From: Parietichytrium sp. I65-24A
Taxonomy: Eukaryota; Sar; Bigyra; Thraustochytrida; Thraustochytriidae
DNA length: 64,000 bases
Assembly (NCBI GenBank): GCA_012862575.1
Contig: BLSF01000017.1
Coordinates: 496,001 to 560,000, forward strand
Direction: 5' to 3'
The notes beneath the pieces are model-generated. The model was not told where the DNA came from, did not search any database, and saw only the letters and a program-made list of their open reading frames with translations. Position 1 is the stretch's first letter. Each line of letters begins with the position of its first letter. Positions 1 through 64,000 of the stretch are shown here, piece after piece. Made by a program: the position numbers and the translations under genes.

Positions 1-107
1 CAGGTATGGGGGGCTACTCCCGATAGGTCCATAAGCGTGCTTTGCTCATTCGACAGGCCGCGCACGTAAAATCAAGGTGATAACTCGTCAATCCCTTCGT
101 ACGCATC

Positions 108-1118
108 TTAGAGCGCGGCGTAAGTAAATACTTTGAGCTGTTCGAATAAGGCCATGCCGACAGCAGTGGCGGGGGCGTGGAAAGCAATTCGAGCGCCAAC
201 TCCCCGAAACATGCCTCTCACACCCTCTTGGCGATTCAACTTGATGAGGCCATCCACCATGTTCTTGTAATGGGAAGTAGAGCTCTGATCCGCGCCGCTG
301 ATGCCGACCTGTCTCTGGACTTGCATCCGGAGTTTCACCATGTCAAGAGGATTTGTGCAAAAGGATGCACCACCCCCTGCTAGAGCCCCAGATAACAAGT
401 GAAGTCCAAATGGGAGGTTTGAAACATAAGTTTCGTCTCGTTGATTGTTCACCAGTGCTTCCATCCGTCTCTTGAGCTGCTCATAAAACATAAAGTAAAG
501 TGCTGAAAATGGACCAAAAGACATGACCGTGGCTCCGTATCCACGATAAAACCCTGCTAGTCCCTCCGTTCTCCAAATAGAAGTCAGAGCGTCTCGCCCG
601 CTGAGATAGAACATATCTCCTTGGGCCTGCTTTAGCTCGGACAATACAGACGCTCGCGGAACTTGCTGAATCTGCATGCGCTCCTTCACCACGTCAATAG
701 GTACCCACAAGACGCAACTCAACGCTTCTGCAACCATGCCTCCCGTAAAGTGCACAAAGAATGGAGAGTTTGATGACCTGTCGCCAGTTGCGTCTGCATA
801 CAATCCACCAACGTGCGATTTGATGAGCTCGTACGAGGTGAAGTACAGGCAGGAAGCAGGGATTGATCCTAGAACCGTTGGGCCAAAGCCGCGGTAGAGA
901 CCACGAAGCCCTTCTCTCGCCCAAATACTGCCAAGACCGTCCACGAAACTCTTGTACAGCACCTTGTCGCCTCCACTCGCCAGAGCATGCCATGTCTGTG
1001 TTTGAATGCGGGCCTTGACCGTGTCGATAGGGTGGCAGGGAAATCGGGCCAGAGCGCCACTCAGAGAGCTCGCTGCCATAGTCGGCACCAGCCTCAATTC
1101 GGAGCGGTCCTCCGCCAT
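108..1118 (-). CDS. Mitochondrial carrier (SLC25) family protein
   Basis: Single-exon 336-aa member of the mitochondrial carrier family, which moves metabolites across the inner mitochondrial membrane. The three tandem repeats are all visible, each with a Px[DE]xx[KR] signature: PIDTVKARIQ near residue 29, PIDVVKERMQ near 140 and NPLDMVKLRMQ near 257. Each is followed by a G-rich second-helix motif (GLRGLYRGFGPTV, GLAGFYRGYGATV, GVRGMFRGVGARI). The length is typical of the family. The start is an ATG, and the first repeat follows about 20 residues later, so the N-terminus looks complete. I cannot assign the substrate from sequence; contact-site residues would have to be compared with characterised carriers. 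It is transcribed divergently from the eL29 gene, with about 1.5 kb between the starts. Confidence 0.92.
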   Translation of the reverse strand: MAEDRSELRLVPTMAASSLSGALARFPCHPIDTVKARIQTQTWHALASGGDKVLYKSFVDGLGSIWAREGLRGLYRGFGPTVLGSIPASCLYFTSYELIKSHVGGLYADATGDRSSNSPFFVHFTGGMVAEALSCVLWVPIDVVKERMQIQQVPRASVLSELKQAQGDMFYLSGRDALTSIWRTEGLAGFYRGYGATVMSFGPFSALYFMFYEQLKRRMEALVNNQRDETYVSNLPFGLHLLSGALAGGGASFCTNPLDMVKLRMQVQRQVGISGADQSSTSHYKNMVDGLIKLNRQEGVRGMFRGVGARIAFHAPATAVGMALFEQLKVFTYAAL

Positions 1119-2632
1119 CCCGCAGCGTTTGCTCTCTACCTCATTGACTCGGCGGCTCCTTCTTCTTTCACCAGTGACCGACTAAACGAGGCAGGGTCTG
1201 ACCAATTCTGACCGGTCCTCCTTTGCCAGTATCTCCCTATCTCCCTTCCCCATAGGTTACCGGTATGTACTTGTTTAGCTCAGCACACCAATAAGACCAG
1301 ATAGTTGCCGTGCACGCTCCATTACGCACTTGGGAAATGGAACTAAGGAGTCTTGGCAGCCTGGCTGCCCATGGCTGCCAGCAGCTCGTGTACTACTGTA
1401 GCACTAAATTAGCTATTGGTCAAGCTAAACTAAATGTCTCGACGTGCTCGAACGATGACCGTGAGCTGAGCTATGCTGAGCTGTCAATGTCGTCCAACTT
1501 GAGTGCTCAGGTCATCTTGGCCGTGGCCGCAGGCTCCAAACCTCTACAAAGGGTCTCGTCCACTGGCCGGTGAGCTTATTTCCACTTGTACGTTGCAGAA
1601 CTGTTTTCTTTTATTGTAGAAAAGGGCGAGCATTTCTAACATCTGCAGAACCGCGATGCTCAAGCGACATGAGAAGCTCGTTTTACGAGAACCAGGTTCA
1701 AGTTCCGTCGTTGGAACCTGCTCCTGATCTTCCCGGTCACTGAGGTTTAAAACTGTATGCCGACCTTCTCCTTTTCTCCATGACTTGTTCATCTTTCGGC
1801 GTTTTGCGTCCAAAACAATAATCAGAACATCATGCACGGAAAGCCTGGAACAACAAGAACGCCCTTTCGAGCTGACGGTCCTCTCTGTCCCGTTTTAACT
1901 TCTTGAAAACTTCTCGAACTCCTCGGCCGCAAATGCGTACAAGTGCCGGGTTTTGCTGTCGACCTCGTCATACAAAGCGTGTTCCGTCGAACCGAGACAC
2001 ACAATGTTGCACGCAGATGCTTCACTCTCCTCGCACAGGTTCCGTTGATACTCAGTGTCGCTGACAGGCAGTGAGTGGATGCGGTTCCGGGCTCAAAAAA
2101 CGATTTTTTACTGACTGCAGACCGGTTCCGCATCAAGAGAGGATCCGGTGTATTGACTGTGAGTGCAGATGAAAAGACATTTCGGCTTCTCGATTTTCCT
2201 CGCTTGAAGTCTTCTTGTGCCCGACTGGCGCCAGAAGAGAAATGGAACCTTTGCTCTCTGTCAATCAGCTCTGACGGACCCTGACTCCATTATTTTCTGA
2301 ATCGTTTTCAGTGAATCTGGCAGCGAATTAGTGATCCAGTCAGGCATTTCCAGTGCCAACCATTTTCTCTCGAAAGACCTTACCACCAAACCTCAATGCC
2401 CTTGGTACGCTACATCTTTATCTAAATTCTATTATTTCTGGTATTATAATTGCGTTCCTCTACGAGTTCCGCTTCGGGTTTCTCTCAAACCCTAGCCCTA
2501 TGTTGAACCACTGGAGATGACCGGGAATGGCGCCCTAACCTCTTAGGTTAGGGTGTAAGAATGTGCAAACCAAGTCGAGACGGAAGACGAGTTCATCGCG
2601 CGTGAGTCAGAGCTTGCGAAGCAACAGGAAAG
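1119..2632. other. Intergenic, divergent promoter region
   Basis: Gap of about 1.5 kb between the divergent carrier and eL29 genes. No open frame in it resembles a protein. The only notable structure is the pair of telo-box-like motifs just upstream of eL29, listed separately. Confidence 0.6.
2487..2553 (+). promoter_or_regulatory. Telo-box-like motif and CCCTAACC/GGTTAGGG inverted repeat upstream of eL29
   Basis: AAACCCTAG lies at 2487-2495. A perfect 8-bp inverted repeat follows: CCCTAACC (2533-2540), a 5-nt spacer, then GGTTAGGG (2546-2553), ending 79 bp before the eL29 start codon. Telo-boxes (AAACCCTAA) are known promoter elements of ribosomal protein genes in plants. A similar role here is inferred from position only. 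Confidence 0.4.
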
Positions 2633-3113
2633 ATGGTGAAGCAGAAGAACCACACCAACAGCAACCAGGCCTACAAGGCCCACAGGAACAATGGCCTGAA
2701 GAAGCGCCGAAAGGAGAAGTACAGCTCCCAGAAGGGCATGGACCCAAAGTTTCTTAGGAACCTGAGGTGCGTTTTTGGTGATGCGGGGCCAATCTTCCCC
2801 TTGGAGTTCGGTGGTTCGAGATGGGTCGCGCAACGTCTGCCGCACTGCGCTGCGCTGTGTTGACGGAAGGGGGGCTGGTCTTTTGCTTTGTTTGTTTTGG
2901 GTTGGAAATGGATAATTTGAATCTGACAGTGAACAATTGGTGTTGTCGCCTGTTTGTTATTTCTCCTCGGTGTACAGATTCGCAAGGAAGCGTAAGTCTT
3001 AGAAAAACAGTCTTTTTGCACGGCGTTGAACGTCCAAAATTGGTGGATTGACATATCTGACTTGGCTTTTTTTTGAACCCGCAGACAATAACAAAAACGC
3101 TGAATCGAAATAA
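2633..3113 (+). CDS. RPL29: 60S ribosomal protein eL29 (three exons, one a 14-nt microexon)
   Basis: A 58-aa basic protein of the large ribosomal subunit. The N-terminus [19 protein letters not shown] and the motif [13 protein letters not shown] match the eL29 family closely. No single frame carries it; I joined three exons: 2633-2766, 2978-2991 and 3085-3113. The introns are 211 nt (GTGCGT...CAG) and 93 nt (GTAAGT...CAG). Exon 2 is only 14 nt and supplies the end of the arginine codon, then Phe-Ala-Arg-Lys and the first base of the next codon. Exon 3 gives His-Asn-Asn-Lys and a short tail ending in TAA. The joined C-terminus RFARKHNNKN parallels the RFAKKHNKK of animal eL29, which strongly supports this splicing. 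The downstream sequence shows no other exon. Confidence 0.93.
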
Positions 3114-4107
3114 GTTGGGCATAGTGGAGATCTGGTGATTGTGAAGATGGGGTTTTCAACGAAGTTGAGAGGGTGAAGCAGGATGTAATGTCTGGCATCA
3201 TAAGTGCAAGCGGGAATTTTGGCTACTTGCGGATGGAATATCAGCAAGTATCACCTATTTTTGTGGGCTTCATTGCACTTGAGGCGGTGAACTCTTCTTT
3301 GAGGATTGTTCGCCCTATTCTCTGGCGCTTTTGAATGCTCGACTTTGATCACGACTTCTCTTTTGTCATCATCCGTTAGGTTGGTTGAACTCCTATTTTT
3401 CATCTTTCACTTAATCTCGAGTTATTTTCCGTTTCCTTTACTTTACTCCTCTATATTGAAAACTATGCTTGCAAACTTTGCTAGTCACATGTCGCCCAAA
3501 GGATGAACAAGTGTCAACATCACCCAACTTTGGGCTGTGGTGTTTGTGCGTTGTTGAAGATTAGGAGCTCGGTTCCCTTCTCGTATTGTTCTCCGTCAGC
3601 ACAGCCACTCCTCTAGTCTCAGTGTGGTAAGCGTTCGTGAGATGCAGATTACCGCCCAAACCACAAAAAAAAATCGTCTCCGCAGCACCTGTCCCATGTG
3701 GCTCACACCGAACTTAATTTAAATTGACAATCTTAATTTAAAAAGTCTCGCGCAACCGGGGCTGGGCCTGCTGGGCCGACCCGATTCCCATGCTCATGGA
3801 AGGTGCAAGTAGTCAGACGTATGGGCATGCTTTACTGATCTGCAATAGTAGTTGCCTAAGCTCCTCTCAACGGCTACAAAGCTTTTCAAATGGCAAGTGT
3901 AGCAAGTGTGCTAAGTGCACGTACTGAGTTGACTGTGAGTACTCACTCACTCGCTAACTCTCACGGTCAAGCAGGCGCTCGTGTGATGGAATGCGCTTTG
4001 CTCTCCCAGTCCTCTCTCGACAGGCCCGGTTGGTTCATTCAAGTTTGTGGCGTCGGCTGCGGACTCGCTAGCCAATTGCTCTGGCAGGACTCCACGGAAC
4101 GAGAGAG
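3114..4107. other. Intergenic region
   Basis: About 1 kb between eL29 and the C2/EF-hand gene. It holds two short direct copies of CTTAATTTAAA (about 3711-3741), a run of A at about 3663-3671, and a half-copy of the recurrent near-palindrome (GACTGTGAGTACTCAC, 3931-3946). No coding sequence is recognised. Confidence 0.5.
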
Positions 4108-7100
4108 ATGTTCAGGGGGTTTTCGCTTCGCGGAAGGTCTGCGTCCCCGGCGCCGTCTCCGAAAAGCAGAAAGTTGAGCACCAAGGATGCAGAAGAGCTC
4201 AAGGTTGACGAGCTTGCTCCAGCGAACCTTGGCGAAGGTGCTGAGTTCGTGGTGAATCTCAAGGTGCTCGAGGCTCGCGACCTTCGCATTGCGGACAAGA
4301 AAACAAAGTCGAGCGACCCCTTCGTCCAAGTCAAGCTACGCGGTACCAAAGTTCAAACGGGGGTCAAAGACCGGACACTCAATCCTAAGTGGAACGAGGA
4401 ATTTCACTTTGGAAACTCGGGAGGAGGGCGGAAGCAGAAGAAGGCTCTCAAAGGTGACGAAAAAATTCTGTTCCACGTACAAGACCGGGATCTTGTCTTT
4501 AATGATGACCTTGGTGCTGCAATTTTTGACCTGCAGGATTGCAAGGCTGCCGAAGGAATGAAGGTCAAGCGTTGGCTCAAGCTTATCACTTACGATGCTG
4601 CTCTGCTGCAATACAAAGAGGAAGGAACAACACAATCTCCGAAGAAAAAGAGCAAGCCTAGCACGTCGTACTTTGGAGAGCTGTTGGTTGATGTAGAGAT
4701 GTTGCTTGTCACGGACGAAACTGCTATCCCGTCTTCGCGCTCTGCAGCTAGTAGGGAGAGTAAAAGATCTTCGAAAGCGAGCACAAGTCACTCAGCTGAT
4801 GACAATGACAATGATAGTACCCCTGCAAAGTGTGTGTCTGCTAGAACTCATATCGAGAGCGGGCGTTCGTCAACAAGTGTACCTTCTGGGGCGGAAGTGC
4901 ACAACAGCTTTTGCAATACTTTAACAGTAAATGTCATGAGAGGGAAAGGGCTTGCGTCCAAAGACTATGATGGGTTCTCGGACCCGTATTGCTCAGTGAC
5001 CTTTGGGAAACAGAAGAGGAAGACGGTAACAATGCGCAATACTCTCGATCCTGAGTGGAATGCCGAGCTGAAGTTTAGCACAGTTGATAAGAATGGGAAA
5101 CCCCTGCAATCGGATTTAGTCATTAAAGTGTACGACTCTGACATGCTTTCTGATGATCTTATCGGTGAAGTCGTCATTCCATTCGAAGAACTAGTCAATC
5201 TAGAATCCGGCTTGCAATGGCGCGATCTCGTTGCCAAGCCGTCCAAGAACAAGACGGCGTCCGAAATCGGAGCACTCGAACTGTCTGTCACCTACAACCT
5301 TGAGGGAGGAGAAGAAGAAGCAGAAGGTGCTGCAGAAACAGATCATGAAAACCCGGAGGAGACTCCGAGAAAAGGAAGACTCTTTTCTTTCGGCTCACTG
5401 CCTCTCTTGTCGCGGAGAGCCAGCTCGCCGCGGCCAAGCAGTGAATTGAGCCCTCTTTCCTCCCCGCAAAGCCCGGACTCAGACAGCGCTCGCACCCACA
5501 GCTCCAGGCATAACACAGGCTCGGACACAAAAACACAATTCTCGAGCATCTCAAACCCGGCAAGTTCGCAAAACTCAATCTGCCCTCCATTCAACATCAA
5601 AATCCACAAAGCACAGGGCTTATTCAGCTCGGATTCCAACTCTTTGAGTGATCCCTACTGCATCGTTCGGATTGGGCGGGAGAAAAGAAAGACTAAAATG
5701 CGAAAAAAGACGCTCGATCCGGTATGGGACGAGGAATTGAGCTTTAAGCGCAAGAAAGGACATTATCAATGGACAGACATAGTTGAGATTGAAATCCGGG
5801 ATGGAGATCTCATCGGGTCGGATTTCCTCGGCAAAGGTTCAATTACTCTTCAAGAACTCGCGAACGCTGCGACCCCACAGCCGGTATGGCTCGACTTGAT
5901 CGGTCAAGATGGGCATCCAAAGTCAAACGTTGAGCTAGGAAGTGTACAAATAAGTATACTATTCACTGACCTCCATTTGCAACAGTCAGCCTTGGCCAGC
6001 GGGGAAGGTCAGGTATCGGCCGCGAGTCCTGGCTCAAACAACGTTGTGAAGCTGAAAATTATTCAAGCACGGAATCTCAAAGCAGGGGACCTCTTCGGTT
6101 CATGTGACCCCCTCTGTATCGTGTCTTACACCGATAGCGCTGGGGTGAGGCGAAAGCTGAAGACTAGTGTAGTGCACAAGTCTTTAAATCCGGTGTGGGG
6201 CGAGAAGGAGGTCTTCGAGCTTCATGGATTGGACCTCTTGCAGGACGTTCAAGCTCAGGCTGTTAAAGTTTTAATAAAGGTCATGGACAAGGACTTGTTG
6301 ACGAGCGACTTTATCGGCAAAATCGAATTCAGCTTAGCTGAAGCTTTAAGGCTTTCTGAACCGCAATGGCTTCCACTCGACCCGAAGGGCGAAGTGATGG
6401 TACAGGCGATTGCGCCGTTTGAGGGATACGTAGAGGCAATACCAAAGCCCGCCTCCATAAAGTCCGCTGAGACTGTTCTCGGCATATTACAAAGCCAGCT
6501 TGGTGAGCAGGTGGTTACCACGGCGCAATTGCGGGCAGCTTTCGACCTTGTGGATGGAAATCAGTCTGGAACGCTGAGTTTTGATGAGTTCGTCCAACTT
6601 TTAACGTTTATGAAACTTTCCAAGTCAGTGAGCAATGAGGAGCTAAGAGTACTGTTTGATGCACTTGACGAGGATCGGAGCGGAGAAATCTTGTTCAAGG
6701 AACTAGAGCATCTCTTAGAAGATGGCTCGGGAGAGGTTATCGTTCAGAAAAATAGCAAGAAAAGCTCGCGGTCCTTGGCTCGTCTCGCAGTGAGACAATT
6801 GGGTGAAAAGCTGATCCGCCACGTTTCGGCCTCAACGTCCAAATCAACCGGTAGCATGCCCATGTCGGAAATTGTGGAAGACTTCGTATCTGATCTCAAG
6901 CGAAACTTTGAACTCTTTGATGAGACACGGTCTAGGCGCATCGAAATTGGAGAACGCCTGAACAGGGTGCTTGTTCTCTCCAATTCAGTGCCTTTGACTG
7001 ATGAAAATGAGAAAAGAGCCCTCGCTAAAGCTTTTGGTTCTCCAATGAGGTATCTAGAATTTTGCGAATTTTTGCTCGACCTTGAACTGCCGCTACATTC

Positions 7101-10100
7101 GCGTCCCGTCGCACTTCCGTCCGAAAAAATCTCATATGGGCTCCCCGACGGCCAATCGCAGAGCAGCTCAGCAACTCTTGATGTGAAGATTCTACGAGCC
7201 GAGGGACTTCGGGCCAGTGACCGGAATGGGAAGTCGGACCCGTACTGCATCTTGCAACTGGAGAAAGAGTCCCAGAAGACCAAGGTAATTCGCAATACAC
7301 TTGATCCAGTCTGGCAGCAGGACTTTGTATTCGGGAAAAAGTCCGGATTACGGCAGAACTCGTCTCTGAAAATTACACTCAAGGACAAAGACCTCATTTT
7401 CTCTGAATACCTGGGTGAGGTTTCAATACCAATCGCGAACATCCCGCGTGATTCAGCAAAGGAAAGTTGGTATGACTTGGTATCTACGGGCAAGAAGAGC
7501 AAGGCCACCGGAAGAGTTCTTGTGGCGCTGTCGATTAATGCCAATGGCCCTGCAGATCCTGGCAGCCCTGCGTCTGCCCCGTCTCCGCTCAGTCCTCCTC
7601 TGCGTCACGTCGACGACTATGTCGACGGAATGGACTTCCGAGATCCTTCAGCTTCCGCTTCACCTTCAGCTTCTCCCGTAAGCGGGGGCAGTGCCAAGAG
7701 CACTGACGAACATTCTCACACTCATCTTCACTCCGATAGGGACCAGAACTGGCATGCCCAGCAGCTTAAAAGTGCAAGAGAAGCTGTAGCAAAGGCCATC
7801 CGCCTTGGTGGTGGTCAGATGAGTCTTCGCAGCGAGTTAGAGAGGCAAGACGTCCGTCAAAGAGGTGTCATTTCGGCCAAACGGCTGCGAATAGGTCTGG
7901 AAAATTCGGGAATACATCTCACATCCGAGCAACTTGCCGCACTGATTCCTAGGGTTGACCCAGAAGGGCTCGATCGAATCGACTATCTATTATTTTGCAA
8001 GCTTGTACGCTCCGAAATTGCGTTCTCCTCGCAGAGAAGCTCCGCAGCTTCGCTCGCGGCGACACGTAGCAGGTTGGAGAGGGTATTGAGTCACGCGGCT
8101 GCAAGGAGCATGAGCATTGGGGCACTTTTTCTTGCGTTTGACCACGCTCGGAGCGGATTAGTCTCAGATCAAGATTTCTGTAGCGTTCTGCGGGCAATGA
8201 ACGGAAATTTTGAGCCAAAAGAAATTATTCAACTCGCGCAAAGCTTGCAAGGGGGGGAACAAGGAGGTTTCGTCAATTATCGTGTTCTGGTTCACAATGT
8301 ATGCAAGGACATTAATGTGGACACCCCACTGGGTGAAAGTATCGGGATAGGATCGAGAGAGAGCAGCGAAAGCTCCCACCTCATTCGATCGCAGTCAACA
8401 ATTGATGAGGTCCAGACGAAGTTCAAATTTGTTCTTCGCCGTTTGGGCAAGCAATCGCCGGATTTGAGCCAATTTTTCGAACAGTTTGATAGAAACGGAG
8501 ACGGGAAGATATCCAGGGCAGAATTCCGTGATTTTATAGAAACGAAGGTCAACCAGGATCCTACACTTTTGCGAGACGAACTCATAACCGCAGACGAGCT
8601 TGAAATTCTTTTGCATCGATTTGACCTTCACCAAAATGGCCAGATCGACTACGTTGCTTTCCTCCAATTGATTTCCATGACTCGCGACGAGCTGGAAGAA
8701 TCCTGCGAAAGGTTCAGGAAAAAACTTGTTGCAAAGTGCAGACAACGGCAAGCTCTCCATGAGCCGTCTTTACTGAGTGAATTCAGTAAAATCGACAGAC
8801 TCGGGCGCGCCCAAGTATCTCGCATGGAATTTCGCAATGTTCTAAAGTCGATGGGGGAAGGAGCGACCCTCAATACTGAAGAGCTCCGATATTTGATGGA
8901 CAAATTCGACTGCTTCCAGACCGGCTCAATCAAATACGTGGATTTCGTTAATTACGTTCACGGCCAACAGGCCGGGGTGATTCTGCCGAATACATCCTCA
9001 CCGGACGAAGTTCAACAAACTGACATGGATCGAATCACTCGGGGCAGCGCGGAGAATATTCACAGCGCATCTTGGATGTATAGGGATGCTGAGGCGGGAG
9101 AGCAACGATTCCAGCGTCAAAGCTCGACCATGAGGTTTGTGGAGGCGTCAGAATCAGCGCAGGCAGAAAACTGTCCGAGTTCGCGCCGTGTGGACCTCTG
9201 GCACCCTAGCACGATTAACGAATGGCTTGAAAAGTTTGCCACTCCAGCTGAGCGAAGGGATTTTGACGAGCTGTACCAGTCTGTAAGCGCTTACACGGCC
9301 GAAGATCAGCGATCTTCACAGTATTCTCTTCGCGAAGCCCCGGGATCGGCTGCCGCTTTGATCGCTCGTCAACGGCCACCACAGGCTTCAAGCTCCCATG
9401 CTTTCTATTCACCAAGAGGAAGAGATCAAATTACATCTCTGCACAGAAGTGCTCGCTCCCCATCCCCACTTGATAGAGAGTGCAAGGATGTTGGTTGGGA
9501 GTGTCGACGTTGCAGACATGTGAACAGATCATTGGCTCATTTAAACGATTGCAGAAAATGTGGTTCGGCGCGCTCGGCCATCTCCCGCGTGATTGTTCGA
9601 AGCGATGGGAGTAGCTCGAGTGAATTCGAAGAAAGCTCGGATGCTGATTTCAGAGCACAGCGACGACGACGAAGACGAAGCGCAAGAGAGCGTGGGAGGT
9701 CTCAGCTCCAGCGTAAAACACACCGCTCCTCGCGCTCTAGATCGCGTCATGACTCGAGAGAAAAAGAACGTCGACACAAACCGCGAGGCAGTCGTTCCCC
9801 AATGGAGCTTCCTGCTAGCCCCAAACTTTTATTGGTCGACGATCTTCACGAGAGACGGCCGTCCAGGGAATCAAGAAAAGGTCGTAGTCGGGGGCGGAAC
9901 TCAGACTCGGAGTCTGAATCATCGGACTCCACAACGAGCTTCTCGGACTCGGAAACCTCCGTGGGGTCGCCAGGTTTCAGCGTCAGTTACTCCTCCAGCG
10001 TCTTTGCTGATGATTTCTGGGGATCGGTGAACGCGCAACGGAGGTCAAGGCTCCATGAGCAATCAAGCAGAAAGGACAGCAAGCGGCTGAAGAAAGAGAA

Positions 10101-10212
10101 GCACGGGGGGCGGAAAGGGCGGAAGAAGCACAACCGCGAGAAAGGCTCAAGAAAGAAGTCACACAAAACTTCTCGCCAGAAACGAAGAAGTCGGAGCAGA
10201 AACAGGTTTTAG
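4108..10212 (+). CDS. Multi-C2 / EF-hand protein with RanBP2-type zinc finger and RS-rich tail
   Basis: A 2034-aa single-exon protein, probably a calcium-responsive membrane-binding scaffold. Five C2 domains are visible at about residues 44-145, 270-362, 493-585, 644-748 and 1020-1112. Each carries a SDPF/SDPY/CDPL calcium-loop motif and a later paired-Asp segment such as DKDL, DSDM or DGDL. An EF-hand pair sits at about 808-871 (DGNQSGTLSFDEF, DEDRSGEILFKEL). More EF-hand-like repeats lie at about 1455-1620, the best being DRNGDGKISRAEF; others (DLHQNGQIDY, DCFQTGSIKY) are weaker. Near 1798 is a four-Cys RanBP2-type zinc finger (WECRRCRHVN...CRKCGSAR). The last 200 residues are Arg/Ser/Lys-rich. 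The start is the first ATG in frame and is followed by a Ser/Pro/Arg-rich leader. The stop lies 43 bp from that of the convergent AP-5 mu gene. C2 and EF modules suggest Ca2+/phospholipid binding; the finger and RS tail suggest RNA or nuclear-speckle contacts. The combination is not one I recognise. Confidence 0.9.
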   Translation: MFRGFSLRGRSASPAPSPKSRKLSTKDAEELKVDELAPANLGEGAEFVVNLKVLEARDLRIADKKTKSSDPFVQVKLRGTKVQTGVKDRTLNPKWNEEFHFGNSGGGRKQKKALKGDEKILFHVQDRDLVFNDDLGAAIFDLQDCKAAEGMKVKRWLKLITYDAALLQYKEEGTTQSPKKKSKPSTSYFGELLVDVEMLLVTDETAIPSSRSAASRESKRSSKASTSHSADDNDNDSTPAKCVSARTHIESGRSSTSVPSGAEVHNSFCNTLTVNVMRGKGLASKDYDGFSDPYCSVTFGKQKRKTVTMRNTLDPEWNAELKFSTVDKNGKPLQSDLVIKVYDSDMLSDDLIGEVVIPFEELVNLESGLQWRDLVAKPSKNKTASEIGALELSVTYNLEGGEEEAEGAAETDHENPEETPRKGRLFSFGSLPLLSRRASSPRPSSELSPLSSPQSPDSDSARTHSSRHNTGSDTKTQFSSISNPASSQNSICPPFNIKIHKAQGLFSSDSNSLSDPYCIVRIGREKRKTKMRKKTLDPVWDEELSFKRKKGHYQWTDIVEIEIRDGDLIGSDFLGKGSITLQELANAATPQPVWLDLIGQDGHPKSNVELGSVQISILFTDLHLQQSALASGEGQVSAASPGSNNVVKLKIIQARNLKAGDLFGSCDPLCIVSYTDSAGVRRKLKTSVVHKSLNPVWGEKEVFELHGLDLLQDVQAQAVKVLIKVMDKDLLTSDFIGKIEFSLAEALRLSEPQWLPLDPKGEVMVQAIAPFEGYVEAIPKPASIKSAETVLGILQSQLGEQVVTTAQLRAAFDLVDGNQSGTLSFDEFVQLLTFMKLSKSVSNEELRVLFDALDEDRSGEILFKELEHLLEDGSGEVIVQKNSKKSSRSLARLAVRQLGEKLIRHVSASTSKSTGSMPMSEIVEDFVSDLKRNFELFDETRSRRIEIGERLNRVLVLSNSVPLTDENEKRALAKAFGSPMRYLEFCEFLLDLELPLHSRPVALPSEKISYGLPDGQSQSSSATLDVKILRAEGLRASDRNGKSDPYCILQLEKESQKTKVIRNTLDPVWQQDFVFGKKSGLRQNSSLKITLKDKDLIFSEYLGEVSIPIANIPRDSAKESWYDLVSTGKKSKATGRVLVALSINANGPADPGSPASAPSPLSPPLRHVDDYVDGMDFRDPSASASPSASPVSGGSAKSTDEHSHTHLHSDRDQNWHAQQLKSAREAVAKAIRLGGGQMSLRSELERQDVRQRGVISAKRLRIGLENSGIHLTSEQLAALIPRVDPEGLDRIDYLLFCKLVRSEIAFSSQRSSAASLAATRSRLERVLSHAAARSMSIGALFLAFDHARSGLVSDQDFCSVLRAMNGNFEPKEIIQLAQSLQGGEQGGFVNYRVLVHNVCKDINVDTPLGESIGIGSRESSESSHLIRSQSTIDEVQTKFKFVLRRLGKQSPDLSQFFEQFDRNGDGKISRAEFRDFIETKVNQDPTLLRDELITADELEILLHRFDLHQNGQIDYVAFLQLISMTRDELEESCERFRKKLVAKCRQRQALHEPSLLSEFSKIDRLGRAQVSRMEFRNVLKSMGEGATLNTEELRYLMDKFDCFQTGSIKYVDFVNYVHGQQAGVILPNTSSPDEVQQTDMDRITRGSAENIHSASWMYRDAEAGEQRFQRQSSTMRFVEASESAQAENCPSSRRVDLWHPSTINEWLEKFATPAERRDFDELYQSVSAYTAEDQRSSQYSLREAPGSAAALIARQRPPQASSSHAFYSPRGRDQITSLHRSARSPSPLDRECKDVGWECRRCRHVNRSLAHLNDCRKCGSARSAISRVIVRSDGSSSSEFEESSDADFRAQRRRRRRSARERGRSQLQRKTHRSSRSRSRHDSREKERRHKPRGSRSPMELPASPKLLLVDDLHERRPSRESRKGRSRGRNSDSESESSDSTTSFSDSETSVGSPGFSVSYSSSVFADDFWGSVNAQRRSRLHEQSSRKDSKRLKKEKHGGRKGRKKHNREKGSRKKSHKTSRQKRRSRSRNRF

Positions 10213-10255
10213 ACTCACATCCAAGTGTCCTCGAGCTTACAGCCAGCTCTTTCTA

Positions 10256-12250
10256 TCAACCGATTCTATAAACATTTTGACTCTCTTGATTTGCAATTCG
10301 AAGACATTTTGTCGCTAATGCTTTGTGCACAAGAACGCCATTGCCTTCCAACCCTTTCGGGGCAGGGCTGTTTGTATGCAGCTTTCGCGCATCTAGTTGA
10401 ATGCTACTCGCGAGGGTGTCCGGAAAGCAGGCAACTATAAAAGCTTGTATGCCGGACTCTGAGCGAAGAGGGGTGCAGAGATTCCTCCCTCGCTGACGGC
10501 AATGATAGTCTAAAGTGGTGTGATTTGCACGACTCTCCCCATTTTGAGAAGCCGTCCACGGCACACACCCATGTGCCTCGCAGACAAAGATTTTCCCTTT
10601 TGCCTTCACCATGTTGGTGTCATTTGCAAGATCTGAAAGTCTGAGAGACCAGCCAATAGCTCTCCCGAGTTGCAGATCCGTGACACGAAATTCGCCTACA
10701 CTCGAACGCAAGGTGTGCTTGTTGGCCACGACCCGATCCGGCCCTTGGCAGACAAATCTTACTTCAATTTCATTCCTCCCATTGGCGCGCGTGACAAGAA
10801 TCGTATCATCGAGGAAAAGGCAAATGTCAACGTCAAAACAATCACCCTCCTGGGAGCGCGTTGCAGAAAAGGTAGCGAGAACAGGAAGGAATGGCACCTG
10901 AATAGGGTTCCTGCTCGATGCAGAAAAGTTGCGTCGGACATGGTTTGCTTCTAACCTCCCTCTGTCCCCCGTACTAAGCATTGAGCTCTGTGTGCTCGAC
11001 ACAGTCCAACGTGTTCCCGAATCACTCTGACTTGCAAGTTGAGATTCAGCAGAGGAAGGCTCAGACTCTTGAATTCCTTCTTGGGGGTCCAAAATCCGAA
11101 TTCGGTTCGCTCTGGGAACTGAAATTCGGTAGCTTGCAAGATCAAAGCGCCCGAGCGGAGGAGTGAACGTTATCGACCCCGCTACACGAGATATTACAGA
11201 ACCAGGAACCACACAATTGTGATAAAAGAACTTCACGTCAATGATTGCTTCTTCGCTGCGCTCACGATTGAGATCGATGATTCTGTCAAAACCAGCTATT
11301 TGCAGGGTGACTTCCGTGGCAGACTCGAAGCGAGAGACACACTCAATCTGACCTTGAATCTCCCAGCCCTCGTCTCTCTCCAAAGAGCCCGAGTCATCGA
11401 CCACAATTGCTTCTACAGTCTCAATGACGCTGAACGCGAGCAAGCAGTCAGACGGCAACATGCCATCTCGCGTTAAAAAAGAAGGGCGAAGAGGAGAGAA
11501 GATTGATGGGGCCAAACGACCGCAAATATCGAGATGTGCTGACATGAGTCGTCGTGCAACGTTAGCATGCATCTTTTGCGAGAATTCTAGCTTGTCGCTG
11601 ATCACGCCTGGTCTTCCGTGAGGCGGGCACCAAACTGGTGTTCTCTCTTTGGCGTGCATAACGTTCTTATGGTTCTCAGAGCGTAGTGATGCGATTTGAA
11701 GTAGCAGGTCATCAGTTTTTACTGGGGCGCCGAAAGGGAGGGAGTTGGATATGAACCATCGGACTCGCTCTTGGCTGTACGCTCCACCCCGCACTGGCGA
11801 CGATGTTGTAAAGCACGTCTCCAAATCTTTTAAGTATGTGACCGCAGCCGTGACGTGGACGTCCTGCAAGTGCGAAGCTAAAGGTTTGTTCTTCCCTCCG
11901 CATAGGATTAAGAGTGCAAATAACCCGCTCTCCGCGAGGTTGAGGTACACGACAGGCCACCTGGCATCTCCTGAAGATATTGTTAACAGAGGCGGCGAGA
12001 AAGGTACGGTCGACACGGGTCTGCTCTGCAGACGGGCTGTGTTGCCAGCTTTGATAGAATCATCTGTGGGCTCCGAAGTTTGACTACCGCAAACCTCCTT
12101 CTCAAGAGAGGAGAAAAACGCTCGTGAGATCTCCTCTGCGGTAGGGCGTCTCAGTACTTCGCGGAGACGGCGCTCGACCGTCGGAAAGCATCGTAAGAAT
12201 ATCGCTTTGTCTTCGTCTGAGCGAACGAGCGCCACTGCTCGAAATGCCAT
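10256..12250 (-). CDS. AP5M1: AP-5 complex subunit mu (AP5M1-like)
   Basis: A 664-aa protein that I read as the medium subunit of the AP-5 adaptor complex, which acts in late endosome/lysosome sorting in other eukaryotes. The N-terminus MAFRAVALVRS...FPTVERR resembles the AP5M1 start (AxRAVWLI...YPTVEKR). WPVVYLNL, SLPFGAPV, a Gly-Lys/Arg-Pro-Gly segment opening the mu-homology domain near residue 200, and FTPPLGRFDLASYR also parallel AP5M1. Human AP5M1 is about 490 aa; this one is longer through a Ser-rich insert at about residues 395-455. The start is the first ATG in frame. The gene is convergent with the C2/EF-hand gene (43 bp apart) and divergent from the kinase gene. The call rests on scattered motifs; a more distant mu-homology protein remains possible. 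Confidence 0.72.
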   Translation of the reverse strand: MAFRAVALVRSDEDKAIFLRCFPTVERRLREVLRRPTAEEISRAFFSSLEKEVCGSQTSEPTDDSIKAGNTARLQSRPVSTVPFSPPLLTISSGDARWPVVYLNLAESGLFALLILCGGKNKPLASHLQDVHVTAAVTYLKDLETCFTTSSPVRGGAYSQERVRWFISNSLPFGAPVKTDDLLLQIASLRSENHKNVMHAKERTPVWCPPHGRPGVISDKLEFSQKMHANVARRLMSAHLDICGRLAPSIFSPLRPSFLTRDGMLPSDCLLAFSVIETVEAIVVDDSGSLERDEGWEIQGQIECVSRFESATEVTLQIAGFDRIIDLNRERSEEAIIDVKFFYHNCVVPGSVISRVAGSITFTPPLGRFDLASYRISVPRANRIRILDPQEGIQESEPSSAESQLASQSDSGTRWTVSSTQSSMLSTGDRGRLEANHVRRNFSASSRNPIQVPFLPVLATFSATRSQEGDCFDVDICLFLDDTILVTRANGRNEIEVRFVCQGPDRVVANKHTLRSSVGEFRVTDLQLGRAIGWSLRLSDLANDTNMVKAKGKIFVCEAHGCVPWTASQNGESRANHTTLDYHCRQRGRNLCTPLRSESGIQAFIVACFPDTLASSIQLDARKLHTNSPAPKGLEGNGVLVHKALATKCLRIANQESQNVYRIG

Positions 12251-12760
12251 TGCTCCTGGCGCGTCGAGAGATTACTCACGTTCTTGCAACGGAGAAGAGC
12301 AAGCTGAGAATGTCGAGCATCCCACGAATCTCAGGACACAAGGAAAAACTAAAGATTGCCTATAAAAGATCAAGAGAAGAGCGGCCCGATAGTGGATGGC
12401 CTCTCAGCGCAGCATGATTTGGCCTCTTCGTGTGCCTTCCCCAATCGGTGCTTCTCCTTCAGTTGTCCACCGCAGTGGCAATTGCGTGTGTCCCTAGTGG
12501 CCTTTTCTCGCAAGGCCCGCGCTCAGACGGTCTCGAGCCCTGGCATGCACTGATATGCAGTGCCTTGTTACAGTCGCGCAGGCGTTGTCTTGGAGCGCAC
12601 AATCCATCATCATCCATCATCCATCCCACTACCACGGCATTCTTTCAAAGTTTTCCGTACCGGTACCGGTACTGACTGTGAGTACTATGTGCAATATCTT
12701 GTATCTTGATTCACTGTCAGAACACAAATGTCAACCTCATCTCATCTTATCTCATTCCAT

Positions 12761-12803
12761 TTGTCACTTGTCAATTGTCAATTGTCAACTTGTCAAATGT
12801 CAA
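12761..12803. repeat. Heptamer array (TTGTCAA)n
   Basis: Six 7-bp units: TTGTCAC, three of TTGTCAA, then after a 1-nt insertion TTGTCAA and ATGTCAA. Confidence 0.85.
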
Positions 12804-13241
12804 AGCTCGTCGACTGTGAAACTGTGAAACAGACTTGCTGTGAGCCACTCAGCCAACTTTACTTTCAGGTTTATTTTGAACAAAATTTAGAAACAAATAG
12901 CTCTCTGAACTTCCTTCGAGCGTGACAGTGAGTGACCAACAACAGTGGGCGATGTTTCGTAAGATTGTACTCGTTTGAACTCCTATCAAGCGCCCCCTAA
13001 CAAGAATCAGGGATGCACTACCGCGAGACATAGCTTCGCTCTCCTACGCCGTCCCATCCTACTCCATAGCCACCCGATAGCAGCTCTTTAGCCTTGCTTC
13101 TCTAGTCTCACTGGTCTGACAGCTGACCATAGCTGACCTCAGCAACTCCCGCCCGTAGCACTACATACGGGCGCGGCTATTCAATGTTTGGCCTCCTACG
13201 CTGATGTCAAGCAGAGCAGTAAGACCTGAGGCAGACAATTG

Positions 13242-13411
13242 AGGAGCGAGAGAGAGAGGGAGAGAGACAGAGACAGAGACAGAGAGAATGAGACACAGAG
13301 AGAGAGAGACAAAGAGAGAGAGACAAAGAGAGAGCCAACAACCAACACAAGCCAGAAGGGGCAAGCAAGGCAAGAGAGAGAGAGAGAGAGTGTGTGAGAG
13401 AGAGAGAGTGT
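13242..13411. repeat. (GA)n-rich purine tract
   Basis: Long GA/GAGACA-type purine-rich stretch, densest at 13242-13335 and 13371-13411, ending about 95 bp before the kinase start codon. It probably lies in the promoter or 5' leader. Confidence 0.85.
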
Positions 13412-13504
13412 TTGTGTGTGTTCTCAGTGCGTTCGCGCTTCGGCAGTGGGAAGGAAGGGAGCACGTTGCGTTGGGCACGAGAGGGAGGAAAGTAGTCCGG
13501 GCAG

Positions 13505-14881
13505 ATGAAAATCAACCTAAACTGGTGCCGTGGAGGCAGGGGCAAGAAGGATGAGTACGCACAGGAGAACGTGGAGCGGCACCAAGAGGGCGGAGGCGGC
13601 CCTTCCGAGCCAAATATCAAGCGACTGGAGGAGCTGAGCAACTTTTACCAAGTCGATTGGTCCGAGTCGGGGTTTATAGGACGCGGTAACTTTGCGGAGG
13701 TGTACAGGGGGGTGGACATCCGCTCGGGGAATCGAGTGGCGGTGAAGAATATTTCCAGAAAAAATCAAGACGTCAAAACACTTCGGCAGGAGATCGCAGC
13801 TCTTCTCAAAGTGAACGGCCATCCAAACATCGTCAAGCTCTACGATGTCTTTATTGATCCAGATCACGTCGTGCTTGTCATGGAGCTACTGGAAGGCGGG
13901 GAATTGTTTTCTCGAGTGGTTCATTCTGGGGCCTACTCCGAACAGGAGGCTTCGAAACACTTTAAGAGAATAACGGAAGCTTTGTTGGTAAGTTTGCGCT
14001 CATGTTGCCTGTGTCTAAGTGTGATGACGACTTTCATTCTGACAGTTTGAGTGCCTCGACTTTTTATGCGTGCCAAACAGTTTATGCACGAGCACGGTAT
14101 TGTGCACCGCGATCTGAAGCCCGAAAACTTGGTGCTCGCCACCCCAAATCCAGACAGCGAAATTAAGATCTCTGACTTTGGTCTGAGTAAGGTCCTCGGT
14201 GAAGATCAAAATATGATGACGACGGTGTGCGGGACGAGCGCATACGCTGCTCCCGAAGTAGGAACAAAAAGTGTGTACACACCAAAAGTTGACACCTGGA
14301 GTCTAGGGGTGATCCTTTTTGTAGTTCTCGCGGCGTACCACCCTTTTGATCCGTTTGGAAACAAGAACGACATGCAGCTGAGGCACTCCGTGTGTACTTA
14401 TGACTGGGACTTTAACGATAAGGTCTGGGATAACATGTCCGCAGACGTGAAAGACCTCATCTCGAAGCTGTTGTGCTCCGCAGAAGACCGGCTCGATGCG
14501 ACCGAGATCCTCCGTCATCCCTGGATCACAAGGTACTCTGAGCTACCTCAGAGAAATTTGGCTCAATACCAGGAGAGGAGCTTGCGTCACTTTGTCTCCT
14601 CCACAGCATTCGTAGACGAGGGATACGGCGCCGACAGTTTTCAGAGCGGGAACCTAAAGCAGGAGAACATGGGCCAGGCAAACATGGATTCTGCAGCTCA
14701 AATGGGCTCCGACGGAGATGCAATGATGATTGACGAGCATGACATTGAACCTCTCCCCTACGACGGCCAAACCCACCATCAGGTCTCCTACGATCACAAC
14801 GGCCAAGGGTACCAAGCTCAGCACCTTCATCAAAACCAGCAAGACTATCATCAACACCATGGTGCGATGGCGATGCAATAA
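13505..14881 (+). CDS. CaMK-type Ser/Thr protein kinase
   Basis: Two-exon kinase gene: exon 1 13505-13987, intron 13988-14080 (GTAAGT...ACAG, 93 nt), exon 2 14081-14881, giving 427 aa. All catalytic motifs are present: glycine loop GRGNFAEVYRG, AVKNI with the ATP-binding Lys, MELLEGGELFSRV hinge, HRDLKPENL, DFGLS, and the activation-segment end GTSAYAAPEV. The splice restores ITEALL-FMHEHGIVHRDLKPEN, the usual spacing before the catalytic loop. The family resembles CaMK/CHK2-like kinases. No FHA domain or EF-hands are visible, so the CDPK class is excluded. The tail after about residue 330 is Gln/His/Asn-rich and probably disordered. The start is an ATG 161 codons before the junction. AATAAA overlaps the stop codon and may serve as the poly(A) signal. 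Confidence 0.9.
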
Positions 14882-15615
14882 AAATGACATTGGCCTTTTT
14901 CGTTCTCCGTTTTCCACTTTGTTGTTCCATTCATTCTACCCTTACGACTTGAGACACACTTTGTCCATTCACTTTTCTTTGTTTCATACTTCCATAATAA
15001 AATCTTTGCGAACATTGTCTCTGGAAAATGAGTTTTTCTGCTTCTGTTTTTTTTTTGGTTGTGCACTCTCAGAACCATTGTGGGTTCAAGCTCTGAGAAT
15101 TTTGTAGGCAACGTCACAACGTAAGGATTATAATTGGAAATATAAAAGCGCAAGCGTTCGTGAGAGACCCTCAGTCCTTGGCTTGTAAAGAAAGATAAAG
15201 CCCTGTGCGACACAATTGACAAACACCCACACACACTTCAGTTGATTCCAACTATTCCAACATTGACTCTGAGTAAGTGACTGTCTGATGAGCGTGAGAG
15301 AACTTGAAGTGAGAGAAGGGTTGTGTCACACCAACTACTAGAGTGGGGAGGAGTACAAGTACTCGAGTACGGTACCGGTACCTTAGCCGCAAGAAGGACG
15401 CACGATCCATCGTCATCATAGCCATCGTTTGGAAGAAACGGAAGCCTTTTGTCTTGTCTTGAGGACAGAGACGTCTACAGAAGCCGCACTCATTCCACGC
15501 TCGTCAACCCAGCCCCGTGCCACGTGTGCTAGCTGGTCTACGGAAGCCTGAGGGCTTTGGTAAGAGTTTTGTATGGCAAGAGTGCGTGCAGTTGCGAGTC
15601 AAGAGTAGTGGCTTC
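14882..15615. other. Intergenic region and probable 5' leader of the hydrolase gene
   Basis: Holds TATAAAAG at about 15140, a GGTACCGGTACC segment at about 15370-15381, and a possible 5'-UTR splice donor (GGTAAGAG, about 15559). An open frame extends upstream of 15616 without an ATG. No other gene is seen. Confidence 0.45.
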
Positions 15616-18600
15616 ATGGGAGCTCGCGATTTGGAGGAGCCCCTGTGTGGGGCTGTCTCCGACGAAGACGCCAATGTCACAACTCACTCAGGCACTGAGG
15701 CGGTGACTGCGTCAAGGCGGATGGAACTGCCGCCGCGATCGGAGGAGAGGAAGACGAGGAGGAAGAAGAGACCCAGGCGATGGATCAAACTTCGGAAAGA
15801 GTACGAGCGATTTGCTCCACCGGTAGATATCACGTTTCAGGCAATGCAAATGCGCAAGGTCTTGAGAAAGATCAATGGAACTTATGAGAGCGACAAGCCA
15901 TGGACGATGCTGTGGGTGTTTTTGACTCTTCTCTTGTTCTTTGGCGTGGCAGGAGCGAATGTCCGGAATGGCCACTTTGAATTCCACTTTACAACGGGCC
16001 AAGTCGGCTTTCTCTCACTCGTAGTCGTCGTGACATTTTTGATTCTTGTATATACGCTCACGCGCGTCATTGTTGTCTTCAGATGGATGTTGTATTGGCT
16101 GCTATCCGCACAGGTTCTGTGTCTTCTGCTGTACAAAAGATACAACTTATTCGGTTCCGAAACACCTATATGGTTACCGATCTTCTTGCTTGTGTTGGAA
16201 GGCCTCACGGCTTTTACTTATGTTTTTAACTCGTATGTATATCCAAAGTTGCTGGGGTCCAAATGGTTTTTGAGAACAATAGGACCGAAAAACTATTGGG
16301 AAGTTCGCATCATTGGCCCGTGGACCCTGACGTACTCTAATGGCGTTGGGAACCGGCACACTTGCAGCTATCGCGGCGAGACAAACTCCGAAGGTCTTCC
16401 GCACGGATATGGCCACTGGATGGATGACAGCTACCATGGCGAGATACTCACCGGGTGGTGGGAAAAGGGCAAACCGATTGGACCCTTTCGGTCGCGGGAA
16501 TTTGGAAGCGGATACGCTTTCGACAACATCATGATTGCTTTTGTGCTCGCCACAGACGACAACTTTACATCCCACAAGCTAATCCCGACTAATGACACAC
16601 CATTTCGGTGCGGGGTAGCCAGCGTGGAGTGTAGCATCTCTGGAGGCTTCTTCTCGCATTTGCCCAGCCCCCGGGTCCTGTACGGGCCGTATCAGTTGCG
16701 CGCGGAGGATTCGGACGCTGTCGCGGATTCAGTCGCGGGCCGCCCACGCTTCAGCCTCGCCACAGTAGACGAGGCCTTTCCTCGGGAGCGAGGGCCCCTT
16801 CCCGAAGCCACGATCGCCATGTGCTTATCAAAGCTGCGCTACCTATCGTCGGCGCATCCTCTCTCCAGTGTCCTGATCACTGCAAAGGAAGGACGTGGTG
16901 TTGCTATTGCTGGACATATTAACAACTCCAATGGCAAGAGCTCATCCAGAAGGTGCAAGCGGCTCGTCATCGATGTCGTATATCCAGACGAGTCGGACTC
17001 GCGCGTCTACAAACAGTCGTCTAGCAAAACGGTTGGAGCCACAAATGACCACGAATCTGAATCTAATGTTTACGCTGATGTGGAACATGGCGTGACCTCT
17101 TCTCCCGTTGGATCTGAAGCTGCGCTCAAGATACGCACACCTTCATTACGTTCCTCGCTGCAGTTCGCTGAATTCGACGAAACTCGCACAAGTCAAGGGC
17201 TCGCTGTGGAAGTAGATGAGCTGATTGACGATGACGACATTGACGACGACGATCTTGACGAGCTGGAGGTCGGTGCACTTGATGGAGTCGAGCGCGAATG
17301 GGATGACTCCCGTTGGTACGGTGACAATGCAGACTCTGATATCGAAAGCGTAGATTATGACAGTGGCACATTTCGCTTGGACCCCTTCGCGCTAAGTTCA
17401 CAAGCAACCAACTCAGGAGCAGCTTGTTTGGCGCCGTATTCCTCTCGGATACAGCGCAATATATCGTCGAGTTCCTTGGCCAGTGAAGAGCAGAAGCGTA
17501 TCATCATGGACACCACAACTTCCAAGATGAGGGGGCCGATAAAGAATGGATTTGATGGCGCGACCGGCCATTTTCAGCCAGTGGATCCCAACGCAAGCAG
17601 CAACTCCATGCCCTACTTGCGCGTGCGCGATTGGAGGTCGACGATCGAGGGCCACACAGAGGCTCTTATCTTTATACCTGGGTTTAATTGCTCTGTGAAA
17701 GACTCTTTGGAGCGATTTGGCCAGTTTCTTGCCATGGGCCATTTCCCCCCGTACATCAAGCCCTTTCTGTTCTCCTGGCCATCAGGCAAGGTGATCACAT
17801 ATCTCAAGGCCGGGGAGATTGCGGCCAGCTCGCGAACAGCACTGGCTTTTGACATGATGCTCGGTGGGCTTTATGACGCAGGTATCACCGATATCCACAT
17901 CATGACGCATAGTATGGGTGTCCAAGCGCTTCTCGGTTGTTTCCAGGACACCCCTGAAGGAGAAAGGAGCTCCGTCTCTCTGAATTTCTCATTGGCTCCA
18001 GACTTCTTGGCTGAGACACGGACCTCTGGATCATCTGTGAACGCTGACGAAAGCTCCACTGGCCGTGTGGGTCGTCTGAAATGCCGAACCATCACGCTAA
18101 TGAATCCGGATTTCCCGCTCGCAGCATTTGTCGATCACTCGTTCTTGACCATACGGCGAGTTTGTGAGCATATTACTGTGATCGGAAATAGAAAAGACCA
18201 GGCCCTCTTTTGGGCTGAGATGGGGAACGGCGCCATGGGCACTGTGGACTATTATCTTGGATCCAAATCTTACCCGTCTCATATGCAAGTCCCATTGCAC
18301 GAGGCATCATTCAGTACCCCGCGTGACCCTGACACCTGTTGTCCGTCGTATTGCTCATGTTTCTGCAAGAACGGCCCTGATCATTCCGACGAACACATCG
18401 GAAAAGATCGCTTGTTCTCGAAGCAGTTGAGTACTGGTCGGAGTATCTTGTCTCTCTATGCGCGCCAGGCGCAGAGCTCTGAAAGCGATATGGCTCAGCA
18501 CCAAACTTCGTCCATTCTTTTCCGTGCTCGGCAGACGCTGTTTGATCGAATGCGGAGAAGTAAACGTAAACGAAAGAGGCTGCCGCGCCGTTTATGGCTG

Positions 18601-18810
18601 GACCTCGACGCTATCGATACTACTTGGATGGAGAGCAACGTTCACGCGCTTCGTCACAACTATTTCAACTTGAATCCCGTCCTAATTGAGGACTTGTCGG
18701 AGCTTATAGTGACTGGCCGTCGGGCGTCAGAACGATCGACTCTTTTGCATCGCGAAGGGAACATTTACAGCTATTGTCAAGCTCCAGCTTGTGTTGTGAA
18801 CGAGTCTTGA
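15616..18810 (+). CDS. Four-TM protein with MORN-like motif and DUF900-type alpha/beta hydrolase
   Basis: A 1064-aa membrane protein. The open frame begins further 5' but only with GTG; the first ATG is used here. Predicted TM segments lie at about residues 96-116, 127-149, 152-174 and 183-205. A MORN-like stretch follows (YRGETNSEGLPHGYG, YHGEILTGWW, about 250-285). A long acidic region (about 530-570) precedes the hydrolase. The latter starts at about 681 (ALIFIPGFNCSV), has its nucleophile elbow THSMG with Ser at about 766, and probable later acid and His residues (RHNYFNLNPVLIEDL near 1027). This layout matches the DUF900 alpha/beta-hydrolase family, whose substrate is unknown. A Cys cluster (CCPSYCSCFC, about 910-920) could be palmitoylated, and a polybasic patch follows. 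A membrane-anchored esterase or lipase is a reasonable inference. Confidence 0.82.
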   Translation: MGARDLEEPLCGAVSDEDANVTTHSGTEAVTASRRMELPPRSEERKTRRKKRPRRWIKLRKEYERFAPPVDITFQAMQMRKVLRKINGTYESDKPWTMLWVFLTLLLFFGVAGANVRNGHFEFHFTTGQVGFLSLVVVVTFLILVYTLTRVIVVFRWMLYWLLSAQVLCLLLYKRYNLFGSETPIWLPIFLLVLEGLTAFTYVFNSYVYPKLLGSKWFLRTIGPKNYWEVRIIGPWTLTYSNGVGNRHTCSYRGETNSEGLPHGYGHWMDDSYHGEILTGWWEKGKPIGPFRSREFGSGYAFDNIMIAFVLATDDNFTSHKLIPTNDTPFRCGVASVECSISGGFFSHLPSPRVLYGPYQLRAEDSDAVADSVAGRPRFSLATVDEAFPRERGPLPEATIAMCLSKLRYLSSAHPLSSVLITAKEGRGVAIAGHINNSNGKSSSRRCKRLVIDVVYPDESDSRVYKQSSSKTVGATNDHESESNVYADVEHGVTSSPVGSEAALKIRTPSLRSSLQFAEFDETRTSQGLAVEVDELIDDDDIDDDDLDELEVGALDGVEREWDDSRWYGDNADSDIESVDYDSGTFRLDPFALSSQATNSGAACLAPYSSRIQRNISSSSLASEEQKRIIMDTTTSKMRGPIKNGFDGATGHFQPVDPNASSNSMPYLRVRDWRSTIEGHTEALIFIPGFNCSVKDSLERFGQFLAMGHFPPYIKPFLFSWPSGKVITYLKAGEIAASSRTALAFDMMLGGLYDAGITDIHIMTHSMGVQALLGCFQDTPEGERSSVSLNFSLAPDFLAETRTSGSSVNADESSTGRVGRLKCRTITLMNPDFPLAAFVDHSFLTIRRVCEHITVIGNRKDQALFWAEMGNGAMGTVDYYLGSKSYPSHMQVPLHEASFSTPRDPDTCCPSYCSCFCKNGPDHSDEHIGKDRLFSKQLSTGRSILSLYARQAQSSESDMAQHQTSSILFRARQTLFDRMRRSKRKRKRLPRRLWLDLDAIDTTWMESNVHALRHNYFNLNPVLIEDLSELIVTGRRASERSTLLHREGNIYSYCQAPACVVNES

Positions 18811-19693
18811 CGTCAACATTGGCATCTTTGAAGGACCCATCTTCGCTAATTTGTCTTTTTTTGCCTTGTTTTCGGATCTTCAGGTTTGCCATTGCCCAAA
18901 TCTTGCACGTCGCAGTTTGCGTTTGCGATTCTTGATCTTGATGAATGATCAACGACCTGAGCGCAAGACAGGTTCTGAACAAGTACAAGTCATCAGTATC
19001 AGTGGGCGAATAAGGAGCTGTTCTCTGGGGGGAAAAATCCTGTGAAACTAGCTCTTACCATAAACCAGTTCTAGTAGCTAGCTAGTTCAAAAACGAACCA
19101 AGTCCACACTTGCTGAGCCCTTCCATCGCTCTTTTTTCTGAATTCTGCAACAGTAGTACGAGTACCAAACTATGCTCAGCGCTCTCAGCGCAAACGTTTT
19201 CTTTCAACTGTTGACTGATGTTGACTGACTGCGAACAAGAATGGAACGTCGTCACTGTTCAAATTCAAAATTCAAATAATTCGAAACAGTAAACTTTTGT
19301 AATTAACCACTCGCTAGCTAGCAACGTTACCACCAACCCTCTCACCCCTACCTCTTCTCTTATCGCTCGTTACGCCTCCGTTAGACTCCGTTAGAACGAC
19401 TGCTAGCCACCACACATCTCCCACATTCCTCACTCCGCCTTAACCCACCTTATGTCCCTGCTACCCCTCATTATCCCTCACTATCCCTCATTAGCGCTGA
19501 GGTTTTGGCCCTGACCAATTTGAAAAGGCGCACAACCTAACCCGTCCCAGCGGGCGCTGACAATTTCGTTCCAGCAGCTGCGACGTACGTCTTCCGGTAG
19601 CAACCCTTAAGCAGCAGGGTGCGCGCGCGTCCCCGTGTCCCCGTGTGTCCCCGTGGCGTGCTAAGCAGCGACAACTCTTAACTCAGAGCGGTA
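18811..19693. other. Intergenic region
   Basis: No gene recognised. Contains short C/T-rich direct repeats (TCCGTTAG twice at about 19379-19394; TATCCCTCA variants at about 19470-19492) and CCTAACCC at about 19536, similar to the telo-like motif upstream of eL29. Confidence 0.5.
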
Positions 19694-21641
19694 ATGAGTC
19701 GTAAGCGGCAGGCCCCGCGAGCGGCGGCGGGGAAGGCTGTGAGAGAGGCGAAAGAAGGGAAAGAAGGGAAAGAAGCGGGGAAGGGGAAGGGGAAGGGGAA
19801 AGGGAATGGCAAGGAGGAGCAAGAAGGCATCGCGCGGGCGGTGAGAGGCAAGCTGAATAAGATAGGCGAGTTCATCTCCAGAATGCTGAGCAAAGACCCT
19901 GACTTGGCGTTCGAAGAGCTCGTCTGGGATGACGTGTGCAAAGGCGTAGGGCTCCCTGTAAGTGTCAAGCCTTGAGGCGGATGATGGCCGGTTGCTCGGA
20001 GTTGGGCGTTTTGGGTTTTGATGTTTACGTAAATGTATTTGGGATTGTCCTGACTGATGTTGTGCGCGCAATGGAATGTTTGTTTGGTCTTAGGTCTCGC
20101 ATGCCGACGTCGCGAAAAAGGCTTTTCAGGCGCACATGGAGAAGTCCCAAAGCGAACACATCAAGTCTAAAAAGCGCGGGAGGGCCGGAAAGGGCGATGG
20201 CTCGGAGATGCCAGCGACTCAGATGCCAGCGACGCAGGAAAGCAGTAGCTCAGAGTCCGAGGATTCCGATGGGTCGAGCTCCTCCGACGACGGTGCATCG
20301 AGCGGGTCTTCCCATAGTGACGCCCCGTCTCAAAAGGGCTCGCGAGTTGCACAGAAAGCCGCGCAGCCGAGGCGCAATCAGCCTCGGGCTGCATCACTTC
20401 GGCAGAAAAGCACGCCCCAGGAGAGTGAGGACTCTGGTTCTGAGACAGATGATGACCTCGAGGCCATGAGTGCCAATCAGCCGAAAGCGAGTGCAGAGGC
20501 TCCTAAGACCCCACCTCAAAAGCAGTCTACGTCTTCGTCCTCCAGCGCTTCGCCCCGGTCTGCCCGCCAAATTTTGAAAAACGAAGCCAATCAAGTCGTC
20601 GAAGAACTTACCAAGGGAAACAAGCCAGTAACTCCGTCCACCCCTGAAGTACAGAGGCTCCGTGGAGAAAGCATTGCATCGAGCAGGTCCAAGATGTCCG
20701 CAAGGTCTGACTCCGCGAAAGGCAGATCCAAATCAGAAAGTGTGGCTTTCCCAACAAAGATCATGAACCGAGCAACACCAGAAAAGCCTGTAGAGAAGCT
20801 CCCCATTTCTGTGTCACCAGTGCCTTCGTTGGGCAGAGAAAAGAGGTCGCAGCCGGAGCCGTCCTCCCCAAGACGCTCGCGGACTGGCTCGACAGATTCA
20901 GTCCCAATTTCGGCAAAGAGGCTCCGCTCTGGGTCATCATCCTCAGCCTCAAAATCGTCGCCAGCCTTGGCTGACAGGCTAAAACCCCGAGTTCAAGCGC
21001 AAAAGACCACTGTTTCAAGTCCTGCAAAGGAGCAAAATGGCTTGCAGCTATCTGACTCTGAAGCAAACGTGGGGGCTCTGGAGGTGCGCGGGCGTGCGAT
21101 CCCCATTGCGACAAACAACAATACGACTGCGGCGTTTTTGCTCAAGGGCCGAGCTCGCCCGTCGGCTGCACCTGCTGCACCATCGGGCTCTTCGTCGACG
21201 ACCACGGCGTTTCCAAAGAAGACCAAGCCTCTGATCCCAGCCCCCGCTAAACTTAGCGCGACTGACCGGCCCGAGCCGGAGCAACAAGCCTCTGCTCCGA
21301 CAGTACCCACCTCGGAGACGACGCAGCAGCAGCAAGGGACCCTATCGAACGTGGCAACTCAGGCACTGTCAGCCGCTTCAGTCGCGCCAGGGGCCATCTC
21401 GATTCAGAATGCTTCAGCCCCTACTAGAGCGGAATTTGAACAACCGGCTGGCGGTCATGCATCGGGGCAAGAGTATCGATTCCCTGCTCCAAAGGTGGTG
21501 AGTATCCTTCGGAACCAGCAAGGCGTCATCAACTGGAAGATCGAGATGGAGGGTCTCAACGGTGGACAACCGGTGGAGTGCTCAAATGAGTACATGCGGA
21601 ACTATCACCCACAGACTTTCCTAAGCTTCTTTGGCTTGTAG
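19694..21641 (+). CDS. Disordered nuclear protein with chromo-like C-terminal domain
   Basis: Two exons, 19694-19957 and 20094-21641, with a 136-nt intron (GTAAGT...TTAG), give 603 aa. Exon 1 is a Lys/Gly-rich leader and a short helical region (about residues 48-105) that continues smoothly across the junction (CKGVGLP-VSHADVAKKAFQAH). The middle 400 residues are Ser/Pro/Lys/Ala-rich and presumably disordered. The last 60 residues (RFPAPKVVSILRNQQGVI...WKIEMEGL...YHPQTFLSFF) follow the hydrophobic pattern of a chromo or chromo-shadow domain. That suggests chromatin binding. The domain call is by eye and tentative. The gene is convergent with the pseudokinase gene, 264 bp apart. Confidence 0.75.
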
Positions 21642-21905
21642 AGGATATACCATATCTGTGCGTGCACACCCCCACGTTCTATATCTTGCCTCCGCTGAAC
21701 CTCCTCTCTGATCGCTTTGGCATAGGTATCCGCAATGTCAATCCGATGATGACTCGCCTTTTCGAAAAAGACACTGTTTTCGTTCTCCATTTCTTTTCAA
21801 GTTAAAATAGTAAAATGTTGACATGCATTTTTGATTCGCAGTGTTGGCCATTCGGAACTTTCTATCAAGAAAAACACAAGGGTGCCCTCTGCTTCTCTTC
21901 AGGCG

Positions 21906-24900
21906 CTACCTCTGGCTGCTCGTCCGCGGTCTTGCCTGCTCCAGCGATGCTCGACTATTCGGCGGGGGAGTGGAGGTCTCAATCTCTGGTTCATCGCCGC
22001 TTAGAGCACTCATAGCGCGGCTTATCAAGCGCGTCAGGGAACGCCTTCCATTTGAAACCGCAGAAACAATCGAGCTTCTCGCTGACACTTGTGGCGCACC
22101 GTTTTCGTCAGGCCTGCCAAAACCGGCCTGAGAAAGGGATTCGAACGATAATCTGCGTTCGACGCTTTCCACAACTGAGCTTATACGCCTTGATATTGAT
22201 GCGGCTACTGATTCTGGCTCAGGAGATTCAGGCGCGCTCTCGTCTGTATCGGTCTCAGGGGCGTCCTCGTCATCAGCTCCTTCGTCGTTGCTTTCAGATC
22301 CCTCGTCTTCATCAAGCTCCCCATCTTCCACTTCCTCCTCCTCCTCGTCGTCGTCGTCATCGCCCTCTTCCAAGAAAGGCCGCAGGAGATACTCATCCTC
22401 TTCTTGGTGAGGATCAATTTCACTCACATCGTCTGCAGGAACAAAGTCTGGAGACACGATGCTCCGGCAGAGAGGGCACGTGCTCTGTAACTTTGTCCAT
22501 TTGGTTGCGCAGTTAATATGAAAAGTGTGCTCACACCTGAACGGGAGGCCCACGTCTTCGTAACAAAGCGGCTCCAGACATATGGAACAGTTTTCCAGGA
22601 AAGCCTCACTCAAAGGAAACATTTCCTCCGCATCGATAAGGTCAGGGAGGCGAGATATTGCGGGAAACCTGACTGTCGCGGATTTTATGAGGCTGGGAAT
22701 GTAAGAGTAGCTCTCACTTATCATCTCTCTGTGGTTGGACTCCTTGCGAGCAAGACGAGAGAGAGCGCAGCAGCCATTTCTCTGAATAGTTTCGTTTGTC
22801 GGATGATTTCGCATAGCCTTTTGAATCCAGGTAGTTGCGCCGGATCTGAGAATCGGTTCTTTGTGCTCTTCTGGCGTTGCAAGATTACACAACACCCCAC
22901 ACCCTGCCTCCTGGACAACTCCATCCCTTACATGGGTTGTCATCGCCTTCATTACCCACTCCGGAGCGCCCAAAGCAAACAGCGGAGCAAGGTTCCCCTC
23001 CTCGCAAGTGAGGTTCTGAAGAAGAAGCATTCCATTGCGAACAATTTCGCCATTTTGCAAAAATCGACCAGTGATCCTTGAGAAAAGCCACGCAAGACTG
23101 TCTGTGTCCTCGAGCCGCTGATGGTCGCCCCAAGAAAGGCTTTTGAGAGCAGCTATGGCGCTTTCCCAAACTTCCTCTGAGTCCGCATGGCTACGTAAAA
23201 CTTCTTGTATCAAAAGGGGCGCACCGTAGCTCTGGAGTTTGGTTCTGTTGGGCTCCAACCATGCAAGGTTGTCTACCAGGCTGCATGCATTGGCAATAAG
23301 CTCCGGCTCCGTGGCGTGCTGTTTGACAGCTTTCTTCAGGGTGTTTTGGATTCCTTGCTCAAGGAGGATTGTCGCTATAGACTCATCCGCAAAGCAGAGG
23401 CTCCAAAGAGTTAGGAAGCAAGAAGACTGCACGTTGGGGTCCGACTCTGGCTGCCGGAGTATACTCATAAATACGTCGATCCCCCCTTGATCGAGAAGAG
23501 ACTTCTGGTTTTGGTTGTCAAAGGATAAATTTCGAAGTGCCCCACAAGCTGCTCGAACTAGCTTTTGATCAGTACTGCCGTGGGTTCGACAGGCGCTGAG
23601 AACGAGGTCAGTCGCCCTCCCCGAGTTGGTGCTTCGAATCGCATCCACCATGAAGGTCAAATTGTTGATCGCCCCACAGGCATTCTTTTGGACGATTACA
23701 TCGTCAGGAAAGGCTTCCATACAGTCCAGCAAAGCCGGGAAAATGTTTTGATGCAAAAGGTTCTCACGACGGTCCTCAGTGCTCGCTGTGTGATCCCCGG
23801 CAGAGCTGAGACTTTTCGCTGCGCCACAAGCCTCACGGGCAATTTGTACGCTTTTCGGGAAGGCCTTGATTGCTGCTACGATGCGTCTCCCTGCCAGGTC
23901 CTTGACAAGTTCAAACTGACGCTGAGAAAAGTTTGGCTCAAAGGACGAGCGTCCAGCAATGCGCAAAAGTCCACATCCGAGCTCTTGAACTCGCTCCGAA
24001 GCGCGATACCTCCCCATGGCACTGAGAACGGCTTTGTTGCCTTTGGCATCCCAAAACTTGTGGAAGAACCACTCTCCAGAACTGCCTGTTTTAGCCTTTT
24101 GTTGCTTTCCCTTGACGTACTCTTTGGTGCCGTTTTCGAGCAAGATTGCCATTGTGTCGATCACCTGTTTCTCTGTGGCTTGAGCGCTTTGCATCACAGC
24201 GATGTGGCCGGAAGGATTTAAGGTGTTGCGTTTCGGAATAAAGCTGAGCATCCCTTGGACAATTTTTTGGGATTTCCGTACGGTGCTCTCAGTGTGTTTG
24301 CATAGCATCTCCAGTGCCAAAGCCGCCGAAGGCCGCTTCGATGGATCCTTGTCCCAACAAAGCTGTAAGAGTTGCTCGAACCACTTTGCTGGAATTGCGC
24401 AAGGAGTTTCAAAGCGTGGCCGGGTATTGGAGTCCACGACAAGCCGCAGCAGCTCACGATACCCCTTTTGTCCGAAAGGCTTCTTCTTGTGGCTGATCTC
24501 CCATGCCAGCATTGCGAACGCATAGACATCGGTCGCAAATGACCACTTATTCGTCCCCTTGAAAGCCTCCGGGGCTTGATAAACAAAATTTTTCGGAATG
24601 GGAATGGACGTGATCTGCTCGACCCAAGCCAGACCAAAGCCAGCAACCTTGACACCAAGGTCATGGCTGAGCATTATACTCTGTGGCGACAAGCTTCTGT
24701 GTAAAATGTTGTTGGAGTGCAGAAAAGCGAGACCACGACATATTCCCCGGACGATCGCCTCGGCTTGCTTTGGTTCCATTGTGAACTCCTCTTTGTACAG
24801 AAAATCAAACAGCGAAATATCAAACGGCTCAAGAATTATGGTGAGTGACTCTGTGGAAATGGATGCACCAAAAACTCCCAAGACGTTCGGATGCTTTAAC

Positions 24901-25934
24901 GAACTCCAATGTTTCAATTCCTGCCTAATCCAAACCCGGTTTGGGAACGAAAGCGAGCTGAGCTGAAGGTTCGCGGTTTCGTTCCGGTTGCCTTTACTGT
25001 AAGGCTGGAAGAAGAGCACCTTTTTCTTGCCCCAGGTTCCATTTAAGAACTGCTTACCATCGACTCTCATCATTGTCGTCTGCCCAGGGCTGGATTGGAT
25101 TAGAGCGCTCGGCTCTTGCACGGATACGGTTTTATCCAGCATTTGATTAGCCTCAAGTACAAGATTTTTGATGAGAGAACATACCAAAAAGATGTTGCAT
25201 CTTCCGATGTCGCAGATACCCAAAACTTCGTTAGGATCACCGCCTTCATTGTTATGTGGAGTGCCGAAATCCGAGGCTTTCAAGGCAGCAAGAAGATTGA
25301 CGCAGAGCTGGGCCAGCTCCTCCTCGGTGCCCTTGTCCTCAATCAGAGCGTTCAGATTTTTCTTGTATTGAATGCTGTCGTTAAGAACGTCCTCTTTGTC
25401 GTCCTGCGCGAGCCTGGACTCCATGTTGGAGAAAATTTCTGTCGAGGCCATTCCTGCAAGCACGATGAGCCGCAGAATCGACTCGTTCAGCCTAGACCTT
25501 TCCGAATCCAACATGGAAAACGCCACGAAAAAGCCGAATACGCCAACCTTATGGTCCAACACGCGCACAACGGAGTCTCGCAAAGAGAGCAAAACGGTTT
25601 CCATCTCTACGAGATTCCAGAACTCTTGCATAGACTTTTTCTGAGCGCTCAACTCTCCGAGCACTTCTTTGATGGTCTCACATTTCCTTTGCATGATCGT
25701 AAAGTCCTCAAGGCCACTCAGCACATCCTTCACCAGCGCCCGCACAATCACCTGCTTTCCCGAGCTTTTGATCTCCTTGTTCTCTTTAGCAACTGCCTTG
25801 GCCTCCATCCTCGGCGGTAGAGATTTCGACAAGTCTGCAATCTCTTCACCCTCAAGTGCAAGTGCCTCAGGCCTGTTCTGCGTGGCCAACTTGGCCTCCT
25901 CTGCGGCGCCCACGAGTTCCTTCGAAGCGTCCAT
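21906..25934 (-). CDS. Pseudokinase - armadillo repeat - RING-H2 protein
   Basis: A 1342-aa single-exon protein, starting at the first in-frame ATG (the frame continues 87 nt upstream without one). Residues about 30-290 are helical. About 291-555 form a protein-kinase fold of TKL type: NVLGVFGASI, LHSNNILHRSLSPQ, VAGFGLAW, YQAPEAF and FATDVYAFAMLAWEI. It should be catalytically dead: the glycine loop is absent, no beta-3 Lys is evident in KKVLFFQPY, the HRD Asp is Ser and DFG is GFG. About 590-1080 are armadillo-like repeats (AREACGAAKSLS, QKNACGAINNL, VRAACGALRNLS). A C3H2C3 RING-H2 finger (CSICLEPL...CEHTFHINC...CPLC) is at about 1115-1158. It is followed by an acidic stretch near 1190-1215 and a Ser/Arg tail. 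An E3 ubiquitin ligase with a pseudokinase sensor is inferred. Confidence 0.88.
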   Translation of the reverse strand: MDASKELVGAAEEAKLATQNRPEALALEGEEIADLSKSLPPRMEAKAVAKENKEIKSSGKQVIVRALVKDVLSGLEDFTIMQRKCETIKEVLGELSAQKKSMQEFWNLVEMETVLLSLRDSVVRVLDHKVGVFGFFVAFSMLDSERSRLNESILRLIVLAGMASTEIFSNMESRLAQDDKEDVLNDSIQYKKNLNALIEDKGTEEELAQLCVNLLAALKASDFGTPHNNEGGDPNEVLGICDIGRCNIFLVCSLIKNLVLEANQMLDKTVSVQEPSALIQSSPGQTTMMRVDGKQFLNGTWGKKKVLFFQPYSKGNRNETANLQLSSLSFPNRVWIRQELKHWSSLKHPNVLGVFGASISTESLTIILEPFDISLFDFLYKEEFTMEPKQAEAIVRGICRGLAFLHSNNILHRSLSPQSIMLSHDLGVKVAGFGLAWVEQITSIPIPKNFVYQAPEAFKGTNKWSFATDVYAFAMLAWEISHKKKPFGQKGYRELLRLVVDSNTRPRFETPCAIPAKWFEQLLQLCWDKDPSKRPSAALALEMLCKHTESTVRKSQKIVQGMLSFIPKRNTLNPSGHIAVMQSAQATEKQVIDTMAILLENGTKEYVKGKQQKAKTGSSGEWFFHKFWDAKGNKAVLSAMGRYRASERVQELGCGLLRIAGRSSFEPNFSQRQFELVKDLAGRRIVAAIKAFPKSVQIAREACGAAKSLSSAGDHTASTEDRRENLLHQNIFPALLDCMEAFPDDVIVQKNACGAINNLTFMVDAIRSTNSGRATDLVLSACRTHGSTDQKLVRAACGALRNLSFDNQNQKSLLDQGGIDVFMSILRQPESDPNVQSSCFLTLWSLCFADESIATILLEQGIQNTLKKAVKQHATEPELIANACSLVDNLAWLEPNRTKLQSYGAPLLIQEVLRSHADSEEVWESAIAALKSLSWGDHQRLEDTDSLAWLFSRITGRFLQNGEIVRNGMLLLQNLTCEEGNLAPLFALGAPEWVMKAMTTHVRDGVVQEAGCGVLCNLATPEEHKEPILRSGATTWIQKAMRNHPTNETIQRNGCCALSRLARKESNHREMISESYSYIPSLIKSATVRFPAISRLPDLIDAEEMFPLSEAFLENCSICLEPLCYEDVGLPFRCEHTFHINCATKWTKLQSTCPLCRSIVSPDFVPADDVSEIDPHQEEDEYLLRPFLEEGDDDDDEEEEEVEDGELDEDEGSESNDEGADDEDAPETDTDESAPESPEPESVAASISRRISSVVESVERRLSFESLSQAGFGRPDENGAPQVSARSSIVSAVSNGRRSLTRLISRAMSALSGDEPEIETSTPPPNSRASLEQARPRTSSQR

Positions 25935-26069
25935 TCTTTCTGTGCAGCAGGCGACGTGCTCCTTTTGCTCCTTGCCGCCTATCGCGACCTTCGATCTATT
26001 GACCAATCCACGGCGCCACACAACGATGAACCAGCTATTTAATAACTGTCAGTACTCGAGTGCACAACT

Positions 26070-26176
26070 TTCAGTCTTTCAGTCTTTCAGACTTTTTCAG
26101 TCTTTCAGTCTTTTTCAGTCTTTCAGTCCTTTCAGTCCTTTCAGTCCTTTCAGTCTTTCAGAATTCAGTACTTTCA
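26070..26176. repeat. TTTCAGTC/TTTTTCAGTC tandem array
   Basis: About ten imperfect copies of an 8-10-bp unit built on TTTCAGTC, with variable T number. The array lies 140-240 bp upstream of the pseudokinase ATG. Confidence 0.85.
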
Positions 26177-26862
26177 GTCACGGTCTGCGACTGTCGAGCA
26201 ACTACAGCTTCCGTGGCCTACGTATATATATAAAAGTGTAGAAGGATGGGTACATACGGCGCGTACGCTTTCAAAGTGTCCGCGACAGTGAAGGACGTCT
26301 TCTGCGAGTAGGTGCACATACGAGTGCGGTAGTAGTACACTCCTGTACTGACTGTGACTACAGTTTTCTTAGTAGCACGTGTCCTCCCGCTGGCGGACGC
26401 CTACTACTTCGTCTACGCTATTGCATATGCTCCTGGCGAACGCTCTCTAAAGTAAAGACTAGATAAGGGCACGGGGCACGAGTGAGAGGCTCCCCATAGC
26501 TCGCACTATGCGCAACGCTAGGGTCTTGGCGGTGGGTGTGTACCGTTGGCTGAGACGTAAAAGGTCTCGACGTGACGTACAATTGCGGGGGAATTGAGGA
26601 GTGGCGCGGTGGTAAGTAGTCACGTAGGAGCCACCGTGATGGTGTGTTGCTGGGTGCTGATGGCAAAGAGATTTCTTTGCCACAGTGAATCAACGTGATT
26701 ACGATGATCATCAGTAATGATGACAATGAGTTTGACTAGTTTGACATAGTTTGGAAATTGCTTTTGCATGTGCTTGTTGACTACATAAGTTAGAGGCAGT
26801 TCGCTGCAAGGTTGAAGGTTGAAGTTTGAAGGTCGAAGGGGTCAAGGCTGTCGAAGAGACTT

Positions 26863-26869
26863 TATAAAA
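26863..26869 (+). promoter_or_regulatory. TATA-like box of the Yippee gene
   Basis: TATAAAA sits 47 bp upstream of the Yippee ATG, a spacing compatible with a core promoter and a very short leader. It is inferred from position and sequence only. Confidence 0.4.
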
Positions 26870-26916
26870 GAGAGAAGCCGCAGGAGACGCCTGCCTCGAA
26901 TCGGCAAGCAAGAGCA

Positions 26917-27246
26917 ATGTCGCTGGTACAGCTGGACGGGCCGAGGGTTTTCAGCTGCAACAAGTGCAGGACGCACTTGGCGCACTTTGAGGATGTCATG
27001 TCCAAGTCGTTCCATGGCAGGAGCGGCCGCGCATTTCTGATTAATCAGGCTGTGAACGTCAGACTAGGTCCGAAGGAGGACCGCATGCTGATGACCGGAC
27101 TTCACACTGTCTGTGACGTCCACTGCAAGAACTGTGAGGCAGTGGTGGGCTGGAAGTATGAAGCGGCGTACAACCCGTCGCAGCGATATAAAGTCGGCAA
27201 ATTCATCATCGAAGCGGCAAAGTTTCGCCGAGAGTTTGCAAGCTAA
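26917..27246 (+). CDS. Yippee-like zinc-binding protein
   Basis: A 109-aa Yippee domain protein of normal family length, single exon. The full Yippee signature can be laid out residue by residue: Cys14-x2-Cys17, Gly37, Leu41, Asn47, Gly61, Cys70-x2-Cys73, GWKY at 78-81, Lys92 and Glu99. The four cysteines bind zinc in this family. Roles in other eukaryotes are varied and poorly defined (mitotic apparatus, growth control). The fold is related to the Mis18/cereblon thalidomide-binding fold. The gene is divergent from the pseudokinase and convergent with TAP42. An AATAAA lies about 100 bp after the stop. Confidence 0.95.
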   Translation: MSLVQLDGPRVFSCNKCRTHLAHFEDVMSKSFHGRSGRAFLINQAVNVRLGPKEDRMLMTGLHTVCDVHCKNCEAVVGWKYEAAYNPSQRYKVGKFIIEAAKFRREFAS

Positions 27247-27482
27247 GCTGCGAGAACAACTTGCTCCCTTAAAAATTCTTTCTTATATTTATTATTCGCA
27301 AGATCAGATTCCCGGAGCGCCGAGAGGCGCCCCATTGTTGTGCCCTACCAGAATAAACATATTTTGAAGTAAATAGTTTTCTATCTGTCCGAATTCACAG
27401 CGACAAAGTGCAAAAGCAATCAATTCAAGAAATGCCCGGCCTGAAGCAAAGGGGCCTCCTCTAAAGCTGAAGCAGGGTGTCA

Positions 27483-28714
27483 TTAGAAGCGTTTCGTGAC
27501 GCCTCTGCCCTTTGGATTGTCATCCTTCCAGTCGTCCCAGTCCCTGTCTTTTCTCGTCGCACGATCGTATTGGTCTTCATCTTCTTCGAGCCCCTGTTCA
27601 TATACCTGTTGCGTGGTCAGTATTTCTGGATTCTCGACAGCGCGATCCTTCTCCCGCTGTTCTCTTTCCAGGGCTTGTTGCAGTTCAATCTCTGCAAACT
27701 CCTCCAGGGACATGGTCGGCTGCGCCCATGACGGCCTGAACACTTGCGACTTTAGCATCTCGCGGGTAACATTCATGTTCTTGTCGATACGAGTGACAGA
27801 CTGGACAGCAACACACAAGAGTAAGCACGGGAAACCGGATTTTGCAAAGCCAGACCCGGCAAAGTGCGTAATACGAAATTTCCAAAAAGAAAATGATAAC
27901 TTACAATTTCTTGGGGAGGTGGCGGCTGCGGCGGATTGTCAGCTGAAGTAAACCTCAAATTCGCCTTTGCCATATGCTCCAAAATTTGTTCCTCCTGCAT
28001 TGCGGACTCGTAATCATCGAGTGCATTTTTAATTGCGCAAGTGATGGTGAGCATTTGCTCTTCGCGCTCCATGTCCGCATCCGTCTCGCCGCGGCCAGCA
28101 GCCAGCTTAAGACGAGCAGCCAATTCAGCCAGCCTAGACTTGGCTGCTTTTGATTTCGAAAAGCGCTCAAGCTTTACCTCGCGAGACATGATGGGCTGGC
28201 CCAAATTCGACTGATACGAAAGAAATACTTTCTGGTCACTTTCATCCAGCAGCTCCATGACCTTGCACTTTTCGAGAAAGCTCTCGAGAAATGCCTTGCC
28301 CTGGCGCACAGCTTCCAACCTTCCGTTTCCGGTAGGGTCCGAGGGCATCACTTTCAGGCAGAGCTTGCCGGAGAAATAATCTATCATCAGGTACGCCAGA
28401 TCCTCAGTGTTTACGTCTTCGGCGATCTCATTCTTGGAGAAAACCTGCAACCTCCGCACCGCCTCGTCGCAAACCTGCAACAATAGCAGCACCCTCTTGC
28501 ACTCCTCCTGAAGCTCTTGCGCATTTCCGGGCAAATCAGACTCCTCCACGGCAGCAAAGGCAGTTCGGCATCTGTCGAACGTGTGGCGCAGCTCTTCGCC
28601 GCTGCTCACCGCAACGGCACCAGTGTCGGCATTCGCATTGGAAACCTCCTCAGCGCCTTTGTGAGGGCCCACTGCCGCGCGCACTGCCGCTGTTTCGCCG
28701 TCTCCCTCCAACAT
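27483..28714 (-). CDS. TAP42: TAP42/alpha4-like PP2A regulatory protein
   Basis: Two exons on the minus strand: 27905-28714, then 27483-27800, with a 104-nt intron (GTAAGT...CCAG). They give 375 aa in phase across the PPPPQEI-SVTRIDKN junction. The N-terminal helical half (LQEECKRVLLLLQVC, then GKAFLESFLEKCKVMEL) resembles the TPR-like phosphatase-binding domain of TAP42/alpha4/TAP46. The central RLAELAARLKLA...REEQMLTITCAIKNALDD and the C-terminal QPTMSLEEFAEIELQQA...DWDDWKDDNPKGRGN-like tail are family hallmarks. The family binds catalytic subunits of PP2A-type phosphatases downstream of TOR. Here the stop is preceded by GVTKRF rather than GNRMNR-like endings. It is divergent from mitochondrial ProRS. 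Confidence 0.92.
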
Positions 28715-28763
28715 TGTCCACGAATTTCCTCTCGCTTTCGCACTCTAATTGCCACTCGCCAAA

Positions 28764-28833
28764 TATCAGATATCAGATTTCAGAATTCAGAATTCAGAAT
28801 TCAGCAATCAACAATCAACAATCAACAATCAAT
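28764..28833. repeat. Heptamer array with drifting unit
   Basis: Ten consecutive 7-bp units in perfect register: TATCAGA x2, TTTCAGA, ATTCAGA x2, ATTCAGC, AATCAAC x3, AATCAAT. The unit changes stepwise while the period stays 7. Confidence 0.9.
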
Positions 28834-29542
28834 CAGCTGCTGTTCTTCTTCTGCCAAACTATCGACAGCTACTGAGTTGAGCTCTCGGAATAGTTATCGC
28901 GAGCTCAGAAGTTGAGAGGGTTGAGAGTTAATGGCGCTGCAGATGTAGACACAGACACAGTCACACAGTCACACAGTCACAGTCACAATCGCTCTGCCGA
29001 GGACAGGTGCCTGCGGGCAATACGCTCTTCAGACCGAGATTTCCCTCTCTCTCTTCTTTCGTGCTCTCTCACATCTCACCCTTGCTCCAATTGCGAAAAC
29101 CTCTCGCAGACGTCTCTGTTCTAAAACCACTCTTGCCCACCACGAACTCCGCGTCGAGACATCCCGCGCGGCTCTGTCCCGCGGAACGCATCGTCCTTAA
29201 TACCTCCTAACTCCCCAAGCAGATCAACCAGGGCGAAACCCATTCGACTCGGTGCCAATATAATGGAGATAATGGAGACTATTGAGACGTCCATAGATGT
29301 GCAAACAATCAACTCACATGTCAATCAATCAATCAATCAAACAAACAATGGAGTTGGGCGTCGACGAACTGACGGGACCGTGGAAATGAGAGCGCGTTCG
29401 GAAGACTGTCAAAGCATCGCAACGACATAGATAGATAGATTGAAAAGAGAGAGATAGAGAGTTAAAGAGAAAGAGAGAGAGAGAGAGAGAGAGCGTTTGT
29501 TTGCATGTATGCATGTACATATGTATGTGCAGGAGTGGACGG

Positions 29543-29661
29543 GAGACAAGAGACAAGAGACAAGAGACAAGAGACAAGAGACAAGAGACAAGAGACAAGA
29601 GACAAGAGACAAGAGACAAGAGACAAGAGACAAGAGACAAGAGACAAGAGACAAGAGACAA
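29543..29661. repeat. Heptamer minisatellite (GAGACAA)17
   Basis: Seventeen complete, essentially identical copies of GAGACAA, ending 45 bp before the ProRS start codon. Because 7 is not a multiple of 3 and the unit makes no stop, all three forward frames stay open across it. Confidence 0.95.
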
Positions 29662-29706
29662 GAGAAAGCGAACGTCAATCGGCGTGCAGTAGTTGAATAA
29701 AACAGA

Positions 29707-31047
29707 ATGGCAATGGCTTGGCGACGGAGTCAAGTGTTCGCTCCTGCGTTGAAACAAGGGCCTCGCGATGCAGTTGCTCGCAGCCACGAGCTGCTTGTGC
29801 GCAGCGGATACGTGCAGCAAAGCGTGGCTGGCGTGTACAGGCTGCTGCCCCTGGCAGAGAGGGTGCTGGACAGACTGAGCAATGTGGTGGACGAAGAGCT
29901 GCAGAAGATGCCACTCCGCGCGCATAAAATGCGGCTGCCGCTGATCTCACCGGCCGAGCTGTGGGAGCAGTCGGGAAGATGGCAAAAGTATGGGGAGGAG
30001 CTCATGAGGTTCAAAGATCGCAAGGAGAATAGCTTCTGTCTCGGGCCGACGTGCGAGGAGGAAGTTTGCCAGCTAGTGGCCTCCGCGGGCGTGCACAGCC
30101 CCAAGACGCTTCCTATAAAGTTGTACCAGATCAGCGCAAAGTACCGGGACGAGCAGCGGCCCAGATTCGGACTACTTCGCGGGAGAGAGTTCATCATGAA
30201 GGATCTGTACTGCTTCCACGCGACGAGGGAGTGTGCGAAGGAGACGTACGACCAGGTGTGCGATGCTTATGAGCGCATATTCAAACGGCTCGACTTGGAC
30301 GTTGTCAAAGTCTTGGCAGACTCCGGGCTGATCGGTGGGAACTACACTCACGAGTTCCAGGCTCTTGCAAACATCGGGGAGGATGACTTGGTTTACTGCG
30401 ACACTGGCGACTTTCGAGCCAATTCGGAAACGATGTACGGGGACAGTGATCCTCCTTCTGAGCCGACGGAGTGCGACCGCAAGGGGTGCTCTTGTGAGGC
30501 ACATTCGAAGCGCGGCATGTTGCGGGTGAAGAAGGGCATTGAGGTTGGTCAGGCGTTTTTGCTGGGCACCGCCTACAGCGAAAAATTCGGCCTGGTCTGC
30601 AAGCACAACGATGCAAGCGAGCCGACGTTTGTGGAAATGGCTTGTTACGGTATTGGTATCACCCGCATCATGGCAGCAATCATAGAAGGTCAGAACGGAA
30701 GCGACAAGGACGGAATCATCTGGCCACGTGCAATAGCTCCATTTGATGCCATCATTCTCACCGGTCCGGGCAACAAGGCTGCAAGAGAGAGCTATCAAGC
30801 ACTTGCAGAAAGCGTAAGCGAGGCTCTTCAACAGAGCGCGCCAAAGATGGAGTTTTTGCTGGACGACCGTTGGGATGAGTCATTCGGAAGTCGCTTCGCG
30901 GAGGCCAAGCTGGTCGGAGTTCCGTACATTATCGTTGTAGGAAAGAAAGCCAGCGAGCCTGGGCAAGTTGAAGTAATTGAGCGCGCTACACTGCAATCGA
31001 GGATCATGTCGATCTCTGACTTTGCTGCTTCACTTAAGAGAGCGTGA
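29707..31047 (+). CDS. PARS2: Prolyl-tRNA synthetase, bacterial/mitochondrial type
   Basis: A 446-aa class II aminoacyl-tRNA synthetase that charges tRNA-Pro, most likely in mitochondria. The motif 1 region is QKMPLRAHKMRLPLISPAELW...SGRW. Motif 2 is YRDEQRPRFGLLRGREFIMKD, with the first 19 residues being the conserved core. Motif 3 is YGIGITRIMAA. The anticodon-binding domain follows (about 345-446, GVPYIIVVGKK). Only about 100 residues separate motifs 2 and 3, so the INS editing domain of bacterial ProRS is missing, as in animal PARS2. The length is close to human PARS2. Start: ATG 9 residues before FAPALK. The short N-terminus MAMAWRRSQVF could be a weak targeting signal. Several AATAAA signals follow the stop. 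Confidence 0.93.
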   Translation: MAMAWRRSQVFAPALKQGPRDAVARSHELLVRSGYVQQSVAGVYRLLPLAERVLDRLSNVVDEELQKMPLRAHKMRLPLISPAELWEQSGRWQKYGEELMRFKDRKENSFCLGPTCEEEVCQLVASAGVHSPKTLPIKLYQISAKYRDEQRPRFGLLRGREFIMKDLYCFHATRECAKETYDQVCDAYERIFKRLDLDVVKVLADSGLIGGNYTHEFQALANIGEDDLVYCDTGDFRANSETMYGDSDPPSEPTECDRKGCSCEAHSKRGMLRVKKGIEVGQAFLLGTAYSEKFGLVCKHNDASEPTFVEMACYGIGITRIMAAIIEGQNGSDKDGIIWPRAIAPFDAIILTGPGNKAARESYQALAESVSEALQQSAPKMEFLLDDRWDESFGSRFAEAKLVGVPYIIVVGKKASEPGQVEVIERATLQSRIMSISDFAASLKRA

Positions 31048-31410
31048 AGAACAGCAGAATTTGAATAAAAGATGGCGAGGGAGAAATAAAATAAAATAAA
31101 AGGAAGTTGTTGTCGTTGTTGTTCTAACTATATTTCTAAGTTGTCCTTTGCCAATGCTTGCTTCTGTCAATCACCAAGCTCGGCTTAGACTTCGGCGTAT
31201 GGCAACCTGCGCCAGTCTCCTTTGTATATGTATATATATATATACATATCTATATATATGGGGTCCTCCCTCGAGTAGTGAGTAGGAAGTTCGGGCAGGT
31301 TTTGATTCGAAATCCAATAAATAACATTCAAGCTCGGCACCCTCGGCGAGGGAATTTTACACCCCAAATGTTCATTGAAGATAGGATGTATGCTAAAGCT
31401 TGGGAAGCAC
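31048..31410. other. Convergent intergenic region
   Basis: 363 bp between convergent stop codons. Holds an AATAAA cluster (about 31062-31100) suited to ProRS 3'-end formation and a TA-rich imperfect palindrome (about 31224-31259). No gene is seen. Confidence 0.6.
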
Positions 31411-33345
31411 TCAATGCGGGCCAGGTGCAGATTCTTTGCCCTGCAAATTGGCAAAAAGACGCCTGCGAAAGCCCTTGCAGTACAGCAAGTATATCTCCGC
31501 CACCATGCCGCGCTCGTCAATGACGTCACGGGGGCCTTTCAGCCAACTCTGATAGAAGTTCTCCGGGATGGTCATGCAGCTCACCAATGCCGTGCACTTT
31601 TCGCCAAGTTGAGGAATGTCCCATACAATGGTCCCCTCAACGAAATTCTCAGGGCTGCAAGACCGCAAGATTGGGCTACCCTCAAAGTACTTGTGCGGCG
31701 TTGTGGAACGTGCCAGAACGAGACAGTTGGCAACATCGTTATTGCGAAGAACGTCTTTCGGGATCTTGCTGTTCTCCCACACTGAAGGGAGAAAAGTGAT
31801 TGCTTTTGAAAGGTCTTGGCCGCAACGAGTGGCAACGAAAGACCAATCAGTCTTGACATTGTTGTTTCTGGCAGCATCGCCATTCTCCTTCACGTAGGTT
31901 ACAGTGATGTCCTGCTGACCTTTGGCGTTCCATGCACCATCAGCATTTAAAATCGCGTCAACAATAAGAGGCTGGAGATCGACGTCATACTTCATGGAGG
32001 ACGCCTCTGCCAAAAGCCTTGCCTCCTCCGGATCGTGCCACATGGCCCAGACAACGTCTAAAAGCGTTTTTGCGTCGACGCCCTCAAACAATCGGTCCAT
32101 TCGGACCTGCAATTTATATTTCCCGCCGCTCTCCGGGGAGTCGCGGACGTACCGGTACGCAATATTTTGTATACACTGCAGGTCAGGATCGCTTCTCCAT
32201 CGCTCGGGAATAATTGCCTTGGTCCAGTGGGACTGCTCCCTGACTGAGCGAGTAAGCTGTGCAAGCACGCACGACAGAGCAAAATCGGCGCCGTGTTTGT
32301 AGATGCGACGCTTGGTGCAGTCATTTGCGGGAACGCCCTCTGCCATGCGTTGTAGTGCGCGAACAAAGTTCTGGTGCTCCTCTATTTGAGCCTTGAGCAG
32401 TTCATTCTCCAAGTGCGTGTCTACATCCCCTGCCTCTCTCATCTCCTGTACCTTGGCCATGAGTTGCTCGATTTTGAAGAGAAAAGTCGCCCTCTCCTCG
32501 CGCAGCTGCTTGTTTTCTTCCCGCAAGATTTCCATCTCCATCTTTTTTCGTTGCCTGGCATTTTTGCTCGCATCTGCGACCATTTGCCTTCGTTTTTTGA
32601 ACCACCTGGCATCATCTACGTCGTGCTCTCCGGAGCTCTCGTCCATTGATCTTTCGCTCCTGGAACGCGGGTGATGAGGCGTATCGGATACTGGGTGCGA
32701 GAGCTGATTTGAAGCGATCATGGGAAACTCTGTCGCTGGCGCAGATGAGGAGATCTCGCCATGCTGAAGATTTCTCTGGAGAGAGGGGCCGGTCTGAAGT
32801 ATTAGTGGCCGTGACTCGCGTGCATCTTGCTCACTTGCAACAGCGGAGGCGGACGTTGAGGATGCCACGTGTTGTGCGGGTGCTTGTATTCGCGACGACT
32901 CGTGAGTACGTTGAGGTTGAGGCGGTTGACGTGGGCTTATAAACTGCGTTGTAAGCTGCTGCAAAGGCGGTTGTGGCTCTGGAAGCAAAGGGGCCTGAAG
33001 AACCTGAATAGGGATGTTTCTATTATGTAGAGCAAACTGGATGGCTTGCTCTTGGTGAAGGTGGTGATGATGATGGTGTTGTTGTTGTTGTTGTTGCTGC
33101 TGCTGTGCACCAAGTTCTATAAAGTTACCACCATGTACGAGCTGCGAAGCGTCAAATCCATACAATACATCGTCATTACTCAGGTGCGCCACATTGCCGG
33201 GACCTGGATCATTCCTCTCCGCGGCTGCCGACGACGTCGAGCTCTGCGCGCGTCTTTTCTGTGGCCTTCGTTTTGCATTGTGCGGCGCATAAAAGCTGTC
33301 CTGCTGCTCCGGCTGCTTGCGCATCGCGAAGGTTTCGAACAGCAT
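31411..33345 (-). CDS. Atypical bZIP-like protein with long C-terminal domain
   Basis: A 644-aa protein starting at the first ATG (two non-ATG codons precede it in frame). The N-terminal third is Gln/Ser/Pro-rich with a polyQ-polyH run near residues 82-97. At about 245-320 is a basic region, RRQMVADASKNARQRKK, running into a coiled coil with Leu/Ile heptads (EILREENKQLREE...FLFKIEQLM). This looks like a bZIP, but aligned on ARQRKK the normally invariant Asn is Val. The C-terminal 320 residues form a globular domain with many Trp and aromatic residues. It may be START/SRPBCC-like, which I cannot confirm. A transcription-factor role is inferred. It is convergent with ProRS. The 9.3-kb gene-poor interval lies upstream. 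Confidence 0.8.
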   Translation of the reverse strand: MLFETFAMRKQPEQQDSFYAPHNAKRRPQKRRAQSSTSSAAAERNDPGPGNVAHLSNDDVLYGFDASQLVHGGNFIELGAQQQQQQQQQHHHHHHLHQEQAIQFALHNRNIPIQVLQAPLLPEPQPPLQQLTTQFISPRQPPQPQRTHESSRIQAPAQHVASSTSASAVASEQDARESRPLILQTGPSLQRNLQHGEISSSAPATEFPMIASNQLSHPVSDTPHHPRSRSERSMDESSGEHDVDDARWFKKRRQMVADASKNARQRKKMEMEILREENKQLREERATFLFKIEQLMAKVQEMREAGDVDTHLENELLKAQIEEHQNFVRALQRMAEGVPANDCTKRRIYKHGADFALSCVLAQLTRSVREQSHWTKAIIPERWRSDPDLQCIQNIAYRYVRDSPESGGKYKLQVRMDRLFEGVDAKTLLDVVWAMWHDPEEARLLAEASSMKYDVDLQPLIVDAILNADGAWNAKGQQDITVTYVKENGDAARNNNVKTDWSFVATRCGQDLSKAITFLPSVWENSKIPKDVLRNNDVANCLVLARSTTPHKYFEGSPILRSCSPENFVEGTIVWDIPQLGEKCTALVSCMTIPENFYQSWLKGPRDVIDERGMVAEIYLLYCKGFRRRLFANLQGKESAPGPH

Positions 33346-33580
33346 CACCAATCAGTCAAAAGTCCGGCACGACGTGCATTCCGGACTCGCTGGGGAGCTC
33401 GCCAACGACTCCGAGCGTTGTGTCACACCGCCGGCAATCAGGCCGCTTGCAGGTCTGCTGTCACGTTCCTTCTTTGAGTGATTGCAACGCCGTCTGCTCC
33501 GCGTCTGCGTCGTGTCTGCTCTGGTTTGGGTGTTTCCGTGTTTCCGTGTTTTCGTGTTTCCGTATTTCCGTGTCTGCCTG

Positions 33581-33615
33581 CTTGCAACTTGCAACTTGCA
33601 ACTTTCGACTTGCAA
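33581..33615. repeat. Heptamer array (CTTGCAA)n
   Basis: Five 7-bp units: CTTGCAA x3, CTTTCGA, CTTGCAA. Confidence 0.9.
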
Positions 33616-33737
33616 CTTCACTCGTCTCTCTTCTTCGCTCTCTTTCGTTTGTTTGTTTGTTTTGTTTGGATTTGTTTGTTTGTTTGTTTATGTGGTTGTT
33701 TCCGGGCAAGCTCCCTCTCCTTCTTCCTTGTGCTCCG

Positions 33738-33771
<34 letters not shown>

Positions 33772-34428
33772 TTTTCCCTCTCTACGTACTCTACGTTCTT
33801 CCCTCTCTCCGTATCTCCGAACAAACCTAATCAAAGGTCCACTCTGGGTGTTCTTCTAGTAGCGGAGTAGGAAGGAGGAAAGAATGGAATGAAGAAGGAG
33901 ACTAAGAGAGAGACAGAGAGAGAGGAGAACAGAGAGACACAGAGAGAGAGAGAGAGAGCATGGGAGTAGAGAGCAGAGGCTAAGTCTCTTTCCCTTCCAG
34001 CGCTTTCTTTCCTTCTCCGGCCTTTCCTCCAGTCGCTTCTCCTTTTTCCTTTGATAGAGATTGTTCTCATTCACGCGACACGATACGGTACACGTCAACA
34101 CGATATGACAAACACAAAAACAATAAATAAATGAATAAGTTAAAATCAGAATTATAGAATAATAAGTATCACTCAAGGTCACAGTGAGAGTGCGTGAGTG
34201 AGTGGGACGTCACCTTGGTACTTGCGCGTTACATGCATGGCGGCGTAAGGCTTGCTAGGCGAAGAAGCAGGCTCATCACACTCATCACACAGTTGGAACT
34301 TGCTTGGCAGTGGGCGCAAACTTGCACGGTGATTTTGCGCCGGCGGGTTGGCGACTACGAAAGAGACATATGACAGAACCGAAGAACTGAAGAAATGAAG
34401 AAATCAATGAACGATTTTCGAATCCAGA

Positions 34429-34469
34429 ACTCAGAATTCAGAATTCAGAATCAGAATTCAGAATTCAGA
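34429..34469. repeat. Heptamer array (ATTCAGA)n
   Basis: ACTCAGA, ATTCAGA x2, a 6-bp unit ATCAGA, ATTCAGA x2. Same unit as in the 28.76-kb array. Confidence 0.9.
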
Positions 34470-35951
34470 AACAGCGACATGGAACTAGTAGCCACTCACA
34501 CGACTACTACGGACACTGGTTCTACCACTGTTCATGCACTGATTGCTCTGCTGTGCAATTCAAAAAAGCAAAAGAGAGAGCTGTTGCTCTTGCTATAGCA
34601 GTAGGAGGAGCCAGATACAAGTAATAGTTCTCCGTACTCACAGTGCAGTACTACGATGCTGAAGTGAGATGCTACATGATGCCACATTGCCATCCCAACA
34701 ACCAACATCCAACACAACCTCCCAATTTCTTTCGTTTCTTCTCTTTGGTGGACTAGTGTATACTAGTACCCGATGCTACCTATCCCACCAGAGGTCCGCT
34801 GGGTCACGGTTGCCACACACATAGCATAGAACTGAGTTAGATGTTGTTTGGTAGGTGGGGCAGGCTTGTGAGAGGTGGGAGAAGGAGAAAGGGGAAGGGG
34901 AGAGACCAACACCAAAGTTTCGCCTCAGAATCAGTGAGAAAGAGTGAGAAGAAGAATCCAATGGACAGAGGCTGAGATGTTGAGAGGGAGAGGGAGAGAG
35001 AGCGAGTGTGTGAACTACCGACTACTTCTCACTCTCTCTTCGCAGCCCTTCTTCCTCCCCCCGACTCCTTCCTCCTCCCACGGTCTCCCTCCTAACATTG
35101 TATCCTCCTACCTTTTTCCGACGCTCGCTTTCCTCCTCCCGCGTTCTTTCCCTCCCTCCCTACCTCCCCTGCTTCTTTCTTTCATTCCTTCCTTCCTTTC
35201 CCCTGCCGTCCTCCTCCCCGCCGGTGGACAGCCGGTCAGTTTTGGAACCGATGAATCGATTTGAGACTTGCATCGCTTTTTATGACTATAATGTTTAGAA
35301 AATCAGTACTGATTACTCGAGTACCAGCGGCAAAGCAAGCTACTTTGGAAGGATGCACGCATTTTGGGAGTAGCAACCGTTGTGAAGTTTCGTATCATAG
35401 TGATGGGTGTCTCGCAGTTTGTCAGAGCCGAACGGTTGGATTCTCAGCGTCCGAGTCAATTGTTTGTGCTGGGCTGGTGAACACAAGAGCACCGCAACTT
35501 GACTGTTAGTCTCCACCACATTCCCACGTCGTGTGTCAGTTTCTCTGAACAGCAATTCTCTCTTTGCGAGACGTCGTGAGTCCTGTGCACATTTCGACAT
35601 GAGTTTCATATGCTATGCTCTCCCCAAAGGAGTCTTTGTCTTTTCGGCCTTTTCTCACCTTCCCTTCTTCGCTTCGGGAACCACGAAGCATGGTTAGGTG
35701 AACAAACACATATGATTGGGGTAGTGGTGTGGGCTCACAAGGGTTGCACGGACGCTCTGTTTTCCCTGGACTCGACGGGACAACGTTTCGGAAAAAGCAT
35801 AAACGGCAAAGTTCTCTGTCAATTCATAGTTTATTTGCAGTCAATTCAATTGACAAGTTCACTGACAAGTTCAGGGTAGTCATAATCATTCGAATCCGAG
35901 TTGTGAACCACGCTGCGAACTCTTTCTCACGCTGGCCTAGCGGCTCTTTTT

Positions 35952-35986
35952 GCGAATTGCGTATCGCGTATCGCGTCTTGCGTCTT
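35952..35986. repeat. Heptamer array (GCGTATC/GCGTCTT)
   Basis: Five 7-bp units in register: GCGAATT, GCGTATC x2, GCGTCTT x2. Confidence 0.85.
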
Positions 35987-38807
35987 GCACATGCGCAAAA
36001 CCGCCGCTGCAGAGCTGGCAAGTTACCAACTGAGGCTCTCTGCGCGATTCCAAAAGTCAACTTGTACTTGAACAACTTGCCCTTCTCGAAGTGGCGAAAC
36101 TTATATCTTCAGAGTTCAGAGTGAAAAAAAATCTCGTTTTTGCCTGAATGATAAAGCTTTAGCGTGCGAGGTGTTCCAAGGTGTTGCGAGAAACACGGGC
36201 AAAGTGCTTCTCAACCCCACCACGTCTGCCAGTGAAGCGTGGGTGGGGGGTTCATTGACGCCTGAAGCCTGAACGAAAGGCTGTTGCCAGGCCTGCAAAC
36301 CGGGTTGGAGAACATACTCTGGCAGTATGCCAAAGTCCGAATAAGTGGAAGGAAGGAAGGAAGGAAGCAAATGTCACATGGGTGCGGCTTACAGTGAGTG
36401 CCGGTTCCTCGTTCAACAGTTGTAGATTGCGGGCAGAATGGAATACGGGAGAACGGGAAGAGGCCACTTTTTGCCAATACAACCCTCCTCTTCCAGGTCC
36501 TTTGTTGTGGACGCTCGCTCGAAGCGAGGCTTAGGAGACAGCCCTTCCGCTTTCACAGTGCTACAGTGCTTGTCCGTGAAGCATCTGATCACGCCAACTT
36601 TTGGATGGCACATCCGCCAGAGCTTGTGCCAAAACAAGTCCAAGAAGAGAAGTCAAAGCGAATGGGCAGGTATCTAAGATATTTGGTCCGAGAAAGAGAA
36701 AAGATCCCAGTGCTACGAGTCCCGCGAAATATAAATTATATCAACTCTTCGCAGGCTAGCAGGACTTTGGTGCGAGTCATCGAGTCACTTGGAGCTTGTT
36801 ACTATCACCTTTTCCACTGCGAAAAATGCGATGGCCCACGGGACTGTTACGCTCACAGTTTACATTCTGCGCGTGAACTTGAACTCCACCGCTGGGAAAC
36901 GAACGATCAAGCGACACGACAATGAAATGAGGCAAACGCAAGTTGTAATCACGAAGCGCAAGCTGCTACTATGCAATTTACGACGCCACGGGATGCCACG
37001 GGCACGAAAGCGGGGCAATGCGAATTATCATCGTGAACCCTGAATCTGCCCGCTGGGAAGTGTTGCCGAAAGCTACCAGTACGGTCTGTTAGCTTTCAAT
37101 GGCGCACAAGCAGACGCGAGTTGCTGCTTGGAGCTCTTGCACAAACTTGACAAATGAAGAATTACCATCATACCAGTCAAAATTGTTAAACTGGACCACA
37201 GTTTACACAGTTCTTACCGGACGAACGTCCATTCATCATTCATTCTTTTTCTCATTCTCATGCTCATTCTCCTTCTCCTTCTCTTTCTCTCACTCGTTGG
37301 CAGAGAGCTCAAGTTTGGGAGGCATACAATTGGCCCGAAGCTTCCAAAAGCACGTTTCGAAAGGCAAGGCAAAAACAAACAGCAAAGCCCTCACGTGCGA
37401 GCACACGTGCAGCGTCGTACAGCATTTCGGCCGCGGGATCGGGAAGCTGCTTGTAGCCAAAGGTCAAGTCATGAGTTGTGCATACGAGAGAGAACGCAAT
37501 TTCTCCGCGGCTTTCGGCATCCGAAATAATCATTCGAGACTGCTTTTTGATCGACTGTGAGTGAGAGAGTGAGTGAACTGAGTGCACGAAAAAACGATGA
37601 CATTGTCCTAGACTGCCGAATTTGCTGAAATTCTGATGTTAATTTCTAATTATAGTTTGGATACGTACCCAGCACTCGTACTCACTGTCAGTACTGGAAA
37701 CTTGTTGTGAAGGACTGACTGTCTGCCAGGCTGACAGGCACAGAGCGACGTCAAGTTTCGTACTCTCCGTTTCTCCACTACATACTAGCACCTTCTCTGG
37801 GCCACGATAGAATTCGTGGTATCGTACCTCGTTTGGACTGTCTTCCTGACGCTCCAAAGACGCTCCTGACAGTTCAATTTCAGGCCATAGCTCATTTACG
37901 CAGCTGATTAACAGTGGACACGATGATCCATTATTAACGCCTCATGGCGATGAGGACCACAGTCTTCCTCACACTGCACGCTAGCTCTCTACCTTTCTAC
38001 CTTTCTACCTCTCCACTGTGGCTATGCTCAAGCGTAGCTATGCCACAGAGTGAGAGACCGATGCGAGTAGTGACTGATCTCCCACGTGTGGCAAATGCGT
38101 GATAGTTTTCTGGATTTACAGTTACTACTTACTAGTCCAGAGTTCAGGAGTCCGGATGTGAGGGAAAGCTCTCTGCTTTTCAGATTCCAACAGGGTCTGC
38201 GCGAAGGAGGAAACACGACGAAACAGGAGTTACAGAACAGCTCTTTCTCGATTTTGCTCCTCAAACTCGGCAGCTTCTCCCTCCCCTCCTTAACTGGGGT
38301 AAGTGACTGTTTCTCGTTCCCGCATAGACGCACACTTGTGCATCACAAGTTTTTTTCACGGCTCACTAGTTCGCTACTATTTCTCGGCGGTAAGGAGACT
38401 GCACAGTGAACGCAGGATGTCTTGTGGCGACACGGCTGCCCCACCCCGGCCGCACCGATGGCGAAAGCCTCTCGACTGAGCCACATTCTTTTCGAATCGT
38501 TTTGGAATAAGCTTAGGTCAAAATGATTTATTTCGAAGCAATGGCCATCCCTATCCTTATCCTCATCCTCAACCTCTTCCCGAATCTGAACCGTCGCAGA
38601 GCCCATGGGCCCCACCCACGTGCGTGCATGCCAAGCGTAAGAGCACACGCCATCTCAGCGGACGGGTGAACGTCAAGCTGCTCAACCCAACCCCAACCTC
38701 CATGTGTGTCCATTCTGACCTGCCACGGCACGTATGGATGTGATGGACGTAGGGTGAGTGGTCAGAGCGGGAGAGCTGGGACTGCTCGCTAGACCGAACT
38801 ATGTACA

Positions 38808-38906
38808 GTCATTGTCATTGCCATTGCCATTGTCATTGTCATTGTCATTGTCATTGTCATTGTCATTGTCATTGTCATTGTCATTGTCATTGTCATTGTC
38901 ATTGTC
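38808..38906. repeat. Hexamer array (GTCATT)n
   Basis: About 16 copies of GTCATT, with two early GCCATT variants. Confidence 0.95.
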
Positions 38907-41900
38907 TTTGATCAACAAATGAACGTGATGAAATTGTGTGTTCTACATTCAATCTCACAGTCAATCAACATCAGGAAAAGCAAAAGACAAGAAGAGGGAA
39001 AGAAGGGAGAAAGAAGAGGAGAAGGAGAAGACAGGACCAGGAGAAAGAAGACGCTGGGAGGGACCTGCGGGATTGTGAGGGGGATGATCCAGAAGATCTC
39101 TGCTGTGCTTGGAAGAGAGGCAGAGTCACTGACAACAAGCACGGTATCGGAGGCTATTTTGATTCACGACTTTTGGCACCTGCCGTAACGCGTTTCATCA
39201 GGGCAACTGCACGATAAGATAGCGCTGAAAATCTCGCACTTACAGCTCACTCTACTTACTTTGTACCCAACGGTTACTACTTCGGAGAAACTCTCGGGCG
39301 AGCACGAAGACGAAACGATTGCAGAGCTGTCGCAATTAGATATATTTCATTGACAGTCCTACAGTATATAGGCCTTCGTATAGGGACCTTAAATGGTGGA
39401 ATACTGCGCCTTACACAGCGAAAGCCGAAGTCCCAGATGGCTAAATTTTTCTTACGCTTTGTCATGATTGGAGGTTAGTTTAGTAAGTGGATTGCAGTTC
39501 AAGTGGCTACGGTGTTGCAGGTGTTGCAGTTAGTCAGTTAGGAAGCAAGACCGAGCCATAGGACATGTATCATGATTGTCCTGTGTGGGTGAGAAAGAGA
39601 AACACCAGGGCATTGATCGAATTTGGAACCCCGGGAAATAAACTTTGAATGACTGGCTGGACTCGCATCAGCACACTAGGGGCATACTATAGGCAGCATT
39701 GGGCTCATTTGGCACTCCGAAACCGGTGAAAAAAAAAGACTCTGTCTAGAAGCATGATCAAGATAGGATTTGGCAATAGCATGGCAAATATCTGCTAACT
39801 CGCTCCTTCACCTTTCCACCACCGGCGAGTTCCACTATTCCAAATTTCGATTTTTGATTGTTTTCAGTTGCCAACTGATGCGTAGGTTCAACCCACGCGC
39901 CAAAGCGATAGCTGCACCACAAATCACTTTCGATAGACACTGATTTCTAATACATCCATACACTAAAGAGCCCTACCGTTGTCTATTGATTGTGTTCTTG
40001 GGCTCTCAAGCGTGGCTCTGATTGGCCAAATTCTCGTGTCGTGGGTAAGCAACTCTATAAGTAGACCTCTAGTAGTGTGATGATGCTACTGGGCCAGGTG
40101 GAGCGGCTTACCACAGAGGGGAACTACAAAAACATATTCTGCACAGAATAAGAGTGTATGTAACATTCTAAGTGTGTGGAAAAAGAAGAAAAGTCCAGAA
40201 TTTAGAATTCAGGTATATTCAGGTCGTTCATGATCCCGAAAACACGCTTCAAACGGAGACGTGAGAATATTTTTAGGAAGCTATTGACGGCCCGACGAGC
40301 CGTACATCCCCGAAAACTCCGCCTCGTCAAATTCCCATCAACTTTCTCCACCATTTTCCTGATTCCTATCCGTGGACTTTATAGTGTAGAAGTTGGAATT
40401 TAGGAGAAGAAGTATCACGAAAGAAGAAGATCTCCTGGTTACGATTGTCATTGTCGCTCGCTCACTCACTCACTCACTCACAGTTCATCGTGTTGTTGTG
40501 TGGATGGCCTGGCCTACCTCCAGTTGGAAGCAAAATGTGACAGGGAACCAGTGCTCAGAACCGGTACTTTGGTGCAGCTCTTGGAGACATTCTCAGAACG
40601 CAGATTGTTTCACAGGATGCGAATTGATCCCAAAAGGAATTAGCAGTTGTGGAGTTTAGTGTACAGTACCGGCATTATTACTCGGCAAGTTAGAAGTAGT
40701 TCAAAACTCCAGATTCAGTAATCAAAAGTCAAAATGCTCTTGTGGGCCGAACGCGCCACCTGTTCATCTTCTTTCTCTGCTTTTCGCGAAAGCCGCTTGC
40801 TCAGGTCTTGTGAGAGCCGCCAGCATCTCTGTACGATACTAGAATAAAGTGAAACATAGAAGAGAGAGGCTGGTTTTTTAGACTCTGGAAATCCAAAAGG
40901 AAATTCAAAATCCAACATTCAACATCCCAAAGAAAGAACCGCTCGGTAAATGGAGGTTGGAACCTTCCGTATTGGCAAGTAAACTTCGCAAGTACAAAAA
41001 GGCAGAGAGTCACGCGGGTCCTGGATATCAATCATCCTGGTGATGGATGGTCAACCCCATCATGAACGCAGCGATTGCCACTCCGTTTGTCCTGTTTGTC
41101 TTGTTTGTTTGTTTGTCTTGATTGCCCTGTTTGTCTTGTGTGTGGAAAGCAGAGACTGCGCTGTGGTCCCTCCTCTCTCTTTTTAGATAGCAGATTCCCC
41201 ATTGCACTCGCGATGCTTGAGATGCTCGAGATGCTTGAAGCTCGAGGCTTTCATTGACATAACTTGTAGTGAGCGCCGCGGCGGGAGGGAGGCTGCTCTT
41301 CTTGGAGCTGAGGAATTCACAGTCAGTACTCACTCGGCGTCCAATGTTGAATGAATTAATGAATGAATGAATGAATTCACACAAGACAGAACAGTGCATT
41401 CGAAAGCCAAAATTGGGCTCTATTACTCTCACTTTGGTAGCAAGGGAAAGGAAGGAGAGGAAAGGAAGGAGAGAAGGGGCAATACTTGAAGAGGCGGAGC
41501 GCACGGTGACAAGTTGGGAGAGGGAAAGAGAGTGATGCGAGTTGGTAAAACAATGAATTTGGGCTGCGGGTCCATACAGTAAGAGGCTGCTTTTGCGCTA
41601 AGAGCAGCGGGAGTGGTACTGGAACCTAGTACTCTGCGCCCTATCGCATTCGGCATCGTTCACCGGCCGTTTCCCTCTCTTGAGTGTGCCCCTTCCTTCT
41701 TTCTTTCTTTCTTTTGTTTTCATTCTTCTCACATCTTTTTCTTCTCATTTACTTTGTTCTTGTTCTTCTTTTTTAGTTTTTCGTTTTTCGTTCTTCATCT
41801 CATCTCATTTTTTGCAGTTTTTTTCTAAATTTAAAAAAATTGAAAAGAACTTTTCTTTAACCCTCCGTTTCGGTTTCAGTTGGCTCAAATTAGAGGGAGA

Positions 41901-42490
41901 GCAGCAGACCTTGTGGGCAGACGGAGAGTGACAAACGAAGAAGCTTTACGGAGCGCTAGCAGGAGGGGCAGAAGCAGCAATTCTGCCGTTGTGCTCTGCT
42001 GTCCACTGTACGACGCTGTGAGTGTAGTGCACAAGAGACAAGACACAAGAGACAAGAGAGAGGCGCTCGCACTACTCGCACTCTTTCGTTCGCTATTCAC
42101 TATTCATTGCCGAGTTGCACCGTAGGTGGCGCAAAGATTGCGCCGCTTTTGCGCGTTTTTTTGGGCTGTGCGAAAAAGAGAGAGAGAGAGAGGCACGAGT
42201 TGTGGCCGTTGGAAGTTCACATGCCGGCAACAAGTTACCAATCAGTACGGCGACAGTGTGACACAGTGATACCGTGACACAGTGACAGAGTGAGAGAGGA
42301 CCGCCAAACGGAAAGGGCTGTTGATTGATTGATTGATTGGTTTGGTGGTCAAACGAGCGTGTCCAATTGTCAAGAGTCGACGTTGGAGTGGCAACTCTGT
42401 CAGGGAGCCCTTTTCTTGAGTTTGAGGTGTTCTTTTTTGTTTATTGGTTTTCACATTTTATGTTTGCACTGCTAGGAAATTGGCCGGGGG

Positions 42491-42518
42491 TTCTGAATTC
42501 TGAATTCTGAATTCTAAA
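42491..42518. repeat. Heptamer array (TTCTGAA)n
   Basis: Three TTCTGAA and one TTCTAAA unit. It is the reverse complement of the ATTCAGA family, about 100 bp upstream of the 3'-phosphatase start. Confidence 0.85.
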
Positions 42519-42619
42519 TTTTGATCAACAGAGGCTGCGGGAAAGGAAGAGGTTTTCATTGAATCTCTTAACCGAAGATCTTGAACTTTTCTCCTTTTTG
42601 GGGCTCTGTTTATGACGAC

Positions 42620-43312
42620 ATGTGGATTTGGACTTCTCACAGCTTGCTCGCAGCAGTTGCGACAGCGCGAGGGAAAGCGCTAGCGCGCCCAAACCTTATG
42701 GTGTGTCAAACAGGAAATTGCGCAGCACGCAAAGTTTACACTGAGGGGCTAGAACGTCCGAGTGACCGCAACGCTGCGGTAGCAGCGTTTGATCTTGATG
42801 GCACGCTAATACAAACCCGCTCTGGGGCTCCCTCATACCGCCGCAAGGATCGCTTCGACTGGGAGTTTGTTGACCCTCAGGTGCCAGAAAAACTGGCCGA
42901 TCTCGTAGACCGTGGTTTTTGTGTTACTGTACTCTCCAATCAAGCTCAGGTCAAAAGTGCTCACAGCGGCAAGAGCGCACAAAAGCTGAAAGGCGTAGTG
43001 GAACAGGTTTTCGCTTCGGTTCGTATCCGACTGAGAGACGAGACAAAACTGGATCGCCTTACGTTTTTGGCTGCCACCCAAAAAGATTCTTGCAGAAAAG
43101 GTATTGGAACCACCTTGTGGGAATTTTACGCCTCTTCACTGATACCTGCACTGGGCTACGAGGCTGTGGACCTGCAAAAGTCGTTTTATGTTGGGGACGC
43201 CAGTGGGAGGGCGTCTTCTTTCAGTGATTCTGACAAAGTCTTTGCCGAAGCTATCGGGATCAAGTACTTTGACCACACAGACTATTTTCATCGTATGGAA
43301 AACCAGAAGTGA
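42620..43312 (+). CDS. Polynucleotide 3'-phosphatase (PNKP phosphatase domain only)
   Basis: A 230-aa HAD-superfamily enzyme of the PNK3P family, which removes 3'-phosphates at DNA breaks during single-strand break repair. The HAD motif I AFDLDGTLIQTRSG carries both catalytic Asp residues. VTVLSNQAQVKSA follows, and the family-typical FYVGDASGR...FSDSDKVFAEAIGIKYF completes the site. No FHA domain or 5'-kinase domain (no P-loop) is present, as in yeast Tpp1 and unlike animal PNKP. The frame opens with TTG codons further 5'; the ATG chosen is the first in frame. The first 45 residues (MWIWTSHSLLAAVATARGKALARP) lack acidic residues and could be a mitochondrial presequence; only the first 20 or so matter for that reading. 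It is convergent with the GDSL gene. Confidence 0.9.
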   Translation: MWIWTSHSLLAAVATARGKALARPNLMVCQTGNCAARKVYTEGLERPSDRNAAVAAFDLDGTLIQTRSGAPSYRRKDRFDWEFVDPQVPEKLADLVDRGFCVTVLSNQAQVKSAHSGKSAQKLKGVVEQVFASVRIRLRDETKLDRLTFLAATQKDSCRKGIGTTLWEFYASSLIPALGYEAVDLQKSFYVGDASGRASSFSDSDKVFAEAIGIKYFDHTDYFHRMENQK

Positions 43313-43723
43313 AACGGCACCCTGTTTTGCCGTCGCGGTTCGAGTCAAGAACTGAACGGTCTCTCTGTCGTATATTGAACGCCGCTGCAGTCTCCAATGC
43401 AGCCCCGGTAAATGGTGAGAATAGAGAGGAGAGAGGAGGGAACCGCAAGTACCGGCATGTGGAAGAGAATAAAATCCCTGTCTTCTTATAGTACTTATTC
43501 CCCTCGATCCCAAATGGAGAACGCAGGGGCGTCACAGCACAGAGAGACTGTGCATTCTCTTCTGCAGCAGTCAGGCGCAGCGATGAATCTGTGACTCCTC
43601 TGACCGATCCGTTTGGTTGGATTGTTTGCGCTAATTGAGTGAACTTTGGCTCGCTTGATTGCAATAGAAAAGAGGATCCTTAAACTCCGCCCCGAGAAGA
43701 ACCAAATGGCGTGGCGAGCGTTG
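43313..43723. other. Convergent intergenic region
   Basis: 411 bp between convergent stops. AATAAA at about 43469 fits 3'-end formation of the phosphatase gene. Nothing else is seen. Confidence 0.55.
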
Positions 43724-45043
43724 TCAAAAGAGCAAACGATCCGGTTTCCTCACCTTGCGTGGAAGTTCCGGTGTCATAGTCTCCCAGATGGCATTCGCCA
43801 GCTGCAAGTGCTGATCATAGTTCAAGTGAATTCCGTCCACGCTATCATTCATATCAATCGTCGGGTCGTGGGTGCACAAAAAGTGGTGTTTGCGACATAC
43901 CCTCTGAAATGCTTCAGGAAACTTTTCAGAAAGCTGCGCGGCTTCCTCATCGAAGCCAAAATGCTCTCTTGCGATTTCTGTCAGCCGAATTCGGGGCGGC
44001 ACGACTAGTACAATTCGAAGGCTCCCTTCGTGACAGTGACCTTCGAAAAGCTCGCGCGCCTTGAGACCAATCGCTGCGCAATTTTCCGCAACCATGTCCA
44101 CGCTATATTCGCCCTGTTCCAGATCCTTTAGCCTTTGCGTCAGCTCCTGTTCTTGCAAATGCAGCAAGTGTTCCGCAGATTCCTTTGCGTCAGTCTCTTG
44201 CTCTTGCTCTGCGGCTCTCAAGCGACAAGACTTGAGCTCCTTTTGCTGGGCTGAAGAGAAGCGGCTTTCGACGTCCTCTGCGGCCAGCAAGTGAGTATTG
44301 GCTTCGGCTACCACGGCCGACGAGCGAGAGCTGGACTCGTCTTCTGCACTCTCTTGCGTCAAATCCTCAACGCTGTTTGAGTCCGTCTCAACATTGGCTC
44401 TTTTGCCACTCGATCTACTCCCTTGGCTTGCGCTACCAAGTTTCCCTTGAGATGCGCTCTTGCTTTCATTGATCATAACACTATATATCTTTTCTCTCAG
44501 TCTATCCTGAAGATTTTCGAGCTGGTTTTGGAGGTTCTCTACAGCATTTAATCGAACTCGTAATTTCAAATCGTGTGTGCCAAGCATGATAATCACCCAG
44601 CGAGGAGAGTGACTTGAAAACACGGTCCCAATGTGATCGAGGCCGTTAAAGTCATGCGGCTTCGTGTGTGAATTCCACCAGAAATATTCCGGCGGAGAAT
44701 CATCATGAACTGTCGTGCGATCAGGAAAGCAACTACTGACTAGGCGAAGTCCTTTCTTCTTTAGCCTACCCTTCAGCATGTTGGGCCAGGTTTGGTGCGT
44801 TCTCGCGAAGCAATCATCCCTCAGTGCCCAGCTCAAAGAATCGCCAAACACAATACAATCCCCAACGACATCCCCTGCACTTTGCGGCCGCGAGCGCCTC
44901 GTCGGAGCGCGTAGCATCGCATGCGTCCGCTGCCTCTCCCGCTTTCTCCTGATCTCTCCATTCCCCCGGTTCTCGCCGCCTTGAACCGCCGTCTGATCGT
45001 CCATTTTGCGGCAACTCTCTCGATCACACACTACAAAACGCAT
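43724..45043 (-). CDS. SGNH/GDSL-like hydrolase with a long inserted region
   Basis: About 439 aa from the first in-frame ATG; an ATG 13 codons later (MDDQTA) is an alternative start. Block I, IVFGDSLSWAL, carries the nucleophile Ser near residue 67. A block-III-like MLGTHDLKLR lies near 150, and the block V Asp-x-x-His, VDGIHLN, near 402. These identify the SGNH hydrolase fold, whose members are esterases, lipases or acetylxylan/carbohydrate esterases. In block III the oxyanion Asn (GTND) is His here. Between blocks III and V is an insert of about 140 residues rich in Ser, Glu and Gln with coiled-coil character (LLHLQEQELTQRLKDLEQ). No signal peptide is evident, so a cytosolic location is likely. 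The substrate is unknown. Confidence 0.8.
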   Translation of the reverse strand: MRFVVCDRESCRKMDDQTAVQGGENRGNGEIRRKRERQRTHAMLRAPTRRSRPQSAGDVVGDCIVFGDSLSWALRDDCFARTHQTWPNMLKGRLKKKGLRLVSSCFPDRTTVHDDSPPEYFWWNSHTKPHDFNGLDHIGTVFSSHSPRWVIIMLGTHDLKLRVRLNAVENLQNQLENLQDRLREKIYSVMINESKSASQGKLGSASQGSRSSGKRANVETDSNSVEDLTQESAEDESSSRSSAVVAEANTHLLAAEDVESRFSSAQQKELKSCRLRAAEQEQETDAKESAEHLLHLQEQELTQRLKDLEQGEYSVDMVAENCAAIGLKARELFEGHCHEGSLRIVLVVPPRIRLTEIAREHFGFDEEAAQLSEKFPEAFQRVCRKHHFLCTHDPTIDMNDSVDGIHLNYDQHLQLANAIWETMTPELPRKVRKPDRLLF

Positions 45044-46011
45044 CCCACGGGTTTGTTTACTTGAAAGCCAAGACGACGGCGCTACGTTTCTGCAATGTGT
45101 GAACTCGGCACGCGCCCGTGTCAACAAGCCTTCCTGCCGGCGACAGCGTACAAAGCGAAGCGTCAATCAATCAATCAATCAGAACAGCAAACCTTCGCTG
45201 ATGATATGTTCACAGTTACTTTCACCACGCCCAACCTCCTGAACTTGTGAATCACCAATTACACTTCTCGTCACTCGTATGGAGCCAAGTGCTGTGCTGT
45301 GCATGAAATCGAGCTGCTAATTGCTCGAAGATTGTTGAACGAATCCTTCTGCGTCAAAACGTCTCCGCGTACGTACAAAATATCACGATGCCTCTTCGCA
45401 CCACCGAGAGATCAACCAGAGGTCAACCAGAGACCAGAGCGTTCGTAAATAGCCACGTTACACCCGCCTGTAGTTCACCCACGTGTCCTCGCGTACACCT
45501 TGGTCGTCCCAGTCGTCCCCCACAGCTAGCTAGCTTACTGAGTTGATCAGTTAGAACAGCTCGCAGACTTTAGACATTCTCAGACTTTTCAGACATTGGT
45601 TCATTTGGTTCCACAAACAGCTCTGGGAATGCTCTTTTGCTCTCTTGATCTTGTTCGTTTTATTCATTTTGCTCTCTCGCTCTCTCTGTTCTGTTCTTTT
45701 GTTCCATTGTTTTTCACTTCGTTCTCTCCTTCGACTTCAAGACAAGTTGTTCAACTCCTAACTAGCTCTAATGTAATTAACGGCGGGGGACACCAAACAA
45801 GACCCATCATCATTGAATCTGAGATTTGAGACATTTGAGACATTTGAGACACTTAGGTGATCTTGGGTGAATGAATGAATGAATGAATGAATGAATGAAT
45901 GAAAAGTGAAGATTGGATGACACAAGGAGCGGGAGACTCAAGCGCGACGCGGGGAGCTGTAATGGCAGCGCGACAGGCCAGGCAGAGCATCCAGCATAGC
46001 AGATAGCTTTC
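45044..46011. other. Intergenic, divergent promoter region
   Basis: About 970 bp between the GDSL and acetyltransferase starts. Holds (ATCA)n at 45166-45181, a TTTGAGACA triple repeat (about 45825-45853) and (GAAT)n at about 45869-45903. No gene is seen. Confidence 0.55.
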
Positions 46012-46911
46012 ATGTGGAGGATTGAAAAGCGTTACTATGAGGCAGGAGACCTGCCGCACGGTGTGGGGAGGCAGCTCCTGCAACTGGCACGTGAGAATAT
46101 GAAGGAGATGTACGACAGCGAGAAGAATTGGGCCGATTGGAGCGACGCTGCTAAATGGAGAGAGCTTTTGGGCTCGGAGAAGATGAGCTTTGCCGTGGTG
46201 TTTGAGGATTGTGCAGTGGAAAGCGACGAGCAGGGTAGAGGGTTTGCAGACGGAGAAGATACCGAAGTCTGCGCGCTGATGCTGGATAGGATTGTGGATG
46301 AAATCGCTGGCAACGCTCTGGAAGGCAGCGCCATGATGGAAAAGCGCGTCGTCGGATTCGCGGCGTTTCACGAGTGGTGGGAAACTGAGGGTGACCGCAC
46401 CTGGTCCAATCTTTACATTGAGGAACTGCAGATAAGAGCAGAGGCGCAGGGAAAAGGCCTGGGAACTGAGCTCCTTCACGAAATTGAACGTGCGGCCGAA
46501 AAGCGGCAAATCCCGACGGTTCTCCTCACTGTCCTGAGAAATAACCATGGGGCTCAGAAGTTCTACGCGAAGAACGGATTCTCGAGAGATGAAGTTTGCC
46601 CCAGCATTTCGCTCCAAGAGAAGACCACAGGACACTTTGTATTTGGCAAGCGTCTAGCACCCGGCAACAGAGACTATGTGTGCGGCCTTTGTCCAGAGCC
46701 ACGGGAGTTCAGATTTCGTGATGGGCTCCGAATGCATAGATGCCTCGCGCATGGTTCACCTTGGCCGTTCAGATGTCGCCATCAAGGATGCGAATACGGC
46801 GTGCTGTCTCGGGAAGAACTGCGAGAGCACCTCGCTACGCATGCAACAGATAATTGTCCACGGTCCTTGCGTAAGATTCGGCAGCATACGACGCGATACG
46901 TGGAGACTTGA
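46012..46911 (+). CDS. NatD (NAA40)-like N-acetyltransferase with C-terminal zinc fingers
   Basis: A 299-aa single-exon protein. Residues about 20-215 form a GNAT acetyltransferase: WSNLYIEELQIRAEAQGKGLG carries the acetyl-CoA loop QGKGLG at about 146-151. VLLTVLRNNHGAQKFYAKNGF and the following SPS-like CPSIS agree with NAA40/NatD, which acetylates the N-terminal Ser of histones H4 and H2A. The C-terminal 80 residues hold two C2H2-like fingers: YVCGLCPEPREF...HRCLAHG at about 222 and FRCRHQGCEYG...HLATH at about 253. I do not know such fingers from NAA40 of other organisms, so DNA or chromatin tethering is an inference. The start is the only early ATG. It is convergent with the multi-TM gene. 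Confidence 0.82.
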   Translation: MWRIEKRYYEAGDLPHGVGRQLLQLARENMKEMYDSEKNWADWSDAAKWRELLGSEKMSFAVVFEDCAVESDEQGRGFADGEDTEVCALMLDRIVDEIAGNALEGSAMMEKRVVGFAAFHEWWETEGDRTWSNLYIEELQIRAEAQGKGLGTELLHEIERAAEKRQIPTVLLTVLRNNHGAQKFYAKNGFSRDEVCPSISLQEKTTGHFVFGKRLAPGNRDYVCGLCPEPREFRFRDGLRMHRCLAHGSPWPFRCRHQGCEYGVLSREELREHLATHATDNCPRSLRKIRQHTTRYVET

Positions 46912-47159
46912 GTGGTTACGAAGTGGTTAGGCTGGAAACGCGAATCAACGTGAACGCGAGCAGCTGTTAGAGTAGCGAGCCCGGATTGCATTCTCGGCTA
47001 ATTTTTGATTATAATATTTCCAGTTTTTACTGTTAATAAAAGTATGGTTGTAAAGTCAGTCTTTCTGAGCCTTTTGCTCCAAACCTTTGCGGGAGCACTA
47101 ATATTTTTAAAAAGTTCATCGTTTACAAGATGTGTCGAATTGCTGCAGCATCTTGTCTC

Positions 47160-49178
47160 CTACGAGGCGCTTTGGCTTCGTGGGGCCACTTTGTACTTGA
47201 AACTACTAGAGTAGCGATTACGATAGCGCTGCGACTCCCCGGCGTTGTTGCCCAGGTCCTTGCAAATGTAGCGAATTGGTGCTCGGAGTGTCACAAATGT
47301 TGTGCCAGAATACGCAATAATGTAAAACAAGGTTCGAGCCTCCAAGATGACAATGTTGAGCGCAAATGAATGTAAATAGCTCAGCACTCTTTTCAAGACT
47401 TCTTCTTTGCCCTTGAACACTTCTGCGACTCCAAACCAGCCTCTCCACACTCCGATCCAGAGCGCGCAGGAGCAGCAGAGGGTAACAAACATAGGGCCAG
47501 CGGCGCTTTGCTTCAGAGTTCGTGGAAATGCGTCAATCAGCGGAAGAAACATGGCTGTCGGGACAAGCATGGTGAGAGCGAAGCAAATCTCGGGCGAGTG
47601 TGAAAAGATGTAAAACATGCACACAAGATACCCTAGCTGGTTTGCCATCGCGTACCACGTATAAAAGTTGAAGAATAGCTTTTTCAAGATCGCAACATTC
47701 ATCAAGAATGGTGGGAACGACATGCCCGGCAGGAAGAGCACCGCGCCCCACCCGGCGGGACGAAGTCTTGGATGAAATGACAAAGAAACACAAATGAGCC
47801 CTCCGAAATGGGCAAGGGCTAGAAGCAGCGCTGGCCCAGACTTTGACATGATGGACCGCAACCGCTTGCCAGCGGCGGTCCCAAATAATACAGTGGCCAC
47901 CATTCTCTCACTGTACGAGACTATGAGCGGAATTTCGGCCGAGTAGAAGATGTGCGCTCTTCTGCTCGCCCAGTTCCCCGTAATAGAAGATACGATGGAG
48001 CTCGAGGCTCGTGCACCGTCTTTGTTGACTGGGGCACAATAAACTTCGCCTTCAATGATCTCGATCCACTTCGAGATGGCCTTTGAGAATTCCGGGCTTG
48101 TAAACATGACCTGCAACTCCATTAGCGAACGCAGCATATCAGGGCCATTACAGGTTGCTTCTGACGAATTCGTCTTTGCGGTGACGACCCTAATGGAGCG
48201 GGAGGCGCTTTTCGAGGAAGAGTGCGTTTCGCTGTCTCTGATGAACCTATGAATATCCCGCGCCACGTCGCTGGTTGTCTGAACGCATTTGACTTGCGCG
48301 GACAGGAGCGCGAATGCTGACTTGCGATTAAAGACAGAATTCATCAAGAGTTTCAAATGGAACACCACAAAGTTGGCGGCGAAGGCATAAAACCGGTCTC
48401 TCATTGTAGAGTACCATTCGTCGTCACCATATAGTTCCTCCAACCCAAGCATTTCGAAGTACAGAGCCGATGAAAACCATTGAAGCGAGAGCATGCCAAT
48501 GAACACAAAGACACGTTGATACTTTCGCACTAATGGAGAAGCTGCATCCATACACGCAGTGCAAAACCACGCGGGAAGGAAACAGCTAATGCCAATGAGA
48601 TGCGGCGTTGACCACTTGTACATGTACAGCATGCAGACGACCACTCCAGTAGCATTAAACCAAAGATAGACTGACTCAAACGATCGCGCGAGTTTGACAA
48701 AGAGAATCACATTGAGCTTGAGAAGAAAGTTGATCGAGCTCGGCAATGTCAAACCCGCCACAAAGATGAGATTCGGCTTGTCTGTAATGAAGCCAACAAG
48801 AAAGAACACCAGCCCCACCAAAAACGTTAAATTCAGCACGTGCGCAAATTTCTTGAACCCAAAGCTGAGAGCATCAGCTACAGAGGCAGGCAAGAGCCAA
48901 CGCTCAATAGAGTCCCCACGAAAGTCCACCTCGAATGGTTGGAAATGTGGGAAGCACGCGTAGACAGCATCGGGAATTGAGGTCGTTTGGTGCACCACCA
49001 CAGCCTCTTCCAACTTGAGCCCTGGTGCAAGGAGGCTGTTTCTTACAAACCAAGCTTTGTCAGAGTCGGGCAGCAACTTTGTCCTGACGACCTTTCGCTT
49101 TCCTTCTTCCCCATCCCCGAGAGCTTCGTGCAGCTCCTCAGCGCAAGCCAGAACTTGCTCGAGCGGTATGCCTTTCAT
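47160..49178 (-). CDS. Polytopic membrane protein of unknown family
   Basis: About 672 aa from the first in-frame ATG; the open frame reaches a little further 5' without one. Some 11-12 hydrophobic segments are visible in two clusters. Six lie at about residues 105-290 (e.g. LTFLVGLVFFLVGFI, LIFVAGLTLPSSINFLL, VFVFIGMLSLQWFSSALYF) and five or six at about 440-640 (LLLALAHFGGLICVSLSF, YLVCMFYIFSHSPEICFAL, FVTLCCSCALWIGVWRGWF). A hydrophilic Ser-rich loop of about 110 residues separates the clusters. I recognise no transporter or channel signature. Two six-TM halves could suggest a transporter, but there is no visible repeat between them. Confidence 0.75.
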   Translation of the reverse strand: MKGIPLEQVLACAEELHEALGDGEEGKRKVVRTKLLPDSDKAWFVRNSLLAPGLKLEEAVVVHQTTSIPDAVYACFPHFQPFEVDFRGDSIERWLLPASVADALSFGFKKFAHVLNLTFLVGLVFFLVGFITDKPNLIFVAGLTLPSSINFLLKLNVILFVKLARSFESVYLWFNATGVVVCMLYMYKWSTPHLIGISCFLPAWFCTACMDAASPLVRKYQRVFVFIGMLSLQWFSSALYFEMLGLEELYGDDEWYSTMRDRFYAFAANFVVFHLKLLMNSVFNRKSAFALLSAQVKCVQTTSDVARDIHRFIRDSETHSSSKSASRSIRVVTAKTNSSEATCNGPDMLRSLMELQVMFTSPEFSKAISKWIEIIEGEVYCAPVNKDGARASSSIVSSITGNWASRRAHIFYSAEIPLIVSYSERMVATVLFGTAAGKRLRSIMSKSGPALLLALAHFGGLICVSLSFHPRLRPAGWGAVLFLPGMSFPPFLMNVAILKKLFFNFYTWYAMANQLGYLVCMFYIFSHSPEICFALTMLVPTAMFLPLIDAFPRTLKQSAAGPMFVTLCCSCALWIGVWRGWFGVAEVFKGKEEVLKRVLSYLHSFALNIVILEARTLFYIIAYSGTTFVTLRAPIRYICKDLGNNAGESQRYRNRYSSSFKYKVAPRSQSAS

Positions 49179-49857
49179 CCACTCTACTCCACGAGCATTT
49201 CTCTGGCATCCGCTTTGGTCCGTGTCGCGTGCCCGCGCGAGATCGGCCAAATCTCTCTCTGTGTTACAATGCAGAGAGAGAGGGAAGAAAAGAGTAACGC
49301 ACCTAAGCCGCGTATCCTGGTGACCAGCTGCTAAGCCTTTGCAACCTTCCCATACCTTTCCCCCTTCAACTCCACTCTTGAGCGATGAGTTTTAAGAGTT
49401 GCAACGCCTCTGAAACTACTAGCGGGACGTAAACCCTTCCTTACTTGACGCCAGAAGGCGTGTATCGCTTGCACCGAGGCATCGAAGAGTGTCTTACTTT
49501 CCCATCACTGCTTCTCATGCACCACATAAACTCCGACAAGCTCACTCTCGCGACGTCCAGTATCAGAGAACACACAAGAGATGAGCTCTTTCAAGTCAAT
49601 CACTTTATCCATTGACCTCTACTCGAGCTCCTGCTTCGCGCTCTTGTCGCGAGAGAGATAGAGAGATAGAGAGATAGAGAGAGAGATGCGTCTCATTTCA
49701 TCTCTTTTCAAATGGCTTCTCACCACTGTACTGACCGTGCGTGACGCACTATACTTTAGGCTAACTAACACTTATCACCCCAACGGCTCTGCAATGATTG
49801 ATTGTATTTCTTGCTTGGAAGAAAGATCTTTTGAGATCAATCAATCATTCACAGTCG

Positions 49858-49893
<36 letters not shown>

Positions 49894-50792
49894 GTCAATC
49901 AATCAATCAATCAATCAATCAATTAATCAGTCAATGAATCAGCCAGTTCAAGAATGACAAAAAGTAAGCAGGGATGGTATGAAAAAGGAGAACGCCAACA
50001 GGGAGATAGATGTACGAAAGGACTGCCCGCAACGGGAGATGGCGCCACAGTGTTGTTACTTTGTCTGAGTTGAAGAGGCGGAGAGGCGGGCCATTGCTGC
50101 ACAAATGTTTATTCCTGCGATCCACATCTCAACTGCTAAGTCAGTCACCTCTGGACGTGGCCATAGCCGTGTGTGGAAGAAACAAGGAGTGGCTGGCTCT
50201 GTGACAGTCTCACCCTGCCCATCACATTCCATCATTCATCCAATTCATCCGCCCGACTGACTCGAGCTTCTTCTGGCTGTGCTGGTCTTCTTCAATGAGT
50301 TGCTCTCCAAGACCCAAACAGGGGCTAGCTAGCTATCGTTGAGTGCCAAGCCGAAGAAAAAAGCGTAGAAAGGAATTCCTCTCCAAGTTTTTCTCAAGAT
50401 GTTTTGTGAACACTGACATCCAAACACAATTTGCCTACGGGCTTGCTTGCACATGTCGGCTGCGCCACTTGTGCTTGTTTGAAGGGCTCGTAGAACACTC
50501 TCTCTATAGATAAATTTTAAATCAAATTTCCAATTCATCTCTAGCTCAACCAGCGCCCCGCATCATGCCATTGTCGAGAAGAGCCAACCAACTAAGAAAA
50601 AGAAAAGAAAAAAAAAAAAAAAAAAAGGAAAACCACTCTTGGATCTTGGAATCCAATAGTATTCAAGAACCGTCACAATTTTTTCCTTCCTTCTTCCCTA
50701 CGGAGACCACACACGTTTCCCACAGGTCTTCCCCACAAGTCCCCCCACAAGTCCCCCCACAGTTTCTCCCACAGTTTCCTCTCCCCCACAGT
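49179..50792. other. Intergenic, divergent promoter region with simple repeats
   Basis: About 1.6 kb. Holds (GATA/GA)n at about 49649-49686, a long (ATCA)n tract (about 49847-49935), a 19-nt A run (50608-50626) and a CCCCACA-rich stretch (about 50728-50790) just before the GEP4-like start. No gene is recognised. Confidence 0.55.
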
Positions 50793-51446
50793 ATGGTTCA
50801 AAGCTGGAACGGCGCCGCACTGTGGTGGTCGCTGAGCCGTCTCCCACAGCTGGGCACTCTGGCGCGTCCTCGGTCGGTGGTTCGCGGGACGCTTTCCAGC
50901 GCGGACTGGGACGCAATTTTGCGGTGCACAGGCGGTGCGCGCTTCGCGGTCCTCGACAAGGACAACACGCTCACCGCGCCCTACTCCCCACACGTACACC
51001 CGCGCGCCGCGGACGGTCTGCGCGCACTGTGCGCGGCGCTGGGCGGGGACACATCGCGCGTGGCAGTGCTGTCCAACAGCGCGGGGTGCGCGGGCGAGGA
51101 CACCCCCGCGTACGACGAGGCGCGCCAGCTAGAGGCGGAGATAGAGCGTACGCTAGGGGTCCCCGGAGTAGGTGTGGTGAGGCACGCGGAGAAGAAACCG
51201 CGCGGGTTCGGAGAGGTACTCGCGCACTTTGAGTCACTGGGATTCGGGAAAGTGTCCCCGCAGGAAGTGGTGGTGGTGGGGGATAGGCTGTTAACGGACA
51301 CGGTGATGGGGAATGTGGCAGGCGCGTACACGGTGCACTTGGCGCAGCCGCTGCAGATTGAAGGGGATAATAGATGGGCGGTGCTCTTTAGGAAAATGGA
51401 GAATTATTGGCTGCTGCGCGGCGACGGCGATGGCGATAAGAAGTGA
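50793..51446 (+). CDS. GEP4: GEP4-like mitochondrial PGP phosphatase (HAD family)
   Basis: A 217-aa HAD-superfamily protein of the PGP-phosphatase (GEP4/YqeG) family, which converts phosphatidylglycerophosphate to phosphatidylglycerol on the route to cardiolipin in mitochondria. The catalytic motif LDKDNTLT (Asp near residue 55) is the family form of DxDxT. VAVLSNSAG is motif II, EKKPRGFGEVL the motif III Lys region, and VVVGDRLLTDTVMGN the acidic motif IV. The open frame extends 76 codons upstream through an A run and a C-rich repeat, so I chose MVQSWNGAALWW. The basic, Trp/Leu-rich first 45 residues are consistent with mitochondrial import. The coding region is markedly richer in GC than its neighbours. 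Confidence 0.88.
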   Translation: MVQSWNGAALWWSLSRLPQLGTLARPRSVVRGTLSSADWDAILRCTGGARFAVLDKDNTLTAPYSPHVHPRAADGLRALCAALGGDTSRVAVLSNSAGCAGEDTPAYDEARQLEAEIERTLGVPGVGVVRHAEKKPRGFGEVLAHFESLGFGKVSPQEVVVVGDRLLTDTVMGNVAGAYTVHLAQPLQIEGDNRWAVLFRKMENYWLLRGDGDGDKK

Positions 51447-52510
51447 AAGTCAAGTCAAGTCAAATGAAGAGGTGGATTGAAGGCGAATGTACTCGGTACG
51501 GAACCTACATGAAACTTCGGTGAATTTGGAGAATGGGTTTTCTCAAGATTCGATGGTTTTTGGCGCCGAGTGAAAGTTGGGAAAGTTGGGAAAGCCGCGC
51601 GGTGTGGTCTGGGAGAGACTTGGAATCGCGGGAAGAAACGGGATGTGGAATGTGTTTATCGCGGTGCGTTTTCGCTGGGAAGTGCATCTGTGAGCCTTGC
51701 GAAATCTTTTGTGAATGGCAGCATGAGAGAATAAGTTTTCTCAAGATTCGACGGTTTTTGGCGCCGAGCGAAAGTTGGGAAAGTTGGGAAAGCTGCGCGG
51801 TATTTGTTGGGAGAGACTCGGAATCGCGGGAAGAAACGGAATGTGTAATGTGTCTATCGCAGTGCGTTTTGGCTGGGAAGTGCATCTGTGAGCCTCGCGA
51901 TATCTTTTGTGAATGACAGCATGAGCGATGGTTGATCTTCCCAGATGCTCAGATAAAAGTCGCCCTGTCTTCAACGCGTTTTTTTTCTTTTCTCACGTTG
52001 AACTCTACTCGCCTTCACAGTCAATCGCCATATTTGTGTTCAATTGATTTATAGCTTTCCATAAAGCACGAGAAATACGTTTTTACCATTTTTAACCCGC
52101 CTTTTCCTTGAACCTCACAATTTTCATATCTCACGTCACTCAAGAGCCAACAGAACTCATCATAAGCTTGTCCTTTGCTGACACCCGCCATTCAAATGAA
52201 CGTATCATAGCCAGACTCCTCTTCTCACAAGCACATCCCCGTCAGAAAGAGCATCACTAGACAGGGAAAGTTTTGCTTCGCGTTTGGCTTGCTTTGTCTG
52301 GAGCAACGAAAATTAATACTCAACATAAGCTTACAGTCAGACAGATACTTAGTTGTCTTACACGTGTCCATCACAACTCGCCGTAGGTCATGAACAAAAC
52401 AAAGCACAAGCACGGATGTCGTGACAAAGAAGAAGGGGCAGGACGTCTTGCAGAGGTACAAGAGAAGTAGAAGCAGAAGAAGAAGAAGCAGAAGAAGAAG
52501 AAGAAGAAGA
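51447..52510. other. Intergenic region with tandem duplication
   Basis: Between the GEP4-like gene and ALG14. The first part is the 198-bp tandem duplication listed separately. The rest shows no gene. A (GAAGAA)n-rich tract (about 52470-52510) runs right up to the ALG14 start codon. Confidence 0.6.
51537..51932. repeat. 198-bp tandem duplication
   Basis: Two direct copies, 51537-51734 and 51735-51932, about 90% identical (roughly 18 substitutions, no indels until the last few bases). The period of 198 is 66 codons. Open frames of 126-127 codons cross both copies on each strand. Each copy holds an internal GAAAGTTGG doublet. No homology is recognised. Confidence 0.9.
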
Positions 52511-53219
52511 ATGGTGCTGTATCTGCTGTTGCTCTTGGCGCTGGCCAGCGCCCTTTGGCGTGCATGGTGAGTTTTCCTGGTGATGGCAACCCCACTTTTG
52601 GGCACAGCTCACTCCGTACTGACCGTTTGTGAACAGGTTTACCGTGGGCCCTGGCGGTGCGAAGAGGCGTCGAACGAAGCTGGCGAAGAATGAAAAGTGC
52701 CCGACCATGGTAGTACTGGGATCAGGCGGGCACACTGCGGAGATGCTGGCGCTCTTGAGCAAGGTGGATCTGGAGAGATACTCTCCCGTCCATGTCGTGG
52801 TTGCGGAAACGGACAAGACGAGCCTGCCCAAGTTGCATTCCACCCACGAGCAACTCGCCGAGCGCATGGAGATCCACATGATCAGGAGGAGCAGAGAGGT
52901 CGGGCAGAGCTTCTCGTCGTCGGTGTGGACCACGCTTTTGGCGAGCGTGGACGCTTTCGTGATGGTTCTGCGCGTGCGCCCGACGCTTCTCTTGTGCAAC
53001 GGGCCGGGCACATGCATACCAGTGTGCGCGGGCGCACTGTTCATGAGGTTTTTTGGCATCGGGGATCCTTCCATTGTGTTTGTGGAGAGCTTTTGCCGCG
53101 TAAAGACACTCTCGCTCACTGGCAAGCTTTTGTACTTCTCCGCAGACCGCTTCATTGTGCAGTGGCCCGAATTGGCGGAGAAATTTCGTCGCGCGGAGTA
53201 CATCGGCCAGCTCTTCTAG
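52511..53219 (+). CDS. ALG14: ALG14, UDP-GlcNAc transferase membrane subunit
   Basis: Two exons, 52511-52566 and 52637-53219, with a 70-nt intron (GTGAGT...ACAG), give 212 aa. Exon 1 encodes only the membrane anchor (MVLYLLLLLALASALWRAW). Without it the rest begins at a non-ATG codon, which decides the model. Exon 2 has the ALG14 hallmarks: VVLGSGGHTAEML, LCNGPGTCIPVC, FVESFCRVKTLSLTGK and FIVQWPEL. ALG14 anchors ALG13 to the ER membrane, where the pair adds the second GlcNAc to dolichol-PP-GlcNAc in N-glycan assembly. Length and motif order match the animal and fungal proteins. It is convergent with the antiporter gene. Confidence 0.95.
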
Positions 53220-53591
53220 TTCCCTCTTGCGATTGCACCTGAAAGTAAAACTGCACTCGATTCTGTTTCCATACCTGTTAGTGCTTTAGAATACACCATT
53301 GTTCCAAAACGAAAAGAAAAGAAAAGAAAACGGATTGCATGTGAGGGTTCGGGGAGGGGGGATTTTGACCAACTAACAAGGTCGCAAGCACTGCAGATGT
53401 CTCAAAACAAAAAAAATGCACAATACACCTCAAAAAGAGGTCAAGGGTATCTTTGCTCTTTCCTTTGCAACACGTTTTTCTCGCACAAGGTAGAGAGAAG
53501 TAGAAAGGAACGAGAAATTCGCCGAACAGAGAGACTCAGTGGTCAAAGCAGGACAGAGTAAAAATTCTTCGTATTCAGTCACGGGCTAAAA
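53220..53591. other. Convergent intergenic region
   Basis: 372 bp between convergent stops. Contains an (AAAAG)n stretch at about 53310-53329. No gene is seen. Confidence 0.55.
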
Positions 53592-56067
53592 TTACTGCAA
53601 GAGGTCCTTTCGGGCGTTGCGGGGTTGTCGAAGCTGATAGTGCGCTCGGTAGTCGTCCTCTGTCTCGACGCTGGGAATGTTCAGAATCTTCATTATGCGG
53701 GGTATGAGATAGTGCATCATGCGCAAGACTAAGGGAGCCAGCACGATGGTAGTGACCGTGGCAGCCAAAAACACCAGGTACGCTCGTCTGGAGAGCAATA
53801 GGTGCGCCTGGAGCTTGCTGGAAAACAGCAGGGAGAATTCCCCAACATGCGCGAGGCCGATTCCAGAAATGATGGAGATCTTCCACGAGTAGCTAAAGAG
53901 CCGCACGACCGTGGTGACCACAATGACTTTAATCAGAATGATTTGGATGACCACGATGAGAATGACTCCCAGATTGGTCCAAAAAAACATGGGGTTGATG
54001 ATCATGCCAATGGAGGCAAACAGCATTGCAGCAAAGACACTGGCCAAAGGTTGAATTGCTGCAGAAGTCTTTTTCATAAACGGCGAGCCGGCGAGCATGA
54101 GGCCGGCAAAGAAAGCGCCAAGGTCCAGAGACAGACCGAGAAATTCGGTCAAGAGAGCCATGACCATCGCCAGCGAAACAATCTTCGTCACAAATCACGA
54201 CAAGAGGCAACACAAAGAAACAAAAAAGAGAAGGCGTCAATACATAGCCTCCCAACCAAGACCTACAACTCTTTTGGATCTATGTGAAAAAAAAAGGAAA
54301 AAAAAAACTTACCCCGAGCAAGTAGAGCTCATCGTAGTTCGCCCGATTTTTTGACAAAAAGTCCAGCAAGGTGGGCATGAGATACCGCGAGAATGAGTAC
54401 GCAAACGAGGCCACCAACACAATTCCTGAGAAAGACCGAAGCAATGCGAACCCAACGCCTCCCATAGACACCACTCCGCCTGAAATGGCTGGAGGCAACG
54501 AGAATAGCAGACCCATAAGCAGACCTTGGACCGTCAGAAAGCCAACCATGACTTTGCCGTGGACGGTGTGCAGGAGACGCTGCTCGTGAAGATAGTCCAG
54601 TACCAGAGAAAGGGACGACAATGAGGACGAGAGTCCCAGGAGCCCGCCTTCCAAAGGGCTCTGTACAATTCCCGAGGCGAGTGCATATATCTGAATGCAC
54701 ACAGCGCAAATCGCAGTGGACAGCAAGCAACCACCAACGGCAACCGTCTGGAACTGACGCTGCTCTGAAAAACTGTATTCTAGGCCATGGGCGAAGAGGA
54801 AAAACACACTCCCAAACTGAGCCAAGGTATCCACTTCGACCACGGTTTGTACAAGGTCGAAACCACTTGGTCCAACGATGACACCGCCAGCTATGTACCC
54901 GATGATCGGAGGCATATAAGCCACCGCGGCCATCATTCCACCAATCGTGGCTGACCCGAGGAGCAACACAATATCAATGAGCAGCCTCAAATCAGCATGA
55001 AGAACCGCCGGGTCGGCGAGATTGGACAAAATATCGTCCGCTTTGTCATGAAGACCGTGGAGTTTGTGAGCCTCGTCGGAGTGGTACAAATGACGACCTT
55101 TGTTCTTCTCCAGATTCACGAGTTGGACCTTGGCCGCGACTTCATCCAGAGACAATTGCGAAGTTTCGCCAGTCTCCAAAGCAAGCTCCACTTGGCCCGT
55201 TTCATAGTTGATCTTTGCATGTTCTTGAATCTCCGCAATCTCTTTCTCAAGCTGGGCAGCGGCGTAGGCTTGCTTGTGTATCCTATCCAGCTCCTTGCCC
55301 ATGTCTAAGGTCTCTTTCTTTGCCTCGAGCAGATTTGCGCGTGTGCCGTGCAGAGACTTGACCAGGGACTCCACCTTCTTCTTGACGGCCATCAGCTTGT
55401 CGTACTCGGCCGCCTGGTGGTCTTTGAGCTTCTTTACCACACGCTTGAGCCTCGCCACCTCCTGTCGGTCCCCGGCACAGGAAGCACGCGACCGCGACCT
55501 GATGCGTTTTTTCCCCGAACCGGTGGAAGAATCCTTGCTCTCCGTCGAGGAGCTGTCAGACTTGTCCATGTCGTGGTCCGAAACGCCGTCCACAAGGTCC
55601 TCAAAGTCGAAATCATCGTCGATTTCCGACAATCCAATCACCGCGGCCAACTGGTCCGCCACGTCCTCCTCTTCGGCACCGGCCCTGTCGTCTAGATCCT
55701 CCAGACTGATGTCACATATCTGCACGAGATTCTCGAGCTTTTTAAGTCCTTGTGACACCTCCTCGGCCGTACCAATCGCCACGGACGATTTGAACGCCTC
55801 GAAAAAGTCGTGCAAGGCCTGCTTTGTGGCCGAGCTACGCCTGAACCGCCTTCTGCGCCACTTGGGGGGCGTAATCGTGCTACTAGAGTCCGCCGATGAC
55901 ACAACATTAGACCCTCCTGAAGATGCCACCGCGGCTGCCACAGACTGCTTTGGGGAGGCACCGCTGTTAGTGCTGCTGCTGCTGCTGCCGGCCAGGATCA
56001 CATTGTCCGAGAAAATGAGAACACACGCCACCAGCGCCGCCAATGTGGGCGCCTTTCGCAGTCTCAT
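53592..56067 (-). CDS. KEA/TMCO3-like CPA2 cation/proton antiporter
   Basis: Two exons, 54313-56067 then 53592-54182 (130-nt intron, GTAAGT...GAAG), give 781 aa. The junction NYDELYLLG-IVSLAMVMALL restores the 24-residue spacing from ELY to LGLS seen in plant KEA4-6 and animal TMCO3. The acceptor GAAG is less typical, but the alternatives break this match. An N-terminal signal peptide (residues 1-27) is followed by about 330 residues of acidic and coiled-coil sequence. Then come about 12 TM segments with family motifs: YMPPIIGYIAGGVIVGPSG, FFLFAHGLEYS, and LGLSLDLGAFFAGLMLAGS. No RCK nucleotide-binding domain follows. A K+(Na+)/H+ exchanger of an endomembrane compartment is inferred. Confidence 0.87.
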
Positions 56068-57474
56068 ACCACTGAGTGAGAGCCCTTTGAAGCCGTGTCC
56101 CTGTCAATAAATTCTCGCAGACGCGAGTCACTTCCGCGCTCCAAAGCCGCAATCCAGTATATCACTCAGTCGTTTCGATTTCTCCGGGCCGCCAACCGGC
56201 ATTCACGCCCGCTTGAGCTCACAGGAATGACGCAACCACACGAGCAGCTGGTTGACTTTTCTTTCTATCCTTCTCTCTGCAACCCTGCAGACGGGTTGAA
56301 CGGCAGTCGTCGTCACTAGATGCCAACTGCAAGCAGGCGGACAAGAGGCCGAATCAGAGACAAGGCACGCAAAGCACAAAGTACAAAGCACAAACACGAA
56401 CACAAGCCAATGAGAGCAGGGACGAGCAAGATGCGCACAGTGTTCCACCTTTCTTTCTCTCTTTCTCACTCTTTCTGTGTCTTCTATCTCATCGTCATCC
56501 TTCCCTACTGCGTTAACTGTAAATGAACTTATTGGCCGAATGCTGAGAATGGGACGTCAGAGAGCCGATTATATTATGTTGTAGGATATGTATGTCATGC
56601 GATGGATGCCATCAACGTCCATCCATGTACGAGCGGAACTCGCGAGATCTCGCGAGTCTTTGAGGACTGGGAAGGGAACTAGAAGCAGTTCAATGCGGAG
56701 GAGCAGAGATGAAGATGGAGATGGAAACGGAGATGGGAGTTTGGAATGGATGTAGTCGAGGTTGAGATGACTAGCGTCGTGGTTTGTCGAGCTCACATTT
56801 TGATCGAGAAACGGACCAAGTGAAGAATGTGCGTTCGGGGGCAACGGAGAAGAGCAATGGCCGCAAGATGGTAAATTATTCACAGTTGCTCAGTTTAGAT
56901 CTAATGGTTAGCCAGTGTTGTCAGCAAGTAGGCGGAGAGCCCCAAGAAAGTGTTTCATTCTTACGACGAGCTTTTGTTTATCCCCAAGCGTCAGATCAAC
57001 TGCAATAGATTCTCTCAAAGCGTTCNCTCACTCTTTCTGTGTCTCTTCTATCTCATCGTCATCCTTCCCTACTGCTTTAACTGTAAATGAACTTATTGGC
57101 CGAATGCTGAGAATGGGACTCCGACAGAGAGCCGATTATATTATGTTGTAGGATATGTATGTCATGCGATGGATGCCATCAACGTCCATCCATCAACGAG
57201 CGGAACTCGCGAGATCTCGCGAGTCTTTGAGGACTGGGAAGGGAACTAGAAGCAGTTCAATGCGGAGGAGCAGAGATGAAGATGGAGATGGAAACGGAGA
57301 TGGGAGATTGGAATGGATGGCGTCGAGGTTGAGATGACTAGCGTCGTGGTTTGTCGAGCTCACATTTTGATCGAGAAACGGACCAAGTGAAGAATGCGCG
57401 TTCGGGGGCAACGGAGAAGAGCAATGGCCGCAAGATGGTAAATTATTCACAGTTGCTCAGTTTAGATCTAATGG
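56068..57474. other. Intergenic region containing a duplicated segment and an N
   Basis: The interval between the antiporter start and the AAA+ ATPase stop is inflated by the repeat described separately. If only one copy is real, the true gap is about 840 bp. No gene other than the duplicated ATPase 3' end lies here. Confidence 0.6.
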
Positions 57475-57592
57475 TTAGCCAGTGTTGTCAGCAAGTAGGC
57501 GGAGAGCCTCCAGAAAGTGTTTCATTCTTACAACGAGCTTCTGTTTATCCCCAAGCGTCGGATCAATTGCAATAGATTCTCTCAAAGCGTTC
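56465..57592. repeat. About 560-bp direct duplication separated by a single N
   Basis: Copy 1 spans 56465-57024 and copy 2 spans 57026-57592. They are about 97% identical, with a few small indels. The undetermined base at 57025 lies exactly at the junction. Copy 1 repeats the last 39 codons of the AAA+ ATPase (56908-57024, minus strand) and its 3' flank. The layout is what two unmerged contig ends from heterozygous haplotypes would give. Confidence 0.9.
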
Positions 57593-59670
57593 ATGCCGGC
57601 CTCAGTGCATACCATATTCAAGTCAGCGCCGGTGGACCCTTCCAGCGTTTCTGCAATTTGGCGGAAATCTATCCCTTCCTCAAGAGGCATACTCGCTGTG
57701 CAATACGTAAGAATATCGAGGCGGTCCTGATAAGAGGGAAGTTCCACAACTACATCGCTGCCCAATCTTCCGGGGCGCAAGAGCGCCGAGTCGATACTGT
57801 CGTACCGATTGGTGGCGGCAAGGATCGTGACATTCTGAAGTGACCCAACGCCATCCATCTCGTTTAATAGCGCGCCAATTAGTCTGTTGCCTACCGACCC
57901 GCCAGACTCTCGCGAAGAACCAATTGCGTCAAGTTCGTCTAGGAAAAGAATGCAAGGCGCCGCTGCTTGCGCGCGCTTAAATAATTCTCGGACAAGACGC
58001 TCGCTTTCTCCAAGATACATCGAGGTGATGTCGGAAGCTTTTGCAGAAATAAAGTTTAGACTGGACTCACGCGCAACAGCGTTCGCAATCAAAGTCTTCC
58101 CGCACCCCGATGGACCGTGAAGTATGACACCTCTCTGGGCAGTGTCAGGAAATCTCATGTTCCAGCTAAGAAGTTGGGATATTCTGTTCTTAACGTGTGC
58201 GTAACCAGCAACACCCCTCCACTCGAAATCGAAGGGGTTCAGCTTCTTTCCAAGTGGCGAGGCGGAGACGTCGCGCTGTATATCAAGAAATCCAAGATCG
58301 CTTGCAGCGATGTCTTTCACCAAATGTAGGAGCCGATCCTCAAGCTCGGCCGATCCACGCAAATGGAGTTGTTGGGCTTGCTCGCAAAGCTTGGCAAGGT
58401 CGCCTCGATTGAAGCCCGCAGTGTGTTGAGCCACTTTGCCAGCAAGGGCACGACTCTGCGCTGAATCACTCTCTAGCACCAGACCGAATTCTCGTAAAAA
58501 GACGCGAAGAATTGCCTCTTTTTGAGGAACAGATGGCGTACCAAACGTGACATGCGTGGCGAACCCGCACGAACTCGTTGTTTCTGATAGCCGTCTGGGA
58601 AGTCGCTTTAGGGACCGATCTGAACAGCTGGCAATGACCAAAAGCCCGCTAAATGAGCCTCCTGCAGAGATTTGCTCCAGTGTCGAGCATACCCAATTAA
58701 TGACCCTGTGCTCACCAACCGAGAGTTTTTGCAGCGCGCCATTCGCGCCATCGTCATCGCCGACAGAAGCCACAAGTGCGTCCAGGTTGTCAAGCATGAG
58801 CACTTGAATAGCGCTTTCTGTGTGTATCTGAATGGCCCTGTTCTTGAAAGAGTCACCTCCTTCCGCCTCAAGGACTAGCCGCATGCAATCTAAGCGAGTC
58901 ACCCCTGTTGCCGGTATCGCCTTAAATTCTTCCGCCATCGTATCAAGAAACCTGGTCCTGCCGCTTCCATGTGGGCCAACTAGCAGCGCGGATTTCGGCG
59001 CTAAATTGGCTGTGCGTCCAGGCCCTCTTGCAGCCGAAATCATGTCCCGTACAAACCCCTGTTGCTCTTCTAACCCGACCAACGCCCAACGACTCTTGCC
59101 TCCGTCCCGTTCCTCCTGTTCGTACGGCGCCGACAGTAGCACAATCCGCGTATCCTCACCCAGAATGCCACTTTCCTGGTCCGGAGCTGTGCAAAAGAAC
59201 ATGTCCATGCCCACGACCGTCACGCACACTTTGGCGTTGGCACATATGTGCATGCCCCTCATTCTCCTGCGCAAGGCCATCTCCACATCCACGCAAGCCA
59301 GCATCTCCAGTGCGTCCTGTAAGTTCTCATTCTCTTCGTCGACTCTCAAGCGCAAACAGCTCAGCTCGCGGCCAGCCTCGACCTCACTTTCGTCTCCATT
59401 ACCTCCCTCTCCATATGAATCTGTGTCCTCGCCGAGCACTGTCGCCCGTGCGCCAGCTGGCGGCACGCAGCGAGCAAGGAACGGGTTCGCTACCAAGAGG
59501 CCTTCTGCAGCATTGGCGTCCGCGCAAGCGCGTACCAGCACCTTCTTCTCGCTGTCATTTTCGCCTCCAGCGACAATGTGCACCAGGAGGGTGGCCCCGG
59601 AGTGAGCCAGAGACGGGTGTACGCGGCATACGTGCGCGGGAAGGAATGCGTCTGCCTCCACTGAGAGCAT
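57475..59670 (-). CDS. PEX1-like double AAA+ ATPase
   Basis: A 731-aa protein from the first in-frame ATG (two codons after a GTG). It has a divergent N-terminal region and two AAA+ modules. D1 (about residues 215-420) is degenerate: its Walker A is GPHGSGRT, with Arg for the Lys, and its Walker B ends LMLDNLD rather than DE. D2 (about 500-700) is intact: GPSGCGKT, ILFLDELDAI, AATNRYDSIDSALLRPGR, and an SRH with Arg. An inactive D1 with an active D2 is typical of the peroxisomal PEX1/PEX6 motor. RLDCMRL and LLVIASCSDRSLKRL resemble PEX1 D1. AFG2B/SPATA5L1 is the main alternative. Human PEX1 is about 1280 aa, so this one is short. Confidence 0.68.
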   Translation of the reverse strand: MLSVEADAFLPAHVCRVHPSLAHSGATLLVHIVAGGENDSEKKVLVRACADANAAEGLLVANPFLARCVPPAGARATVLGEDTDSYGEGGNGDESEVEAGRELSCLRLRVDEENENLQDALEMLACVDVEMALRRRMRGMHICANAKVCVTVVGMDMFFCTAPDQESGILGEDTRIVLLSAPYEQEERDGGKSRWALVGLEEQQGFVRDMISAARGPGRTANLAPKSALLVGPHGSGRTRFLDTMAEEFKAIPATGVTRLDCMRLVLEAEGGDSFKNRAIQIHTESAIQVLMLDNLDALVASVGDDDGANGALQKLSVGEHRVINWVCSTLEQISAGGSFSGLLVIASCSDRSLKRLPRRLSETTSSCGFATHVTFGTPSVPQKEAILRVFLREFGLVLESDSAQSRALAGKVAQHTAGFNRGDLAKLCEQAQQLHLRGSAELEDRLLHLVKDIAASDLGFLDIQRDVSASPLGKKLNPFDFEWRGVAGYAHVKNRISQLLSWNMRFPDTAQRGVILHGPSGCGKTLIANAVARESSLNFISAKASDITSMYLGESERLVRELFKRAQAAAPCILFLDELDAIGSSRESGGSVGNRLIGALLNEMDGVGSLQNVTILAATNRYDSIDSALLRPGRLGSDVVVELPSYQDRLDILTYCTASMPLEEGIDFRQIAETLEGSTGADLNMVCTEAGMNALRESIAIDPTLGDKQKLVVRMKHFLEALRLLADNTG

Positions 59671-60225
59671 TCTCACGGTTCGAGGACCTTCGGTAGGTCG
59701 CTCTGTGCCTCCGTGTGCGTGTGGTCCGAGAGCTTAAGTTTTGGAAGTTTTGGAAGTTTTGGAAGGCTTGGAAGAGAAGGGAAGCGAAGTTGACTTTGAT
59801 GTCTCTTTGATGTCTCTTTGATGTCTCTTTGATGTCTTTGATGAGCGAGGAGAAATGGGATCGGCGGATTGTTGTTTGATTGGAAAGACTGCCAAGGACC
59901 GGAGAGAGTGTGGCGTGCTGCGAGCGACGATTGATGCGTCGATGTATGTGTGAATCGATGTATTGATGTATTGATGTATTGATGTATTGATGTGACGTGT
60001 GTAGTTTCGATGGTCGAAAGAGAAGGACTTGCCGAGAGTATTGCCAGGCACGCGGATGCTAGCGTTGGTACTGTATTTCGCTGGCTTTCGGGAATTAGTT
60101 TGAGGTTGTGGGATGTCAAAACTTTGAAGCGCTGCCGGGTTTGTGCAGCTGGCGAGCTAGAGAAATATTGGGGCTTGGAGCTACGATGCAAGTTCAGGTT
60201 TTGGATGCGTTAAATTCAGATTCAT
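59671..60225. other. Intergenic region with short tandem repeats
   Basis: 555 bp between the AAA+ start and the first 7TM gene's stop. Three repeat blocks: (TTTTGGAAG)n at about 59737-59765, (TTGATGTCTCT)n at about 59794-59840, and (GATGTATT)n at about 59956-59993. No gene is seen. Confidence 0.6.
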
Positions 60226-61662
60226 TTAATGTTCAGGGGCATGGGACTGCATCTCGAACGTTGTCCGTTCGCGAGGCGACGCCCACTCAAGCTCGGTGTG
60301 TTCTCTTCCGTCCGGGTTCTTGCCACGGCGCAGGACGGAAACGGATGGCATGCGTATGCAGTGTGTGAGAGCCGAGCAGAGCTTGCTTGGTTTCGGGTCT
60401 TGTGTCGTTTCTGGAGATGATTGGTTGGGGTCTCGCGGTTTGTGGGTCAAGTACAGGGTGACCACAAGAGAGCCGAGCACAATGGCGGTCATTTGCAAGT
60501 GATGGAAACCCTTGATTCTGGGAAAAGTGCCCGGCACGCTGGTCTCTTTCCATCCAAAGAGAGTGTCGACGGCCGAAATACCAAAGGTGGCGACAAGAAA
60601 CAGCGCCAGACACACGGAAATCGCAATTGCCGTGTTTCGAACTTTGTACATAACGTTGTGAAATAAGTGCCTCTTTTCTGCAGAGCCCTGTTTCACCCGA
60701 AGTGTGTTGAATCTGGAAAACCTGGACATGACCGAACTTGTGGAGCGATGCTTTTCCGGGTTCTCCGCGTCACCGACCGAGGAAACCACGCTCACCGTAG
60801 TCATGTCAGCAGTATTCTGATTTGCCTCAACGGATGCTCTCAAAATGCCAGTGAGCTTCGCGGCGCCAGTGACGTAGGTAATGAGAACAAAAATAATGAG
60901 AGGGGTAAGGACAAAGCCCATGATGCTGGACCCAATCAGCTTTTCAAAAACAACGCCACTGGCAGCGGCAACAACGCCAAGGGCCTCGAACCAATACACT
61001 AGGTGTTTCATTTTGTTGAGCCGAGATGTGGAAAATCGATGGGTTGCATTTGCGATTTCTAGCCACGTCACGGACACGTTCAGCAAAGCTAAAGCCCCAG
61101 TAGCGATGCTGAGCGGCGCGAAGAACCAGAGAATTGAGTTATACCTTCCCTTGTACTGGTCAGGGAGGTGGCCAAGAGATTCCCCGCTGGTTGTAGCGGT
61201 TGAGAGTATGAGTATGAGCGCCCAGATTGAAGCCGACATGGCTGCAGCGGTCGTGAGAAACAATGTGATATTCATGCTGGACAGTTTGAACAACGTCTTT
61301 TGCTTCCAAAACTTGAAGTTAATTCGGATCAGCCACACACACGTGAACAACCCCAGTAACATGGTCAAGCCGTTCCAAACAATAGTGACTAGGTTTCCAA
61401 AAAAGTAACCATTCAAAAGTTAGCTCTCGGCCCTGCCAGTCTGCAAAAAAGTCACTCAGCGGCACTTACTTTTTGAGCTTCGGCTCAGCGTCGCGCACTC
61501 GGGAAACCCTTCCCACCCATAAAACGTATTGCAGTAGCACCCCAGCAGCACACCGTCTGTACTATTTGGCGCGGGCACGTAACTCTCCATGTACCATGAC
61601 ACATTCGTGTAGCACAGCATGTTCTGGGGGCATGCTTGATCGTCCGAGCACCACTCCGCCAT
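60226..61662 (-). CDS. EGF-like ectodomain, seven-TM receptor-like protein (paralogue A)
   Basis: Two exons, 61470-61662 then 60226-61388, with an 81-nt intron (GTAAGT...CTAG), give 451 aa. The junction was set by alignment to paralogue B, 1 kb away. Residues 1-56 hold six Cys in EGF order (Cys5, 11, 17, 42, 44, 56), ending with CYCNTFYGWEGFPEC, the classic CxC...GW.G..C form. Seven hydrophobic segments follow. A Ser-rich loop of about 65 residues separates TM5 and TM6, and a cytoplasmic tail of about 70 residues follows TM7. Shared with B: DQYKGRYN, SIMGFVLTP, KVRNTAIAISVCLALFL, HHLQMTAIVL. No cleavable signal peptide is seen, so an N-out orientation driven by TM1 is inferred. An exon further 5' cannot be excluded. 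A GPCR-like receptor is a structural inference; I recognise no known class. Confidence 0.8.
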
Positions 61663-62108
61663 CTTTCCTGCCACCCGCCACGTCCGAGCGTCGTCTCGCA
61701 CTCACCGTGGCCGTTCGCTGATAGCTCACTTTGGTGATTGCCGATACGTCCAGACACACCCTCCGCTTCACTTGGTGCAGTCGCACAAGTGTCCATAATA
61801 GCCTCCGCAGTATTCAGCAGTAGCGCAAAGTGTGAGGATGAACTTGAAGGTGGCGGCGTATTTGCACTAACACTTTCAAAGTTTACATGCACGAGGAAAG
61901 TACTCCGTACTCCGAGTCTGTACATACCACTTTGTTTCACAGTCATCTCAGTCAGCTATACTTCTGACTGAGAGGTTTGTTTGTTTATACGATGCGTTGA
62001 CGCACTCCAAAATCAAACGTCTCCAGTTATTTGCACATTTCACTTGAGCATGTTCATTCATTCAACTTCGACGTTCAATCAAAATGAATGAATGAATGAA
62101 TGAATGAG

Positions 62109-62139
<31 letters not shown>

Positions 62140-62648
62140 TCACACTGTCAATAAAAACATGCGACCACAAACAAATCATTATATTTTCCCCTATCAAACA
62201 ATTATATCAAGCCATCATAGACTTACATAAGCAACGCTGTAACAGTGCGAGATGCCGAAACGGGTACACACCTCGCGTGTTAGCGTAAACGTTAGCTGTC
62301 TTACCGCTGGCTTTCGAGTTGAGGTGCATTTTAAAACGTCTAGCAGTGAGAATAGGCATGTCGGTAGGAACCTGGGACTGCGAGTTGGTGGGTGAATGAA
62401 TGCAGGTGGACTGGGTTGGATTTTGTTTTGTTTTGGTTGAGGCTGAAAATAACGACTGCGAATGGGAGAAAAGAACATCCGTTCAAAAGTTGAAAGAGAA
62501 TGGGACTTGAAAAAGTCATAAAAGTAGCTTGGGGGTCAGGAGTGAAACAGAAACATAAAGACGAAAGTTGGAGATGAAAGGAGTCTGGTGTTGAAAAAGA
62601 GGACGGTCCACGGTCGGCAATGGGTGGGTTTTGTTTTTGGCCGCGGCG
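61663..62648. other. Intergenic region with (AATG)n/(ATCA)n repeats
   Basis: About 1 kb between the tandem paralogues. An AATG tetramer run (about 62083-62107) passes directly into an ATCA run (about 62108-62139). A degenerate ACTCCGTACTCCGAGT lies at about 61900. No gene is seen, though a short open frame abuts the start of paralogue A. Confidence 0.55.
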
Positions 62649-63815
62649 TCAGTTGGAGAAGTTGTACATGGCAATTACAAAGCAAGCGAGGTTCACTGCA
62701 GTTATGTGCAAGTGGTGACACACCTTGTAAAAGGTGACCGGAGACCCGGGTGGCACAGCTTCCTTCCAGCCTGCATCATACGAGATGTCGACGATAGAGA
62801 TCCCGAGATTACTGAATAGAAACAAAGCCATGACGAAACTCGTTGCCAAGGCTGTGTTTCGGACTTTGGTAAGGACCTGTCGGAAAATATTTGCGGGCAT
62901 GCGAGGTTTGTGGGCCATATTTCGACGGCTGAGGATCGATTTGGCGGTGAAAAGCGTTGACCGGCGTCCTTTTGATCCCGGCTCAGGCGTGGAAAGGCCG
63001 GACTTTTCGTTTCGCGACTCAGAGTTCTCGTTCGAGATTGAAGCATTACTTAGCGTTCGGAGCTTTTCGCTTGTGCTCAAAGAGCCTTCAAGCAGGATAC
63101 TCAGCCTTCTGGCGCCGTACAAGTAGCTGGCAATAACAGCCGCAACCACGGGCGCCAGGGTGAAACCCATCACCGACCTCCCTTCGACCTTCTCCACGAC
63201 AACGCCTACAGCCCCAGACACGATAAAGGCAGCTTCCCAGAGGTAGATCAATTTCTTAGTGCGTGCCAGCTTGCTCTCTTGGTTTACAGTGAGCCTGCCT
63301 GTGTTGTCGGCAATTTCCACCCATAGCAGGCTGATGTGAAGAAGCGAAATCCACGCAAGCGCAATGGCCACTGGCGCAAACACTATGCTGGTGACATTGA
63401 AGCGGCCCTTATACTGGTCTTTGAAGTCCATGGTGCTAAGCATATCGCCGCGCACGATGAGGGCGCTGAGACAGACTGCAAGCGCCCACATCGCCCCTGC
63501 GACGGCAGCGATGAATGCTAAAGTAACCGTTGCGGAGTGCGCGTTGATCACGAAGAGCTTTTTCCTTTTAAACAGTCGCCACATGCACACCATGAGCAAA
63601 CATGCAGCAGCCAAGCCCATCAAGCACGAGCAAGAGTTCCACGCAATCGACATCATGGTCGACAGCGTCATCTTATCACAATTGGCTCCAGTCCACCCGT
63701 AGAACGAGTTGCACATGCAGCCCGACCCCGTGCCGCTCCGATTGAACCACAGCGTTTCTGCATAGCACAGCTCATTCGCGCCGCACTCTGCGTTGTCCAC
63801 GCACAGCTCCTCCAT
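62649..63815 (-). CDS. EGF-like ectodomain, seven-TM receptor-like protein (paralogue B)
   Basis: A 388-aa single-exon paralogue of the neighbouring gene, same strand. Cys5, 11, 17, 33, 35 and 46 form an EGF-like module ending CMCNSFYGWTGANC, with an NRSG glycosylation site between. TM segments lie at about 52-80, 90-115, 130-160, 177-197, 205-228, 318-340 and 362-384. The TM5-TM6 loop is about 90 residues, Ser/Arg-rich. The protein ends four residues after TM7, so the C-tail of paralogue A is absent. It also lacks A's intron, which in A falls between the EGF module and TM1. Identity to A over the TM core is roughly 35-40% by eye. There is no cleavable signal peptide at this ATG. Function is unknown; ligand sensing by the EGF module is inferred. 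Confidence 0.82.
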   Translation of the reverse strand: MEELCVDNAECGANELCYAETLWFNRSGTGSGCMCNSFYGWTGANCDKMTLSTMMSIAWNSCSCLMGLAAACLLMVCMWRLFKRKKLFVINAHSATVTLAFIAAVAGAMWALAVCLSALIVRGDMLSTMDFKDQYKGRFNVTSIVFAPVAIALAWISLLHISLLWVEIADNTGRLTVNQESKLARTKKLIYLWEAAFIVSGAVGVVVEKVEGRSVMGFTLAPVVAAVIASYLYGARRLSILLEGSLSTSEKLRTLSNASISNENSESRNEKSGLSTPEPGSKGRRSTLFTAKSILSRRNMAHKPRMPANIFRQVLTKVRNTALATSFVMALFLFSNLGISIVDISYDAGWKEAVPPGSPVTFYKVCHHLHITAVNLACFVIAMYNFSN

Positions 63816-64000
63816 CCTTCATACCACAGGCGCACTGGCCTCGACGACTTTGTCTCGTCTCCGACCGAAAAGCCTGCCAGTCTGCTGGCAACGCACTATC
63901 TTTTGCAATCTGCCACCAGAGATAGGGAGAGCAGCAGAGCCAACAATCATTCACCACTCGCGTGCAGAGCCTTGCACGCCGCGAAGCCTACATCCACGCG
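63816..64000. other. Upstream flank of paralogue B, window edge
   Basis: 185 bp to the end of the window. No gene is seen. It may contain the promoter, leader or an upstream exon of paralogue B. Confidence 0.4.

Follow-up and report, generated by a model that had tools for sequence, protein, structure and literature searches.

A candidate GPCR-like receptor family with a single EGF-like cap in the genome of the thraustochytrid Parietichytrium sp. I65-24A

Two neighbouring genes on contig 17 of Parietichytrium sp. I65-24A, each encoding one EGF-like module followed directly by seven hydrophobic segments, are best read as belonging to an EGF-capped family of GPCR-like receptors that lies outside Pfam, a reading to which we assign a probability of about 0.7. 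This EGF-7TM family probably senses signals from outside through G proteins. The genes lie in the window, by which we mean the whole 64,000-nucleotide stretch of DNA that was analysed (bases 496001-560000 of contig 17, GC ~51%), in a genome of 42.5 Mb assembled in 172 contigs. As ten further genes of this type are found elsewhere in the genome, the family is considered real and divergent.

Gene 1 (C17a; 62649..63815, minus strand) is an intronless open frame for an EGF-7TM protein of 388 aa, with an in-frame TGA two codons upstream of its ATG. The six-cysteine EGF-like module spans residues 5-46 (63678..63803, minus), with Cys at residues 5, 11, 17, 33, 35, and 46, columns that are kept in 12/12 family members, and it is followed by a predicted seven-helix core at residues 51-388 (62652..63665, minus), which is delineated by seven hydropathy peaks and a low-confidence structure model. 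Gene 2 (C17b; 61662-60226, minus) is predicted to be spliced into a product of 451 aa with six Cys and seven peaks, as in gene 1. Its putative exon 1 (61470..61662, minus) carries the ATG and the EGF-like module, placed by alignment columns at residues 5-56 (61495..61650, minus), and exon 2 (60226..61388, minus) carries the seven-helix core and a 71-residue C-tail; the predicted intron between them (61389..61469, minus) is 81 bases long, in phase 1, with the ends GTAAGT...CTAG. The reading frame is preserved over this splice, and the joined protein can be aligned to gene 1 through the exon border. In gene 2, an in-frame TGA lies 14 codons upstream of the ATG, with no ATG in between. The frame 60226-61416 of the original prediction holds the second exon and also takes in 28 bases of the intron.

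The two proteins are 36-37% identical and have in common the motifs DQYKGR, MGF.L.P, KVRNTA, and HHL..TA, as had been claimed for them. Also borne out are the six-Cys EGF-like module preceding seven hydrophobic segments, all six Cys being kept among 12 paralogues, and the long Ser-rich TM5-TM6 loop, which is basic in both proteins and comprises 91 residues with 15 Ser and 17 K/R in gene 1 (62847..63119, minus) and 82 residues with 10 Ser and 12 K/R in gene 2 (60634..60879, minus). The pair was described as differing in C-tail and intron content, and it does: gene 1 is nearly devoid of a C-tail, its stop lying 5 residues past the TM7 call, versus 71 residues in gene 2, and it has no intron versus one predicted in gene 2.

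Several other features were noticed in the window. Between both genes, a short frame at window positions 61771-61833 (minus), spotted by eye, encodes a four-cysteine peptide resembling the tail of an EGF module, which may be a chance occurrence or the remnant of a third copy. Short tandem repeats of four-base and longer units, likewise seen by eye, flank the gene 2 region at 62080-62140 and 59800-60000. The gene pair adjoins an AAA ATPase gene with two AAA stretches (57475-59676, minus), and the stretch 4108-10212 (plus) encodes a single-frame protein of 2034 residues in which five C2 stretches were noted, as were several EF-hands.

Searches of the genome with five queries (gene 1, the exon-2 frame of gene 2, C29b, C18, and C59) recovered at least 12 core loci, namely C17a, C17b, C24, two on C46, two close together on C29, C18, C51, two on C21 (~5 kb apart), and C59, in line with the predicted expansion of a family with neighbouring gene pairs. 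Two loci appear to be more remote members: C105 (E 6.4e-5 with the C18 query) and C78 (E 0.56 with C29b), the latter with an EGF-like N-terminus and TM segments beyond an apparent intron. This very divergent relative on contig 78 (48290-49931, minus) presents a canonical-looking EGF end, YCVCDGSFGLQGPRCEE, and then TM segments, and it suggests that capped seven-TM proteins may make up a broader superfamily. The weak match C88 (E 0.04) was left out of the count, as was C145 (E 0.24), where the frames of at least 100 codons hold no EGF-7TM protein.

Pairwise identity in the 12-member alignment ranges from 15% to 55%, with a median of 22%. M1, the six Cys, T96, W165, P222, and L242 are invariant in 12/12, the Trp lying in TM3 and the Pro in TM5, and D8, W23, G40, W110, G234, and G349 are kept in 11/12. 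When a 7-member part of the family was compared with the remaining 5-member part by hhalign, a probability of 100 was obtained (E 2.9e-53 over 356 columns), and five column-shuffled controls reached at most 0.1; because 12 paralogues keep all six Cys and the hhalign probability so far surpasses that of the shuffles, the likeness exceeds chance.

The EGF-like module and TM1 lie within one intronless frame in nine of the 12 core members (C17a, C46a, C46b, C29a, C29b, C18, C51, C21b, and C59), uninterrupted across the join. The two parts therefore belong together, as was originally proposed, and are not the artefact of one gene model. An intron is predicted in each of the other three (C17b, C24, and C21): that of C24 is 93 bases long, in phase 1, with a GTAAGT donor, and falls one codon from the gene 2 intron in the alignment, and that of C21 is 79 bases long and inside the EGF module. 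In a tree of 13 sequences (the 12 core members and C105), C17a, C17b, and C24 group at 100/99, with the branching order among these three unresolved, and C29a groups with C29b, and C21b with C59, each at 100/99, while the long branches C105 and C46b are of unsure placement. Tandem copying thus accounts for the C29 pair and perhaps for the C17 pair; C21b stands apart from its neighbour C21, so that the C21 neighbours are either older or were brought together by other routes.

The N-terminal module is termed EGF-like on the strength of its Cys pattern. The six invariant Cys stand in EGF order, with C1-x5-C2 and C4-x-C5 in 12/12 members, and [YFW]-G-W-x-G precedes C6 in 8/12. The best Pfam values, both below cut-off, were E 0.027 with ADGRF3_N and, among EGF profiles, E 1.3 with EGF_Teneurin; a scan of 10 core members gave nothing better than E 0.027, and one of C21b, C59, C105, and two C78 pieces nothing better than E 0.096. 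Among PDB sequences, a 10-member profile found 18 matches up to E 10, comprising EGF, cystine-knot, and TatA chains and no GPCR; the best was a weak match to Spitz/Lin-3 (E 0.16), followed mostly by cystine-knot inhibitors. One peptide pattern, taken from the EGF-like module, was matched 107 times in viral contigs and 67 times in prokaryote genomes, with no relative among either.

Membrane topology, which the original prediction had singled out as a check on the seven-helix claim, was assessed by a Kyte-Doolittle hydropathy scan, and seven TM segments were called in C105 and in 11/12 core members, the exception being C24, with six calls because its TM2 falls below threshold. In the 12 core models, the N-tail ahead of the first call measures 47-68 residues, consists nearly entirely of the EGF-like module, and is acidic (0-3 K/R versus 7-10 D/E), and at least one N-x-S/T sequon occurs within the first 62 residues in 13/13 sequences (12 core members and C105). 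Inner loops 1, 2, and 3 are basic across the family, with 5-17 K/R in a TM5-TM6 loop of 41-100 residues; the C-tail carries more K/R than D/E in 9/12 members, the first outer loop is of mixed charge, and the TM4-TM5 loop has just 2-6 residues between calls. Judged from these sequence features, the acidic N-tails with their sequons and the basic inner loops fit an N-out/C-in orientation. No hydrophobic stretch was seen by eye upstream of the EGF-like module in the open frames, and N-tails of 47-68 residues are too short for a GAIN/GPS region, which agrees with the proposed lack of both signal peptide and GAIN/GPS for the gene models as they stand, a 5' exon being possible.

These conserved features also bear on the proposal that the proteins serve in cell-surface adhesion or matrix binding, with the seven-helix part a former receptor that has lost G-protein coupling. 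EGF modules often mediate adhesion, and gene 1 has almost no C-tail, but a mere anchor would hardly need to keep core TM residues and basic inner loops when the sequences have diverged to a median identity of 22%, and we regard this proposal as quite improbable.

Structure prediction gave a seven-helix model of gene 1 at low confidence (pLDDT 52, and below 50 over the EGF-like module), with helices at residues 51-83, 92-120, 131-171, 177-211, 216-263, 308-347, and 358-387 and an extra short helix at 287-300 within the TM5-TM6 loop. In the structure search with this model, 50/50 of the matches listed were GPCRs, the best of them class A receptors that have short N-tails and lack a signal peptide. 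For gene 2, the quality of the model did not suffice to confirm the fold, and its structure search gave nothing useful, so that a GPCR-like bundle appears in one of two low-confidence models. The proteins might instead be EGF-capped seven-TM proteins other than G-protein receptors, acting as transporters, scramblases, or regulators, with Ost-alpha/TMEM184 as one conceivable kind; we regard this as unlikely. Transporters and ceramidases are absent among the matches listed for the low-confidence gene 1 model, an absence that leaves room for them. Of the three outcomes that the original prediction had named as refuting it (a helix count other than seven, a fold match to a transporter or enzyme family, and transcripts that separate the EGF part from the TM part), none was encountered.

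The original prediction had assigned the pair to no known GPCR class, and the family members indeed match none of the Pfam GPCR families. DRY and NPxxY are motifs of class A GPCRs. With those class A receptors that lack a signal peptide, the family is predicted to share a short N-out tail, a seven-helix bundle, and a TM1 that would act as signal anchor, but it has neither class A sequence motifs, DRY and NPxxY being absent from the conserved columns listed, nor a Pfam 7tm_1 match. Pfam 7tm_2 likewise gave no match up to E 1. In the EGF-TM7 adhesion GPCRs (ADGRE1-5, CD97), a signal peptide and multiple EGF repeats precede a long stalk that bears GAIN/GPS. The family resembles them in its predicted receptor topology, with an EGF-like module outside and seven TM helices, whereas here a single EGF-like module adjoins TM1 and leaves no space for GAIN. 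The cAMP-receptor type (Dicty_CAR) has two matches in the genome, neither at a locus of the EGF-7TM family.

In TMEM8/PGAP6, an EGF-like domain is followed by seven TM helices, and this shared order is what recommends reading the family as a TMEM8/PGAP6 relative, a CREST-type metal-dependent membrane hydrolase. According to the available part of one account, the residues conserved among CREST members are three His, an Asp, and a Ser (PMC9436119), whereas no alignment column past residue 51 of the present family has His in at least 9/12 members; on this absence of a conserved His the CREST reading was rejected as highly improbable, and the family moreover has no Pfam match.

Orphan seven-TM families have been reported from protists as well, including GPRch2, RSF, and other orphan GPCR clusters, in the portion of that survey available (PMC12716839). 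In GPRch2, inner loop 3 is unusually large, a trait shared with the family here by description rather than by sequence comparison; in Table 1 of the same source, GPRch1-3 and RSF have no extra domain, and EGF is given for the Adhesion and Glutamate families only, so that the EGF-like cap sets the present family apart by description. In the accessible portions of the literature, mostly outside subscription journals and including PMC10445921 and PMC12223298, an EGF-7TM architecture of this kind was not found described.

The genome was also surveyed for genes of G-protein signaling. PF00503 gave 24 matches, 17 of them above cut-off, which, grouped by place, correspond to ~13 G-alpha genes (11 single matches plus a group of two or three on contig 45), a number that seems high for 42.5 Mb. 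The contig 45 genes lie close together and are apparently intron-split, and one match, on contig 43, has two stops inside. PF00003 (7tm_3, class C) gave 82 matches, 81 above cut-off, some of which are pieces of one gene; class C genes form a very large set, several of them in clusters, e.g., on contigs 71, 19, and 85. This content fits the G-protein-rich biology of thraustochytrids, in which, according to the part available of a 2018 comparison, G proteins and three GPCR domains are enriched (PMC6050695).

As class C receptors abound in the genome, some of them encoded by frames as short as 359-411 aa, the family might be imagined as a strongly diverged branch of these that has lost the large ligand-binding domain. 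Family members have no Pfam 7tm_3 match, however, and when 14 of these 82 matches were compared with the family by hhalign, the probabilities were at most 3.8, out of register, versus 99.5 between two class C subgroups and 100 between two parts of the EGF-7TM family as positive controls; class C kinship was therefore rejected and is given very little credence.

If the family consists of GPCR-like receptors, TM1 would act as a signal anchor that places the EGF-like module outside, where it would sit as a cap just over the bundle of helices, the last Cys of gene 1 being residue 46 and the first helix of its model starting at 51. The cap may help to recognise a ligand, either a soluble peptide or sugar or a protein of a surface or matrix, or it may alternatively serve as a tethered lid. 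A change in the shape of the bundle would then activate one of the numerous G-alpha proteins of the organism through the inner face and the third inner loop, a step suggested by the fold and by the G-alpha set of the genome, and phosphorylation of Ser in the third inner loop could switch the receptor off. That the paralogues diverge in their loops and tails suggests that ligands or partners differ among them. More tentatively, the family could represent a separate eukaryotic GPCR class, in which a stalkless single EGF-like module, fixed beside TM1 and with neither signal peptide nor GAIN, covers a class A-like bundle as its lid or tethered ligand; such a class would have grown into a sensory repertoire alongside the class C receptors and the large G-alpha set.

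Protist GPCR surveys begin largely with existing 7TM profiles, so that a family invisible to Pfam is easily overlooked. If its members are true receptors, they would represent a very simple pairing of one EGF module with a seven-helix bundle, which would be useful for understanding how ectodomains gained control of GPCRs and would offer a way into how a G-protein-rich eukaryote senses its surroundings.
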